Positions 1-55,894 of a stretch of 55,894 bases of DNA are shown in pieces. The first letter of the stretch is position 1, and each line of letters starts with the position of its first letter. The stretch comes from Leptolyngbyaceae cyanobacterium C42_A2020_001. GTDB taxonomy: Bacteria; Cyanobacteriota; Cyanobacteriia; Leptolyngbyales; Leptolyngbyaceae. Both the position numbers and the translations under genes were made by a program. Below the pieces are notes generated by a model. That model searched no databases and was not told the DNA's origin. It saw only the letters and a program-made list of their open reading frames with translations. The stretch covers positions 1 through 55,894 of the forward strand of contig JACYLN010000047.1 of assembly GCA_015272515.1 (NCBI GenBank), in the 5' to 3' direction.

Positions 1-338
1 ATTAAATGACGAAAGCCAAGCGATTCCAGACGTTGGGTGTAGTCGTTTAAAGTATTGAGACTAACGTGAGGCAGCATCTCCAATTGGACAGGCTCATAAA
101 CCAATTTGCTGGGAATTGCCCACATAAACATCAATTTGGCAATCACTTCATACATCACAACTAAAGGCAGCAGCGAAATGATGAGATAGATAATAGGTGT
201 GGGAAAGACCTTTAACGCGTGCAGCCAAAAAGCCAGAAACCTAGAGACCTGAGATCCAATCATGCCCCAAATCACTTGCCACAGCAGGACGCAACCAAAT
301 GTAACCAGAAATATTTTGAGTTGTGAGTTCAGTTTCAT
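1..338 (-). CDS. Truncated membrane protein, N-terminal part
   Basis: An open frame starts at the ATG at 338-336 and runs off the left edge of the window, giving the first 112 residues without a stop. Two strongly hydrophobic stretches are visible, at about residues 8-28 and 40-70, followed by a more polar region with a PSKLVYEPVQLEML segment. It is divergent from crtP, with about 170 bases between the two starts. I do not recognise the family. The consistent hydrophobic pattern and the in-frame start at a gene boundary support a real gene. The C-terminus and therefore the function are not visible. Confidence 0.6.
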   Translation of the reverse strand, partial: MKLNSQLKIFLVTFGCVLLWQVIWGMIGSQVSRFLAFWLHALKVFPTPIIYLIISLLPLVVMYEVIAKLMFMWAIPSKLVYEPVQLEMLPHVSLNTLNDYTQRLESLGFRHL

Positions 339-476
339 AAGGTCGCAAAGTGGTGAGGGGTAGAAGTTTTTTAAGAGTTCCCAAATGCGGGTAGAAACCT
401 CTGCAAATTCTCTTGTATTCTCAAATTCTGGACAGGTTGAAGCGAAAAATGTTACAGAATGCAACGTATAATATGA

Positions 477-1940
<1,464 letters not shown>

Positions 1941-1984
1941 GAATCTACTCTAGCCTGCAATGTTCGTCAAGCGCTCCTGGAGAC

Positions 1985-2917
1985 ATGCTGAAACTGCCGG
2001 ATCACTCTTGCGTTAAACCACTGGCATCCATTGAGGATTCCTACGAGCTTTGTCGTCAAATTACGGCAAAGTACTCTAAGACTTTTTATCTGGGCACGCT
2101 GCTGATGCCGGAGAAAAAGCGTCGGGCGATTTGGGCAATTTACGTCTGGTGTCGCCGAACCGACGAATTAGTTGATGGTCCTCGCGCCTCCTTCACCACC
2201 AATGAAACGTTGGATGAGTGGGAGTTGCAACTGGAAACAGTTTTTACTGGGACTCCGGTTGAAGATGCAGACGTGGCCCTGGTCGATACGCTGAAACAGT
2301 TTCCGCTCGATATTCAACCGTTTCGCGACATGATTGAGGGGCAACGGATGGATCTTTACCGCTCCCGATACGAAACATTTGAGGAACTGAAGTTGTATTG
2401 TTACCGGGTTGCGGGAACGGTTGGACTGATGACGACTCCTGTGATGGGTGTGGATGACACAGCTCGAACGGCTCCCTGGGATGTGTACCAGAATTTGAAG
2501 AATGACCCAACAGAGCAGGCGATCGCTCTCGGAATCGCCAACCAACTCACTAATATTCTGAGAGATGTGGGTGAAGATGCGCGTCGGGGTCGGATCTATC
2601 TTCCATTGGAAGATCTAAAGCGGTTCGATTACACCGAGGAAGATTTGTTTAACAGTGTGGTAGATGAACGCTGGCGGGAGTTAATGCGGTTTCAGATTCA
2701 ACGAGCACGTACGTTTTTTACGGCCGCCGAATCAGGAATTGGTGCCCTTAGCCTGGATGCTCGCTTCCCCGTATGGACTGCACTGATGCTGTATCGCGGC
2801 ATTTTGAACGTGATTGAACGCAACGGCTACGATGTTTTCAGTAAACGAGCGTATGTGCCAGGTCCGCAAAAATTGACCTACTTACCCATCGCCCGCATTC
2901 GAGCCACGGTCTTGTAA
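1985..2917 (+). CDS. crtB: Phytoene synthase
   Basis: 310 residues from the ATG at 1985. It condenses two geranylgeranyl diphosphates to phytoene. The two Asp-rich substrate motifs of trans-isoprenyl synthases are visible: the first as RRTDELVDG (about residue 57) and the second as NILRDVGEDARRGRIYLP (about residue 190). A TTG start at 1937 would overlap the crtP stop and add 16 residues, but the MLKLP N-terminus begun by ATG 1985 matches the usual start of cyanobacterial CrtB and has a GGAG just upstream (only 2 bases away, unusually close). Downstream of crtP in the order usual for cyanobacteria, so it supplies the substrate of its neighbour. Confidence 0.96.
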   Translation: MLKLPDHSCVKPLASIEDSYELCRQITAKYSKTFYLGTLLMPEKKRRAIWAIYVWCRRTDELVDGPRASFTTNETLDEWELQLETVFTGTPVEDADVALVDTLKQFPLDIQPFRDMIEGQRMDLYRSRYETFEELKLYCYRVAGTVGLMTTPVMGVDDTARTAPWDVYQNLKNDPTEQAIALGIANQLTNILRDVGEDARRGRIYLPLEDLKRFDYTEEDLFNSVVDERWRELMRFQIQRARTFFTAAESGIGALSLDARFPVWTALMLYRGILNVIERNGYDVFSKRAYVPGPQKLTYLPIARIRATVL

Positions 2918-2937
2918 TGCAAGTCATAGTGCTGTAG

Positions 2938-3597
2938 TCAGCAAAAAGCTTGCAGGTTGCTGAATAATTTAGCCACTTTATTGAGATCTTTCTTGCCGGG
3001 AGCCAGTTCCAACCCGCTAGACAAATCAATGCCGCCAGGCTGCACCAGCGCTAAAGCTTCTAATACATTGTCTGGGTTTAAACCACCTGCCAAAAACCAG
3101 GGAACATTTGGCTGAAACTGCTGGAGTGTTTTCCAGTTAAGCGTTTTGCCAGTTCCGCCTGCTAGTTGGGGATGGTAAGCATCCAGCAGCAGAGTATCAA
3201 CCCAGGCTTCGTAAATTGCCGCCTGGTGCAGAACTTCGATTGATTGAACTCGTAATGCTTTGATCAGTTCAACGTCGGGGAGGTGTTGCCGGAGTTCGTG
3301 GCAAAATTCAGGAGATTCATCACCATGAAGCTGAACGGCATTCAGGTTTGCGATCGCCACCGTTTCTGCAATCTGCCCCAAACTGGCATTCCTAAACACA
3401 CCCACGCGTTCGCAGAGGATTTTGCCTGTTTGAGCCTGGGTTGGCAGTGCTGCAACGATGCGGGCGATTTGTTCGGGTGTAATGTAGCGGGGCGATTCTA
3501 AAACACACATAAACCCCAGAGCCGTTGCGCCCAGTTCCGCGATCGCGCGCCCCTGCTCTGGTTCTGTAATGCCGCAGACTTTAACTCGTAAACCCAT
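2938..3597 (-). CDS. trpF: Phosphoribosylanthranilate isomerase
   Basis: About 219 residues from ATG 3597; an in-frame start at 3612 would add five. It catalyses the Amadori rearrangement of phosphoribosylanthranilate in tryptophan synthesis, as a (beta/alpha)8 barrel. The N-terminal RVKVCGIT motif carries the catalytic Cys, and LLLDAY and the C-terminal GGLNPDNV and [10 protein letters not shown] segments form the phosphate and substrate loops. It converges with crtB, with only 20 bases between the stops. The trpD gene is 12 kb away on the same strand, so tryptophan genes are dispersed here as is usual in cyanobacteria. Confidence 0.95.
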
Positions 3598-3659
3598 TGT
3601 GGCGATTTGCAATCATACTAAAGAGCCTTGAATCATACCAGTTAATGACACCTACCGAA

Positions 3660-3706
3660 TTGATACAAACAAAATCAGTAGCGCCACCCAATTTTGTTTG
3701 TATCAA
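3660..3706. repeat. Perfect 16-bp inverted repeat between trpF and psaK
   Basis: TTGATACAAACAAAAT at 3660-3675 is followed after 15 bases by its exact reverse complement ATTTTGTTTGTATCAA at 3691-3706. It lies between the start of trpF (minus) and psaK (plus), in what should be the promoter region of both. It has no T-tract, so it does not look like a terminator. It could be an operator, a long hairpin in an untranslated leader, or a remnant of a small mobile repeat. Confidence 0.85.
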
Positions 3707-3745
3707 ACCGTAAAGGTTTTCGTTAAATGATCAAACAAATTTGAA

Positions 3746-3777
3746 CTCTCATTGCAGTTCTGCAACGAGAGCTTTTT
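3746..3777 (+). terminator. Terminator-like hairpin in the psaK leader
   Basis: CTCTC-A-TTGCAG (3746-3757) pairs with CTGCAA-C-GAGAG (3760-3771) with one internal mismatch, and is followed by CTTTTTATAAT. This is the form of an intrinsic terminator on the plus strand, yet it stands only 57 bases before the psaK start and no plus-strand gene ends upstream of it. It may be an attenuator in the psaK leader or the end of a short RNA. The arms would meet in a very small loop, so the top pairs are probably open. Confidence 0.5.
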
Positions 3778-3834
3778 ATAATCCTCCTAAACTCGCCACT
3801 AAAAAGGCTTTTATTTGTTGTCGGAGGTATAACA

Positions 3835-4113
3835 TTGTATTACGCATCTCTATCTTTGCTTGTAGCTGCTCTTCCAAGAGCCAGCAATTGGTCAATCGGC
3901 GTTGGGATCACCATGTTGTTGTGTAATTTAGTTGCGATCGCGATCGGGCGGTATGCGATTCAACGTAAAGGTGCTGGACCTAAACTGCCAATTGAACTAC
4001 CCGACCCTTTTGGAGGAGAATTTGGCGTGCCTGAACTGTTGGCTACTGCTAGCTTTGGGCATATTTTGGGTGCAGGAGTTATTTTAGGACTCAGCAACGC
4101 AGGGGTGCTTTAA
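3835..4113 (+). CDS. psaK: Photosystem I reaction centre subunit PsaK
   Basis: 92 residues with two membrane segments (about residues 20-40 and 66-88) joined by a polar loop containing GRYAIQRKGAGPKLP and LPDPFGGEFGVPELLATASFGHILGAG, split here only to describe it; this is the typical PsaK pattern. PsaK is a peripheral subunit of photosystem I involved in trimer/antenna contacts and, for some paralogues, high-light state changes. The start is TTG at 3835: it has a strong GGAGG at 3823-3827, seven bases upstream, and no nearer ATG gives this N-terminus. A CCTCC at 3783-3787 could pair with that ribosome binding site. It is a single-gene unit closed by a strong terminator. Confidence 0.93.
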   Translation: MYYASLSLLVAALPRASNWSIGVGITMLLCNLVAIAIGRYAIQRKGAGPKLPIELPDPFGGEFGVPELLATASFGHILGAGVILGLSNAGVL

Positions 4114-4140
4114 CAATCCCAACCATTAAATCAATTGTTC

Positions 4141-4175
4141 AAAAAGCCCAAACAACGAGAAGTTTGGGCTTTTGT
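4141..4175 (+). terminator. Intrinsic terminator after psaK
   Basis: AAAAGCCCAAAC (4142-4153) pairs perfectly with GTTTGGGCTTTT (4162-4173) around an 8-base loop, with T-rich sequence after it. The A-tract on the other side makes it usable from both strands, so it may also stop transcription from the pilin-like gene coming from the right. Confidence 0.9.
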
Positions 4176-4185
4176 TTATAGCCAC

Positions 4186-4292
4186 AGCGTTCTAACCAAA
4201 ACTATGTGTAACGTGGCTACGGCAAGTCAGAACACCTGCTCAGCATTGGCTTTGCAACTTTTCCTTGTCCTAAGCGTTCTAACCAAAGCTAT
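4186..4292. repeat. Direct repeat AGCGTTCTAACCAAARCTAT, two copies
   Basis: AGCGTTCTAACCAAA occurs at 4186-4200 and again at 4273-4287, followed in both cases by A/G-CTAT, so about 19 of 20 bases agree over an 87-base period. It lies between the psaK terminator and the stop of the pilin-like gene. No gene is visible between the copies. Confidence 0.7.
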
Positions 4293-4327
4293 CAATCAAC
4301 ATTCTTAGGTCAAAAGCAACCAGAGAC

Positions 4328-4840
4328 TTAGTTCATGTTGCGGGTACCCGGAGCACACTCAATCGCACTGACTGCATAAATGGGTGCAGTTGCGGGAGTA
4401 GCACTAGGTTGATTAGTTTCACACATAATCGATTGAATTGCCTGACTGCCATCAGTTTGCGTCAGCGCAGACATTCCTGCATAGGCATGAACCTTTGAGA
4501 TTTTGGGAGTGCCATAATGAACCGCATGAGTGCCATCTCCTGACACCTGAATTTGAAAAGTGTAGTTGATGTTTTGGTGTCCACTAATAGCAAGAACATC
4601 AATGTTGTCAGTAAATTGAGCGTGCTCCACGTAGTAGGCTTGTTGGGCACGATTCAACGTTCCCAGGAATGTCCTGGCTTCTGCCTGTTTGGCAGCATTG
4701 GCGCGCCCTAGAAAGGATGGAATTGCGATCGCCGCCAAGATGCCTCCGATCACCAGCACAACCATGAGTTCTATGAGTGTGAAACCACTGTCATGAGCAG
4801 CAATGCGCGAGAAGGCATACATATTCAATCTGGTACGCAC
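4328..4840 (-). CDS. Type IV pilin-like G/H family protein
   Basis: 170 residues from a GTG at 4840. A prepilin signature is clear: a short charged leader ending in DSG, then FTLIELMVVLVIGGILAAIA, the hydrophobic helix with Glu at position +5 where the prepilin peptidase cuts after Gly. After it comes the RANAAKQAEARTFLGTLNRAQQAYYVEH region typical of the cyanobacterial pilin G/H family, and a C-terminal pair of Cys residues. GTG 4840 is chosen because GGAGAG lies six bases upstream; the ATG at 4822 has no close ribosome binding site. It is a minor pilin or pseudopilin, probably in the type IV pilus that drives motility and uptake. It stands alone. Confidence 0.9.
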   Translation of the reverse strand: MRTRLNMYAFSRIAAHDSGFTLIELMVVLVIGGILAAIAIPSFLGRANAAKQAEARTFLGTLNRAQQAYYVEHAQFTDNIDVLAISGHQNINYTFQIQVSGDGTHAVHYGTPKISKVHAYAGMSALTQTDGSQAIQSIMCETNQPSATPATAPIYAVSAIECAPGTRNMN

Positions 4841-5360
4841 AACCGACTCTCCTAATACAACCAAAAGACGTTAGGAGCAGGTTTTGAGACAACAATATTT
4901 AGATCAGGACAGCATATCCCAGTAGGCTGGGGTTACATCTATAGGATGATGGCAAACGCACCCAAACAATACTGATCAGAAAAACCTGCTACCCCTACTT
5001 ACGTAATATCCTCAGAGGAAACAGGATGATCGAAAAAAAAATTATCTGTAAAATTACGGTCTACTGAATTGCCCTTCTCCTTAAAGAATTCGTGAAGTTG
5101 CGACTATTTCTGCACTTGAACGTACTTGTGCCAAAAGTGTAGATGGGTATAAATTAGTTGATCTCTGTTGACTATGTCCGAAGGATCACCAGCAAACAGC
5201 ATGGAAAATCCGATTTACTGGTGACGCTCCGGAGAAAGAAATTTACCAGCCTTGTTAGCAATACACCAACCCTAAAAAACGCCAGGTAGATTGGCATTTG
5301 CAATACGGTTGACAAAAACCAGTGACTTCGGGTTTTGAAGGTTACAGCAATTGGTTTGGG
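4841..5360. other. 520-base gap with an imperfect hairpin
   Basis: No gene of normal size is visible. It must hold the promoter of the pilin-like gene near 4860-4960. At 5178-5192 and 5218-5232 the segments CCGAAGGATCACCAG and CTGGTGACGCTCCGG pair at 12 of 15 positions around a 25-base loop. A start codon at 5174 would give only 16 residues. I could not match the hairpin to a known riboswitch. Confidence 0.5.
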
Positions 5361-6350
5361 TTAGTTGAAGCGATCGCGATCGTGTGATTCCCAAAAGTTC
5401 AATATGGGTCCTTTCGGCACGATTCGATTCGGGTTGATTGCCGTTTGGCTCATGTAGTAGTGGCGTTTGATGTGCTCCAAATTACAAGTTTCTGCAATCC
5501 CTGGGTATTGATACACATCTTTCAGGTAATTCCACAAATTAGGGTAATCTGCAATGCGCTTGAGGTTGCATTTGAAATGCCCGTGATACACCGAGTCGAA
5601 ACGCAGCAGGGTGGTAAATAAGCAAATGTCGGCTTCGGTGAGGCGCGCGGCTATGCCATTACCGCAAGAGTCGCCGCAAAGATACCGTTGTTCTCCTAAT
5701 ACCTTTTCCCAATCATCTAATGCCAGAAATAGCTCGGTCACCGCTTCTTCGTAAGCTGCTTGAGAAGTTGCAAACCCAGATCGATACACGCCATTGTTAA
5801 TCGGCATATAGATCGCATCAATGGTGTGGTCAATTTGCTCTCGCAAGGCTACGGGATACAGATCGAGAGGTGACTCAGCGATCGCGCCAAACTCAGTGTC
5901 AAACATCCGAATAATCTCGCGCGACTCGTTGTTAACAATCGTGTGCGTCTGCCTATCCCACAACACAGGCACCGTTACCCGCCCGGTGTAGTCAGATTTT
6001 GCCTTCAGGTAAATCTCTTGCAGATACTGCGTGTGATTCACTGAATCTGGAATTGCCCCCGGTGCATCCGAGAAAGCCCAGCCCTTTTCACTCAAGATGG
6101 GATCAACAATGGATACGCCGATCGCCTTTTGCAGTCCTTTGAGTGATCGCATGATCAGCGTCCGGTGTGCCCAGGGACAAGCCAGCGATACGTAAAGATG
6201 GTAGCGATCGGCTTCTGCTTTGAAGCCACTGGAACCGTCTGCCGTTACCCAGTTGCGAAATTTGGTTGGCATTCGGTTAAACTTACCGCTTGTATCCCGC
6301 TCCGTCCATTCGGTTGTCCATTTGCCATCTACCATCATTCCCAATGCCAT
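5361..6350 (-). CDS. Glutathionyl-hydroquinone reductase (xi-class GST, YqjG/ECM4 type)
   Basis: 329 residues from ATG 6350, which has AAGGAG ten bases upstream; a longer frame to 6416 would overlap the preceding gene. The enzyme reduces glutathionyl-hydroquinones, releasing glutathione. The catalytic Cys58 stands in SLACPWAHRTLIMR, the xi-class motif, followed by VSIVDPILSEKGWAF, PVLWDRQTHTIVNNES (thioredoxin-fold Pro and Ser) and a C-terminal helical domain with ADICLFTTLLRFD and KDVYQYPGIAETCN. Length and motif order match the family. It is the last gene of a four-gene minus-strand run with a VOC protein, pirin and a CDGSH protein, which points to quinone or electrophile detoxification. 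Confidence 0.93.
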   Translation of the reverse strand: MALGMMVDGKWTTEWTERDTSGKFNRMPTKFRNWVTADGSSGFKAEADRYHLYVSLACPWAHRTLIMRSLKGLQKAIGVSIVDPILSEKGWAFSDAPGAIPDSVNHTQYLQEIYLKAKSDYTGRVTVPVLWDRQTHTIVNNESREIIRMFDTEFGAIAESPLDLYPVALREQIDHTIDAIYMPINNGVYRSGFATSQAAYEEAVTELFLALDDWEKVLGEQRYLCGDSCGNGIAARLTEADICLFTTLLRFDSVYHGHFKCNLKRIADYPNLWNYLKDVYQYPGIAETCNLEHIKRHYYMSQTAINPNRIVPKGPILNFWESHDRDRFN

Positions 6351-6396
6351 TGGTTTTTGTCTCCTTCTTTTTTCTGTAGAGCCTTCGATCCCATCT

Positions 6397-6873
6397 CTAA
6401 CTCTTGCTGGTGCCAAAGCGTTCTAACTCGCGGGGTAAATTGAGCGATCGCGTCACTGCCTGATGCTCAAACTCGCCCCACTGCTCACGCGGCACTCGCC
6501 ATAAAATCTCAAATTCATGCCCATCAAGGTCGTGCCCGTAAATAGACTTGCTGGCTCCATGATCACTAGCACCCAGGTAGCAACCCGCTCGCTGCAACAC
6601 TTCCATCGCTGCCGCTAAATCTTCAATCCTGGTCACTTCCCACGCCAGGTGATACAGCCCCACAGTTCCTCGAACGGGCAAAGGCGCTTGTGCTCCCAAC
6701 GCGATTAATCCCAAATCATGATGATTAGCAGAACCCACCGCCCGCAACAATGCCATTTGGTTTTGCATTCGTGCCACTTCCTGGAAACCAAAAACTGATT
6801 GGTAGAAGCTCACCGATGGCTGCAATTCCCGGACAAATAAAACTGCGTGATTTAAGCCTGTGATAGGAATCAT
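6397..6873 (-). CDS. VOC-family (glyoxalase/extradiol dioxygenase-like) protein
   Basis: 158 residues from ATG 6873, preceded by GAGGAAAGAAGG. Two beta-alpha-beta-beta-beta modules are visible: ITGLNHAVLFVRE opens the first, with a metal-ligand His, VGLYHLAWEV opens the second with another His, and DLDGHEFEILW near the C-terminus supplies the acidic ligand. This is the metal pattern of catechol 2,3-dioxygenase and glyoxalase relatives; the substrate cannot be told from sequence. It sits 46 bases upstream of the glutathionyl-hydroquinone reductase and 63 bases after the pirin gene, so it probably handles a related aromatic or quinone compound. Confidence 0.88.
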   Translation of the reverse strand: MIPITGLNHAVLFVRELQPSVSFYQSVFGFQEVARMQNQMALLRAVGSANHHDLGLIALGAQAPLPVRGTVGLYHLAWEVTRIEDLAAAMEVLQRAGCYLGASDHGASKSIYGHDLDGHEFEILWRVPREQWGEFEHQAVTRSLNLPRELERFGTSKS

Positions 6874-6936
6874 GACCTTCTTTCCTCTAGTCCATAGTCC
6901 TCCCACCCATCCGGCTCAAGAGTGGGAGGACTGATT

Positions 6937-7647
6937 TTATGCCAAATCAAACAACACCACTTCAGCCGCAGTATTGGCTTCCAGAATCAGCTTCTGTTCC
7001 TCAGAAACCGCTGCTCCATCGCCTGCTTGCAGGGTATGACCGTTAAGCACCACTTCGCCTCTGACAACTTGCAGCCATGCGTGGCGATCGCGCCCCAATT
7101 CATAGACTCGCTTCTCGCCGACATCCAGTAGCGTGGTGAAAATCTCCACGTCTTGATGAATCGTTACGGAACCATCCGAGGCATTGCGGCTAGCCAGCTT
7201 CACCCATTCACCCTGTTGGGCTTCCAGAGAAAACACCTTTTGCTCATAGCTAGGGGTTAATCCCTTCGCTTCTGGAAACAACCAGATTTGCAGAAAGTGA
7301 ACCGTTTCAGCATCCGAGGGGTTGAATTCACTGTGGGCGATGCCTGTTCCGGCAGAAAACCGTTGCACCCCACGAGAGCCATTCTGAGAACCAACCGTCT
7401 CCACGTTTCCGAGACTGTCTCTGTGAGCCAATGCGCCCGAAATCACATAAGAGAGGATCTCCATATCGCGGTGGGGATGGGTGGGGAAGCCACCGCCAGG
7501 AGCGACTCGGTCTTCGTTAATGACTCGTAAGTCGCGGAAATGAATGTGGTCGGGATCGTAATAATTGGCAAAGGAAAAGGTGTGATAAGAGTTCAGCCAA
7601 CCGTGATTGGCGTGCCCGCGTTCTTGCGATCGCCGAATTGTAATCAT
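6937..7647 (-). CDS. Pirin family protein (quercetin 2,3-dioxygenase-like)
   Basis: 236 residues, a two-cupin protein. The N-terminal cupin has the four metal ligands of the family: His57 and His59 in GGGFPTHPHRDMEILSYV, and His105 and Glu107 in SAGTGIAHSEFN. Bacterial relatives such as YhhW bind iron and oxidise flavonols, and others act as redox sensors. The C-terminal cupin is the shorter, ligand-free type. The SQNGSRG loop at about residues 87-93 is a few residues longer than in YhhW. Second gene of the operon, with the CDGSH gene 18 bases upstream. Confidence 0.93.
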   Translation of the reverse strand: MITIRRSQERGHANHGWLNSYHTFSFANYYDPDHIHFRDLRVINEDRVAPGGGFPTHPHRDMEILSYVISGALAHRDSLGNVETVGSQNGSRGVQRFSAGTGIAHSEFNPSDAETVHFLQIWLFPEAKGLTPSYEQKVFSLEAQQGEWVKLASRNASDGSVTIHQDVEIFTTLLDVGEKRVYELGRDRHAWLQVVRGEVVLNGHTLQAGDGAAVSEEQKLILEANTAAEVVLFDLA

Positions 7648-7665
7648 GAGAACCTCCGAATAACA

Positions 7666-7902
7666 CTAGAGTTTGGTGTGCGAGCCATCACAAAAGGGTG
7701 TGTTTTGGGTGTACTTACAGTTGCAAAGAGCCACTGTTCGTTTTTCAGCCACCTCAAACTTCAATGGAGCGAACCCGGTGCCTTTATGGGAGCCATCACA
7801 AAAGGGTTGCCCTTGCGATCGCCCACAACTACACCAGTAATAGGTTCCAGCTTCTAGCTCCATCACAACAGGCTTGGTATCCGCGATCGTAGGTTCATTC
7901 AT
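7666..7902 (-). CDS. Two-motif CDGSH iron-sulfur protein
   Basis: 78 residues from ATG 7902, with GGAG seven bases upstream. Two CDGSH signatures are present: CSCGRSQGQPFCDGSH and CNCKYTQNTPFCDGSH, each giving three Cys and one His for a redox-active, labile [2Fe-2S] cluster. Tandem CDGSH proteins are small soluble proteins of unclear electron-transfer or sensor function. It is the first gene of the minus-strand operon, and its promoter is overlapped by palindromes. A longer frame reaching 7989 would run through those palindromes and is rejected. Confidence 0.92.
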   Translation of the reverse strand: MNEPTIADTKPVVMELEAGTYYWCSCGRSQGQPFCDGSHKGTGFAPLKFEVAEKRTVALCNCKYTQNTPFCDGSHTKL

Positions 7903-7919
7903 AGGTTCACTCCAAAACA

Positions 7920-7970
7920 AATGTTTGAATACAAACAATATAGCAAACTTAAAGTTTGAATGCAAACATT
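7920..7970 (-). promoter_or_regulatory. Promoter with three overlapping operator palindromes
   Basis: Reading the minus strand, TTGCAT (7965-7960) and TATATT (7942-7937) form -35 and -10 boxes with exactly 17 bases between. Palindromes cover each part: TGTTTG-AATA-CAAACA (7922-7937) just after the -10 box, CAAACTT-A-AAGTTTG (7944-7958) filling the spacer, and GTTTG-AATG-CAAAC (7954-7967) over the -35 box. The outer two are inverted copies of one 17-base sequence with two differences. This is the layout of a repressor that blocks polymerase, of MarR/HxlR/ArsR size. The M32 peptidase start is 69 bases to the right and could share the control. Confidence 0.85.
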
Positions 7971-8038
7971 CCTCTAAAAAGGAACCCATACAATATGGAG
8001 TAACTCAACAAAAATAATCGTCGCCCTATCTACCCACT

Positions 8039-9562
8039 ATGCAAACGCTTGAGAAAACTCATCCCGCCTTTCTAAAACTGCAAACCTTACTGGCTGAGAT
8101 TAACGATATCCAGTCTGCCGCCTCGCTGTTGCATTGGGATCAGGCGACCTATATGCCACCCAAAGGAGCCGCCGCCAGGGGACGGCAGTTGGCAACGCTG
8201 CGCCAGATTGCCCACGAGAAGTTTACCAATGGGGCGATCGCTCAACTGCTAGATGACCTCCGTAGCTACGAAGCCGATTTGCCTTACGATTCCGACGAAG
8301 CCAGCCTGATTCGGGTGACGCGGCGACAGTGCGATCGCGCCTCTAAAATTCCTGCCGAGTTTACTGCCCGCTTCTCTCAGTTGCGTTCAGATGCTTACCA
8401 GGCATGGGCAACTGCCCGACCCGCCAACAACTTTGCTGCTGTGCAGCCCTACCTGGAACGAATGGTAGATCTGAGCCGCGAACTCGCCAACTTTTTTCCC
8501 GGTTACAACCACATTGCCGATCCGTTGATTGAGTTTTCGGACTATGGCATGACGGCTCAGTCAATCCGCCGTGTGTTTGCCGAGCTGCGCGAACAATTGG
8601 TGCCCGTGGTTCAGGCAATCACCGCCCAACCTCCCGTGGATGATTCTTGTTTACGGCAATTCTTTCCTGAAGCACAGCAACTCGCCTTTAGCTACAAAGT
8701 TCTAGCCCAGATGGGATACGACCTGGAACGGGGACGACAGGATAAAACGCTGCACCCCTTCATGACCAATTTCTCGATTGATGACGTGCGGATTACAACG
8801 CGGGTGTATGAGAATGACCTGGGGCAGGGCTTGTTCAGCACGATTCATGAAATGGGACACGCCTTTTACGAAATGGGGGTTGATCCTGCATTTGAGGGCA
8901 ATCTGTTGGCGGCGGGTGTGTCTGCTGGAGTGCACGAGAGCCAGTCGCGCCTCTGGGAAAATCTGGTCGGCAGGTCGCGCCCCTTCTGGAGCTATTTCTA
9001 CCCACACCTACAAGCAATGTTCCCAACCCAGTTCAAAGATGTTTCGCTGGAAACGTTTTATCGGGCAATTAACAAGGTGGCGCGATCGCTGATTCGCACC
9101 GATGCCGATGAAGTCACTTACAACCTGCACGTGATGATTCGATTTGATCTGGAATTGGATTTGCTGGATGGAACGCTGGCAGTTCGAGATCTGCCCGAAG
9201 CCTGGAACGAGCGCTATCGCAGTGATTTGGGCGTTGTTCCGGAGAGCGATCGCGAAGGGGTGTTGCAGGATGTGCACTGGTTCACCGGGCGTATCGGCGG
9301 GATGTTTCAGGGCTATACGCTGGGTAATTTGATGAGTGCCCAATTTTTTGAAGCCGCACTGGCAGACATTCCCACCATTCCCACCCAGATTTCGCAGGGC
9401 AACTTTCAACCGCTGCACAATTGGCTAAAAGACAAAATTTATCGCCACGGCTGCAAATACACAGCAGATGAAACGGTTCAGCGCGTGACTGGCAAACCTT
9501 TAAGTACCGCTGCCTTCATGCGTTACATTCACCAGAAATATGGAGCATTGTATTCACTCTAA
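8039..9562 (+). CDS. M32 family metallocarboxypeptidase
   Basis: 507 residues, the normal size of thermostable carboxypeptidase Taq-type enzymes, which remove C-terminal residues. The zinc site is complete: His270, Glu271 and His274 in STIHEMGHAFYEMG, with Glu300 in GVHESQSRLWEN as third ligand. The N-terminal helical lid contains the conserved LHWDQATYMPP segment. No signal peptide, so cytosolic. It is divergent from the CDGSH-pirin-VOC operon, and a TACAAT box at 7989-7994 may serve it. Substrate in the cell is unknown. Confidence 0.94.
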   Translation: MQTLEKTHPAFLKLQTLLAEINDIQSAASLLHWDQATYMPPKGAAARGRQLATLRQIAHEKFTNGAIAQLLDDLRSYEADLPYDSDEASLIRVTRRQCDRASKIPAEFTARFSQLRSDAYQAWATARPANNFAAVQPYLERMVDLSRELANFFPGYNHIADPLIEFSDYGMTAQSIRRVFAELREQLVPVVQAITAQPPVDDSCLRQFFPEAQQLAFSYKVLAQMGYDLERGRQDKTLHPFMTNFSIDDVRITTRVYENDLGQGLFSTIHEMGHAFYEMGVDPAFEGNLLAAGVSAGVHESQSRLWENLVGRSRPFWSYFYPHLQAMFPTQFKDVSLETFYRAINKVARSLIRTDADEVTYNLHVMIRFDLELDLLDGTLAVRDLPEAWNERYRSDLGVVPESDREGVLQDVHWFTGRIGGMFQGYTLGNLMSAQFFEAALADIPTIPTQISQGNFQPLHNWLKDKIYRHGCKYTADETVQRVTGKPLSTAAFMRYIHQKYGALYSL

Positions 9563-9588
9563 TAAAAATGCCTCCGTCAATAGGAGGC
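9563..9588 (-). terminator. Terminator of psbY
   Basis: GCCTCC (9570-9575) and GGAGGC (9583-9588) form a 6-bp GC-rich stem with a 7-base loop. On the minus strand the stem is followed by ATTTTTATT, so it works in the psbY direction, reading towards the M32 gene. It lies directly after the M32 stop. Confidence 0.75.
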
Positions 9589-9695
9589 AACAACTGCTGT
9601 TGAAATGAAACCTTCTCTACACCCAGACCCGCATCTGTTTGTTAGAGAAACCTCAGTTGCAGAGTTGGACGGGGTTCAAAGCCAGAAATCAGCCA

Positions 9696-9812
9696 CTAGC
9701 TCTTGGAGATGAAGTCTTGTCCTTGCTTAAGGGCTTGTTGTCCAATGTTTTTGAAGACCCAGCCCAGAGCGAGTGCAAGGGGAAGCAACACAATCAGCAA
9801 ACGCCAGTCCAT
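9696..9812 (-). CDS. psbY: Photosystem II small protein PsbY
   Basis: A 38-residue frame starting at ATG 9812. It begins MDWRLLIVLLPLALALGW, a Trp-capped single membrane helix, followed by VFKNIGQQALKQ and a short polar tail. The MDWR start and the NIG..AL pattern are those of PsbY, a peripheral subunit of photosystem II beside cytochrome b559. GAGAGG lies eight bases before the start. It is shorter than usual ORF cut-offs and easily missed. Single-gene unit with its own terminator at 9563-9588. Confidence 0.9.
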   Translation of the reverse strand: MDWRLLIVLLPLALALGWVFKNIGQQALKQGQDFISKS

Positions 9813-9937
9813 AGTGAGTACCTCTCAACCTATTAATAAAGATTTTTGAACCGTTCTCATATTTACTTTGTATCGCAAGTTTACCTGTTTTCCTAGTCCT
9901 CTTTTGCCTGATACCAGGCTGATTTGCGCCAGATTTT

Positions 9938-10492
9938 CTAAAGTTTTGTAAAGCCCAGATCGGTGCCTGTGTTGGCATGAACCCGCGCCAACTTCTCATA
10001 ATTTTGGGCGTGGTCAATTAAGTGGCTCACTTCCTCGTCAGAGAGCGATCGCACCACTTTTCCAGGCACACCCACTACCAGCGATCGCGGCGGCACATCT
10101 TTAGTCACAACCGCCCCGGCTCCAATGATGCTACCTGCCCCAATTCGGACTCCATCTAACACGATCGCGCCAATTCCGATCAGGCTCCCCCGTTCAACGT
10201 GGGCACTGTGAACCACTGCTCGATGCCCTACCGTCACGGACTCTTCTAAAATTGTTGGTTGCCCCGGATCACCATGCAAAATCGCGCCATCCTGAATGTT
10301 GGTACAGGGACCAATCACAATTTTTTCCACATCCCCGCGTACCACGGCTCCGTACCAGATGCTGACCCCTACCGCGATCGTCACATTTCCAATCACGGTT
10401 GCATTGGGAGCCACAAATGCTGCTTGAGAGAGATCTGGAGGTGTCCAAAACACAGGAGAATACAGTGATTGAGCGTTGAATTCTTCCACCAC
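9938..10492 (-). CDS. Gamma carbonic anhydrase-like left-handed beta-helix protein
   Basis: 184 residues from a GTG at 10492. Hexapeptide repeats run through most of it (ATVIGNVTIAVGVSIWYGAV, IGAGSIIGAGAVVTKD), followed by a C-terminal helix. The three zinc ligands expected for gamma carbonic anhydrases are visible as His in AILHGDPG and as two His in VGHRAVVHSAH. The family includes true carbonic anhydrases, CcmM N-termini and acyltransferase-like YrdA proteins, so activity is not certain. The reading frame continues upstream to 10963, but that part lies opposite the gene at 10604-11113 and has no family features. The GTG GTG pair at 10492/10489 gives the normal length; no strong ribosome binding site decides between them. 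Confidence 0.85.
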   Translation of the reverse strand: MVEEFNAQSLYSPVFWTPPDLSQAAFVAPNATVIGNVTIAVGVSIWYGAVVRGDVEKIVIGPCTNIQDGAILHGDPGQPTILEESVTVGHRAVVHSAHVERGSLIGIGAIVLDGVRIGAGSIIGAGAVVTKDVPPRSLVVGVPGKVVRSLSDEEVSHLIDHAQNYEKLARVHANTGTDLGFTKL

Positions 10493-10603
10493 GGTTCTAA
10501 TCTCAGATGAAGTCTCGATAGAATTGCCTGAAGGAGCAAGACCTACCCCGATATAATAGACCCACTGGCACTGATGCAAAGAAAACAGGCTGATTCGCCA
10601 TCG

Positions 10604-11113
10604 ATGACTAACCCCGCCTTGCAATACCCAATTTTTGGTCCTGAAATTCAGTGCCCCCACTGTCGCCAAACCATCCCGGCACTGACGTTGACAGATACCT
10701 ATCTCTGCCAGCGACACGGCGCGTTTGAAGCGAACCCCAAAACGGGGGAACTCCTGCATCTCCAGTCGGGACGACACTGGAAACGATGGGAAGGGGAGTG
10801 GTATCGGCAACACACCCATCCCGATGGCATCCGGTTTGAGATTCACGAAGCTCTCGATCGCCTTTATACCCAGGGTTACCGCGCCACCCGCGTCATCATT
10901 GCCGAACGCTACAAAGAACTGATCAGCACTTACCTGGAACGTAGCACTCCCTGGCGCGGGCAAAGTGATGCACCCAAGCCCCGCCTTTATGGACTCCCTG
11001 TCGAATTTAGCCCCACCCCAGAAGAGGAACCCTGCTGGGAAGTGATCAACTTTGACCTGGAAAAAGAACCCGGTGCCCCCGTCCGCTATCCCTACTTTCG
11101 GTTGTTTGAATAA
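10604..11113 (+). CDS. Conserved cyanobacterial protein (TIGR02652/DUF2396 type)
   Basis: 169 residues from ATG 10604; an in-frame ATG at 10574 would add ten poorly conserved residues. N-terminal CPHC and a later CQRHG suggest a small zinc-binding ribbon at residues 17-39. The middle is rich in aromatic and charged residues (GRHWKRWEGEWYRQHTHPDG). From memory this matches a family restricted to cyanobacteria, with no known function. Divergent from the gamma carbonic anhydrase-like gene with 111 bases between starts. Confidence 0.8.
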   Translation: MTNPALQYPIFGPEIQCPHCRQTIPALTLTDTYLCQRHGAFEANPKTGELLHLQSGRHWKRWEGEWYRQHTHPDGIRFEIHEALDRLYTQGYRATRVIIAERYKELISTYLERSTPWRGQSDAPKPRLYGLPVEFSPTPEEEPCWEVINFDLEKEPGAPVRYPYFRLFE

Positions 11114-11183
11114 GGGCTATTGAGTATAGCGTTTCAGTTCCATAGCTTGGATTGGGGTACGAAACCCAGCGCCTGCTGTAATT

Positions 11184-11323
11184 CTATGAAATGGTCAGCA
11201 ACCTATTTTCAACGCTTGGGGGGAGCTGAACTGGATAAAAACGGTCTATTGAAAAGCATCGTCTTCACCGCTTTCGTCAATGATGCGGATCAGTCCATGA
11301 GCGGGTGCTTTGCGCCAGAGCAA
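11184..11323 (-). pseudogene. Frameshifted remnant of a small cyanobacterial protein
   Basis: From TTG 11323 the minus strand reads a segment ending APAHGLIRIIDESGEDDAF, then a TAG at 11248-11246. In the next frame it continues as IDRFYPVQLPPSVENRLL to a stop at 11186-11184. Joined across a single-base shift near GATGCTTTT, these give one continuous, protein-like chain. It begins ten bases after the DUF6887 stop, so it looks like a third gene of the same minus-strand run that has been broken. The family name is unknown to me. Confidence 0.45.
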
Positions 11324-11332
11324 TTCACGCCT

Positions 11333-11581
11333 TCAATCTTCTGTAACGTCTGAATTGTTAGGTTGGGTCTTGTGTCGTTCTGTGCTTTTGCGAACACGCT
11401 CAATAAATTCTGGATAGTTTTCCAGATCTTCCACTGATTGCAACGGTGGCATTTCCACCCAAGTGGCTTCTGCATGTAACCTGTCTACATAGGTGTAGAA
11501 TGCTTCTTGATCATCTCGATGAGTTAGCACGTAGGTATGTAAATCTTTGCGATTCATTGTTTTGAAGTCAGGTTTATTCAC
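11333..11581 (-). CDS. DUF6887-type small protein
   Basis: 82 residues from a GTG at 11581. The start overlaps the stop of the preceding gene by four bases (GTGA) and has GGAGG eight bases upstream, strong evidence for coupled translation. The core NRKDLHTYVLTHRDDQEAFY is the hallmark of the small cyanobacterial family I know as DUF6887, which is commonly found paired with DUF6888. Acidic and basic residues dominate and no membrane segment is present. The function of the pair is unknown; small size, pairing and scattered occurrence recall toxin-antitoxin genes, but that is only analogy. Confidence 0.8.
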   Translation of the reverse strand: MNKPDFKTMNRKDLHTYVLTHRDDQEAFYTYVDRLHAEATWVEMPPLQSVEDLENYPEFIERVRKSTERHKTQPNNSDVTED

Positions 11582-11763
11582 CCTACATACCTCCACTTGC
11601 CATTGGGATAAATCTCAATGATGTTCTCTTCACCTGCCAAAAAGAAAACGTTACCTGTTCGCTCATCGATGCGAACGATGTTGACGGGTAAGTAAAGTTT
11701 ACTGAACCAAACACATAGATTGAAGCATTGCGTCTTCTGCTCTGATGTAGAACTTTTGGACAC
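11578..11763 (-). CDS. DUF6888-type small protein
   Basis: 61 residues from GTG 11763, or 66 from GTG 11778; neither has a clear ribosome binding site. The segments NLCVWFSKLYLPVNIVRIDE and TGNVFFLAGEENIIEIYPNG followed by KWRYVG fit the DUF6888 pattern: a short helix, then beta strands ending in a Gly-Lys-Trp-Arg turn. It is first of a coupled pair with DUF6887, which starts within its stop codon. Function unknown. The N-terminal residues are less typical than the rest, so a small change at the 5' end is possible. Confidence 0.75.
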   Translation of the reverse strand: MSKSSTSEQKTQCFNLCVWFSKLYLPVNIVRIDERTGNVFFLAGEENIIEIYPNGKWRYVG

Positions 11764-11815
11764 ACTTGCACCACACACGCTGATACAAGCCTAACATCCG
11801 AATTGAAACTGAATA

Positions 11816-12022
11816 TTGTCATTTCAGAATGGACGACTGCAATTTGACCAGAGCTTACGCATCAAAATTGGTAATCTGAGCTTGACTGCTGCGGATGTTG
11901 CCCAACGGTTAGGCATTTCCGAAGCTACCCTCTGGCAAGTGTTGAATCAAGAACTGGGCGCATTGCAGATTGCAGAGGTGCAAGTCTCGAATGATCAACT
12001 GCGGTTGCGGGGAACTCTTTAG
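11816..12022 (+). pseudogene. Possible C-terminal remnant of a larger protein
   Basis: A 68-residue frame opens right after a stop at 11810 with a weak TTG and no ribosome binding site. It reads RIKIGNLSLTAADVAQRLGI, then SEATLWQVLNQELGALQIAE and a beta-rich end. The alternation of amphipathic strands and one helix looks like real coding sequence and recalls the C-terminal part of lipid-binding DUF2993/LmeA-type proteins, but I cannot confirm it. With no N-terminal half upstream, it is most likely the tail of a deleted gene. It could also be an independent small gene. Confidence 0.3.
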
Positions 12023-12026
12023 ACGG

Positions 12027-12653
12027 TTACTCAACTCCCACCAATGTTGCTAGTCGCTTCATGACTTGTAGAACACTCTCCAAATCGCCCCGATTCTCCA
12101 GCACAAACTCCCGCGATCGCCCGTAGTAGGGAAACTCTTGCCGTTCTAGCTTGAGAAACACAAAGTTACTGCCATTGGTGACCATGCCATACAGCGATCG
12201 CTGGCTTGAAGGGGCTGCCAGCATATAGGTCAGTGCCTGCGGAATGCCAACCTTCAGCGATAATTCTGCCTGCTTCGACTCAATCACTAAAATCCAAAGC
12301 TGTTCCTTAATCACAAGGACATCAATCTTTCCACGGATGATCGTATCTCGATCGACGACTTCAACCTGGGCTTCTACTTCCGTGCTGATGTAGAACGGGG
12401 GGAAAAACAAACCTGCGAGATCGAGCAACGGCGAAACAACAACAAGGTTGACTGTATTTTCTAGGATGGAGCGCCGCGCCAAATTTTCATACGCCGATCG
12501 CACTCGTTCCAGGCGCTGTTGTTCTGCCTCTGTTAACGGCAGAAGATCGGTTTGCCATTCAGAAAAAAAAGATTCATTCTCGACCTGAATTAATCCAAAC
12601 TGTTGTTCCAGGTCGTAAAGCGTAACCTTTTCTGCCGAAATTGCTTGTACCAT
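12027..12653 (-). CDS. PD-(D/E)XK nuclease-fold protein, cyanobacterial stand-alone type
   Basis: 208 residues. The central GKIDVLVI, then WILVIESKQAEL, gives the Asp...Glu-x-Lys nuclease core (D about residue 110, ESK about 124-126). After it come GIPQALTYML and LYGMVTNGSNFVFLKL, typical of the family often labelled restriction endonuclease subunit R in cyanobacteria. These stand-alone proteins are numerous there, with no methylase or helicase partner, and none is visible here. The role is unknown. It is followed on the same strand by nothing closely linked; the creatininase gene ends 42 bases upstream. Confidence 0.8.
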   Translation of the reverse strand: MVQAISAEKVTLYDLEQQFGLIQVENESFFSEWQTDLLPLTEAEQQRLERVRSAYENLARRSILENTVNLVVVSPLLDLAGLFFPPFYISTEVEAQVEVVDRDTIIRGKIDVLVIKEQLWILVIESKQAELSLKVGIPQALTYMLAAPSSQRSLYGMVTNGSNFVFLKLERQEFPYYGRSREFVLENRGDLESVLQVMKRLATLVGVE

Positions 12654-12695
12654 CTCTCCCCTCGTCCATTCTTCCTCGTCAGTTGTACCTTCAAT

Positions 12696-13502
12696 TTATC
12701 GATAAGCCTGCGGCTGTTGGAAGCGGTGAATGTCCTGAATAGCCTGCACCCAACCCTTTGCGAGAGATTCCAGGATGCGATCGCCCTTCTCTTTGCTTGC
12801 TGTTGTCGGGTCGCCCAAGATACCGCTTCGGCTCAAGTCACGAGTTGTCCAGGCAAAGGGCAAACTGCCTTCCATACTCAGCAGACTGTTTTGCGGTAAG
12901 CCGGGGGGATATTCCGCCACTGCCTGATCCAGCTTCACCTGTTCCGGCAAAATCGACAGCAGCAAACTGGTTTCCGCATCACCCGCATGAATGCCCAGTT
13001 CCAACTCTTTCTCGGTCAGCAACTCCCCCGCTACGTTAGGTACTCGCCACACAAACAGCGGAAACACCAAAAAATCCTCATACTGCTGATGCAGATCTCG
13101 CGCCACTATCTCCATGATTTGCGGTTGTCCACCGTGAGCGTTGAGCAAGACCCACTTGCGGAATCCGGCTCGATACATGCTTTCTCCCACTTCCATCAAC
13201 GTCGCGATCAGGGTTTGGGCAGTCAGCGTCACTGTGCCGGGAAAGTGCCAGTGTTCGTTGGATTTGCCATAATACAAGGTAGGCAATGCATACGCTGGAA
13301 TGCCTTTGTCCAGGTTGTAAAGGGCTTTACCCAGAACAGCTTGAGCGATCGCCGAATCCACTGCGAGCGGCAGATGGGGTCCATGTTGCTCGATTGCACC
13401 TACGGGCTGAATCATCACGACATTGCGCTTGTCGGGCAAATCTCGAATTTCCGTCCAGGTGAGATAGGGAAAATAGCGATCGGGAGGAATGAAGCCATGC
13501 AT
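12696..13502 (-). CDS. Creatininase family amidohydrolase-like protein
   Basis: 268 residues from ATG 13502 (an ATG directly before it adds one Met). Metal ligands are recognisable: Glu and His in GAIEQHGPHLPLAVDS, Asp ending the same segment, His in LLNAHGGQ and Glu in HAGDAETSLLL. The family contains creatininase, the FAPy deformylase ArfB and the mycofactocin peptidase MftE, so substrate is open; the cyanobacterial members are mostly unstudied. Soluble, no signal peptide. Divergent from the RNase III-like gene. Confidence 0.9.
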   Translation of the reverse strand: MHGFIPPDRYFPYLTWTEIRDLPDKRNVVMIQPVGAIEQHGPHLPLAVDSAIAQAVLGKALYNLDKGIPAYALPTLYYGKSNEHWHFPGTVTLTAQTLIATLMEVGESMYRAGFRKWVLLNAHGGQPQIMEIVARDLHQQYEDFLVFPLFVWRVPNVAGELLTEKELELGIHAGDAETSLLLSILPEQVKLDQAVAEYPPGLPQNSLLSMEGSLPFAWTTRDLSRSGILGDPTTASKEKGDRILESLAKGWVQAIQDIHRFQQPQAYR

Positions 13503-13591
13503 CATAAAAAGGGATTACGAGTAAAGAATAGGGAATAGTAGGACACAGGCGCGATGCGTTTTGCTCACTACTCACTATCTACCATTCACTG

Positions 13592-14032
13592 ATGACGATT
13601 GAAGAAAAGCTCGGTTATTTCTTTTTTGATAAAAAACTGCTGAAACGAGCACTCACTAGCCGAGAGTATGCACTGGAGCAAGGGCAACCTGGCGAGGATC
13701 AAGAAGCTTACAGTTTGTTGGGCGAGGCGGTGTTAGATGCGGTACTAACTGAGTTGTTGATTCGGGCAGGGCACTCTACCCAACAGGCGATCGTCACGCA
13801 GAAACTAGTGCTGAAGCAAATCGAAAACTTGGCGCGGATTAGTCAGGAGGTGGGGGTGGGTTTTATGGTGAAACTGAGCCAGGATGAGAAACAACGCCAA
13901 GCCTATGATGATCCGTTGGTGCTGACCGAAACGCTAGAAGCGGTGCTGGGTGCGGTTTATTTTGATGGAGGATATGGTGCGGCTCGGCGGGTAGTGCATC
14001 ATTTATTTCCAGATGTGTTTGTAGAGAAGTGA
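13592..14032 (+). CDS. RNase III-domain protein without dsRNA-binding domain, altered active site
   Basis: 146 residues, only a single RNase III fold. The family signature is recognisable at SLLGEAVLDAVLTELLIRAG and TLEAVLGAVYFDGGY. Compared with E. coli RNase III (Glu38, Glu41, Asp45, Asp114, Glu117), this protein has Glu38, Ser41, Glu45, Glu113 and Glu116, so one acidic ligand is lost and two Asp are changed to Glu. No double-stranded RNA-binding domain follows. It is also not a canonical Mini-III. It may be a weak or inactive nuclease, or an RNA-binding scaffold. The stop is three bases from the stop of the convergent Uma2 gene. Confidence 0.85.
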   Translation: MTIEEKLGYFFFDKKLLKRALTSREYALEQGQPGEDQEAYSLLGEAVLDAVLTELLIRAGHSTQQAIVTQKLVLKQIENLARISQEVGVGFMVKLSQDEKQRQAYDDPLVLTETLEAVLGAVYFDGGYGAARRVVHHLFPDVFVEK

Positions 14033-14035
14033 GCG

Positions 14036-14770
14036 TCAAGGCTGCGATCGCCCCTCCATTACCTGCTGCACGGTTTCTAAGGCAATCGCCAACGCTGCCG
14101 CAACCTGCTCCGCACTCAACCCCATTTCTAACAATTTAGGAATCGCATCTTGTAGCGCCTGTTCGGCTTGTTCGGCTCGCTGTCGTTCCTGTTCCACCCG
14201 TTGGGCAATTTCTACATAGGTGAGAAATGGTTCACCGTTCGGGTAGCGAATTTGCAACTCAGTTCCAGAGAGATCAAACCGGATTTGCAACCGGGGACTG
14301 ACCCAATCATTAATGGGATCAATCATGTCTAAAAAATCATCTTGCCGTAGCCATCCATTCAACTGATTGGTATCTGGGTCATACATGTAATATTCCTCAA
14401 CACCGTAACGATCGTAAAACAAGAGTTTTCGGTTCATTTCGGCGCGAGTATTGCCCGGAGATAGGATTTCAAACACCACTTGGGGTGGGATGCCCTCCTC
14501 CTTCCATTGCTGATAAGAGCCGCGATCGCCCTTGGGTCTCCCAAACACAACCATCGCATCCGGAGCCTGACGAGTCTTGTTATTGCCCTCCACGGGATAC
14601 CACAGCAAATCTCCCGCTACAAACACGTTGGCATCGTTGGCAAACAACCACTCCAAATTCTCCTTAACAACCACGATCCAGCGAAATTGTTTGGTGTTAT
14701 CTGACATCGGTTTGCCGTCACTGTCGGGGTAGACGACCCCGGAAATATCTGGAGGAATTTGCAGAACCAT
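14036..14770 (-). CDS. Uma2 family (DUF820) PD-(D/E)XK-like protein
   Basis: 244 residues from ATG 14770, with GGAG ten bases upstream. The Uma2 core is present: an early Glu, RQAPDAMVVFG (Asp), then QVVFEILSPGNT, where the nuclease-fold Glu is followed by a Leu-Ser in place of the usual x-Lys spacing, and RKLLFYDRYGVEEYYMYDP. The C-terminal 70 residues form a Gln/Glu-rich coiled coil (EQERQRAEQAEQALQ) ending in a short helical LLEMGLSAEQVAAALAI repeat typical of many cyanobacterial Uma2 copies. The family is highly multiplied in cyanobacteria and its function is unsettled. Confidence 0.9.
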   Translation of the reverse strand: MVLQIPPDISGVVYPDSDGKPMSDNTKQFRWIVVVKENLEWLFANDANVFVAGDLLWYPVEGNNKTRQAPDAMVVFGRPKGDRGSYQQWKEEGIPPQVVFEILSPGNTRAEMNRKLLFYDRYGVEEYYMYDPDTNQLNGWLRQDDFLDMIDPINDWVSPRLQIRFDLSGTELQIRYPNGEPFLTYVEIAQRVEQERQRAEQAEQALQDAIPKLLEMGLSAEQVAAALAIALETVQQVMEGRSQP

Positions 14771-14902
14771 CGCCGCGAGACTCCATGCAGAACTGGATGA
14801 GTTTAGTGTAGCGAATTGCGTTATTTCATAATACGCCTGTTCACGTTGGAGACTTCCGCGTATCCTAGATGCAAGCAAAACCCACTGGTTGAAAGAACTG
14901 CT

Positions 14903-15505
14903 ATGCGTTTGGGTAAAGTCGTCAAATCTAATTCTCACTGTGACTATGTGGTGCAGCTTGATGACGCAATGGATTATGCCGAGCCGCCCCAACCCGATGA
15001 TTATGGATTTGGTTCGTTCGTCAAGCTAGAGAGTGATGAGCGTCATTGGGCGATTGGGTTAATCTACAACTCCCAGCTTTTCAACCCGATGTTTCTCAAC
15101 ATGGGTCCCCGCCTCACCAGCGAACCTGATCCTGTCTTCACTCCAGACCAGATCAACGAAACCCGAACATTGCTGTGGACGATTTTGATTGGCACTTTAG
15201 AAACGGGCGATCGCACCCAATATGGTGTTCACGGCATCCCCAAAGTTGTGGTTCCGGTCAACACCCCCGTCTACACCATGACTGAAGCGGAAGTGCATCA
15301 ATTCCATCGCAACTCTGATCAACGTCCCCAATTCTGCTACTACAGCCTTTTGTTGCGTTGTGGCGGTACCTTCGCCGCACAACTGACCGAACAAGTATTG
15401 AACGAACTCATCCAGAGTCAACTGTTCACAGGGGCTGACCAGAAAGCGTTGATGGTGCTCTGCAAAGAACTGTCGTGGAAAAACACGATGGGTGCAATGC
15501 GTTAA
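14903..15505 (+). CDS. HAS-barrel-like conserved cyanobacterial protein
   Basis: 200 residues from ATG 14903; the frame is open to 14816, but that region lacks conservation-like features and overlaps the promoter of the divergent Uma2 gene. The N-terminus reads RLGKVVKSNSHCDYVVQL and then GFGSFVKLESDERHWAIGLI, a beta-barrel pattern like the HAS barrel of HerA-type ATPases. The middle is YGVHGIPKVVVPVNTPVYTM, the C-terminus helical. No ATPase domain is attached. Function unknown; the family seems widespread in cyanobacteria. Confidence 0.7.
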   Translation: MRLGKVVKSNSHCDYVVQLDDAMDYAEPPQPDDYGFGSFVKLESDERHWAIGLIYNSQLFNPMFLNMGPRLTSEPDPVFTPDQINETRTLLWTILIGTLETGDRTQYGVHGIPKVVVPVNTPVYTMTEAEVHQFHRNSDQRPQFCYYSLLLRCGGTFAAQLTEQVLNELIQSQLFTGADQKALMVLCKELSWKNTMGAMR

Positions 15506-15592
15506 ACACAAGGATAGGCGAGGGGTAATGCCCTTCTTGTTGGCAAACCACAAACAGGGAAGGATGGGGAGTATTGTGAGAATCCCTACCAA

Positions 15593-15627
15593 TAAAAAAC
15601 CGATGGCTTCAGAAGAAACCAATCGGC
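15593..15627 (-). terminator. Terminator downstream of trpD
   Basis: On the minus strand CCGATTGG and CCATCGG pair with one bulged T around a 12-base loop and are followed by TTTTTTATTGG. It lies 130 bases after the trpD stop and faces the correct way. No gene is visible between it and trpD (15628-15757). Confidence 0.7.
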
Positions 15628-15757
15628 AGTCGTGTGTTCCCTGTTGATGACTCGGCTTTGACTGAGTCTCCTTCAGTATGTCCGTGAACGAGACTGGTGT
15701 AGGCGATATCGATCAACAAAGCCCTGTTAGCTTGCTCACACGTTCAGGTGATCTAAG

Positions 15758-16870
15758 TCACTGAAGAAACGCCACAAGCTGTTCCAACTTCTGCCAGGCA
15801 GACCCACTTTGCAAAACTTCCTTAGCACGAGAAATGCCTGCAACATCAGGGTTTGATGGATCAGAAAGAGCGTTGCCAACCTGAAGGGCCAGGGCAGTAT
15901 TGAGCGCCACTACCTCGGTTTGAGCGGTTGTTCCTCGACCCTGCAAAACGGCTTTGAGAATCTCGGCATTTTGCTGCACATCTCCACCCGCGATCGCGCT
16001 CAACGGTGCAGCCTCCAACCCCAACTCCGCCGGATTCAATTCAGCCGTTCTTACCGTCCCATGTTCTAAAATCGCCAAGTCGGTGACATCTGCCAGCGTG
16101 GCTTCGTCTACTCGTTCGCGACTGTGCAATACGATCGCCCGCTCTGTCCCTAACTGCTGCAACGCCTGAGCAATAGTCTTTAGCAAACTGGGGTCGAATA
16201 CGCCAATCACCTGCCCTTTAGGACGCATAGGGTTGACCAACGGGCCCAGCAGGTTAAATACCGTCCGCACCCCCAACGTGCGCCGCATGGGTGCTACTAC
16301 CTTTAAAGCCGGATGCCAACCCGGAGCAAATAGAAAAGTAATACCCACTTCCTGGGCTGCCGCCTGAATTTTTTCGGGAGATGCGCCCAAATTAACCCCC
16401 AACGCCTCTAACACATCTGCCGACCCCACCCGACTGGAGGCTGAGCGGTTGCCATGCTTCACAACTGGCACGTCCGCCGCCGCAGTTACGAATGCAACGG
16501 CTGTGGAAATATTAAAGGTTCCGGCTCCATCTCCGCCCGTGCCGCAAGTGTCGATGCAGGGTAGAGGGGATGGGGACTGGGGGTTAGGTAAGGGAGTTGA
16601 TTGCTGTTGTAACACCTGTGCCATTCCCGCCAGTTCATCCGCCGAAACCCCTTTGGCTTGAATCGCAGCTAGAATCGCTCCTGATAGTACGGGCGGAACC
16701 TGCTCTGTCAGCCATCCCTGCATGAGCTTCGCTGCCTGCTCCGGAGAAAGGGATTGGCGATCGAGTAATTGTTGCAACAAGCGTGACCAAACAGCCGGAT
16801 CATCCGTTGTGGTAGGAACGGGGAAGTTAGAAGTCGTTGAATATTGCACCACGGCGCTCTCTGAAATCAA
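15758..16870 (-). CDS. trpD: Anthranilate phosphoribosyltransferase
   Basis: 370 residues. It joins anthranilate to PRPP in tryptophan synthesis. The PRPP-binding loop [17 protein letters not shown] is intact near residue 108, followed by [21 protein letters not shown] (anthranilate site) and the metal-binding [11 protein letters not shown]. Just before the PRPP loop is a low-complexity Pro/Ser/Gln stretch ([12 protein letters not shown], about residues 93-104); its DNA resembles the pyrimidine-rich intergenic blocks of this chromosome. Single gene with a downstream terminator. Confidence 0.96.
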
Positions 16871-16904
16871 GATATAGAGTGAATCCTATCAGAGAAGGTA
16901 GGAG

Positions 16905-17100
16905 GCAAGAGGTGAAAATGGGGGTGAGGGAGGAGATGGGGAAGGTGAAGTAGAAGAGTAGATGGGTAGATGGGTGGATGGGTGGATGGAATTTCACTCA
17001 CTTCTCTACTCATCTCATCCACTCATCCACTGACTTACTCATCCACCCCCTGCCTCCCTATCTCCCTTATCCTTCTGCCTCCTGCCTTCCTCCTTCAATA
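16905..17100. repeat. Purine-rich then pyrimidine-rich low-complexity block
   Basis: The plus strand is almost pure purine plus T from about 16905 to 16989, including an 8-base tandem repeat GATGGGTG (16961-16989, about 3.6 copies), then nearly pure pyrimidine plus A from 16992 to 17100 with several CATCCAC units. The two halves are roughly complementary and could fold back on themselves. The right half forms the 3' end of the acyltransferase gene and encodes its Lys/Glu/Gly-rich tail. Similar blocks lie at about 13505-13590 and 39445-39650. Confidence 0.75.
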
Positions 17101-18148
17101 ACTGAGAAATCGATCGCTGAAGTTGCGCTCTTAACTTCTGAGCCAATCGATAGACGGTTGCTTGTCTGGGCAATTCGGTTTGCGGGGGGAGGGATTCCCA
17201 GGGTCGCCAGAGTGGCTGAACGAAGTATTGCAAGCGACTGCGAACCGCCCAAACACCCATTGAGGGAAACAGCGCAAACATGGGAATGAGCGGAGAAATG
17301 GGGAACATAGGCATCTTTGCTAGGCGAGCGAATCCATTTACGTTGAAGGCGAAGGGATGCAGCCATTCATTGCCAATACAGACCACAGGTAAAATGGGCA
17401 CTTGATACTGGATGCTCAAACGCACAAAGCTCGCGTCAAATTTCGCCAGTTCGTATCGATGGTTCCAGCCTTTTGCCAACCCTCGCCAGCTTTCAGGAGC
17501 GTAGAGGATGACAGTCTTTTGCGCGATCGCCGCTTCAAAACTTTCGGCATCTGCGCGCACACCACCCAACACCTGCGCCCAGCCTTTGGGTAACCACCAA
17601 TTCAACCAGGGATGATCGAAAAACAGAGGATGGGCTAACGGCTGAACAAACCACGACTGTTGCTCTGTTAGTAGCACCGCCAGAGCCAGAAAATCCCAGG
17701 GGAAACACATTCCCGCATGATTTAAGGCAACAAGTAACGGACCAGAGCGGGGCAAATTCTCAAAGTTGTGCAGTTCCGCCCGAAAATAGCGCTTCACAAT
17801 CGGAGCCAGTACTTCTTCTCGAAACGCCCGTTGATAGTCTGGGTCAGAGGGGGTTGAATCGGAGCAGCTTGTTGCTGGAATTGAGGCATCACTTGAGCGA
17901 TCGCTAGTTTCTAGCCTGTGTCTAACCGCTAACCGTAACCACCGGATGAGTAACCCAATGTAAAATCCGCCGGGTAACAGAAACAAAACATACTCACTCC
18001 AGCGCCAACCGTCTGGATCGGGTTTGTAGTGTTGCCAGTGGCGGTTGAACAAAATCAACCAGGCTGGTGGATACCACACACAAAACCAGTCAAACCAGCC
18101 AAACGGGTACGAAGTTGGCTCTTGCGATTCAGCTACAGCACATTTCAT
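17039..18148 (-). CDS. 1-acylglycerol-3-phosphate acyltransferase-like membrane protein
   Basis: 369 residues. The acyltransferase His box is present as ALNHAGMCFPWDFLALAV (about residue 141), an NHxxxxxxxD variation of HX4D, followed by LGGVRADAESFEAAIAQ and the ILYAPESWRG block (substrate Glu/Pro motif). A hydrophobic N-terminal segment and LFLLPGGFYIGLLI suggest membrane anchoring. The family is plsC/DAGAT-like; the acceptor is unknown. The last 18 residues (KEEGRRQKDKGDREAGGG) come from the low-complexity block at the 3' end, so the ancestral stop probably lay earlier. Confidence 0.85.
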   Translation of the reverse strand: MKCAVAESQEPTSYPFGWFDWFCVWYPPAWLILFNRHWQHYKPDPDGWRWSEYVLFLLPGGFYIGLLIRWLRLAVRHRLETSDRSSDASIPATSCSDSTPSDPDYQRAFREEVLAPIVKRYFRAELHNFENLPRSGPLLVALNHAGMCFPWDFLALAVLLTEQQSWFVQPLAHPLFFDHPWLNWWLPKGWAQVLGGVRADAESFEAAIAQKTVILYAPESWRGLAKGWNHRYELAKFDASFVRLSIQYQVPILPVVCIGNEWLHPFAFNVNGFARLAKMPMFPISPLIPMFALFPSMGVWAVRSRLQYFVQPLWRPWESLPPQTELPRQATVYRLAQKLRAQLQRSISQLLKEEGRRQKDKGDREAGGG

Positions 18149-18267
18149 GGGCGGGTGCTGACCTTAACACGTTGTCGCCAATATATCGTTTTCCTGAACC
18201 GTGCCACATCTCCGTGAGGCAGCGATCGCAGATCCGCTCCTTGACACACGAGCAACCGTTTGATTCA

Positions 18268-19011
18268 TCAACCCGCTAGAGAATCGGGACTATCAGCATC
18301 TGGAGCGACAGCAGGTAGTTCCAGGCAATAGCCAGCACCGTACACCGTCTTGATGTATTTAGGATGGCGAGGATCGGGTTCTAACTTAGTTCGCAGGTGC
18401 CGAACGTGGACTCGAATCGTTTCAATGTCGTCGTTGGGGTCATATCCCCACACTTCTTTCAAAATCTCACTGGGAGAAACCGTTTGACCGTGTCGCTGGA
18501 GTAAGCAGTGCAACAGTTCAAATTCCAGGTGAGTGAGTTTCACAGTGCGATCGAACCAGATTGCTTCAAACCGTTCTGGTACCAGCGTCAGGGGACCATA
18601 ATTCAAAATTTCGCTGTGCTTCGCTGCTTGGGGAATGCGATCAGTTCGGCGTAACAACGCTCGTACTCTTGCCAGCATCTCCTCAATTTCAAACGGCTTG
18701 GTTAAGTAATCGTCTGCGCCTGCGTTGAAGCCGTCAACCTTATCCTGAGTTTGCCCTAGTGCCGTCAACATGAGAACCGGAATATCGGCTGTGCGCTCAT
18801 CTCGGCGAAGTCGCTGACAGACGGTAAAACCATCAACCTTAGGCAGCATCAGATCGAGCATCACAAGGTCTGGCTGAAGCTGCAAAGCCATAGCCTGACC
18901 CTTAATGCCGTCAGCAGCTTGACTAACATCATAGCCAGCCATCTCTAAATTTACGGCGACTAGTTCAGAAATCGCAGGGTCATCGTCTATGACGAGAATC
19001 CGGGGCATCAT
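18268..19011 (-). CDS. rpaA: Circadian output response regulator RpaA
   Basis: 247 residues: an OmpR/PhoB-type receiver with phosphate-accepting Asp53 in [20 protein letters not shown], then a winged-helix domain. The linker [20 protein letters not shown] and the domain start [20 protein letters not shown] are almost as I remember them for RpaA of Synechococcus elongatus, which distinguishes it from RpaB. RpaA is phosphorylated by SasA under control of the Kai clock and turns on dusk genes. SasA is not in this window. Single gene facing away from the GT2 gene. Confidence 0.95.
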
Positions 19012-19319
19012 TAAAACGTTTGGGTTTACTGAAGTTTACTAAGAAAACCTAGAAACTATGAATATCCTTGTAAAGATTATACGCAAGGAATCTAAATGTT
19101 TCTAACCCTGTAAATTTTGTCATATCTACCTTAAAGTTGAAGACATTTTTTTAACAAATCTAATTTTTTTCTGAAAAATCCCTACCAGAAATCCCGTAAA
19201 GCCTGAGGAAAGGGCTTGCTCAAATGGTTTCTGCTCTAATCTTCAGTCTCTCTTTCAGAGAAATTCTTGAATGCTTTACAGTGAGAGGCGGAATCCTTTG
19301 ACCAGGCATTAGAGGCATT
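19012..19319. other. Divergent promoter region of rpaA and the GT2 gene
   Basis: No gene is visible. The stretch 19130-19190 is strongly A/T-rich with several T-runs, in line with promoters. No long inverted repeat was seen. Confidence 0.5.
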
Positions 19320-20606
19320 GTGACCATTCATTTTTTGATTCAAACGCTCGTGATTGGTTTGGATGGGGGTTTGCTGGTTGCCTGGTTGGGGACGATCGCA
19401 TACTGGCGAAAGCTGCAACAGGTTGTGATAGCAGCACCTCAACTGGAGCCGTTGAGAGATGAGGTTGTCTCGTCCCCGGTGTCCTCAACAGAGGATGCCA
19501 TTTATCCTGTTAGCGCTTTGAGTCCCTCAACTACCCCCGCAAATCAAGTTTCGGTAATCATCCCGGCATACAACGAGGCAGCAAATATTGAAGATTGCGT
19601 GCGGGCTGTGTTGCAGAGTTCAGACTGGACGCGCGATCGCCTGGAAGTTTGGGTAGTAGATGACCAATCTATGGATGGGACGCTCGAAATTGTCCAGACG
19701 CTGCAAGCAACTCTGGCTGATTCCCGATTAGCTGTATTGGCAGGGGCACCCCGTCCGGCAGATGAGGTGTGGATGGGCAAAAATTGGGCGTGTCATCAAG
19801 CAGTACAGCACGCCAACGGTGAATTTCTGCTATTTCTGGATGCAGACGTGCGGTTAAAGCCAGGAGCAATTGAAACCGCGATCGCGATCGCCCAACATGA
19901 AAACAGTGATCTCCTCACCTGCTGGCTAGCAATTGTCTGCGGATGTTTTGCTGAATGGCTGGCGCAACCATTGATTGTGGGCATCATTGGGGCAGGACTC
20001 CCCTTTACGGAAGTCAATGATCCTAAGTCAGACGCAGTGTTCGCAGTCGGTCCATTTATGTTGTTTCGTCGATCTGCCTACGAGCAATTAGGGGGACATC
20101 AAGCTGTTGCCGATCAGGTCGTGGAAGATGTAGAACTGGCACGTCGCATCAAGCAAAAAGGGCTGAAACTCTATTATGCTTTGGGGCATTCGTTGGGCAC
20201 CCTGCAAATGTACCGCTCTGGCGCGGCGTTGTGGGAAGGTTGGACAAAAAACTGGTATCTTGGCTCCCGCTGCAATCTTTCAATAACCTTATATGGCGCA
20301 TTTATGACATTCTGGATCTGCGCCTTACCACTACTGGGATTGGTAGCATTAGTAATGAAGGGAGCGATCGCCGGATTTGACTGGGCAACCTGGGTGGGGA
20401 TTGCGATCGCGCTAGTGACCATTCTCTGGCAGTATCAGCTCCGGCTTACAATTCAAGCACTATCAACGATTCCTCCCCGTAACTGGTGGCTCACAGGGAT
20501 AGGTGGCATATTCGTCACAGCCATTATGTTGGCATCCATTATCAAGACAGAAACTGGTTGGGGCTGGACGTGGCGCGGCAGACCCTTGCAACTGCCCAAA
20601 ATTTGA
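19320..20606 (+). CDS. GT2-family membrane glycosyltransferase (CruG/HpnB-like)
   Basis: 428 residues from GTG 19320 with GAGG six bases upstream. One N-terminal membrane segment, then a GT-A domain: VSVIIPAYNEAANIEDCVRA, a VVDDQSMDGT nucleotide-sugar motif, LLFLDADVRLKPG (the metal-binding DxD) and VVEDVELARRIKQKG (the ED motif). Three to four hydrophobic segments close the protein. Overall order and the LTCWLAIVCGCFAEWLAQPL stretch recall CruG (carotenoid 2'-O-glycosyltransferase) and HpnB (hopanoid-linked) proteins, both of this type. Substrate cannot be fixed from sequence, so no symbol is given. Confidence 0.82.
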   Translation: MTIHFLIQTLVIGLDGGLLVAWLGTIAYWRKLQQVVIAAPQLEPLRDEVVSSPVSSTEDAIYPVSALSPSTTPANQVSVIIPAYNEAANIEDCVRAVLQSSDWTRDRLEVWVVDDQSMDGTLEIVQTLQATLADSRLAVLAGAPRPADEVWMGKNWACHQAVQHANGEFLLFLDADVRLKPGAIETAIAIAQHENSDLLTCWLAIVCGCFAEWLAQPLIVGIIGAGLPFTEVNDPKSDAVFAVGPFMLFRRSAYEQLGGHQAVADQVVEDVELARRIKQKGLKLYYALGHSLGTLQMYRSGAALWEGWTKNWYLGSRCNLSITLYGAFMTFWICALPLLGLVALVMKGAIAGFDWATWVGIAIALVTILWQYQLRLTIQALSTIPPRNWWLTGIGGIFVTAIMLASIIKTETGWGWTWRGRPLQLPKI

Positions 20607-20652
20607 AACTGACCTAAAAAATGTTGAGAAATTAACAAGTCGCTGTATCCTG

Positions 20653-20684
20653 CTGATGGCAAGCACTACCTACTGATGGCAAGC
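20653..20684. repeat. Short tandem repeat, 20-base period
   Basis: CTGATGGCAAGC occurs at 20653-20664 and 20673-20684, just before the antiporter start. It has no obvious symmetry. It may be a duplicated binding site or a slippage product. Confidence 0.6.
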
Positions 20685-20722
20685 CTGATCCAAGGTTGTC
20701 AGTACCTTTTACCTCCTCACCC

Positions 20723-22915
20723 ATGAAATTTGAAACCGTTGTTCTGGTTCTCGTCAACATCCTGATTATTATTGGGCTGTCACGTTTAGTTGGTTTAGGA
20801 TTTCGTCGCATCAAGCAGCCACTGGTGATTGGTGAAATTGTTGCTGGGATTATGCTGGGTCCGTCTCTGTTTGGGTTAATCGCCCCAGATTTATCAGCGG
20901 CACTGTTTCCACCAACTGTCATTCCTTACCTGAACCTTCTGTCTCAGATAGGCTTGATCTTTTTCATGTTTCTAATTGGGTTAGAGCTAGACCCGAAATA
21001 TCTCAAAAGCCAGCTTAACGTAGCCGTGCTTACATCTCATGTCAGCATTTTGGTGCCGTTCTCATTGGGGACATTGCTGTCACTGCTACTGTATCCGCTA
21101 GTTTCTAATCATGAGGTCTCGTTTACGGCGTTTGCGCTGTTTTTAGGGGCAGCAATGTCGATTACAGCCTTCCCCGTTCTGGCACGAATTATTACAGAAC
21201 ACAATCTGCAAGGAACAAAGTTGGGGACGCTAGCGCTAACCTGTGCGGCAGTGGATGATGTGACGGCGTGGTGTTTGTTGGCGATGGCGATGGCAGTGGC
21301 TCGTGAAAATAACATGCTAAAAGCCCTGCCCACTATTTTGGAATCAGCGGTTTACATCGCGCTGATGGTAACTGTTGGACGCTCCTTCTTGCAACGGCTT
21401 GCCAAATATTACGACCGAACAGGGAAACTCAACCAATTCACCCTGGCAGGCATTTATATGGGGGTTGTTGCCTCGGCTCTAATTACAGAGTTGATTGGCA
21501 TCCATCTTATCTTTGGTGCCTTTTTGCTGGGTGCGGTGATGCCTAAACATGTGGGGCTAACGCGAGAGCTGGCGCAAAAGACAGAAGATTTTGTTCTGAC
21601 GTTTCTGTTACCTATTTTCTTTGCTTACAGTGGCTTACGCACCCAAATTGGCTTACTGAATAGCCCGATTTTGTGGTTCTTGTGTGGATTGGTGCTGGCA
21701 GTAGCGATTTTTGGAAAATATGTTGGCACTTATGTTGCAGCCCGGTTTTGTGATGTGCCACGACGAGAAGCGGCAGCGCTGGGTTGGTTGATGAATACGC
21801 GCGGCTTAACGGAGCTGATTGTCCTCAATATTGGCTTGAGTCTGAACGTGATTTCGCCGCTGCTATTCACGATGCTGGTGATTATGGCGCTAGTAACGAC
21901 GTTTATGACTTCACCCCTGCTGGAATGGCTCTATCCCAAACAACCAATTTTGGAGGAGGTTACAGAGTTAGTGCCGGACGAACCTGAGCCAGATTACCGA
22001 GTGCTGGTACCGATCGCGAATCCAAATACGCAGAAGGGGTTAATCCAACTGGCAGTGGCGATCGCAATTGGGAATAAACTGCCTAATCCCGAAAACCCCA
22101 TTTCAGCAGCGATTTATCCATTAAGTTTGATTCAGTTTGAAGAAGATTACGCTTACGAGAGCACTCCGGCTGAAGTGGATCGTTTGATTGCGGAGCGCCA
22201 AACCCAGATTCATCATCTAATTGATGGGTTAGAACCACTCCATGCTCAACCCTTTGTTTACCCAGTGGTGCAGGTTGCTAGAGATGTTGCCCAGGAGACA
22301 ACGGCCCTGGCAGAGCGCGATCGCATCGATTTAATTCTAATGGGTTGGCACCGTCCCGCATTTAGCAAAAACCGTTTGGGCGGCAGGGTGGGGCAGATTC
22401 TCAGTACGGCTCGAACCGATGTTGCCGTATTTGTCGATCGTCAGCATGGCAAACTCGAACGGTTGCTTGTCCCTTATATCCCCAATCTACACAATGATCT
22501 GGGATTGGAAATTGCCCTGCGTTTACTGGTAAACAGCCAGGATTGTCACCTGACTATTTTGCGGATCTCACAAGCTGACCAACCCAACGACCTCAGCTAC
22601 GAACTGAGAACGACGATGGATCACCTACCAGATCAGATTCGAGGACGGATTTTGTTGCCTGAAATTGAAGCCCATAGCCCCATTGAAGCCGTGGTTAAAG
22701 CATCCGGGCAGGCTGATTTAACGATTGCCGGAGCTAGCCGCGAGTGGGGCTTGGAGCGGCAAACGCTGGGATTTTATGCCGATGAGTTAGCAGTGCAATG
22801 TCGCTCTTCGTTGCTAATTACGCGTCGCTACAATCGAGTCACCAGGCACCTAGCATCGGTTTTACCCGCAAAAGCTGTGCCATCCAGTTCTTCAAAACCC
22901 AGGGCGACTTCATGA
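20723..22915 (+). CDS. CPA2 cation/proton antiporter with tandem USP modules
   Basis: 730 residues from ATG 20723; a TTG at 20696 would add nine. About 12 membrane segments span residues 1-410. Markers of the KefB/NhaS type are GEIVAGIMLGPSLFG, FFMFLIGLELDP, CAAVDDVTAWCLLA (the ion-binding acidic pair region) and LGWLMNTRGLTELIVLNIG. The cytoplasmic C-terminus carries two universal-stress-protein-like halves, recognisable by LILMGWHRPAF and LTIAGASREWGLERQTLG. It should exchange K+ or Na+ for H+ across plasma or thylakoid membrane, with the USP modules probably sensing a nucleotide. The following gene overlaps its stop by four bases. Confidence 0.92.
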   Translation: MKFETVVLVLVNILIIIGLSRLVGLGFRRIKQPLVIGEIVAGIMLGPSLFGLIAPDLSAALFPPTVIPYLNLLSQIGLIFFMFLIGLELDPKYLKSQLNVAVLTSHVSILVPFSLGTLLSLLLYPLVSNHEVSFTAFALFLGAAMSITAFPVLARIITEHNLQGTKLGTLALTCAAVDDVTAWCLLAMAMAVARENNMLKALPTILESAVYIALMVTVGRSFLQRLAKYYDRTGKLNQFTLAGIYMGVVASALITELIGIHLIFGAFLLGAVMPKHVGLTRELAQKTEDFVLTFLLPIFFAYSGLRTQIGLLNSPILWFLCGLVLAVAIFGKYVGTYVAARFCDVPRREAAALGWLMNTRGLTELIVLNIGLSLNVISPLLFTMLVIMALVTTFMTSPLLEWLYPKQPILEEVTELVPDEPEPDYRVLVPIANPNTQKGLIQLAVAIAIGNKLPNPENPISAAIYPLSLIQFEEDYAYESTPAEVDRLIAERQTQIHHLIDGLEPLHAQPFVYPVVQVARDVAQETTALAERDRIDLILMGWHRPAFSKNRLGGRVGQILSTARTDVAVFVDRQHGKLERLLVPYIPNLHNDLGLEIALRLLVNSQDCHLTILRISQADQPNDLSYELRTTMDHLPDQIRGRILLPEIEAHSPIEAVVKASGQADLTIAGASREWGLERQTLGFYADELAVQCRSSLLITRRYNRVTRHLASVLPAKAVPSSSSKPRATS

Positions 22916-23394
22916 AAGAACACTTTAGCCCCAAGTCCATCGTTTTCTATGGATGTGCGATCGCCTGTGTGACTGTGTTGTTTAGCATTACAACGGCACA
23001 GGGCGAAAAAAAACTCCAGGCTCCCCGCCGTATCGACGGGCGCTATCCACTGTCGCTGTCATCACCTCCTGATTGTTTGTGGGCGAAGTCTGTTAATCTG
23101 CTGTTGCAACAATCAGGGGTGTTTCTCACAGGCTCTTTGTTGCCCAGTGATGCGTCTGAACAAGCGGTGCGAATTGCTCAAGAACGTCCCTCGCTTTCGG
23201 GGCAGTGGCACAATGATCAACTAATGCTAGAAGGACAGCTAGGACGCGATTGGAACTGTCAGAGCACTGTAAAACTTGAGGGTACCGTGGTAGATCATCA
23301 ACTCAATGGAACCCTACGCTTGAGTGCGACTCCTGACGCGATCGCGATTTCAGCCCAGCGAGAAGCTCCTCCACGTCGATCAGTTGAGCATTAG
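22912..23394 (+). CDS. Exported or anchored hypothetical protein coupled to the antiporter
   Basis: 160 residues from ATG 22912, which overlaps the antiporter stop as ATGA, so translation is probably coupled. Residues 10-30 form a hydrophobic signal or anchor (SIVFYGCAIACVTVLFSI), followed by a mature part with two Cys (PDCLWA and RDWNCQ) that could form a disulfide in the periplasm or lumen. Repeated GTLRLS/LEGQLG-type strands suggest a small beta-barrel. I do not recognise the family. Its position implies a role with the antiporter. Confidence 0.7.
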   Translation: MKEHFSPKSIVFYGCAIACVTVLFSITTAQGEKKLQAPRRIDGRYPLSLSSPPDCLWAKSVNLLLQQSGVFLTGSLLPSDASEQAVRIAQERPSLSGQWHNDQLMLEGQLGRDWNCQSTVKLEGTVVDHQLNGTLRLSATPDAIAISAQREAPPRRSVEH

Positions 23395-23465
23395 TGAAAA
23401 GTACACCGAAGTACACCATTGAGCGATTCATCCTCTCCGTTTCCTTCAAACCCCCTATTCCCCAC

Positions 23466-23855
23466 CTATTCCAACAAAATTCCCAACTCTTGCTGGAAGT
23501 AGTCTTTTACCTGTTGGCTAAATGCCTGTCGCTGTTCAAATTTTTCGGTGCGGCTTGGCTTGCGTTCCTCATCCAGCGTCCAGCCAAAATCGCTGCTGAT
23601 TCGTACATTTCCCTGCCAATCAGAAATTGAAACAACCAACTGGGGATTGGGGCTGTTATCCACCTCTTTCACTCGAAACACGTAGTTATAGGTATTCTGC
23701 GAAGCGGCGGCAACCGTTGAAGCCTGACCAAACTCCTGCTTCAACTGAGTGCCAACCGTTTCTGCCAAACCAGGTGTTGTAATCTCCTCCAACGTTCTGA
23801 CAGCAAGCGTAAGGGCAAAATAAAACTCTTCAACGGAGACAAACGTTAAATGCAT
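23466..23855 (-). CDS. Hypothetical soluble protein
   Basis: 129 residues from ATG 23855; a GTG at 23903 would add 16. No clear ribosome binding site decides. The chain reads as an alpha/beta protein: TLAVRTLEEITTPGLAETVG, then NYVFRVKEVDNSPNPQLVVS and DWQGNVRISSDFGW, and a final helix. No Cys pairs or membrane segments after residue 20. Family not recognised. It is convergent with the preceding gene and followed on the same strand (upstream) by a zinc-ribbon protein. Confidence 0.6.
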   Translation of the reverse strand: MHLTFVSVEEFYFALTLAVRTLEEITTPGLAETVGTQLKQEFGQASTVAAASQNTYNYVFRVKEVDNSPNPQLVVSISDWQGNVRISSDFGWTLDEERKPSRTEKFEQRQAFSQQVKDYFQQELGILLE

Positions 23856-23951
23856 ACAAAACTGTTTCTGGCTAACAGAATTAGTATGCGGTGAATCAGG
23901 CACGTTTGCGATCGCTCCGCTGGATCAAACTTAGTTAAAGGCTGAAGAACC

Positions 23952-24344
23952 CTAATGCTCTTGATCTGGATGAGATTGATTTAGCGATCGCGGGTGAACT
24001 GAGGGTTGCTGTATGGTTGGCAACACCTCTACTAAAGCGCTAACGATACCAAACAACAACGTTCCTGCTAAAAAAGCAACTAAAAAGTTGGGACGGTTCA
24101 AGCCGCTATCTCGCAAAATGCGGTAGAAAGGATGGCTCTCGCGCCGTAGCATCCGCTCAACACCTTTCAAGCGCTGAAACCGGAAAGGGTCTCGAACGTA
24201 ATGACCGCTCCAGCTAACAACCAATCGTTCTTGACAATGTTTGCACGTTAGCAACCCTGTCAGCGATCTAGCAGGTTTGATGTTACCAGAACGACGGCAA
24301 ACCGGACATTGAGAAGAATAATCATCAAATGTGGGAGCATTCAT
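23952..24344 (-). CDS. Zinc-ribbon membrane-anchored hypothetical protein
   Basis: 130 residues from ATG 24344. CPVC at residues 13-16 and CKHC at 34-37 form a zinc ribbon, followed by a basic stretch (RDPFRFQRLKGVERMLRRE) and one membrane helix (LVAFLAGTLLFGIVSALVEV). The C-terminal 20 residues are polar. This suggests a small cytoplasmic metal-binding head on a membrane anchor. Family not recognised. It may share a promoter in the 24.35-24.7 kb gap with the divergent ClC gene. Confidence 0.65.
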   Translation of the reverse strand: MNAPTFDDYSSQCPVCRRSGNIKPARSLTGLLTCKHCQERLVVSWSGHYVRDPFRFQRLKGVERMLRRESHPFYRILRDSGLNRPNFLVAFLAGTLLFGIVSALVEVLPTIQQPSVHPRSLNQSHPDQEH

Positions 24345-24710
24345 TACGAGCAACAGTGATAGCGAGTAAACACAATCTAAACTTCAACGCCAGCGATCTC
24401 CAAACATTCAATCCGAATTCAGGCAACTACTGAAAAAATTGCTGCTCCGAATGCCAGAGAATAATGAGCATCCGTTGCAACCTGGCTAAGAGTCCTCAAT
24501 CTCATAGTAAAGTGCGATATCCATCAAAGGGGGCTTGACTTCCTTAACTTTATGACGGTTTTTAAACTTTGTCAGGTTATCGCATCATCCTTCATCTTCA
24601 ATTTTTCCAAGAAGCCGAAAGAATTTTCTTCTCAATCTGCAAACCCCCATCTTAAAATGAGTATTAGACATAAAAGTTAAGCATTATCTCATTTTTATTC
24701 CTGCCCTTAA
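24345..24710. other. 366-base gap before the first ClC gene
   Basis: No gene is visible. The right part (24540-24710) is T-rich and should hold the ClC promoter. No strong inverted repeats were found. Confidence 0.5.
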
Positions 24711-26633
24711 ATGAACGTCAGCCCCTCATCAGATGTGACGCTGTCTAATCCCGCCGCGGCTAAAGCCTCTTCTGCTTTAAATCCCTCACTTTTAAATAGA
24801 CTCCATCCCTCTCCAGAAACGATTGTTCTCTTGCTAGCCGTCGTCATTGGAGGGGGAACTGGTCTTGCTGTTGTCCTTTTTCACTACTTAATCAGCCACA
24901 TCCACAGTTTGATGCTAGAGGATTTTATGGGCATTGTCTCAGGATGGGGAGCCTGGACATTGGCATGTGTGCCCAGTTTGGGGGGATTGGTGGTGGGCTT
25001 AATGCGATGGCGATCGCACGATTTTGGTGCCTCTCTTTCTTCCCTGATTGCGGCTCCTCAATCAACTCAAAAGGTATCACCAATTAAAGCAGCAGCTAAA
25101 GCGATCGCAGCTTCCGTCTCACTCGGCACAGGTGCATCCCTCGGACCCGAAGGTCCCAGCGTTGAAATTGGGTCGAACATTGGCGTATTGCTGGGGCAAT
25201 TTCTCAAGGTTTCACAGGAACGGCAGCGCTTATTGTTGGGAGCAGGAGCCGCCGCCGGATTAGCGGCTGGGTTCAACGCTCCGATCGCAGGCGTTTTTTT
25301 TGCGCTAGAAGTGGTTTTAGGAACGACCTTTGCCACGTCGGCTGTTAGCGTTGTGCTGCTATCAGCCGTTGTCGCCGCACTCATTTCTCAAATTGGCTTA
25401 GGTGGTCAGCCTGCATTCATCCTGCCAAGCTACGAAGTTCGTAGTCCGCTAGAACTGCCGTTGTATTTGGGTTTGGGGCTGTTTGCCAGTTTTGTGTCCA
25501 TCGCTTACACACAGGCTATCCAATTAGCACAGCGGTTTTTTCGAGGGGAACTTGCAGGGTTTAGCGGCATGGCAAAAGTTCCTGTAGTGCTTCGTCCCTT
25601 GATTGGCGGAATTTGTGTGGGTATGGTAGCGCTCCAATTTCCTCAGATTTTGGGAATTGGCTACGAAACAATCGAGGCAATGCTGCAAGATGCTCAATTT
25701 TCTATCTTCTTGCTGCTGTCTCTACTAGTCGTTAAATTGGCGATGACGGCAATCAGCTCAGGAAGTGGGTTGGTCGGTGGGTTGTTTGCGCCAGCCATGT
25801 TTTTGGGTGCAACGCTGGGAGCAGCTTATGGCATGGTGTTACCCCATCTACCAGTGATCGCTGGAATGGATGTGGCGGCTCCTCCTGCTTATGCCATGGT
25901 TGGCATGGCAGCCGTGCTTGCTGCCAGTGTCCGCGCGCCTTTGACTGCAATCTTGCTGCTATTTGAGCTAACACGGGATTATCGCATCATTTTGCCGTTG
26001 ATGGCAGCCGTAGGCTTAAGTGTATGGTTGATTGAGCGGTTAAAACCTACTACTTACCATATTCCCACTGTTCAACCAACGGAACTGAAAGCAGAGCCAA
26101 ACCAAGACTCAGAAGTTTTGCAGCATTTAACGGTGATGGAAGCGATGCAGCCAGAGTTTGTATCGATGTTGGGTTCGCTTTCGGTTCTGGATGGGGGTAT
26201 GATTCTCACTCGTCAGCAGGTTCGGAGTGCCTTAGTGCTGGATGATACAAACACCCTGATTGGGATTGTGACTTTGCAAGACATCAACCGAGCGATCGCA
26301 ACATTAGAGAATAGCTCAGTTTTGCCTATTAAGCCGGCTGAGGATAGTTTAATGCCGCTCACCATTGCCGACATCTGCACCAAAACTGTGTTAGTGACTT
26401 ATCAGGATGAGGTGTTGGCAGAAGCAAAAGCTCGAATGGCAGCTCGTGGCTTACGGCAGCTTCCAGTTGTTGATCGAAACGATGCAAACCTGATTTTAGG
26501 TATGTTAGACCAGGATCAAATCGCTCTTGCTTGCAGCCTCGCCATTACGCAACAAGCTATCCAACGACAAATCTCCGTATCAAAGCCGATCGCAGAGCCA
26601 ATTTTAATGCCGATCATGAAACAATCTGCCTAA
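24711..26633 (+). CDS. ClC-family chloride channel/transporter with CBS pair
   Basis: 640 residues. The ClC core (about 35-440) has GTGASLGPEGPSVEIG (selectivity and gating loop), NAPIAGVFFALEVVLG, SGLVGGLFAPAMFLGA and ELTRDYRIILPLM (pore Tyr). The external gating glutamate is kept as Glu147 (GPEGP). The internal proton glutamate, Glu203 of E. coli ClC-ec1, is Val201 here, as in vertebrate ClC channels. Two CBS domains occupy about 465-615 (TVMEAMQPEFVSML, DICTKTVLVTYQDEVLAEA). Known logic predicts passive chloride conduction or weak coupling, with nucleotide control by the CBS pair. It is the first of two ClC genes 1.1 kb apart. Confidence 0.93.
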   Translation: MNVSPSSDVTLSNPAAAKASSALNPSLLNRLHPSPETIVLLLAVVIGGGTGLAVVLFHYLISHIHSLMLEDFMGIVSGWGAWTLACVPSLGGLVVGLMRWRSHDFGASLSSLIAAPQSTQKVSPIKAAAKAIAASVSLGTGASLGPEGPSVEIGSNIGVLLGQFLKVSQERQRLLLGAGAAAGLAAGFNAPIAGVFFALEVVLGTTFATSAVSVVLLSAVVAALISQIGLGGQPAFILPSYEVRSPLELPLYLGLGLFASFVSIAYTQAIQLAQRFFRGELAGFSGMAKVPVVLRPLIGGICVGMVALQFPQILGIGYETIEAMLQDAQFSIFLLLSLLVVKLAMTAISSGSGLVGGLFAPAMFLGATLGAAYGMVLPHLPVIAGMDVAAPPAYAMVGMAAVLAASVRAPLTAILLLFELTRDYRIILPLMAAVGLSVWLIERLKPTTYHIPTVQPTELKAEPNQDSEVLQHLTVMEAMQPEFVSMLGSLSVLDGGMILTRQQVRSALVLDDTNTLIGIVTLQDINRAIATLENSSVLPIKPAEDSLMPLTIADICTKTVLVTYQDEVLAEAKARMAARGLRQLPVVDRNDANLILGMLDQDQIALACSLAITQQAIQRQISVSKPIAEPILMPIMKQSA

Positions 26634-26690
26634 TTACTTTGCCACTTATGGGCTTTTTTGCCATTCATGCGCTTTGGCATCATTATCGAA

Positions 26691-26801
26691 TTAACGTTTA
26701 CGGCTCGTCCAAATGCCAGTAAACATCATTGTCATACCGCCTACAAAGATCGCGATCGCCAAGATGCCAGGTAAGACAGTCATCCAATCAACTGAGTCCA
26801 T
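26691..26801 (-). CDS. 36-residue single-helix membrane protein
   Basis: From ATG 26801 the minus strand encodes a short acidic start (MDSVDW), one membrane helix (LPGILAIAIFVGGMTMMFTG) and a basic end (IWTSRKR). This is the topology of small photosynthetic-complex or transporter subunits, with the positive end towards the cytoplasm. The ribosome binding site is weak. I cannot assign it to any known small photosystem, cytochrome or NDH subunit. It lies between the first ClC gene (convergent) and the cyAbrB gene (same strand, downstream direction), so a role with either is possible. Shorter than usual ORF cut-offs. Confidence 0.6.
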   Translation of the reverse strand: MDSVDWMTVLPGILAIAIFVGGMTMMFTGIWTSRKR

Positions 26802-26956
26802 TGGTGTAAAAAGATAAGGTGTTAGTATTCCTCAATCTAACTCTTTACCTCATAGGTTACAGAAAAAGTATGGAACCATAGTAACCTTAAATCATTAAAT
26901 CCCCTTAAACTAGCCACGTCAAAATCGTAGCGCTCTCTTACAATAAATACTCAAAT

Positions 26957-27340
26957 CTACTCATCAATTTGGTCAACTTGCTTCAAATGAATATGCTTCC
27001 GTCCCAAAGAGATTTCAAATTCATCTCCTGGTCTTAAATCCATCTGTTTTGTATAAGCAGCCCCAATCAGCAAATTGCCATTCGACTGAACACTAATTCG
27101 ATAGCTAGCGCTGCGACCACCACGACCATTGGAACTTGCTTTTCCATCTAGTTCAATCCCTTCCGCATCGATTAAAGCATTCAAGAACTTCATCATGTTG
27201 ACACGCTCTACACCATTTTTAGTTACCGTGTAGTAGCCACATTCCTTTGCTTTATCTTCCTTGCTTAGGCTCTCTAGCTCCTTAACTTTTTTAAGGAGAG
27301 CTTCACCTGTTAGAGGCTCAATTTTCTTTTTTCTAGACAT
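26957..27340 (-). CDS. cyAbrB transcription regulator
   Basis: 127 residues from ATG 27340 (an extra Met precedes it). The N-terminal RKKKIEPLTGEALLKKVKEL and KECGYYTVTKNGVERVN are typical of the cyanobacterial AbrB family, followed by a C-terminal AbrB-like DNA-binding fold (NGNLLIGAAYTKQMDLRPGD, then EFEISLGRKHIHLKQ). cyAbrB proteins act as abundant, broad regulators of carbon/nitrogen balance, and every cyanobacterium has at least two types. The RKKK start suggests the cyAbrB1 side, but this is not certain. Its place between two ClC genes may be chance. Confidence 0.9.
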   Translation of the reverse strand: MSRKKKIEPLTGEALLKKVKELESLSKEDKAKECGYYTVTKNGVERVNMMKFLNALIDAEGIELDGKASSNGRGGRSASYRISVQSNGNLLIGAAYTKQMDLRPGDEFEISLGRKHIHLKQVDQIDE

Positions 27341-27343
27341 CAA

Positions 27344-27766
27344 TCTGTTGCTTCAAAGGGTTGGTAATTACACACTTACTGTCGATCTTGAACTTAAGTT
27401 CAGACAATTTGAACACTTAAGATATCGGCATCCCGCATTCGTATGCAATCATACTACATCAATCCGATTAGTACGACGAAATTATTCGTCCTCGAATAAA
27501 CAACGAATGTTGCTTCCATTTGACTCAAATATTATGCGGCAACTAAAGTCAAATGGAGAACAATTTATCTTAGAAAACTATCCTTGCTTGCCATACCTAC
27601 AGAGCGGTAAAGCACCAATTGATTGAATTAATGAGCTTGATTGAAGAATTTTCTAGAGCAAGGACAAAAAGAAAGTCCGAAAAACTTCTTCAAGTCGAAG
27701 GTTCTACTCTTTACAAAGCGCTCCAAACAGTAGTTCATTAGGGTATGTGCTCTGGTTAGCTGTTTG
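27344..27766. other. 423-base gap with an 11-bp inverted repeat
   Basis: TCCATTTGACT (27515-27525) and AGTCAAATGGA (27547-27557) are perfect inverted copies around 21 bases. No convincing gene is present; a 36-residue plus-strand frame at 27631-27741 lacks a ribosome binding site. The region holds the promoters of cyAbrB and of the second ClC gene. Confidence 0.6.
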
Positions 27767-30421
27767 ATGCTACCCCCGTCGGCTAGTGATATTTTCAGCC
27801 ATCTATTGAAACCCAAGCGGCTCGCAATCCTGGAAGCCGTTCTGATTGGTTTAGTCGCTGCTTTTGCGGCTGTTTTGTTAAAACAAGGTGTTCATTGGTT
27901 AAGCGGATGGCGCGTCAAAGAATCGCTACTCATGCCAGCCTGGTTGTTGTTGCCTCTAGTTGGGTTGGTGGGTGGATTTCTGACGGGGCTGCTGTTAGAG
28001 CGGTTTGCCCCAGAAGCAACGGGTAGCGGTGTGCCCCAAGTGAAGGCAGCGTTGGCTTACATTCCCATCCCGCTCGACTTGCGGGTTGCAGTTGTCAAGA
28101 TACTCAGCACCATGCTGGCTTTGGGGTCTGGCTTGGTGCTGGGGCGGCAGGGGCCCACCGTGCAAATTGGGGCGGCGCTGGCAGCGCAGATGAGTCGATG
28201 GGTGCCATCTTCTCCGGATCACCAACGGCAACTGATCGCCGCCGGAGCCGCAGCAGGGCTAGCTGCCGGGTTCGATGCTCCGATCGCAGGCGTGCTGTTC
28301 GTCATCGAAGAATTGCTGCACGATGTGTCTAGTCTGACGCTGGGAACAGCCATTCTTGCCTCTTTTACGGGTGGAGTTGTATCGCGAGTTTTGGCAGGTC
28401 CTAGTTTAAGTTTGGGACTTGATCCGTTTATTTCTAACCGAACCAGTTTCTCTCCTCAGGAAATTCCTTTTCTATTGCTGCTGGGTATATTGGCAGGGGT
28501 GTTTGCAGCCTTTTTCAATCGCAGCATCGTCAACAGCTTAAGGCTAACGCGTCGGTATGTGCAGTTTGGCTTACCCTGGAAGATTGGATTGGCAGGCTTA
28601 ATTTCAGGGGGCATGATTGCCATGCTTCCACCCATGTTTCGAGATACAAACACATTGCAAAGCTTTTTAACGCTAGAAACAACCAGTTGGGGAATTACGG
28701 CGGGCGCGTTTTTGGTGCAATTTGTTCTTTCAATTCTGGCGTGCAGCGCTGAAGCACCGGGGGGCTTATTTATCCCCAGTTTGGTGCTAGGAGCAGCATT
28801 GGGTAAGTTAGTGGGGTTAGGGGCTGCAAATTTTGGGGATACGGATCCCATTCTGTATGCCCTAACCGGAATGGGGGCGTTTTTTGGCGCGGTTGCAAAA
28901 GTGCCCATTACGGCGATCGTGATTGTGTTTGAAATTACGATTAACTACAACCTGATTCTGCCGTTAATGATTAGCGCGGTCACTGCTTACCTTGTGGCTG
29001 AACGCCTGGCTCCTGGCTCTTTGTACACTCATTTACTGGAGTTGAAAGGCATTCATCTGGAACCGGATGCCATTAATGATGGGTTGTGGGCAAAACTGAG
29101 CGCGGCTGAGGTGATGCAAACCAAAGTCGAGACATTAGATAGCCGTATGTCGATCGATGAGGTAGTTGCGGCATTTTCCAATTCGCATCATCGCGGCTTT
29201 CCTGTTGTCGATGATCGGCGTTTGGTGGGGATTGTCACCCAGACAGATTTGGATAAGGTGAGCCAGCGTCAATTACCAGGAACGGCGCTGCTGCAAGAGA
29301 TTATGACTCCCAAGCCGATTACAGTTACTCCAGGTGATACGTTGGGGCGGGTGTTGTATTTGTTGTCGCATTACAAACTGTCGCGGTTGCCCGTGGTGGA
29401 GCACCGAAAGTTGGTTGGCATCATCACGCGTAGCGATATTTTGCGGGTTGAGGCTGACAAGTTGCGGGGGGACTCTGATAAGGTGGGTCCTCAGCCAGAG
29501 CCATCCTACGTGGTTTATCAGACGCGATCGCCTGCCATCGGCCAGGGACGTATTTTGCTGCCTTTAAGCAATCCTAAAACCGCAGATGCCTTGATGAAGC
29601 TAGCCCTTTCTGTGGCTCGCGAGTTTAACTACGAAATTGAGTGCTTACGGATTATTCCCGTTTCCCGTCACCACTCCCCTTCCGAATCGGTTGTAACAAC
29701 CACGTTGAGTCGTCGCTTATTAATGCGGGCTGTGCAACAGGGGAAGGCGTGGCAAGTGCCAGTCCATACCCAAATACGGGCTGCTCACACAGTAGCAGAA
29801 GCTGTTTTAGAAACCGTTAAAGAGCGTCATATTGATTTGCTGCTGATGGGTTGGAAGGGAAACACCTCTACACCGGGGCGAATTTTTGGAGATACGGTTG
29901 ATACGGTGATTCGGCAGGCAGATTGTGATGTGGTGCTTGTCAAAATGGGGGAGCAGGTTTCTGCGATCGCGATCGACCTGAATGGCATCCCAGAAACCTC
30001 AGTTCAAGCAACTCTTCAGTTGTCTCGGATGAATCGCTGGCTGTTGCCAATGGGAGGTGGACCTAATGCAGAATATGCTGTAAAACTGCTGCCAGCTCTC
30101 GTTGCCATTAGTCAACAACCGAGAATTCGTCTATGCCACATTTATCATCCTTGGCAGGAAGATTACGACCCTAAAACACTGGAGGAGGATGCTGCTTTTT
30201 TGCGACATAAAAGCCAGGGTATTGTAGAGGTGACTCCTGTGTGTGCCAATTCCGTGGTGGAGGCAGTGGTAGATATGGCGCAGAAGGATCAATGCGATGT
30301 GATTGTGCTGGGTGCCAGTCGCGAAGGGATGCTGCAACAGGCGATTCATGGCAATATCCCGGAGACGATCGCGCGTAACTCTAAGTGCACTGTGATTTTA
30401 GTCAGGAAGGCGATCGCATAA
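27767..30421 (+). CDS. ClC-family protein with CBS pair and tandem USP modules
   Basis: 884 residues from ATG 27767. ClC core about 15-430: GSGVP (86-90), LGRQGPTVQIG, APIAGVLFVIEELLHD, APGGLFIPSLVLGA and INYNLILPLM. The external gating glutamate is Gln128 (GRQGP), while the internal proton glutamate is kept as Glu182. CBS domains follow at about 440-565 (AAEVMQTKVETLDSRM, EIMTPKPITVTPGDTLG). The last 300 residues are two USP halves, marked by LLLMGWKGNT...IFGDTVD and VIVLGASREGMLQQAIHGNI, the same layout as in the CPA2 antiporter 5 kb upstream. Expected to be a chloride pathway with nucleotide-sensing tail. The 3' end overlaps the convergent hypothetical gene by 20 bases. Confidence 0.92.
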   Translation: MLPPSASDIFSHLLKPKRLAILEAVLIGLVAAFAAVLLKQGVHWLSGWRVKESLLMPAWLLLPLVGLVGGFLTGLLLERFAPEATGSGVPQVKAALAYIPIPLDLRVAVVKILSTMLALGSGLVLGRQGPTVQIGAALAAQMSRWVPSSPDHQRQLIAAGAAAGLAAGFDAPIAGVLFVIEELLHDVSSLTLGTAILASFTGGVVSRVLAGPSLSLGLDPFISNRTSFSPQEIPFLLLLGILAGVFAAFFNRSIVNSLRLTRRYVQFGLPWKIGLAGLISGGMIAMLPPMFRDTNTLQSFLTLETTSWGITAGAFLVQFVLSILACSAEAPGGLFIPSLVLGAALGKLVGLGAANFGDTDPILYALTGMGAFFGAVAKVPITAIVIVFEITINYNLILPLMISAVTAYLVAERLAPGSLYTHLLELKGIHLEPDAINDGLWAKLSAAEVMQTKVETLDSRMSIDEVVAAFSNSHHRGFPVVDDRRLVGIVTQTDLDKVSQRQLPGTALLQEIMTPKPITVTPGDTLGRVLYLLSHYKLSRLPVVEHRKLVGIITRSDILRVEADKLRGDSDKVGPQPEPSYVVYQTRSPAIGQGRILLPLSNPKTADALMKLALSVAREFNYEIECLRIIPVSRHHSPSESVVTTTLSRRLLMRAVQQGKAWQVPVHTQIRAAHTVAEAVLETVKERHIDLLLMGWKGNTSTPGRIFGDTVDTVIRQADCDVVLVKMGEQVSAIAIDLNGIPETSVQATLQLSRMNRWLLPMGGGPNAEYAVKLLPALVAISQQPRIRLCHIYHPWQEDYDPKTLEEDAAFLRHKSQGIVEVTPVCANSVVEAVVDMAQKDQCDVIVLGASREGMLQQAIHGNIPETIARNSKCTVILVRKAIA

Positions 30422-30701
30422 ATTGGAGCCAAAAAGTTTCCAAAGACTGATTCAGGCTTTGCCACTCGTTGAAATCAAGTTTACCCGCTTCAAACAGCTC
30501 TCGCAGCACAACCCGAAGTGCATGGCAACTGTAGAACTGATCGATTAACCGAAATGCTCCCTGCAAAGCGGTAAATTGGCTTTCATAAATAACGGAGTCT
30601 GTAAAGTTTTCTCCTAACGGAGAGTGGCAAACAGCTTGAAAATTTTCTTTAACTCTGATTAGCTCAATCATCCAGCCCTGATAAAATTCCGTCATTTTCA
30701 T
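30402..30701 (-). CDS. Small hypothetical protein
   Basis: 99 residues. It begins MKMTEFYQGWMIELIRVKEN and continues as an alpha/beta chain with FRLIDQFYSCHALRVVLREL and a C-terminal helix (LNQSLETFWLQFM). No metal motif or membrane segment is present. Its 3' end overlaps the stop of the ClC-USP gene from the opposite strand. The family is not recognised; the even amphipathic pattern supports a real protein. Confidence 0.6.
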   Translation of the reverse strand: MKMTEFYQGWMIELIRVKENFQAVCHSPLGENFTDSVIYESQFTALQGAFRLIDQFYSCHALRVVLRELFEAGKLDFNEWQSLNQSLETFWLQFMRSPS

Positions 30702-30920
30702 GGTTTGTTGATTAAAAAGAAGCTACTGTACCAACTTAAAAAGTGACGATTCTGGCTTGTGCAACGGGGCATTGATAATGACGCTCGAAGCACATTACAA
30801 GTTTGATTAAACTGCCTGTGACCTATCTATCATTACTATAAAAAATTTTTAGGTATTAACCCAGAGAGATGCAATGGAAACTCATCCGCCATTTGTCTGA
30901 ATCACCTCCCAAATTGCACG

Positions 30921-33900
30921 TCATACTGATTCGTGTAAAGGCAACGAAACTGTGAATTTTGACCCTTTTCCGGGAACCGATTCCAGCGTGACCCACCCAC
31001 CATGTAGTTCTGCTAATTTTCGTGTAATGACTAAACCTAGCCCTGTTCCCTGATGTTGACGGGCAAGAGAACTATCAATTTGGGAGAATGGATAGAACAG
31101 CGATCGCTGATCAGCTTCGCTAATGCCAATGCCTGTATCCCAAACTAAGAAATGAACAATGTCATGATTCAGAACAAAGGATGAATAAAGAATCGCAGGT
31201 GAACAGGTTGATGTAGCTTCCTGGGGGAGCGATCGTGGTTGGCGATATACCCTTAGCCCAACAACTCCCTGAACCGTAAATTTCACCGCATTAGTCAAAA
31301 GATTCAGCAACATTTGTTTGAGACGGCGTGGATCAACCACGATCCATTCAATTGTTGGATCTAGCTCAACTTGCAGTTCCAGTCCCTGACTCGCTGCCCG
31401 CTCCTGAATCAGGCTGATCACGCCTTCGCAAATATCTCCTAGATAAACAGCTTGCAGGTCTAACTCCATGCGTCCGGCTTCTAACCGCGACAAGTCTAAA
31501 ATATCGTTAATCAAATCCAGCAAATGCTGACCGCTGGTGTGAATTCGTTCAATATATTCCTTTTGTTTAGAATTCAATTCACCAAAAAACTCTTGCAGCA
31601 AAACATTTGAAAAACCCAAAATCGCTGTGAGTGGGGTGCGAAGTTCATGGCTTGTCGTCGCCACAAATTCTTGTTTTAAGCGAGTGGTTTCTGCCAGTTG
31701 ATGGTTTTGGCTTTCCAACAGTTGCCACTGCTGTTTGAATTCCGTAATGTCACGGCATACGCCTATAACCCGATGGACTACACCCGTTGGATCAGTGATT
31801 GGCGCATAAATGGTTTCAAACATGCGATTGCCTTCTGGTAGGGCGACTTCATGATCGATAAAGACTTTTTCAGCGGTTTCAAACGCTTGTCGAATTAACT
31901 GTTCAAGCGGTTCCGCATCTGCACCCAACAATTCTCGATTGGTTTTGCCGAGTACTTCGTCGCGGGCGCGTCCTAAAAAATCGCAGCCAGCGGGGTTGAT
32001 GGAGGTATATCGCAGTTGCGCGTCGTATTCAACAAAAATATCGATGGATTTTTCCAGGAAGGACCGGAGGTACTCAGCACTGACTCGTTGTTCGTATTCG
32101 CGACGATATAAGTGTGCCTGACGTAGCGCGATCGCACTGTAGCTAGTTGTCTGTTGCACTAGCTCAATCTCTGCCGCTTCAAATTGTCGGGGCTGAAACT
32201 GCAACACTAACAGCATTCCTGCCAGATGTTCGATGCCCATGATGGGGCTAATTAGTTCACTCACTGAAATCGCTGATGCAGGAAGTTGTTGAGCAGGTTG
32301 CGGCAGCAACAGTTTGAGTAGCGTCGAGCGCTCTATATCACCTGTAAACTGGCAAGTTTGGCTGGCAAGTAATTGCTGCTGTTGAGTGAGAGCTAGAGTG
32401 TGCAATGGCAAGTGTATGCCCAGAAACGTCACTGGCGGTGGGATGCGCTGACTCACCGCTTCAAACTTCACTTCAAAACTTTGGTGCTCAGGGTTGTAGA
32501 GGCTCACTAAACAGGCATCGGCTTTGAGGGTTGTCATTAAACCTGTGACAGCGGTTTTGAATAGTTGACTTTCATCCAAATCTCGATGCAAACAGTCTGC
32601 CAGGGTACGGATAAATTGCTCAAATCTCAGCGATCGCTCCAACGATTGAGTACGCTGGCTGACTCGTTCTTCCAACTCCTGGGTGTAAGTTGTGAGTTGA
32701 TTCAGCAGTTTGGTTTGCTCAAGGGCGATCGCCAGTTGGTTCGCAACCGCCTTTACCAACTGCTGTTCCTCAAGAGTCCAGTGGCGCGAGGTCTGGCAAT
32801 GGTGGACGGCTACCAACCCCCATAATTCTCGTTTGTTTGGCTCTAGAGATTCATCCATGCTTAAGATGCCAGTCGCAATCATGCTCTTAACATGAACCTG
32901 ATCCAGCATCGCTTGATGACAATCCGTTAAATCTGCACTGGCTACTTCATCTACACTCCATAGCCGCCCCGCCTGATACGCTTCTAAGTAGGGCGGCGGA
33001 ATGCAGTCGGAACCGAAGTTCTGTCCTTGCATAGCGGGAAAATCAGGACTGACTGCTTCCGTGACACAACAACCGCTCCTGTCTGGAAAAATTTGATAAA
33101 TGACAACGCGATCAGTTCGTAGAGCGTGCTTTAGTTCTTCTGCTGCACTTCGCAGCATAGTGGCTAAATCTAGAGAAGAGCGGATACGAATAGCAATATT
33201 GTTCAACAGTGCTTCACGCTCTTGGCGCTGCTGAATTTCCTGAACCGTGTGAAGCCGCTCCGCTTCAAGTTTTTTGCGATCGCTTAAATCCGTAACAAAG
33301 CCTAAGAGGTAGCTGTCGTCATCTTCCGGCTCACCAACTAAAGACAGTTTCACCTCTGTCCAAATAGATCCTCCATTCGCGGTTTGATACCGCTGCTCAA
33401 AGATACGTTGTTCCCTAAAGTGAACGATTTGCTTAATCATCTCCAGTTCAGTGGCAAAATCCTGCGGAGCAGTAATCCCTTGCAGATCTAACCGTCGAAG
33501 TTGCGGAGCTGAATATCCAAGTAACTGACAGAATGCCGGATTTGCCTGCAAGATGCTGCCGTCTAAACTGGCTTGAAAAACACCAATCGGTAGATGTTGC
33601 AGAACGGATTTTAGCAGTTTGGCGTGTTGTCGGTGGTGCAGGTGCCGAGAAACAGGCGGCAACGACGATAGGATCTGCGTCACTTGCAGAAAGCGATACC
33701 AAAATCGTGATGCAGCAGGTTGCCAACAAGACGATTGCTGAATGCGGCGCACCTCGTGTCTGGCGATCGCATCCACAGCCGGAGTTGCCAACACATCTTG
33801 AAGCATGTGCTCATCCAAAATCAACGTCACCTGCCAACGCTGAGATAAATCTGGTAGCACTTCAGCCAATGTCGATGTTGTCTTTGAGTTTGCGGTCTTT

Positions 33901-34436
33901 GCCGGAAGACTACGTACCTGCAACCAGAGGCAAAAATGAGTGGTTAAGAATAGGGCACTGGCTTCTATGCCCGGTAAGGTGAGGAGACTCTCAACAGGCC
34001 GCCGCCATGAGGCGCAGGGCATTATTGAAGAGACAGACTGGGATGTGGATGCTGCCGTGTTTGAAGAAGTTGCCAGAACCGATGAAGAATGAGGTGAATT
34101 GCGCGTTTCGGTGTGAGCACGGTTGGTATAATAAATTCGCCCACGCTTGCGGGATTGACTTGTCCGCGATCGCGAAACATTCAGTTCCCTACCGGATACT
34201 CTCGCATTTTGGCTTTTATAATAAGTTTGATTCTCAATACAGTCTTCAATGAGTTCAATGAGTTGTTGCCAAACACGCTGCAAGTTCTGACAAACAACCA
34301 CATCTTCTCCAGCAAATATAACTCGCAGTATTTGCTCCTTCTCACCTAATGCTGCGTGAAGGTTTTGCAATAAAGAAAAAAGATTAGACCAAACCAGATA
34401 CCACATTGTCTGACTTGGTGTTATCAGATGGTTCAT
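30921..34436 (-). CDS. PAS/GAF sensor histidine kinase with possible bilin-binding GAF
   Basis: 1171 residues from ATG 34436. Order: an unrecognised N-terminal region with a Ser/Arg-rich linker (1-270), PAS (about 275-395), GAF1 (410-575), GAF2 (605-780), PAS (790-905), HisKA with phospho-acceptor His930 in [13 protein letters not shown], and a HATPase domain with DTGIGI and GTGLGL. GAF1 resembles cyanobacteriochrome domains: [13 protein letters not shown], then Cys506-His507 in [11 protein letters not shown] where the bilin Cys-His pair sits, and [11 protein letters not shown] second Cys (478, in SDCI) stands at the place of the DXCF-type second Cys. This is a predicted light or ligand sensor with no response regulator attached. 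Soluble. Confidence 0.9.
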
Positions 34437-34439
34437 CAA

Positions 34440-34778
34440 CCTTACTTAAATGATGTTTTTGGAAAGTCCATTAAGTAGGCAGGCACAATTAAATTGAAGA
34501 TGGTGTGGATTGGTTTGAAAGACAAAACTCAACACTTGCCTGAGTATCACCTTGCTTTACCAATTCTACAAATCATCAGGTCTGCCTACTTACATAGGTG
34601 ATTTTTAACAAATAAACCTTTAACAGGTAGTTTTACTTAAAGGATCAATCGTTTCTTATTGTTCACCGCACAGCTTATTCTTCCACAATTGTTAATTTAA
34701 TTTAGTAAAGTGCGGACGTGATAATTAGAACATTACTCTGCTGATGTATTTTATGGCAGTAAAAAGTGTTGTGAGTCT
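34440..34778. other. 340-base gap
   Basis: No gene is visible. AAGTAGGCAG (34473-34482) has an inverted copy CTGCCTACTT at 34582-34591, 99 bases apart. The A/T-rich part (34610-34710) may be the promoter region of the kinase. Confidence 0.5.
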
Positions 34779-35840
34779 TCAGCGAATTCTGACAAATCCA
34801 GTACGACCCATCAATTCTTGCCCCTGATCGGTTAGCAGCAAAGCGGCGTAGGCTTCGCCTGCTTGTTGTTCCACCTGGCCATTTTGCTTAACAACAACAA
34901 ACAACTGCCGCGTGATGGGGTAAGTGTTTGTCTTAAATGCGTCTAGGTTGAGTTGGTTTCGCTGAGCCGGGCAAGATTCTGCTGGCACTAACGGTTCTTG
35001 ATACGGAGGTACAAAGGCACTATCAGTGCGCGCGATCGCCAGCGGCTTCACAGAACACTGCGGCACAATCTCTGGGGCGGAAGCATAGTAGATACCTCCA
35101 GGATTGCCAGAAACTTTGCGAAGTGCATCAGTTGTGCTGTAAACCATTTGCACGTTCCCTCCAAAGGGCTGACCACTTAAAATATTGCTAACAAAAAACT
35201 CAACGGTTCCCCCATCTTGCAAGCGACGAGAGTAGGGAACAATGGTGAGGTTTGGTCCGCCTACCTGCTTCCAATTGGTGATTTTGCCTGTGTAAATACC
35301 TTTTAATTGCTCTAAATTCAGCCCTGCTACAGGAAGTGATGGGTGAACCGCGATCGCAATACCTTCTAGGGCGATCGGCACTTGCTTTAAAGTAAAGCCA
35401 CGCTGTTGTGCCTGTTGATATTCCCTATCTTCAACCGGTCGAGACGATTGGGCAAACGCTAACTGTCCGTCCAACAGCATCCGAATTCCGGCTCCCGAAC
35501 CCGGAGTGGCATTGATGGGATCGGTGTACCGCAGTTGGAACACAGGAACCGCTTTTTGAATTTCTGTATCAATCTGTCCACGGATCGGTGCCCAGGTTGT
35601 ACTTCCACCATAGTTAAACAGTCCAGCAGGTACATTTTCCAGCAGATTGAAGCGTTGAACATTGCCAGATGGCGTGCCAGGATTGGGTGAATTTTGGGTA
35701 GATGAGGGGGTACCAGACGAAAAAAGATTCCCCAGATTGCCCCCCGCTTTTTGCGCCAACCACCAAACTCCGCCACCAACTAACCCAGCGGTCACAAGGA
35801 ATGCCAGGATCAGGGCAGGTGCTTCACTTTTTTGAGCCAT
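34779..35840 (-). CDS. PstS-like substrate-binding protein, membrane-anchored
   Basis: 353 residues: an N-terminal membrane helix (PALILAFLVTAGLVGGGVWW), a Gly/Ser/Pro linker, then a periplasmic-binding fold of phosphate-binding type. Marks are FNYGGSTTWAPIRGQI (the first anion-binding loop), RSSRPV-like QSSRPVEDREYQ, LKGIYTGKITNWKQVGGPNL and GGIYYASAPEIV. Members bind phosphate or similar anions; residues do not decide which here. No permease or ATPase genes follow, so it is an orphan. It is third in a minus-strand run after rbcR and a Ser/Thr kinase, starting 58 bases after the kinase stop. Confidence 0.85.
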   Translation of the reverse strand: MAQKSEAPALILAFLVTAGLVGGGVWWLAQKAGGNLGNLFSSGTPSSTQNSPNPGTPSGNVQRFNLLENVPAGLFNYGGSTTWAPIRGQIDTEIQKAVPVFQLRYTDPINATPGSGAGIRMLLDGQLAFAQSSRPVEDREYQQAQQRGFTLKQVPIALEGIAIAVHPSLPVAGLNLEQLKGIYTGKITNWKQVGGPNLTIVPYSRRLQDGGTVEFFVSNILSGQPFGGNVQMVYSTTDALRKVSGNPGGIYYASAPEIVPQCSVKPLAIARTDSAFVPPYQEPLVPAESCPAQRNQLNLDAFKTNTYPITRQLFVVVKQNGQVEQQAGEAYAALLLTDQGQELMGRTGFVRIR

Positions 35841-35898
35841 AGTTATGTCTACTGGGTTGGAAACTGCCTTTATCTACTCTGGTTCTAACGTGGATTCC

Positions 35899-37350
35899 TT
35901 ATAAAAATCGGGAAAGCAGCTTGTAGATTAACCGAAATAATGCCGTGATCGAAATGGCAGTTAATCCACCAACTACCGCGATCGCTACAATTGTTAGCAA
36001 GATATTGCCAACCAGGGGCGTAGCAATTGCCGATCTCAATGGAGCAATCAAAATCACCAGCGCCAAACTCAAGCCTGCCAAAATAGCTAAGTCCGTTCGC
36101 TCGATGATGCGGCGAGATTGTGCCAAAATTAATCCCACTAGTAATACTATCCAGAATCCGGCACTAATCAGGGTTGTACCCAACACACTCGCCAACGCGA
36201 TCGCCAGCAATCCGCCTTGAAACCCGGTAAACCCGGCTCCAGCTAAAAGCTCTAGCGTAGAAAAAGACGCGATCGCCGAACGACGAGGAACCGCAGGAGG
36301 AGCAGGGGCAGGGGTAGGTGAGGCTAGAGAATTGGGTAGAGCGGTTGGGTTGAAGGGCGAATTAGCAGGTTGGAAGGCGGTTTTACGGGAAACGGGTTGG
36401 CGAGAGATGACAACCTGAGACAACGCCTGCAACACCTCCTCACACGACTGAAACCGTTCACTTGGGGTTGCTTGCAACATTCGATCCAGCACATCTGCTA
36501 ACACCGGATTAACCTCTGCAACCTGGTCTCGCCAACGCCACGAGTTGCTATATGCGTCATACAGGTCATTGGGTTGCTTTCCTGTTAGTAACGTAATGCT
36601 GGTTACGGCTAGCGCATATAAATCGCTAGAGGGATACACCTCACTACCGTTCATTTGTTCTGGCGGCGCATAACCCTCAGAATAAATTCCAGTAGACTTT
36701 CCCCCTTTCGTCACTTGTCGTACAGCACCAAAATCCAATAAATAAATCAAGCCATTCTGGTGCCGCATAATGTTTGTTGGCTTGATATCCCGATGGATTG
36801 CCCCCTGGTTGTGGACAAACTGAAGCACGGGCAGAATTTTAGTCAAGACATCCAGAACTGCTTCTGAGGAGAAAACCCCTGTCTGTTCCAGTTCCTGCTC
36901 CATCGTTTGCCCGTCAATAAATTCTTGCACCAGGTAGAAAAAGCGTTCTTGTTTGCCAGGTTGCCAGGCAGGAACAGACAGTTCAAAAAACGCGAACAGG
37001 TCAGGAATTTGAGGATGGGCATTCCCCAGTTCGTCTAACGCCTGGGCTTCTCGTTCAAACAAATCTTGCGCGGTTTGTAGTTGGGAGGGGCTGAGATTAG
37101 CAGAGGGCAAAAATTGTTTAACAACACATTGACGCAGCCCAGGTGTGTAGCGATCGCGCGCCAAAAATGCAGCTCCAAACCCCCCTTGTCCTAATAGCTT
37201 AAGCGGTACATAGCGCCCTGCCAACATCAGAGGCATCCCACACGAGGTGCAATATTTTTGCTGAACACCCTTAAAGGTTGCAGGATCATCCAGGTCTGCA
37301 AACGAATTAACAGGTTTTGGGCAGCCTGGACGAGTGCAATAAACATCCAT
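35899..37350 (-). CDS. Ser/Thr protein kinase with zinc ribbon and membrane tail
   Basis: 483 residues. An N-terminal zinc ribbon (Cys5, Cys10, Cys34, Cys37) precedes a Hanks-type kinase domain (about 48-315): GQGGFG loop at 54-59, Lys78, catalytic HRDIKPTN with Asp188, DFG at 206-208 and APPEQ in the activation segment. A Pro-rich linker follows, then four hydrophobic helices (370-480). All catalytic residues are present, so it should be active. Cyanobacterial kinases of this shape often lie beside solute-binding proteins. It starts five bases after the rbcR stop, so it is probably co-transcribed with that regulator. Confidence 0.93.
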   Translation of the reverse strand: MDVYCTRPGCPKPVNSFADLDDPATFKGVQQKYCTSCGMPLMLAGRYVPLKLLGQGGFGAAFLARDRYTPGLRQCVVKQFLPSANLSPSQLQTAQDLFEREAQALDELGNAHPQIPDLFAFFELSVPAWQPGKQERFFYLVQEFIDGQTMEQELEQTGVFSSEAVLDVLTKILPVLQFVHNQGAIHRDIKPTNIMRHQNGLIYLLDFGAVRQVTKGGKSTGIYSEGYAPPEQMNGSEVYPSSDLYALAVTSITLLTGKQPNDLYDAYSNSWRWRDQVAEVNPVLADVLDRMLQATPSERFQSCEEVLQALSQVVISRQPVSRKTAFQPANSPFNPTALPNSLASPTPAPAPPAVPRRSAIASFSTLELLAGAGFTGFQGGLLAIALASVLGTTLISAGFWIVLLVGLILAQSRRIIERTDLAILAGLSLALVILIAPLRSAIATPLVGNILLTIVAIAVVGGLTAISITALFRLIYKLLSRFL

Positions 37351-37355
37351 GATCG

Positions 37356-38384
37356 TCAGGAATCGACATCAGGCACAACAAGCGAAGGTTTTTCTAAGCT
37401 GGGATGCACAGAATGCACCACCTCTGAGTGCCCAGACGACGTGTAATTTTGCAACTGGGCAGTATAGGTGGCAAATTTCGGCAAGATTTCTTTACAAAAT
37501 GCTTCTGCGGCTTTAGAGCGGTAACGATTGGGATTGATGATAACGGATAACATCCGTTTCACAACAACCTCATCGATGGTGGCTCGATGCAGCACCCCCA
37601 TTTGTAATTCTTTTTCAATCGCAGAAATTGAAACAAACGCGGCTCCTAATCCTGACTGTACCGCATTCTTGATCGCTTCGATGGAGTTAAGTTCCATTTC
37701 AATTCGCAGGCGACGGGTTTCAATGCCACAACGGGTCAATACCTGATCAATCACCTTACGAATGGTGGATTGAGAATCGAGCGCAATGAATTGCAGTTTG
37801 TAAAGGTCATCTTTTTGAACTACATCTTCTTTTGCCAGAGGATGGGACACAGGCAGAATCAGTGCTAGTTCATCCTCAGCATAGGGAATAATTTCTAGAG
37901 AGTCTTGAAGTTCGGGAGAAATTTCACCGCCAATAATTGCCAGATCAATCTGCCCATTTGCCACGCTCCACGAGGTTCGCCGGGTGGAGTGAACGTGCAA
38001 CTGAACGGCAACATCTGGATACTTTTGCCGAAACATGCCGATCATCCGAGGTAACAGGTAAGTTCCTGTGGTTTGACTTGCTCCAATAATCAAGGTACCG
38101 CCCTGAAGGTTTTGCAAATCTTCAAGGGCACGACAGGTTTCTTGACAAAGCGTTAGAATTTTTTCGCCATAGCTTAATAGGAGGTGCCCCGCTTCGGTCA
38201 ATTGTGCTCGTCTTCCACCCCGGTCAAATAGGGGGACATCCAGTTGACGCTCCAGGTTTTGCACTTGCAAACTGACCGCAGGCTGTGAGACATATAAGCT
38301 GTCAGCAGCCCGTTTGAAACTCCCCTCAGCGGCGATCGCTTTGAGAATACGGAGTTGATCTAAGGTAAAAGGAAGGTCAGACAT
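37356..38384 (-). CDS. rbcR: LysR-type Rubisco operon regulator RbcR
   Basis: 342 residues from ATG 38384; the frame is open further upstream, but [20 protein letters not shown] is the known N-terminus of cyanobacterial RbcR/Ycf30. Helix-turn-helix: [20 protein letters not shown]. The effector domain begins at [20 protein letters not shown], typical of this group rather than of NdhR or CmpR. RbcR controls rbcLXS in response to Calvin cycle metabolites. It heads a run with a Ser/Thr kinase (5-base gap) and a substrate-binding protein. The divergent gene begins 193 bases away, leaving space for an autoregulatory site. Confidence 0.93.
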
Positions 38385-38577
38385 ACGGCTAAACCAAAAA
38401 TGAAAGGTGCCTTGAGAATTACCAGCAGGTTGATAAATTAGGAGTGGAACGGCAACTGCAAGAACAAAAGGGACTTCTAAGACCAAAACCGTAGCATAGA
38501 AGAACTGTGAAATAATCTGTGAAGTCTCTAGAAATACACTTAGACATACAATTGTGTAGAAACGTAAAAAAGACCCT

Positions 38578-39438
38578 ATGAAACAGGAAGTTATTCAGGA
38601 CTTTCTGAATTTACCAGGAATTGCGGGGGTTGCTCTCATGGATCGACGTTCCCGTCCATATTTTTGTGGCGTTGATCAAGCATTGAACTTTCAGCAAAAA
38701 GAGGCTCTTGCTCAAGGTATTTTGCAAGTGCTTGAAACAATTCCTGATGGATTTGAATCATTCAAATTTCATTTTGCCGCGCATCAAGTCTATATTCATA
38801 AACTGGATCACGGAATTATTTTGTTGGTGTTAACCCGCGATAATTTGATTTATGCAGATTATCTAAAGACTATTAAAAACCTAAAAGCGGCTTTGGGAGA
38901 AGATATTGGCAACGCGATCGCAATTTTTCGATTAAACGCAGGAAATATGACCCTCTCCGGAGTGAATACGCGCTCTCAGCGCTCATCCAATGGAGGAACG
39001 GTTTCCGTCTCTAAAGCTCCCTACCCAAACGTTACTCTTACCAATCCTGCTCCCGTCCCAACCTCTCCAGAAGTGCCGCAGGTTGCCACGCAAGATCCAT
39101 CATTTATCAGTTTGAATGACGCGATCGCGGCTCTCAATCACCTCAGCAAATTTACCACTCAATATCTTGGAACCCACGTCATTGCCAACTACTGGAAATC
39201 CACCCGTCCATCAAACGAATGGCTAAATTGCATCCAAGTAGAGCGCACCGCCCAACTGAGCATCATAGATGCCACCCCCCAACAGTTACAAAGCCAGCTC
39301 AGCCCAGAGCAACAAGCCTGCATTCGGGAATGGGTCGCCGAGTTTGTTAGGCGCTGTTCACAAGTCATCCGCGACTTTCCGAGCATCATTCAACAAAAAG
39401 CTCTAAATGATGAACAAAAATCGCTGCTTTTGGGATGA
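38578..39438 (+). CDS. Roadblock/LC7-like conserved cyanobacterial protein
   Basis: 286 residues. The N-terminal 120 residues look like a roadblock/LC7 domain: a first helix ([18 protein letters not shown]), strands ([10 protein letters not shown]), a long helix and [30 protein letters not shown] polar linker (about 125-175) leads to a helical C-terminal domain with [15 protein letters not shown] and a long amphipathic helix. Roadblock proteins often regulate small GTPases or motors; none is linked here. Divergent from rbcR. The assignment is by pattern, not by known homologue. Confidence 0.65.
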
Positions 39439-39439
39439 C

Positions 39440-39650
39440 TGAAAATAGGAGTCCGAAGCCAGGAGTGAGAAGCCAGGAGTCAGAAGGAGAGAAAGAAGGT
39501 AAGGGACATGGGGAAATCATAAGGAGTGAAGAAGTAGAAACAACCTCCACACTGTGACCCCATCACCCCATTACTCATCTCTTCCCCACCTCCCCCGTCC
39601 TCCCTATCTCCCACCCTCTTATCCTCTATCAACCATTTCCCTGGAGCAAT
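39440..39650. repeat. Purine-rich then pyrimidine-rich low-complexity block
   Basis: The plus strand is purine-rich from 39445 to 39540, with AGCCAGGAGTGAGA at 39457-39470 repeated with one change at 39471-39484, and pyrimidine-rich from about 39545 to 39645 (CCCCATCACCCC, CTCCCTATCTCCC). It has the same architecture as the block at 16905-17100. It separates the roadblock-like gene from the ferredoxin gene. Confidence 0.75.
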
Positions 39651-39657
39651 GATCTAA

Positions 39658-40143
39658 ATGGTTAAAACTGTCCGACTTGAACCGATCTCCCAAGCAACTT
39701 CAGTCGAAACAAACGGTAACCTACTTTCTGTTCTCATCAACAAAGATTTAGATGTATTAAAAGAATGTGGCGGACGCGGGATGTGTGCCACCTGTCATAT
39801 TTACGTCAAAGACGGGATGGATGCCTTATCGCCCGTCAATCGCCGCGAACAACGAACACTGGAGGTAATTACAACCTGCAAGCCTAATTCTCGGTTGGCA
39901 TGTCAGGCGCGAGTGTTAAAAGACGGAGTGGTGGTTGAATTACCCCCTGGAATGTACGTCAATTCCATTAAGGATATTGAAGCCTTGATTGGGCGACGAG
40001 CCGAACAAGACTTGCTCCATCCCATTACTGGACAGGTTTTGGTAGAAGCTGGAAAGCTAATTACACGCTCAATGATGAAGCAAATCGAAGATACGACCAG
40101 CTTTAATGTAGGACAATATTTCTCGCAAAGCTCTGAACATTGA
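39658..40143 (+). CDS. Adrenodoxin-type [2Fe-2S] ferredoxin with C-terminal extension
   Basis: 161 residues. Cluster ligands are Cys37, Cys43, Cys46 and Cys82 (C-X5-C-X2-C-X35-C), the vertebrate/ISC spacing rather than the plant photosynthetic C-X4-C. Motif: CGGRGMCATCHIYVKDG and RLACQARV. About 70 residues follow the ferredoxin fold (EALIGRRAEQDLLHPITGQV, ending in helix), an extension absent from simple ferredoxins. The start ATG 39658 lies in a GAGCAATGATCTAA context without strong ribosome binding site. Partner enzyme unknown. Confidence 0.9.
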   Translation: MVKTVRLEPISQATSVETNGNLLSVLINKDLDVLKECGGRGMCATCHIYVKDGMDALSPVNRREQRTLEVITTCKPNSRLACQARVLKDGVVVELPPGMYVNSIKDIEALIGRRAEQDLLHPITGQVLVEAGKLITRSMMKQIEDTTSFNVGQYFSQSSEH

Positions 40144-40409
40144 TCCAGTTGTTTGAGCTTATCACCGTGTTCAGTTGCTTCTGATGCAGTTTTTTGAGAC
40201 AGGGGATAAGGTTAAGTAGGGTGTGGGAGTACTGCTGACTGTTAAGAGCAACTAAAGCAGGTTGGATAATATACTCCTGAAAACGCTTGAATACTGCAAG
40301 AAAGAATTGAACAGAATCTCTAAAAATCACCTCGCTTAACAAAGTGTTACTGTTTCCCGGTCGTTTAGGGAAGACTGAAGTTGAAAAGAAGCTGTTTAAA
40401 GGACATAGG

Positions 40410-40883
40410 ATGTTGAGCCAGCTACAAGCGTTGGGTTACAAGACAGATGGGCGGTATGCTACGGATGAAGAGCTGAAAATGATTATTGAGTTTGTTCGCT
40501 CTTTTCAGCTCAGAGCGCAAACCTATCAACAATTGCAAGCAGCAGAAATGCAAATTGTGCAACAGGTTTACGCCAAGATGAAGGCGGTAGAGCCAGGGCT
40601 TTTTCTGAGTGGGAATGCGGATGTCAGCGCTAAGTGGAAGCGAGATACAATCCGGGTGTTGCGCTATTCGGCGATCGCGATGCTGTTGGATGATCCCGAC
40701 TCCTTGCGCGAACGCTTGCTGTTTTGGATGCGAACCGTGATGAAGGCATTTGGAGCAGAGCGGAGTTGTAACGTCACCTATGCGGTCATGCAGGAGGTAG
40801 TTAAACAGCACCTTTCCCCAGCGCAAGCCAACTTGTTTTGCCCCATTTTGGAAATGAATCGGCAGGTGTTAGGAGCGGTATAG
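40410..40883 (+). CDS. Phycobilisome-like (PF00502-type) orphan protein
   Basis: 157 residues from ATG 40410 with AAGGA six bases upstream; the frame extends back to 40344. All-helical, with LQALGYKTDGRYATDEELKM, then a long helix, KWKRDTIRVLRYSAIAMLLD and a C-terminal YAVMQEVVKQHLSP. The Trp-Lys-Arg-Asp...LRY segment recalls the B-E helix region of phycobiliproteins, where the Cys-84 bilin site sits; no Cys is found at that place, so no bilin is expected. The relation is plausible rather than proven. It may be a divergent phycobilisome-fold protein. Next gene is alaS, 117 bases downstream. Confidence 0.5.
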   Translation: MLSQLQALGYKTDGRYATDEELKMIIEFVRSFQLRAQTYQQLQAAEMQIVQQVYAKMKAVEPGLFLSGNADVSAKWKRDTIRVLRYSAIAMLLDDPDSLRERLLFWMRTVMKAFGAERSCNVTYAVMQEVVKQHLSPAQANLFCPILEMNRQVLGAV

Positions 40884-41000
40884 GATGTCAAGGGTGTATC
40901 TGTGCAATCTAATGGCTGCAATGCTTAGATTGGTAGAATCTGCGGCATGATGAAGAAAGATTGATTCTAAATTTACGCACAGTTTATTCGCGCAAGTTCC

Positions 41001-43628
41001 ATGGCTACTCCCCTGACAGGTGCCCAAATTCGGCAAACGTTTCTGGATTTCTTTGCAAGTAAGGGACATCAGATTCTTCCTAGTGCCTCGTTGGTGCCGG
41101 AAGACCCAACCGTTCTGTTGACGATTGCAGGGATGCTTCCCTTCAAGCCGATCTTTTTGGGGCAGCGAGCGGCAGAGTTTCCCCGTGCTACCACGGCGCA
41201 AAAATGCATCCGCACGAACGATATCGAAAATGTGGGGCGGACTGCACGGCACCACACGTTTTTCGAGATGCTCGGTAATTTCAGCTTTGGAGACTATTTC
41301 AAGTCGCAAGCGATCGCGTGGGCGTGGGAACTCTCCACTCAGGTCTTTGGGCTACCGCCGCAACGCATTGTAGTCAGCGTATTTGAGGATGATGACGAAG
41401 CCTTTGCGATCTGGCGCGATGAAATTGGTATTCCGGCGCACCGGATTCAGCGCATGGGGGCGGATGATAACTTTTGGGTATCAGGTCCCACAGGTCCGTG
41501 TGGTCCCTGTTCCGAACTGTATTACGACTTCAAACCAGAACTGGGTGATGAGCACATCGATCTGGAGGACGACAGCCGTTTCATCGAGTTCTATAACCTG
41601 GTGTTCATGCAGTACAACCGGGATATTGACGAGAAACTGACTCCACTGCAAAACAAAAATATCGACACTGGCATGGGTCTGGAGCGGATGGCGCAAATTC
41701 TTCAGAAAGTGCCAAATAACTACGAAACCGATCTGATTTTTCCGATTGTCAAAACGGCGGCTGAAATTGCGCGAATTGACTACCACAAAGCCGATGAACC
41801 CACCCAAGTAGCCCTCAAGGTAATTGGGGATCATATTCGAGCAGTGGTGCACATGCTGGCAGATGGCATCACTGTTTCCAACGAGGGTCGGGGCTACGTG
41901 TTGCGACGGTTGATTCGGCGCGTAATCCGGTATGGGCGGTTGATTGGAATCAACAAAGAATTTACGCCGCAAGTGGCAGAAACCGCGATCGCTCTCTCTG
42001 AAACCGCCTATCCTCATGTGCGGCAGATGGAGTTGAGTATCAAAGTGGCATTACAGCGCGAAGAAATTCGCTTCCTTAAAACGCTGGAGTTTGGTGAACG
42101 GGAACTGGAAACCCTGATCGAAAAAATTGGGGCAGGTGGGCAAATTCCTGGTGCAAATGCCTTTGTTCTGTACGATACTTACGGGTTTCCCCTGGAACTC
42201 ACGCAAGAAATTGCTGCCGAAAAAGGAATGAGTGTTGATGTAGAGGGATTTGAAACTGAAATGGAAAAGCAGCGGCAGCGCTCTCGCAATGCCGTTGAAA
42301 CAATTGATCTGACGGTTCAGGGATCGCTCAATCAACTGGCAGAGCACATCCATGAAACAGAGTTTCTTGGCTACACGCAGCCTTCTGCCGAAGCAGAGGT
42401 ACAGGCGCTGATGGTGGCTGGGCACGCCGTAGCAATGGCAGAAGCAGGTAGCGAGGTGCAGGTGATTCTGGATCAAACGCCCTTTTATGCAGAGTCGGGG
42501 GGACAGATCGGCGATCGCGGCTACCTATCCGGTGATAACGTGCTTGTACGAATTGAAGATGTGCAAAAAGAATCTGGCTTTTTTGTTCACTATGGGCGAA
42601 TTGAACGGGGAACGCTGCACATTGCAGATGTGGTAAATGCTCAAATTGATCTCGCCTGTCGTCGTCGTGCTCAGGCAAACCATACAGCCACTCATCTGCT
42701 TCAGTCAGCCTTGAAACAAATTGTAGATGATACTATTTCGCAGGCGGGTTCACTGGTGGCGTTTGATCGCCTCCGCTTCGATTTTCATTGTCCTCGTCCG
42801 CTTACAGCAGAAGAGCTGCAACAAGTTGAAGATCAAATCAACACCTGGATTGCAGAAGCACACGCGGCTCAAACTTACACGTTGCCCCTGGCTGAAGCCA
42901 AAGCACGAGGCGCGATCGCGATGTTTGGAGAGAAGTACGGCAACGAGGTGCGCGTGCTGGATTTGCCTGGAGTCTCGATGGAACTTTGCGGTGGCACGCA
43001 TGTTAACAATACTGCGGAGATTGGGCTGTTCAAAATCGTATCGGAGGCAGGGGTGGCATCGGGTATACGCCGCATTGAAGCCGTGGCAGGTCCCGCTGTG
43101 CTGGAATACCTGAATACCCGTGATGCCGTTGTGAAAGACTTGAGCGATCGCTTTAAGGTCAAGCCTGAAGAAATTCCTGATCGAATTACCGCTCTCCAAA
43201 ATGAGTTGAAAACCGCACAGAAGCAGCTAGAGGCAACCAAAGCTCAATTGGCTCTGGCAAAAGCGGATAGCCTGCTGGCAGAAGCAGAAGCCGTGGGCGA
43301 GTTTAATATTCTGGTCGCTCACCTGGAAGCAGTTGATCCGGAATCGTTGAAAACTGCTGCCGAACAGCTTCAGCAGCAGTTGAAGTATGGTGCGGTGGTG
43401 CTGGGGTCTGCTCCGGAACCTGGTAAAGTGAGCCTGGTAGCAGCATTCAGCCCAGAGGTGATGAAAAAAGGCTTGAATGCAGGCAAATTTATCGGTGCGA
43501 TCGCCAAGCTATGCGGCGGCGGCGGCGGCGGCAGACCCAACCTGGCTCAAGCAGGCGGACGAGATGAAAGCAAGCTCCCAGAAGCGCTTAAAGAAGCCCA
43601 CAACCAACTCAAATCAGGATTGAGTTAA
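41001..43628 (+). CDS. alaS: Alanyl-tRNA synthetase
   Basis: 875 residues, full length. It charges tRNA-Ala in the cytosol. Class II motifs begin at [13 protein letters not shown] and [20 protein letters not shown], with the active-site [15 protein letters not shown]. The editing domain has its four zinc ligands: His561 and His565 in NHTATHLLQ, Cys663 and His667 in ELCGGTHV. The C-terminal oligomerisation domain (C-Ala) ends in [16 protein letters not shown], coded by a run of GGC triplets; a glycine stretch there is normal. No anomaly seen. Confidence 0.98.
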
Positions 43629-43972
43629 AGAATCTTAGAACGCTCAGCAAATTGCAGTGACAAGTATTTCTTTGTCTGCAATTTAATATATTCGATCAGG
43701 ACTTTGGGGTGAAGAATCGATAGGCTTTACTGTGTCTTGATTCTGTTGTTGCACGCAAGTTATTGAAAGTTACTGCGCGATCTTGAGAATTTGGATATAT
43801 CCTGGCTGTTAAGAGTTCTTGAAGAATTTTTTTGGGGTGCAGAGGCTTTGATACGGAGTTTTCTGGAATCACAAAAAGAGCTTTATGAGCCATAATTCAT
43901 CAACTGGGAACACTAAATTTAATAAGAGATCAGAGGAACGTTTGAGAGGCTTGCAGTTTAGGGGAAGCTTTC
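43629..43972. terminator. Gap with terminator-like hairpin after alaS
   Basis: AAATTGCA (43649-43656) pairs with TGCAATTT (43677-43684), and GACAA (43659-43663) with TTGTC (43672-43676), one bulge between. The T-tract is weak, so it is a possible terminator or RNA-stabilising hairpin. The rest of the gap should contain the EamA promoter; no gene is evident. Confidence 0.5.
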
Positions 43973-45859
43973 ATGGAACCAACGGAGAATCGACCAGACA
44001 ATAGAATTGAGAATGGGCGAACAGTTGAGAGCGTTTTGCAAACTGTGACGCAAGATCTCAAGCGTTTACATCAAGGGTTGATTACTCAGCTTTCTCAAGA
44101 AGTGACTCAACTGCAAACAGAGAAAGCACGACTCCTATCAGAGGTGCAGAAGCTTCAAGCCCAGCACCAAAAATTGCAAGCTCAAAACGAAAATACACTC
44201 TCTCAACAACAAGTTGCCCAACAACAACTTTGGGCAAAACAGCTTGCGTTGGCGCTGTCAAATCATCTGCAAGGATTGATGATGCAGCAAATCAGCCAAA
44301 CAGCGAAAGCTAATCAGGTCGTCAGCACTGGTGAATTAAGCATATCTGGAGACAGTGCCGCCCATAGTCAAAATGCTCATCGCTTGTTGGCATCTTTAGA
44401 CTCAACCTTTACTACAACCTTCAAAGCGCTCCAGCAAGAACTCAACAGCTACGAAAGTTCATTGTCTCAGCAGATTAACCGAATGCATAATCTGGAACAG
44501 CAAGGAGAAGCTGTTTTAGAAGCATTGGTTGACCGTTTGCGGCAGCAACTTCAGGCAGAAACCACTAAGACTCTCCACTTAACCGAAGGATACTCAGTTT
44601 CAACGCCACCTGCACGGGAAAATGGAAATCCGGGACAAGCAGTTGTTTATGACCAAATACCGCAGGTTACTCCCTCGCCTCAAGGTTTTCAGTTTCCTCC
44701 TCAATCGGATTCCTATTCGCCCGCGATCGCCCACTCTGCTGCATCCCAATTTTCCCCGGCTTCTGCTCGACAAACGCAACCAACTCCATCCCACGCTCAG
44801 CAATATCCAGCCCCAACCCCTCTAGCCGTTCCGGCAACTGCTGTTCCGGCTCAAGCTGCTACGAAGAAAGATACATCAAACTTCTGGGTTGGGTTGGTGC
44901 TGGTTCTGCTTTCAACCGTGGCTCTATCAATTCACAATGTGTTGGTGCGGGTGATTGGTAAGCCGAGTTCCATTTTGGGAGCACCGGAAATTGGTGGTTT
45001 TATTAACATTACGATTCTAGGAAATTCGCTGCTAATTCTATGGTTGCGGATGTTAATTGTGTTGCCGCTAATGGTGGGAGTGGCAATGTTTTTGTACCCC
45101 CCTGTGTGGCGAGACTTGAAGAAGTTTTTTAGCTCTCGCGATCGCCGTCCGGTTTTAAACGTGGTAGGGAGTGGTTTCTTTTTGTTCCTCTCTCAGGTGT
45201 TGATTTACATTGCGATTGGGCAAATTGGGGCGGGTCCAGCGGTGACGATTCTGTTTATGTACCCCATTGTCACGGTACCTTTGGCATGGCTGCTGTTTGG
45301 CGATCGCCCAACTTCTCTCCGCTGGGGCGTAATGGCCGTGATATTAACAGGTGTGATTTTGACCGCGTTGCCAAGCATTACGAACGCAGGCAAAGGGTGG
45401 TCATTAGAGGGGGTAGTATTTGCCATCTGCTCTGGGATAGCCTTTGCGCTATATCTCATCTTTATGCAGCTTGGCTTTAAAAAACTACATCCGGTTCCTG
45501 TCAGCCTGGTGCAGTTCTTTACGATTTTTGTGTTGTCTGCGGTGATTCTGATTGCCGTTGGTCCCAATTTGGGTGTGCAAGTTTTAGCAGAACAGCGTGC
45601 TGGGTTTGTGTTAAGTGGTGCTTTGTTGGGCGTTTTAACCCTGATTGGGTATCTCGCTAATAACTTTGGAGTGCGCTTTATGGGTGCAGGCTTAGCCTCC
45701 ATCGTGGCATCCATCGGTCCGGTAATGACGGCATTTCTTGCCTGGATCTTGATCCAGAACAAGCTGCAAGGGGTTCAGTGGTTTGGAATTTTGCTGGTAA
45801 CGCTGGGTGTGGGTGCTCTCAGTTTTGAGCGAATGAAGTTACAGGCGCGGAAAAAGTAA
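43973..45859 (+). CDS. Coiled-coil/EamA (DMT) transporter fusion
   Basis: 628 residues. Residues 15-195 are hydrophilic coiled coil (QLSQEVTQLQTEKARLL and long Gln/Glu-rich heptads). Residues 205-305 are a Pro/Gln/Ser/Ala-rich linker. A 10-helix drug/metabolite transporter domain fills 307-628: two EamA halves, first starting VGLVLVLLSTVALSIHNVLV and second at GVVFAICSGIAFALYLIFMQ. The transporter portion has normal length (about 320). The 300-residue soluble N-terminus is unusual for EamA proteins. It is probably cytoplasmic and may tether the carrier to a partner. Substrate unknown. Confidence 0.9.
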   Translation: MEPTENRPDNRIENGRTVESVLQTVTQDLKRLHQGLITQLSQEVTQLQTEKARLLSEVQKLQAQHQKLQAQNENTLSQQQVAQQQLWAKQLALALSNHLQGLMMQQISQTAKANQVVSTGELSISGDSAAHSQNAHRLLASLDSTFTTTFKALQQELNSYESSLSQQINRMHNLEQQGEAVLEALVDRLRQQLQAETTKTLHLTEGYSVSTPPARENGNPGQAVVYDQIPQVTPSPQGFQFPPQSDSYSPAIAHSAASQFSPASARQTQPTPSHAQQYPAPTPLAVPATAVPAQAATKKDTSNFWVGLVLVLLSTVALSIHNVLVRVIGKPSSILGAPEIGGFINITILGNSLLILWLRMLIVLPLMVGVAMFLYPPVWRDLKKFFSSRDRRPVLNVVGSGFFLFLSQVLIYIAIGQIGAGPAVTILFMYPIVTVPLAWLLFGDRPTSLRWGVMAVILTGVILTALPSITNAGKGWSLEGVVFAICSGIAFALYLIFMQLGFKKLHPVPVSLVQFFTIFVLSAVILIAVGPNLGVQVLAEQRAGFVLSGALLGVLTLIGYLANNFGVRFMGAGLASIVASIGPVMTAFLAWILIQNKLQGVQWFGILLVTLGVGALSFERMKLQARKK

Positions 45860-45911
45860 CTCCGTTTGATTTTATGGGTATGCCAAACTCACGTTTCACC
45901 GACTCAGTTGC

Positions 45912-47522
45912 TTAATTGCTTTCGGGTGCGGAAGTGGTGGGTGGTTGAAGCGGCAGTTCCAGATAAAAGCACGTCTGTCCATTGCCGCTCTCAACTCGAA
46001 GTGTGCCCCCCAGAATGGTTGCTAATTTTTTGATCAGGGGTAACCCAAGCCCTGTTCCACCCTGGTTCCAGCGATCGCTGCGAGGAATTCGGTAGAACGG
46101 TTCAAAGATGCGGGTTAACTCTGCTGCCGCAATCTCAACGCCGGTGTTGCAAATTCTAAGTTGAACCTGATTGGCATTCAAGGAGGTAACAGCGACCAGA
46201 ATTTGCTCATTAGGTGGAGTATATTTGCAGGCATTATTGAGTAATTCTGTAACAATTCGGCTAAGACTGGTTAAGTCAGAAATCAACGGTGGCACATTCC
46301 TATCAAGCGTGAGATGGAGTTGAAGTTGGCGATTTTGCAGCCTGCCCTGAAAGTTCTCAACCAGTTGAGTTATCCACTCTAATAAATGAACTGTGCTCAG
46401 TTCAAGAAGGTAAGCTTCGGCGTTAAGGCGCTGAAAATCTAACAAGTCATTAATTAGCGCTAATTCGCGATCGCACTGATCTCGTAGAATCCCCAAATAA
46501 CGGCTTGTAGACTCTGCTTCAATGCCTGAATTTAGCATTTGTTGCGATTGGCGATCAAAGTTAATTTCCAACATTTGAATCGCCATCTTGATATTCGTCA
46601 AGGGGGTTCGCAGTTCATGAGAAATGGTGCTGAGAAAATCATCCTTCAACTCGCTTAAGCGCTGCATTTCCAGCATTTGCTCTTGAAGCTGCTGATTCAG
46701 CATCAGCGCGACACGCCGCTCTTCAGCAAGGCGTTTGTCTGTAATGTCTCGAAAAACCAACACTGCGCCTGTGATGTTTCCCTGCTCATCTCTTAAAGGG
46801 GCTGCACTATCGGCAATGGGAATCCTGGTGCCACTGGCTGTCACCAGCAATATCTGCTCTGGTAACAGGTAAATTTCTCCCCGCTCTAATGCCGCAATGA
46901 TGGGATTTTCTACTGGAGTAAGTGTGGATTCACTTACAATCTGAAAAAAGTCTACCAGGGGCTGCCCCTGGAGGGTTGCTTGGGAGTAGCCAAGTAAGGT
47001 TTCTGCCATCAAGTTGAGAAATTTGATGCGGGCTTGAGCATCTACGACAATTACACCATCGCCAATGCCTCTAAGAATCGTTGTTAGCCATTGTTCTCGC
47101 TTTTTTAATTCTGTGTCCAATTGATAGCGTTGCAAAGCTGTTTCGATCGCGACGTAGAGTTCTCGTTCTTCAATTGGCTTGAGAATATAGCCGAAGGGTC
47201 CAGTAGCTTTGGCTCGCCGTAGGGTGCTGGTGTCAGAATAACCTGTTGCATAGATGAAGGGAATCTTTAACCGATTCCAAATTGTTTCAGCCGCTTGAAT
47301 TCCATCTAAATCACTTCGCAGTTGAATGTCCATCAAAATGAGATCGGGTTGAAGTTCGACAGCTTTGGCAATGGCTTCTTCCCCAGAAGTGGCGATCGCA
47401 GCGACCGAATATCCCAAGCTTTCCAGACTCGCCCGAATATCCCTGGCGACAATCCGTTCATCTTCAACAATTAAAATTTGCACTGATGATGACACTGACG
47501 AATAAGTAGACGAACCAAGCAC
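45912..47522 (-). CDS. Response regulator-PAS-histidine kinase
   Basis: 536 residues from GTG 47522, preceded by GAGGA eight bases upstream. Receiver domain about 14-130 with phospho-acceptor Asp65 (LILMDIQLRSDLDGIQAAE), a PAS domain (145-265), then HisKA with His302 ([15 protein letters not shown]) and a HATPase domain with NACKYTP, GTGLGL. The receiver-first order suggests it is itself a phosphorylation target that changes its own kinase activity. It begins three bases after the stop of the ethylene-receptor-type kinase, so both belong to one signalling path. Its final output is not in the window. Confidence 0.93.
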   Translation of the reverse strand: MLGSSTYSSVSSSVQILIVEDERIVARDIRASLESLGYSVAAIATSGEEAIAKAVELQPDLILMDIQLRSDLDGIQAAETIWNRLKIPFIYATGYSDTSTLRRAKATGPFGYILKPIEERELYVAIETALQRYQLDTELKKREQWLTTILRGIGDGVIVVDAQARIKFLNLMAETLLGYSQATLQGQPLVDFFQIVSESTLTPVENPIIAALERGEIYLLPEQILLVTASGTRIPIADSAAPLRDEQGNITGAVLVFRDITDKRLAEERRVALMLNQQLQEQMLEMQRLSELKDDFLSTISHELRTPLTNIKMAIQMLEINFDRQSQQMLNSGIEAESTSRYLGILRDQCDRELALINDLLDFQRLNAEAYLLELSTVHLLEWITQLVENFQGRLQNRQLQLHLTLDRNVPPLISDLTSLSRIVTELLNNACKYTPPNEQILVAVTSLNANQVQLRICNTGVEIAAAELTRIFEPFYRIPRSDRWNQGGTGLGLPLIKKLATILGGTLRVESGNGQTCFYLELPLQPPTTSAPESN

Positions 47523-47525
47523 CTG

Positions 47526-49388
47526 TTAATTCCTCGGAAAAGTAATTGTGAATGTGGTTCCCGGATGGCGAGTAAGCTGAATTGTACCCTCCAGTTGTTC
47601 CACAAAGTCTTGAACCAGTTGCAATCCCAGGGAAGACGTTTCCGCTAAATCAATCGATTCAGGAAAACCAATGCCATTATCTTTAACGATGAGGCAAACC
47701 TGTGATTGTTCGTTGGTATACAGCGCTATCTGAATTATTCCCTCCAACTTTGCAGGAAATGCATACTTCAGTGCATTGGACATTAATTCATTAACAATCA
47801 ACCCACAGGGAATGGCTTGATCGATGCCCAGAGAAATTGAGCTAATATCGGTTTTGAGGGAGATTGAGTTTGTATCAATTTTGTAAGTGCTAAACAGATG
47901 AGCCGCCAGGCTACTGATGTATTGAGCAAAATCAATTTCCGTTATATCTTCCGAGCGGTATACTTTTTCGTGCACCAGCGCGATCGACTTCACTCGGTTC
48001 TGAGTCTCTAGCAAGATACTGGTTATTTGTGGATTTTGGGTTTGCCGAGTTTGCAGCCGCAACAAACTATAAATTATCTGCAAATTATTTTTAACTCGAT
48101 GGTTGATTTCCTTAATCAATACCTCTTTCTCCTTGAGAGAGGCTTTAAGCTGTTGAGTAAGTTTGCGATCGGTAATATCAACTGCCGCTCCTAAAATTTG
48201 TTGGGGTGTGCCGTCTGGAGTACAAGCAAACAATGTTTCCTGGCATTGGAAATAGCGCCATTCTCCATTGGGCTGTTGCAAGTAATGTTCAGATTGCAAA
48301 ACATCTCCATCGTTGACGGCAGACCATCGCTGTTGCCACTCCTCCAACTGTACGGAAGTATTGATTTGCAATAGTGCCTGGAGTAATTCGTCTCCAGTGC
48401 AGTTGAGATCTTTGGGGGGGGCTCCCGGTAAGTTCAACATTCCACGATTTGCATAGACAAAGCGATTTTCAATTAAATCGTAAACATAGAGTAAAACAGG
48501 AGTGGTATCTGTGATTTTTTGGATGAACCGTTGACTTTCTTGAAGAGATGCTTCTGCCTGCTTTTGTTCGGTAATGTCTCGCCCAACTGCCTGAAATTCG
48601 ATAAGCTGTTGATTTGCGTCAAATAATGCTCGGTGAATCCACTGAGTCCAGCGAATTTCATGGCCTACATAAACTCGATTTTCAATCATGACAACCGGGT
48701 TTTCAAAGCTAACTGAGTTAATTTGCTGAGCAACACTTTCGCGATCGGCTTCAAACACGACAGGTTCATACGGTTTTCCAATTAAACTTTCTCGATCTAA
48801 CCCAAAGGAACGACAGTAAGCATCATTGACAAATAGTAAGGTGCCATTGGGTGCAAATCGGGCAATGAACTCTGTTTGGTCTTCAACGATCGCGCGGTAG
48901 CGAGCTTCACTTTTACGGCGTTCGGCAATTTCCCGTTCCAATTCTTGATTCGTGGCTTCGAGCAATGCCGGACTGGGAAGCGCTAAAGCCTTTGGCACCA
49001 GTGGAATGATTAATACCGCCGTGCTCATAGACACGATCGCCGTCAGTAGTTTAATCAATCCCGACAACCAATAAACCGGATGCCATAGCGTCCAAATTTC
49101 TAGAACGTGAGTGGTGCCACACGCCACAATAAATGCTCCAAATAGCAAAAATACCCAATCAAACGGCAAATCACGACGTTTGCGAACAAAGGAAATTAAG
49201 GTGATAGGAATGGAGTAATAGGCGAGAGCAATCAGTGAATCTGAAATGACGTGTAACCCGACTAATCCGGGTTTCCATAAATAACAGTGCCCGTGGGGAA
49301 TAAAAGGATTAACCGAAAAAAGAGAATTGAACGGTTCTAAAAGAGCAACCTTCCAGAAGGAATGAATACTAATAGGGTCAAGCATCAT
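47526..49388 (-). CDS. Ethylene-receptor-type histidine kinase
   Basis: 620 residues. Three N-terminal membrane helices (about 43-135) form an ETR1-like ethylene-binding domain. Copper ligands are Cys90 and His94 (CGTTH). The other key ETR1 residues, Asp25, Tyr32, Ile35, Pro36 and Ile62, all appear at a constant offset of 25 as Asp50, Tyr57, Ile60, Pro61 and Ile87, so the site looks complete. Two PAS domains follow (about 160-275 and 285-410), then a HisKA_2/HWE-type kinase with His430 in LIKEINHRVKNNLQIIYSLL. It lacks the phytochrome-like GAF known in Synechocystis Slr1212. The downstream partner kinase is three bases away. Confidence 0.93.
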   Translation of the reverse strand: MMLDPISIHSFWKVALLEPFNSLFSVNPFIPHGHCYLWKPGLVGLHVISDSLIALAYYSIPITLISFVRKRRDLPFDWVFLLFGAFIVACGTTHVLEIWTLWHPVYWLSGLIKLLTAIVSMSTAVLIIPLVPKALALPSPALLEATNQELEREIAERRKSEARYRAIVEDQTEFIARFAPNGTLLFVNDAYCRSFGLDRESLIGKPYEPVVFEADRESVAQQINSVSFENPVVMIENRVYVGHEIRWTQWIHRALFDANQQLIEFQAVGRDITEQKQAEASLQESQRFIQKITDTTPVLLYVYDLIENRFVYANRGMLNLPGAPPKDLNCTGDELLQALLQINTSVQLEEWQQRWSAVNDGDVLQSEHYLQQPNGEWRYFQCQETLFACTPDGTPQQILGAAVDITDRKLTQQLKASLKEKEVLIKEINHRVKNNLQIIYSLLRLQTRQTQNPQITSILLETQNRVKSIALVHEKVYRSEDITEIDFAQYISSLAAHLFSTYKIDTNSISLKTDISSISLGIDQAIPCGLIVNELMSNALKYAFPAKLEGIIQIALYTNEQSQVCLIVKDNGIGFPESIDLAETSSLGLQLVQDFVEQLEGTIQLTRHPGTTFTITFPRN

Positions 49389-49577
49389 AGGTCAATAAAA
49401 GATGCACAGTTCCCTTTATTATCCGCACTCTTAGGCACAATGATGGGTTGTGGGAAGTAGATTGTTTTATGAATACATGGCACCTGTCTGCCAGTTGCAT
49501 AAAGTTATCAGGTTCAACGTGGAATGATTTAGATTGCTAAACCTCTGTTCACTCACTTGTTATTCATGGAGTTAATG

Positions 49578-49751
49578 ATGGAATTGTCTTACCGTGGTGT
49601 TCGTTACCAAGCTGCTCCCTCCATTGCTGAAACCATTGAGAGCCACTTAGTTAGCAAGTATCGGGGCGTGACCATGAAGCTACGTTATGCTCAATCTTCT
49701 AAATCTGTTCCGTTTTCAGTCGCTCTTAGGTATCGCGGTTGTCAGTATTAA
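49578..49751 (+). CDS. DUF4278 small protein
   Basis: 57 residues from ATG 49578, with GGAG six bases upstream. It starts MELSYRGVRYQAAPS and ends ALRYRGCQY; the paired YRGVxY motifs at both ends are the mark of cyanobacterial DUF4278 proteins, with a central KYRGV. Small, basic, no membrane segment. Function unknown; the family occurs in several copies per genome. A partial copy of its leader and start lies at 49804-49845. Confidence 0.85.
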   Translation: MELSYRGVRYQAAPSIAETIESHLVSKYRGVTMKLRYAQSSKSVPFSVALRYRGCQY

Positions 49752-49803
49752 GTTTTTATTTGCTGCGGTTTGTTCGTTTGATTAAGTTCATCTACCTGTG
49801 ATT

Positions 49804-49845
49804 CACTTGTCATTTGTGGAGTTAATGATGATGGAATTGTTTTAG
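49804..49845 (+). pseudogene. Aborted duplicate of the DUF4278 start region
   Basis: CACTTGTCATTTGTGGAGTT and the following AATGATGATGGAATTGT repeat the leader, ribosome binding site and first codons of the DUF4278 gene (49554-49588), with one added ATG and a few changes. The copy then reads Met-Met-Glu-Leu-Phe and a TAG stop. Nothing further resembles DUF4278, so it is the head of a lost second copy. Confidence 0.65.
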
Positions 49846-49888
49846 AGTGAGATTTTATTAGGGCGATCGCATCACCAGCGCGATCGCC

Positions 49889-51736
49889 CTATTCCAGCGA
49901 TCGCTGATACTCTGCCAGCAAGGTAGATAAGTAGTCGTACCCGTCTACACCAATCTGCTGCAAAAACTGGGGGCGGAATTTCATCAGCACCATTTGAAAG
50001 GCTTCTGCTCCCATTTGCCCCTGCAACACGCTGAGGAGGCTGGCAGACTGTCGCCATTGCTGGGATTGAATTTGGTGCAGCAGGTACATTCCCAAACATC
50101 CGATGTACACTGCCATTTCTCCATCGTTCAAGCCGTAATAGGCTTCTGCCAGGTAAACACAATTCATGCCTTGCAAAAACAGATCGCCGATCGCCTGGGC
50201 AATTTGCAGCCCTTGCTTCAGGGCCTCAGCCGCCGCCTGATATTGACCCGATACCACCTGAGCAATGCCCAAACTATGGGCACATAATGCCTGACTGGGG
50301 CGATCGCCTTCTTGCTCTGACAGTTGCAATCCCCGTTGCAAATAGCCCAAAATCCGCTCGTACTGGTCTTCATCCAGTGAGTTTTGTTCCTGCGATTGAA
50401 ACACCTCACTGCATCCCAGGTTTGCCAAAGCATTAGCTTCTCCCAGGCGATCGCCTGTTTGTCGAGTCAAAATCAACGCCCGTTGACTGCCATCAATTGC
50501 CGCACTGTACTGCTTTTGCATCATGTAAGTGCGGCTGAGATGATTCAGGTTGGCGATTTCGCAACGGCGATCTCTGGCATCTCTGGCAATTTCCAGCGCC
50601 CACTCATGTAGCCGCAACGCCTGTTGGTATTGCCCCAATGCCCGTTGTGAAAAACCCAGTAATGTTAAGATTCGGGCTTTGCTTTGAGTATTGGGTACCT
50701 GCCGCAAAGGTTGATCCAGATAGTCCAGCATCATCCGCAGCGACTCTCCCGACAACGCCGCAAACAGCCCACCATACAAAGGGAAGTAATCCTGCTGAGC
50801 AAACTGATACAGCGATTGCAGTGCCATTTGAAAGCAGCCGTCTGCGAGTTGCCGTTGCCCCAGTTCGGAAAAGCGCTGGGATAGCTGACTCCAGACAGCC
50901 GTAAAGGTTAAATAAGTCGAGATAGAAAGACGTTTTCCGGCAGTGCGATCGTAGGGTTGTTTATCAAACCAGTTCACTAAACCTAATTGCAGGCGTTGCA
51001 AGACCAGCGCCAGCTCAATCCAACTAGATTGACTCAACGCCGCCGGAATGCCATCAGACGTAACCGCTTGATGCAGCGCCAGGTCATTAAATAACTGTTT
51101 TAACCCGCTGGAACTCAGCGATTTTGCCCAACTGCTCCAGGGTCCTTGCTGCTCTGAAGTGGCACCAAACCCAAGTGCACCCTGCCCCTGCTCAAAAATC
51201 CAACTGACGACGCTGCCTTCTAGCTCCTGCCAGGACTTCAACCCTTGAGTGATTCCAGTGGAAAATTCCAGCAGCGCCGATCGCAGTTCAGGTGCGTCAG
51301 TCTGGTTGGCTGCCTGCTGTAACGCCTGAGCAAGCTGCTGGAGTTGCTCTCGATTTAAGACGCTGGGCTGGTTAGGGTCGATCGCCTGCAACAAGATAGT
51401 GAGTTGTTCGTCTGGAGACGCGGCTGCGATCGCCTGCGATACGCTTGTTAAGGCAACGTTACTCTGGTTTTGCTGTTGCCAGCGCTCCCATTCTCCCTGG
51501 ATTGTTTTGAGTGCTCGCTGCTTGCGGGTCGCCTTCGCCTGGGTTAACTCATCCTTGCTGTTGAGCTGTGCTTGCACCTGATCCAGTTGGGTTTGTAAGC
51601 AGCGCTCAAACAATTCACCTGTGCCAGGGCTAATCTCCGTTTGTAGCATTTTGTAAACCTGCTCTTTTGAGCGGATTTGCCCCTTAAACGTGGCATCAAT
51701 GATGCGGTGGATTAGAGCCTGGTAGCGATCGTGCAT
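49889..51736 (-). CDS. TPR-repeat protein
   Basis: 615 residues. The N-terminal 330 are helical with Gln/Ala-rich segments (TRKQRALKTIQGEWERWQQQ) and no recognised domain. From about residue 350 on, at least five TPR units are visible: ILTLLGFSQRALGQYQQALR, LNHLSRTYMMQKQYSAAIDG, ANLGCSEVF, CAHSLGIAQVVSGQYQAAAE and VYLAEAYYGLNDGEMAVYIG. Soluble, no signal peptide. Such proteins usually serve as scaffolds. Single gene. Confidence 0.85.
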   Translation of the reverse strand: MHDRYQALIHRIIDATFKGQIRSKEQVYKMLQTEISPGTGELFERCLQTQLDQVQAQLNSKDELTQAKATRKQRALKTIQGEWERWQQQNQSNVALTSVSQAIAAASPDEQLTILLQAIDPNQPSVLNREQLQQLAQALQQAANQTDAPELRSALLEFSTGITQGLKSWQELEGSVVSWIFEQGQGALGFGATSEQQGPWSSWAKSLSSSGLKQLFNDLALHQAVTSDGIPAALSQSSWIELALVLQRLQLGLVNWFDKQPYDRTAGKRLSISTYLTFTAVWSQLSQRFSELGQRQLADGCFQMALQSLYQFAQQDYFPLYGGLFAALSGESLRMMLDYLDQPLRQVPNTQSKARILTLLGFSQRALGQYQQALRLHEWALEIARDARDRRCEIANLNHLSRTYMMQKQYSAAIDGSQRALILTRQTGDRLGEANALANLGCSEVFQSQEQNSLDEDQYERILGYLQRGLQLSEQEGDRPSQALCAHSLGIAQVVSGQYQAAAEALKQGLQIAQAIGDLFLQGMNCVYLAEAYYGLNDGEMAVYIGCLGMYLLHQIQSQQWRQSASLLSVLQGQMGAEAFQMVLMKFRPQFLQQIGVDGYDYLSTLLAEYQRSLE

Positions 51737-51909
51737 AAGTCAACGCCTGCGTTACTGTTTTAGCGTAGCAAAAGAACTCATGTCTCTGTTGGTTTGAGCA
51801 TTAGGCAGTCCATTGCTGGATGATTTGTGAAATGCCACAAGTAAAGGCTTGAACTATATTCCAAGCTACCTCTTTTGAGGGAGTTTATTTAGTCTAAAAA
51901 CTTACACGC

Positions 51910-51953
51910 TTGTACTAGAAGCTTCTCGCTTTTATTGGCTTCTCATAGTACAA
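51910..51953. repeat. Bulged inverted repeat upstream of a small ORF
   Basis: TTGTACTA-GAAGC (51910-51922) pairs with GCTTC-TCA-TAGTACAA (51938-51953): 13 base pairs with a TCA bulge and a 15-base loop. It lies 33 bases before the small ORF at 51987. It could be an operator or a leader hairpin. Confidence 0.7.
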
Positions 51954-51986
51954 TTGAACCAAATTCGTTCTGAGAGAGTCATTTGT

Positions 51987-52148
51987 ATGGTCAGCAATCG
52001 TACAAAGCCAACTCATGTGCAAAAGTCTGTCGTCGATCAGGCAATTCAAGTTCTTTCCATGTTGCCTGATCGCTCTAGCCAGGAGTCAATTGACTTTTTA
52101 ACTTCTATTAACTCTCTTCCCTCAAGGAAAGCGACCTCACAAAAGTAG
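51987..52148 (+). CDS. Possible 53-residue protein
   Basis: ATG 51987 gives 53 residues with a basic start (VSNRTKPTHVQKSVVDQAIQ) and a helix-turn-helix-like amphipathic pattern, then SSQESIDFLTSI. A GAGAG lies 11 bases upstream. It is flanked by a bulged inverted repeat (51910-51953) and a strong hairpin (52209-52236), as expected for a small transcription unit. An antitoxin-like protein is one possibility, but no toxin gene is next to it and I do not recognise the family. Confidence 0.4.
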   Translation: MVSNRTKPTHVQKSVVDQAIQVLSMLPDRSSQESIDFLTSINSLPSRKATSQK

Positions 52149-52208
52149 GCTCAGATTCGCGATCGCGAGATCTTGCATCGCACTCATTTCAGTAGTACTT
52201 AGGTTTTG

Positions 52209-52240
52209 ATCTCCGATTTTGTCAAAAGTCGGAGATTTCA
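52209..52240 (+). terminator. Strong hairpin after the small ORF
   Basis: ATCTCCGATTTT (52209-52220) pairs with AAAGTCGGAGAT plus one more A (52224-52236) around a GTCA loop, with one G-T pair, followed by TTC. The tail is short, but the stem is long. It separates the small ORF from the convergent gene at 52273. Confidence 0.65.
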
Positions 52241-52272
52241 CACTTTAAAGAAATTGCACCCAGCTTTCAGCG

Positions 52273-52935
52273 CTATGGCAAAAAGCCGAACTCTTCGCGC
52301 AAAATCTTTTCAGCTTCCGCAGTCGTTTGTACCCGGCGTTCCGTCAGCGCTTTATTTACCGACTCCTGTGACCAAAATCCTTGCATCTGGGTTTCGTACA
52401 CTGTCACTACGGGAAAAAGTTGAGCGCTGGGAGGAGCAATGTACTCGCTGATGAGAATGAAATCGCCCTCCTTTCCGTCAAAATTTAGCTCTGTGAATTT
52501 CACATCCCGAATGCGGCTAAAGCTCCACGTGGGAGGTAATACCCGATTCGCAAGTTGAAACGGATTTTTGCCATTGCGAATCAGGTAAAGCGCCAACCGG
52601 CTCTGTCCCTGCACAATTTCCCGCACCGGGACAAACAAGCAGGTGCCAAAATCAGTTGTCTTGACTCGATAGGCGTGATCCAGCAGCAGCGTTTCACCTG
52701 GTAAGAGCTTGCGAACTTGCGCCACCTCTGTTGCCGTTAACCGAGTTTGCTTCAGTTGCGTTTCTGCCTGTTGGGCAAGTTGCTCTGCCTCTGCCCGTTT
52801 CTGTTTCTGATAATCAGGCGGAAGTTGTTTCGCCGTGCCTGCTTGAAACAGCACAACTCCCAACACGGCAAACATCGGGGCAACCATCAGCGCCACGAAA
52901 AACAGCAGCAGGGTACGTTTAGAATTCAACGGCAT
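52273..52935 (-). CDS. Membrane-anchored hypothetical protein
   Basis: 220 residues. An N-terminal membrane helix (TLLLFFVALMVAPMFAVLGV) is followed by a helical, Gln/Lys-rich segment (KRAEAEQLAQQAETQLKQ) and a beta-rich domain, with GETLLLDHAYRVKTTDFGTC and DFILISEYIAPPSAQLFPVV. The domain probably lies outside the cytoplasm. The family is not recognised. Single gene; the next gene on this strand ends 64 bases to the right. Confidence 0.65.
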   Translation of the reverse strand: MPLNSKRTLLLFFVALMVAPMFAVLGVVLFQAGTAKQLPPDYQKQKRAEAEQLAQQAETQLKQTRLTATEVAQVRKLLPGETLLLDHAYRVKTTDFGTCLFVPVREIVQGQSRLALYLIRNGKNPFQLANRVLPPTWSFSRIRDVKFTELNFDGKEGDFILISEYIAPPSAQLFPVVTVYETQMQGFWSQESVNKALTERRVQTTAEAEKILREEFGFLP

Positions 52936-52999
52936 AGAAGCTTACCACCAGCAAAGGGTCTATTCCTTTCATCACACACATTCCCGCTATTTCCGCATC

Positions 53000-54106
53000 C
53001 TAGATAAATTGCTTAAGAATCTCGACCGTGGCGTTGCCCGTTTTTTCCCAACTGAACTGGCTGGCTCTGGCAAGGCTGGCGGCTCTTAGCTGGCTTCGCA
53101 GAGTAGGGTTGATAGCGAGGGTGTGCATGGCATCAGCGATCGCGTTGATATCATACGGATCCACCAGCAAGGCCGCATCCCCTGTCACTTCTGGTAATGA
53201 CGACAGATTGGACGTGATCACAGGAGTGCCACACGCCATCGCTTCCAATACAGGTAGCCCAAACCCTTCCCACAAACTCGGAACCACTAGCGCGATCGCC
53301 TGATTGATAACAACAGGCAACTCGGCGTAGGGCACGTAATCCAAAAATTTCACCTGGGCAGTCAATCCCAGTTCAGCGATTTGTTCGACCAATGCGGGAC
53401 TGTAGCGATCGTCCCCTGGTCCGGCAATCCACAGTTCGTAGCTAAGGCGATCGGGGAGTTGGGCAAAGGCGGCAATCAGGCGTTGCAAATTCTTATACGG
53501 ATCGTTCCGTCCCAAATACAAAAAGTAGTTGCGGGTGGGCAAATCGAGAAAGCGAAAGTTCTCCGCATCATGCGCCAACAGGATGGGCGTAATTTTACTG
53601 GCAGGAATCTTAAAAAAATCAACCACATCCTGAGCCGTGGCATGGGAGTTGCAAATAATATGCTGCGCTTGCTGCAACACTAACGGCATGTAGTACCGCT
53701 GGTATGCCCACAGAGGTGTGAACTTGCGGAAAAAGCGCAGTGGGATCAGATCATGCACCGTCACCACAAAGCGACAGCCCGACCACAAGGGCGCTTCAGG
53801 AATGGGTGAGAACAACAGGGTGGATTTGAGCTGGCGATAAATGCCGGGTAACTGAAACTGAGTCCACTGGAGTCGGGAGAAATGCCCCTGTCTGCCTTGC
53901 TCGTGGGTGAGCCCGGCGGGGGCGGGATAACAGTCAAACCCTTCCCGGGGATGCGCCACCAGCAGGGTAGGATCAAGACTTTGCAAACAGGGCAACAGGT
54001 TGATGGCGTAGGTTGCTAAGCCGGTTGGTTTCACCGGGAGGAATGCCAGATTAATCGTAACTGGACTGATCAAGGGGTTTGACTCGCACCACGTAGTTGA
54101 TAACAC
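53000..54106 (-). CDS. GT4-family glycosyltransferase
   Basis: 368 residues from GTG 54106, overlapping the end of the preceding GT2 gene by 56 bases; a TTG at 54073 would shorten it by 11 residues and reduce the overlap. GT-B fold: an N-terminal PTGLATYAINLLPCL, HDLIPLRF, and the donor-binding C-terminal domain with YFLYLGRNDPYKNLQRLIAA, then VVPSLWEGFGLPVLEAMACG (the E-x7-E motif). Retaining enzyme, probably acting on polysaccharide or a lipid-linked sugar. Soluble or membrane-associated. Pairs with the overlapping GT2. Confidence 0.9.
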   Translation of the reverse strand: MLSTTWCESNPLISPVTINLAFLPVKPTGLATYAINLLPCLQSLDPTLLVAHPREGFDCYPAPAGLTHEQGRQGHFSRLQWTQFQLPGIYRQLKSTLLFSPIPEAPLWSGCRFVVTVHDLIPLRFFRKFTPLWAYQRYYMPLVLQQAQHIICNSHATAQDVVDFFKIPASKITPILLAHDAENFRFLDLPTRNYFLYLGRNDPYKNLQRLIAAFAQLPDRLSYELWIAGPGDDRYSPALVEQIAELGLTAQVKFLDYVPYAELPVVINQAIALVVPSLWEGFGLPVLEAMACGTPVITSNLSSLPEVTGDAALLVDPYDINAIADAMHTLAINPTLRSQLRAASLARASQFSWEKTGNATVEILKQFI

Positions 54107-54917
54107 CCTTGATTATAGCGATCGCCCTTTCCGGTGCCACGATACTCACCCGTATGGCATGAAATAGAATCCGTCCTAATCGATAAAACACGACGGGCAA
54201 AGACGTGTGCCGGGTCAATGTCAGCAGGTAGCTATAAGTGCTGTGTTGCAGCTTTAGCATTTGATTGCGACCTGTGATCGAGGAAGGTTGGTGGATCACT
54301 TGAATCTGAGTCATTACTACAACAGAATGTCCCTGTTGGGCATAGCGTCGGCAAAAGTCGAAGTCTTCGTAATAGAGGAAGTAAGCGGGATCGAACTGGG
54401 GACAGGTTGCAAACATTTGCAGATTAATCAACAGGCTACAACCTGTAACCCAGGCTGTTTCTACGTAGTCTTCTGTTGTGCTGGGCAGCGTCTCACTGGC
54501 AACGATTCTGCCGTTGTTGGGGTTAAACTCTCCTCCCGCAAACCAGATTGTGCCATCCGGTTCACGTACCACTGTCCCAATGATGGAAAGCTGCGGATGA
54601 GTGGTGCAAAACTGTAACGCATTTTCAAGGGTGCCGGGAGGCAAAACCGTATCAGGGTTAATCAGCCAGGCGATCGCGTTCTCATCCCGCTCGTATACCC
54701 AGCGCAACCCCAGATTGCACCCACCCCCAAACCCCAGATTGTCGCCTGCTTCCAGAATGTGAACGTTTTCGGCGGCGAGTGATTGCAGGGCGCGATCGTC
54801 CGGCGAGTTATTGACCACAATCACCCGATAATCCACTGCTGCACTTTGCTGAACCGATGCAAGGAGAGCCTTGATCAGTTCAGCCGAGTGGTAATTGACC
54901 GTGATCAAATCGATCAC
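54051..54917 (-). CDS. GT2-family rhamnosyl-type glycosyltransferase
   Basis: 288 residues from GTG 54917, five bases after the cysH stop; a longer start at 54956 would overlap cysH. GT-A features: DLITVNYHSAELIKALLASV, VVNNSPDD, NLGFGGGCNLGLRW, WLINPDTVLPPG (the D-x-D-like site) and YYEDFDFCRRYAQQGH. The pattern matches the Rfb/WbbL-like branch used for polysaccharide side chains. The last 56 bases overlap the start of the GT4 gene, so the two are coupled. The acceptor is unknown. Confidence 0.9.
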   Translation of the reverse strand: MIDLITVNYHSAELIKALLASVQQSAAVDYRVIVVNNSPDDRALQSLAAENVHILEAGDNLGFGGGCNLGLRWVYERDENAIAWLINPDTVLPPGTLENALQFCTTHPQLSIIGTVVREPDGTIWFAGGEFNPNNGRIVASETLPSTTEDYVETAWVTGCSLLINLQMFATCPQFDPAYFLYYEDFDFCRRYAQQGHSVVVMTQIQVIHQPSSITGRNQMLKLQHSTYSYLLTLTRHTSLPVVFYRLGRILFHAIRVSIVAPERAIAIIKGVINYVVRVKPLDQSSYD

Positions 54918-54922
54918 ATCAA

Positions 54923-55666
54923 TTATGGATTTTGGTTGATGCTGTGCAAACCGCACTCTTTCTTAGTGGCATCTTCCCACCACCACCGCCCTTCGCGCTC
55001 ATGCTGATTCGGCAGAACCGGGCGGGTGCAGGGTTCACAGCCAATGCTAATAAACCCACGTTCATGCAAGGGATTGTAGGGAACTTCGTAAGAGCGGATA
55101 TACATCCAAACATCCAGTGAAGTCCAGTAGGAGAGAGGATTGAACTTCACCAACTGCTTACCCTCAGTGGAAAAGGCAGAATCCACTTGCACAATGGGAA
55201 CTTTACCGCGAGTCGCTGGGTTTTGATCTTGCCGTTGCCCGGTAATCCAAGCATCGAGCGTTGTAAGTTTGCGGCGCAGCGGTGCAACTTTACGAATGTC
55301 GCAGCATTCTTTGTGCCCATCCTCATAAAAGCTGAACAGTCCTTTTTCCCGTACCAGCGCTTCTACCTGAGCCGCATCGGGATACATAATATCGATCGCA
55401 ATGCTGTAATGCTTGCGAACACGATCAATAAACTGATAGGTTTCGGGGTGCAATCGTCCAGTGTCCAGGCTGAAGACTTTGAAGGGCTTATTTAACCTGT
55501 GCGCCATATCAATCAACACCACATCCTCAGCCCCACTAAACGAGATAGCGATGTTGTCAAACAAACCCAACGCTCGTTCTAAAATCTTTTGCGGGCTTTG
55601 GTGCGTCAGTTCCGTTTCCAAGCTGGCAATTTGGTTGGCAATGGGCTGCTCGGCGAGTTGCGCCAT
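54923..55666 (-). CDS. cysH: Phosphoadenylyl-/adenylyl-sulfate reductase
   Basis: 247 residues from ATG 55666; a frame extension to 55723 is possible but untypical. It reduces activated sulfate to sulfite. [17 protein letters not shown] is the nucleotide-binding start, [15 protein letters not shown] follows. Cys121-Cys122 and Cys210-x-x-Cys213 (GCEPCTRP) form the [4Fe-4S] site of APS-type reductases, and Cys238 in KKECGLH is the catalytic thiol. Presence of the cluster cysteines suggests that APS may be the substrate, although some PAPS reductases carry them also. Followed closely by two glycosyltransferase genes, with which no functional link is known. Confidence 0.95.
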
Positions 55667-55840
55667 AATGTGCTCTCTTTGAAGAATGAAGTGTTCGATT
55701 GCGCTACACATTCTATCAAGCAACGCGATCGTTCGGCTGCATCAACCTTCTGCCTCGGCAACCTGAACTTCCGGGCATCCCTATTCAAGGTTCTAACAAT
55801 TCGACACGCTGATTGAGTATACTATTATGTGACTTATTAT

Positions 55841-55894
55841 GCCGATGTGGCTCAGTGGTAGAGCACTCGATTCGTAATCGAGCGGTCGCGGGTT
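55841..55894 (+). tRNA. tRNA-Thr (anticodon CGT), cut by window end
   Basis: Acceptor GCCGATG (55841-55847), D arm GCTC-AGTGGTA-GAGC, anticodon arm CTCGA-TTCGTAA-TCGAG with anticodon CGT, variable loop CGGTC and start of the T arm GCGGGTT. It reads codon ACG. The 3' third lies beyond the window. Confidence 0.93.

Follow-up and report, generated by a model that had tools for sequence, protein, structure and literature searches.

As far as the genome comparison goes, our analysis points to a repressor-type double operator over an operon for quinone and aromatic chemistry in Leptolyngbyaceae cyanobacterium C42_A2020_001; both operon and promoter are real. The promoter (7937-7965 of the window, the whole 55,894-nucleotide stretch of contig JACYLN010000047.1 that was analysed) is probably switched by an unlinked, quinone- or catechol-responsive MarR repressor, encoded in this genome at G000:C123:1028-1432. 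Control of the operon by a MarR repressor that senses quinones or catechols is well supported by comparison of sequences, and the four genes probably disarm toxic quinones. For photosynthetic bacteria, which cannot do without quinones and yet are endangered by them, this names a candidate regulator of quinone defence together with its operators and probable targets.

Results

Four minus-strand genes make up the operon. They encode GHR (a Xi-class GST assigned by PDB matches, 329 aa, 5361-6350), a VOC protein of the glyoxalase/extradiol dioxygenase superfamily (158 aa, 6397-6873; PF00903), a pirin of the YhhW/quercetinase type (236 aa, 6937-7647; PF02678 and PF17954) and a CDGSH iron-sulfur protein (78 aa, 7666-7902; PF09360, E 1.6e-21). 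The first-pass annotation had described four minus-strand genes with short gaps, and their order, their gaps of 46 bp (GHR/VOC), 63 bp (VOC/pirin) and 18 bp (pirin/CDGSH) and the Pfam families of all four products agree with it; GHR and pirin were also confirmed against solved structures. The 5361-6350 product resembles E. coli YqjG (3r3e, E 3.1e-111) and 4uss (4e-98) in the PDB, its matches to 3r3e, 4uss and 4fqu span most of its length, and a CPWA motif appears in the alignment to 6gzf; similarity and motif together identify it as a predicted glutathionyl-hydroquinone reductase. The top PDB matches of the pirin are 6uts (E 5.7e-74) and YhhW (1tq5, 6.8e-74), the latter over residues 1-235, and with its two cupin domains and full-length likeness to YhhW it is classed as a putative YhhW-type quercetinase. 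The VOC protein matches HpaD and catechol 2,3-dioxygenase weakly, far under cut-off, and its PDB matches are likewise weak.

The minus-strand promoter, TGCTATATT, was read from the sequence and from the alignment of relatives. It consists of TTGCAT, 17 bp and TATATT, just as had been claimed, and additionally carries a TG extension of the -10 element. The predicted operator 1 (AATGTTTGCATTCAAACTTT in minus-strand reading, 7951-7970) holds the -35 hexamer TTGCAT, and the predicted operator 2 (ATTGTTTGTATTCAAACATT in minus-strand reading, 7920-7939) lies over the expected transcription start. One exact GTTTGnATnCAAAC palindrome covers the -35 box (7954-7967) and another the start region (7923-7936), at a spacing of 31 bp; the whole 5.55-Mb draft genome (149 contigs) holds no other exact match. 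When up to one mismatch is allowed, the genome holds no excess (19 places vs 18 for the reversed pattern), and 13 of 17 one-mismatch places, examined as loci with ORFs judged by eye, revealed no obvious member of a wider regulon. Three palindromes had originally been proposed: the outer two are exact, while the middle one, CAAACTTAAAGTTTG at 7944-7958, is present in C42_A2020_001 yet not kept in the relatives checked (G303, G304, G306) and looks like a by-product. A local repeat search was uninformative as proof. In a strict promoter scan the operon promoter scored 9/12, in a register one base off and with a spacer of 18. Over positions 4500-10200 the same scan found one promoter-like site, against a mean of 5.5 in shuffled sequence, and therefore a consensus match alone proves nothing; the case for this predicted promoter is one of conservation, not of consensus score.

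Conservation of the palindromes at orthologous operons had been named beforehand as a test of the regulatory claim, which withstood it. At up to two mismatches, 27 of 41 Leptolyngbyaceae genomes carry GTTTGnATnCAAAC in front of pirin (reversed control 3/41). Aligned promoters have a spacer of 17 in 24/31 cases and the TG extension in 25/31; operator 1 is kept in relatives, with a -35-like hexamer inside the palindrome, and in many of them a second, often degenerate site lies about 31 or 42 bp from the first. A class-wide search of 388 genomes for exact GTTTGnATnCAAAC returned 20 sites (6 for the reversed control), 13 of them at pirin promoters, four beside CDGSH and MarR genes and three unexplained. 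Of the five exact sites outside Leptolyngbyaceae, four adjoin a CDGSH gene and have a type-A MarR gene no farther than about 0.9 kb away. The pattern with both sites exact matched C42_A2020_001 alone (1 of 292 genomes across the phylum), a result that says little, since the draw held only four Leptolyngbyaceae and many small genomes. At eight loci away from pirin within Leptolyngbyaceae, no regulator gene flanking the motif was seen by eye.

MarR dimers bind palindromes, usually over promoter elements. The predicted operator palindromes sit over the -35 box and the start, and they track the MarR gene across genomes. The orthologue in C42_A2020_001, located by alignment match, is not adjacent to the operon. 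By sequence, the candidate regulator falls into the MarR family, with a predicted winged helix-turn-helix above the Pfam cut-offs (L195 protein: PF01047, 60.4 bits vs 24.6; PF12802, 54.1 vs 27). The motif stands at pirin in 26 of 32 genomes with type-A MarR versus one of nine without it (Fisher p 2.4e-4, uncorrected for kinship), and such contrasts are also seen inside genera g131 and g118. Type-A MarR is present and the motif absent at pirin in G060, G185, G300, G305, G308 and G316; the reverse holds for G295 (82% complete). Loss of operon and regulator together may underlie this co-occurrence. Among 42 loci from two other families, ten have CDGSH no more than 1.5 kb from the MarR gene, three of these ten being loci through which MarR was found, and six have GHR equally close. 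The MarR gene of Leptolyngbyaceae is unlinked to the operon and has degenerate sites at best in its own promoter, that of C42_A2020_001 showing only a weak palindrome-like site; by eye, 8 of 15 type-A loci outside the family had no convincing site in view. Three of 78 MarR loci (L220, L239, L241) were left unparsed by the script; L239 and L241 were dropped, and L220 (G317), read by hand, is type A.

A second MarR clade (type B) splits from type A with 100/99 support in a tree from which L246 was excluded. Its palindrome, TAGTTCTAnnTAGAACTA, has eight exact sites in 376 genomes, spread over four genera, one of which supplies five (reversed control 1). In a scoring that used flanks of about 1.5 kb, every one of the eight has both MarR-B and a gene for a LigB/DODA-type dioxygenase no farther than 0.8 kb away. 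The operator split is not clean: a type-B-like site occurs within 700 bp in 5/46 type-A loci, three of which are MarR promoters of genus g126. The genes around MarR genes are those for GHR, DODA dioxygenase, DoxX, a Pyr_redox_2 flavoprotein and CDGSH. The pairing of two MarR clades with two palindromes offers a natural experiment in how recognition helices acquire a new DNA target.

The M32 peptidase gene (8039-9562) is divergent from the operon, as the first-pass annotation had stated. The joint control suggested there is not borne out by comparison: the arrangement is not conserved, M32 adjoining the operon in 3 of 30 Leptolyngbyaceae loci (flanks of about 1.5 kb), and it is not in view at the locus of G303 from the same genus.

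Discussion

We propose that the repressor is orthologous to the MarR whose gene accompanies this palindrome in other cyanobacteria. Two dimers would bind, possibly cooperatively, to the 14-bp palindromes, one at the -35 box and one at the start region; separated by three helical turns, they would obstruct RNA polymerase. Once its pocket holds a quinone, a hydroquinone or a compound resembling catechol, the repressor would leave the DNA, and the four genes would then be made together, presumably as one transcript. GHR would reduce glutathionyl-hydroquinones, pirin and perhaps the VOC protein would act on aromatic rings, and CDGSH would have a redox or Fe-S role.

MarR could also be an activator, or could respond to a signal other than quinone, such as peroxide, sulfane sulfur, methylglyoxal or a metal, which we regard as rather unlikely. 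The signals of MarR proteins do vary and include sulfane sulfur (excerpt of PMC11211675), Synechocystis GHR protects against cobalt too (excerpt of PMC11673678), and a Cys at the place equivalent to E43 of MhqR in 18/46 type-A proteins, the type used for these counts, would suit thiol chemistry. The MarR of C42_A2020_001, however, has Ala there; the position of the sites, on the -35 box and on the start, is one that suits repression, and pirin together with the genes around MarR fits quinol chemistry.

It is quite unlikely that some other unlinked regulator (TetR, another MarR or GntR) binds the palindromes and that the MarR linkage elsewhere reflects shared function only. MarR was the single regulator family profiled across genomes, its gene is unlinked in Leptolyngbyaceae and six genomes have MarR-A without the motif, all of which would suit such a regulator; the proximity of four of the five outside sites to one MarR gene would not, nor would the second MarR clade, in which the same pattern recurs around another palindrome. 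A LysR protein is an unlikely binder because the palindromes have even length (symmetry argument).

That an HxlR-family regulator acts through these palindromes is highly improbable. HxlR genes divergent to pirin/CDGSH do occur in 9 of 80 pirin loci, all in cyanobacteria of other groups, and a tenth HxlR match lies in the pirin locus of G301 (Leptolyngbyaceae); the closest homologue of the nine in C42_A2020_001, L018 at G000:C143, is 53-65% identical to them. Yet none of the nine loci contains GTTTGnATnCAAAC at up to one mismatch, eight of them share a 45-bp block unrelated to it, and G301 has neither palindrome nor block. At our operon the block is absent (best 22 mismatches, L103) and no HxlR gene adjoins; in the roughly 1.5 kb around each of the five PF01638 matches in C42_A2020_001 the motif does not occur, either exactly or with one mismatch. 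We therefore rejected HxlR as regulator here, given the different conserved block at its loci. Of the MarR/HxlR-type repressor initially postulated, the MarR class is upheld by linkage and co-occurrence, and the HxlR class, whose loci are without these palindromes, is not. Finally, mere adjacency of four genes with palindromes arisen by chance has next to no probability: the strict promoter score is indeed ordinary, but the palindromes are unique in the genome and conserved across genera.

The preferred reading remains an unlinked MarR repressor. Different regulator families stand over related genes at cyanobacterial pirin promoters. One could imagine an ancient cyanobacterial set for clearing hydroquinones and catechols (GHR, pirin, CDGSH, DoxX, DODA dioxygenase, NDH-2-like) whose control passed repeatedly among MarR-A, MarR-B with an altered operator, HxlR and LysR. 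In this scenario, which we put forward as a long shot, MarR would sense an endogenous photosynthetic quinone or quinol, and plastoquinone redox state or breakdown would be read directly by a DNA-binding protein.

Among the titles and abstract openings listed in our searches of an open-access library, none reports this regulator. The nearest PDB sequence to the C42_A2020_001 MarR is the quinone-sensing SaMhqR (6.1e-14; next 1.1e-11), and MhqR also leads, narrowly, in a profile search of the PDB (1.1e-18 vs 2.5e-18). MhqR of S. aureus (mhqRED) is a MarR-type regulator that represses quinone-response genes through a palindrome (excerpt of PMC12893000). Its operator, TATCTCGAA-ATCGAAATA, differs from the GTTTGnATnCAAAC of the cyanobacterial operon, mhqRED contains the gene of MhqR itself whereas the cyanobacterial MarR gene is unlinked, and the target genes differ. 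In the MhqR pocket (F11, F39, E43, H111) the equivalents of F39 (Phe in 15/15 aligned MarR members, Tyr in G317) and H111 (His in 41/46 type-A and 27/29 type-B) are mostly kept, but that of F11 is L/M/V/I and that of E43 mostly A or C. On pocket and operator, our MarR is not assigned as MhqR, though it may work like MhqR. The HpaR model TIGR02337 is among the best NCBIfam models (E up to 1e-5 in 15/15 aligned members). HpaR, a MarR protein of homoprotocatechuate degradation, has other target genes, and assignment to it was rejected, the C42_A2020_001 protein scoring 57 bits where the cut-off stands at 121.2.

In Synechocystis, the GHR Slr0605 is required for benzoquinone tolerance (excerpt of PMC11673678), and the pirin of pirAB is under a dedicated repressor, PirR (Slr1871) (excerpt of PMC5318462, citing Hihara 2004). 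PirR is a LysR protein encoded divergent and adjacent to pirin, unlike the candidate MarR, which is unlinked in Leptolyngbyaceae. Separately, LysR genes of Leptolyngbyaceae (MDKFE...) adjoin pirin genes of a second type, which lack the palindrome. E. coli YhaJ controls the pirin YhhW and the DODA YgiD on hydroquinone (excerpt of PMC5031710). YhhW is the second-best PDB match of the operon pirin, and YgiD (2pw6) is a PDB match of a LigB protein beside a type-B MarR. YhaJ belongs to the LysR family and has a T-N11-A box, whereas the cyanobacterial candidate is a MarR; the YhaJ regulon (yqjF, yhaK, yhhW, ygiD, ybiJ, yceP), with YqjF, which we take to be a DoxX protein adjoining the GHR YqjG, nevertheless comprises the same kinds of enzymes as the cyanobacterial MarR-linked genes.

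The pirin operon and its operators

Our analysis bears out, by coordinates and Pfam families, the closely spaced minus-strand operon of the first-pass annotation. In G000, the draft genome of the strain, it encodes a CDGSH protein (7666-7902; Pfam CDGSH), a pirin of the YhhW type (6937-7647; Pfam Pirin and a quercetinase C-terminal cupin), a VOC protein (6397-6873; Pfam VOC), for which a clear close relative was not found, and a glutathionyl-hydroquinone reductase (GHR, 5361-6350; Pfam GST) that aligns with known GHRs over most of its length. The intergenic gaps measure 18 bp (CDGSH/pirin), 63 bp (pirin/VOC) and 46 bp (VOC/GHR). Sequence reading likewise confirmed the promoter 5' of the CDGSH gene (minus strand: TTGCAT, 17 bases, TATATT), with TGC directly before TATATT.

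Three palindromes had been proposed to cover this promoter. The outer two stand as exact copies of GTTTGnATnCAAAC, 31 bp apart, but the middle one is not conserved in the genomes G303, G304 and G306. The two are the only exact copies in the 5.55-Mb assembly (149 contigs); at up to one mismatch GTTTGnATnCAAAC occurs at 19 places versus 18 for the reversed pattern (the motif read backwards, as chance control), and therefore no wider regulon is visible in G000. In G303, of the same genus, an exact palindrome (L134, G303:C1:3528195-3528212) lies a short distance 5' of an apparent cysteine synthase gene; no such exact palindrome outside the operon was found in the whole G000 assembly.

Pirin was found in 41 of 42 genomes of the family Leptolyngbyaceae, G299 being the one without it. 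When 400 bp 5' of the 45 pirin genes were scanned and the best match per genome was taken, the palindrome was present at up to two mismatches in 27/41 genomes versus 3/41 for the reversed sequence, a result that does not refute the first-pass proposal. We aligned 31 promoters picked because they carry the motif, if only in degenerate form (29 from the family, that of Synechococcaceae SM2_3_2, and that of Tildeniella, identical to the G322 promoter). In these the first palindrome contains a -35-like hexamer; the spacer is 17 in 24/31 and 25/31 show a TG extension, figures that are partly selected because the script took the best -10 among spacers of 16 to 18. A second, often degenerate site follows the first. 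In the group of G000 and some others it is 31 bp further downstream; in the genera g126 and g129, several promoters have it at about 42 bp instead, with sequences like AAAGTACGAnTTCAAACATT. These spacings correspond to roughly three and four whole helical turns, which would place both sites on the same helix face. From sequence, the operator pair is judged genuine and conserved. Separately, an asymmetric element, AAAGTACGAnTT, common to distant families, lies about 42 bp downstream of the palindrome at the loci L253, L256 and L257 and in several g126/g129 promoters.

A MarR-type candidate regulator

In G000 the operon has no regulator gene next to it. A class-wide search (388 genomes) located 20 distinct sites of the extended exact palindrome ANNGTTTGNATNCAAACNNT, spread over 17 genomes, against 6 for the reversed pattern. 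Thirteen of the 20 are at pirin promoters, and three, of which G314 has two and G327 one, showed no evident link. The remaining four, in three other families (G366, G368, G353 and G440), adjoin a CDGSH gene and have one kind of MarR gene (MarR family by Pfam) within about 0.9 kb. Orthologues of this MarR occur in 34/42 family genomes (E 6.9e-47 or better); that of G000 is 64% identical and lies at G000:C123:1028-1432.

By their recognition region these proteins fall into type A (mostly KTLVTKGTLTGI) and type B (mostly KTLITKGTLTGV), separated with 100/99 support on a tree of 74 rows (45 A, 29 B) that is unrooted, so that type A need not be a clade. Omitting the pirin-less G299, the palindrome is present at pirin in 26/32 family genomes with type-A MarR (read from the recognition region in 31; G317 was confirmed after the count) versus 1/9 without it (Fisher p 2.4e-4, uncorrected for kinship). 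MarR and palindrome occur together in six genomes of genus g131, where G327 has neither the MarR nor a palindrome at pirin, its one exact copy lying away from pirin; in genus g118 the two go together in G294, whereas G293, carrying type B alone, shows no palindrome at pirin. Exceptions run both ways: six genomes have the MarR and no palindrome, and G295, whose draft is 82% complete, has the palindrome and no MarR.

Type B appears to have an operator of its own. When matches with up to one mismatch were sought no further than 700 bp from the MarR gene, GTTCTnnnnAGAAC was found at 12/29 type-B loci (reversed 1/29) and 5/46 type-A loci (reversed 3/46), and GTTTGnnnnCAAAC at 8/46 type-A loci (reversed 2/46) and 2/29 type-B loci (reversed 1/29), two of the eight type-A hits (L227, L249) looking like chance; these counts take in the loci from which the motifs had been read. 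Among 376 genomes, the exact palindrome TAGTTCTANNTAGAACTA turned up once in each of 8 genomes from 4 genera (reversed: 1 site). Every one of these sites has both a type-B MarR gene and a LigB/DODA-type dioxygenase gene no more than about 0.8 kb away; GHR is in view at four, and CDGSH with DoxX at one. G419 and G491 had already served to read the motif, and the MarR locus of G293 was known earlier, its site newly read; the five new genomes all belong to genus g58. At 8/15 type-A loci outside the family, no convincing site was found in view by eye. Five g126 loci (L175, L176, L179, L182, L189) carry imperfect palindromes such as ATAGTTCTAATTAAAACAGT directly 5' of the MarR gene, intermediate between type-A and type-B operators and possibly serving weak MarR self-control.

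In 42 MarR loci fetched from two further families, CDGSH lies within 1.5 kb of the MarR gene in 10, seven of them new and three (L224, L225, L248) among the four discovery loci. GHR does so in 6/42 (L242-L245, L258, L265), counting L242, which shows an end fragment only, and leaving out a short 44% identical match at L238. Further neighbours are apparent DoxX, LigB/DODA dioxygenase and NDH-2-like flavoprotein genes, one of each kind being confirmed in Pfam (DoxX, LigB, Pyr_redox_2); the LigB protein of L260 matches the E. coli YgiD structure 2pw6 at 1.7e-51. In E. coli, yqjF codes for a DoxX protein and neighbours the GHR gene yqjG.

Of the MarR/HxlR-type quinone-sensing repressor proposed in the first-pass annotation, the MarR part is favoured: linkage, co-occurrence and the parallel second clade support type-A MarR as candidate repressor of the operon, a quinone/catechol signal being the likeliest inducer. 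HxlR, the other half of that proposal, is unsupported. HxlR genes do lie divergent to pirin/CDGSH in other cyanobacteria (L024, L025, L026, L028, L049, L066, L088, L095), but such loci have a conserved 45-bp block of their own, CATAGTATCTTTTTGGGTAGTATCTTACTTTAAAGTGCATACTTT, in 8/9 cases (1 to 9 mismatches; L079 is without it). In the family, G301, which has neither the MarR nor the palindrome, shows an HxlR match in a pirin locus (L208, G301:C138) that lacks the block. One HxlR gene of G000 (L019, G000:C85:16959-17222) has an in-frame TGA inside the match and is either a pseudogene or a sequencing error. Co-regulation of the divergent gene, whose M32 domain was found by Pfam, is also unsupported.

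Comparison with known systems

Synechocystis pirin is reported to be under the LysR regulator PirR (PMC5318462). Within Leptolyngbyaceae, a LysR gene (MDKFE...) is divergent to a second pirin type (L130, L131, L209, L212, L217, L218), 54-59% identical to the operon pirin and without the GTTTG palindrome; in each of G295, G296, G321 and G325 there are two pirin loci.

The placement of the operators over the -35 box and start region would suit a repressor, and a MarR protein bound there would block polymerase. Among solved sequences, S. aureus MhqR comes closest to the G000 MarR (6.1e-14, against 1.1e-11 for the runner-up), and it also ranks narrowly first with a 15-member MarR profile (1.1e-18 vs 2.5e-18). 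MhqR is reported to bind methylbenzoquinone through F11, F39, E43 and H111, and its in vivo sensing to require F11, F39 and H111 (PMC12893000). At the F39 position, 15/15 aligned cyanobacterial MarRs have Phe but that of G317 has Tyr, and at the H111 position His is found in 41/46 type-A and 27/29 type-B proteins. In contrast, the place of F11 is taken by L, M, V or I, and that of E43 by Ala (24/46) or Cys (18/46) in type-A proteins. The cyanobacterial MarR thus lacks the complete MhqR quinone pocket but may act like MhqR.

Among the papers listed by searches of mainly open-access literature, no title or beginning of an abstract describes this regulator, which does not prove novelty. In Synechocystis, Slr0605 has been described as a true GHR and as necessary for benzoquinone tolerance (PMC11673678). 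In E. coli, the regulator YhaJ, acting on hydroquinone, is reported to control YhhW (a pirin), YgiD (a DODA dioxygenase) and further targets, yhaK, ybiJ, yceP and yqjF among them (PMC5031710). Pirin and DODA dioxygenase are enzyme kinds also present in the cyanobacterial set, although YhaJ is a LysR protein. By analogy, the known functions of GHR and of the YhaJ targets agree with a quinone signal, and the candidate operon regulator would join the already known MarR-type quinone-responsive repressors.
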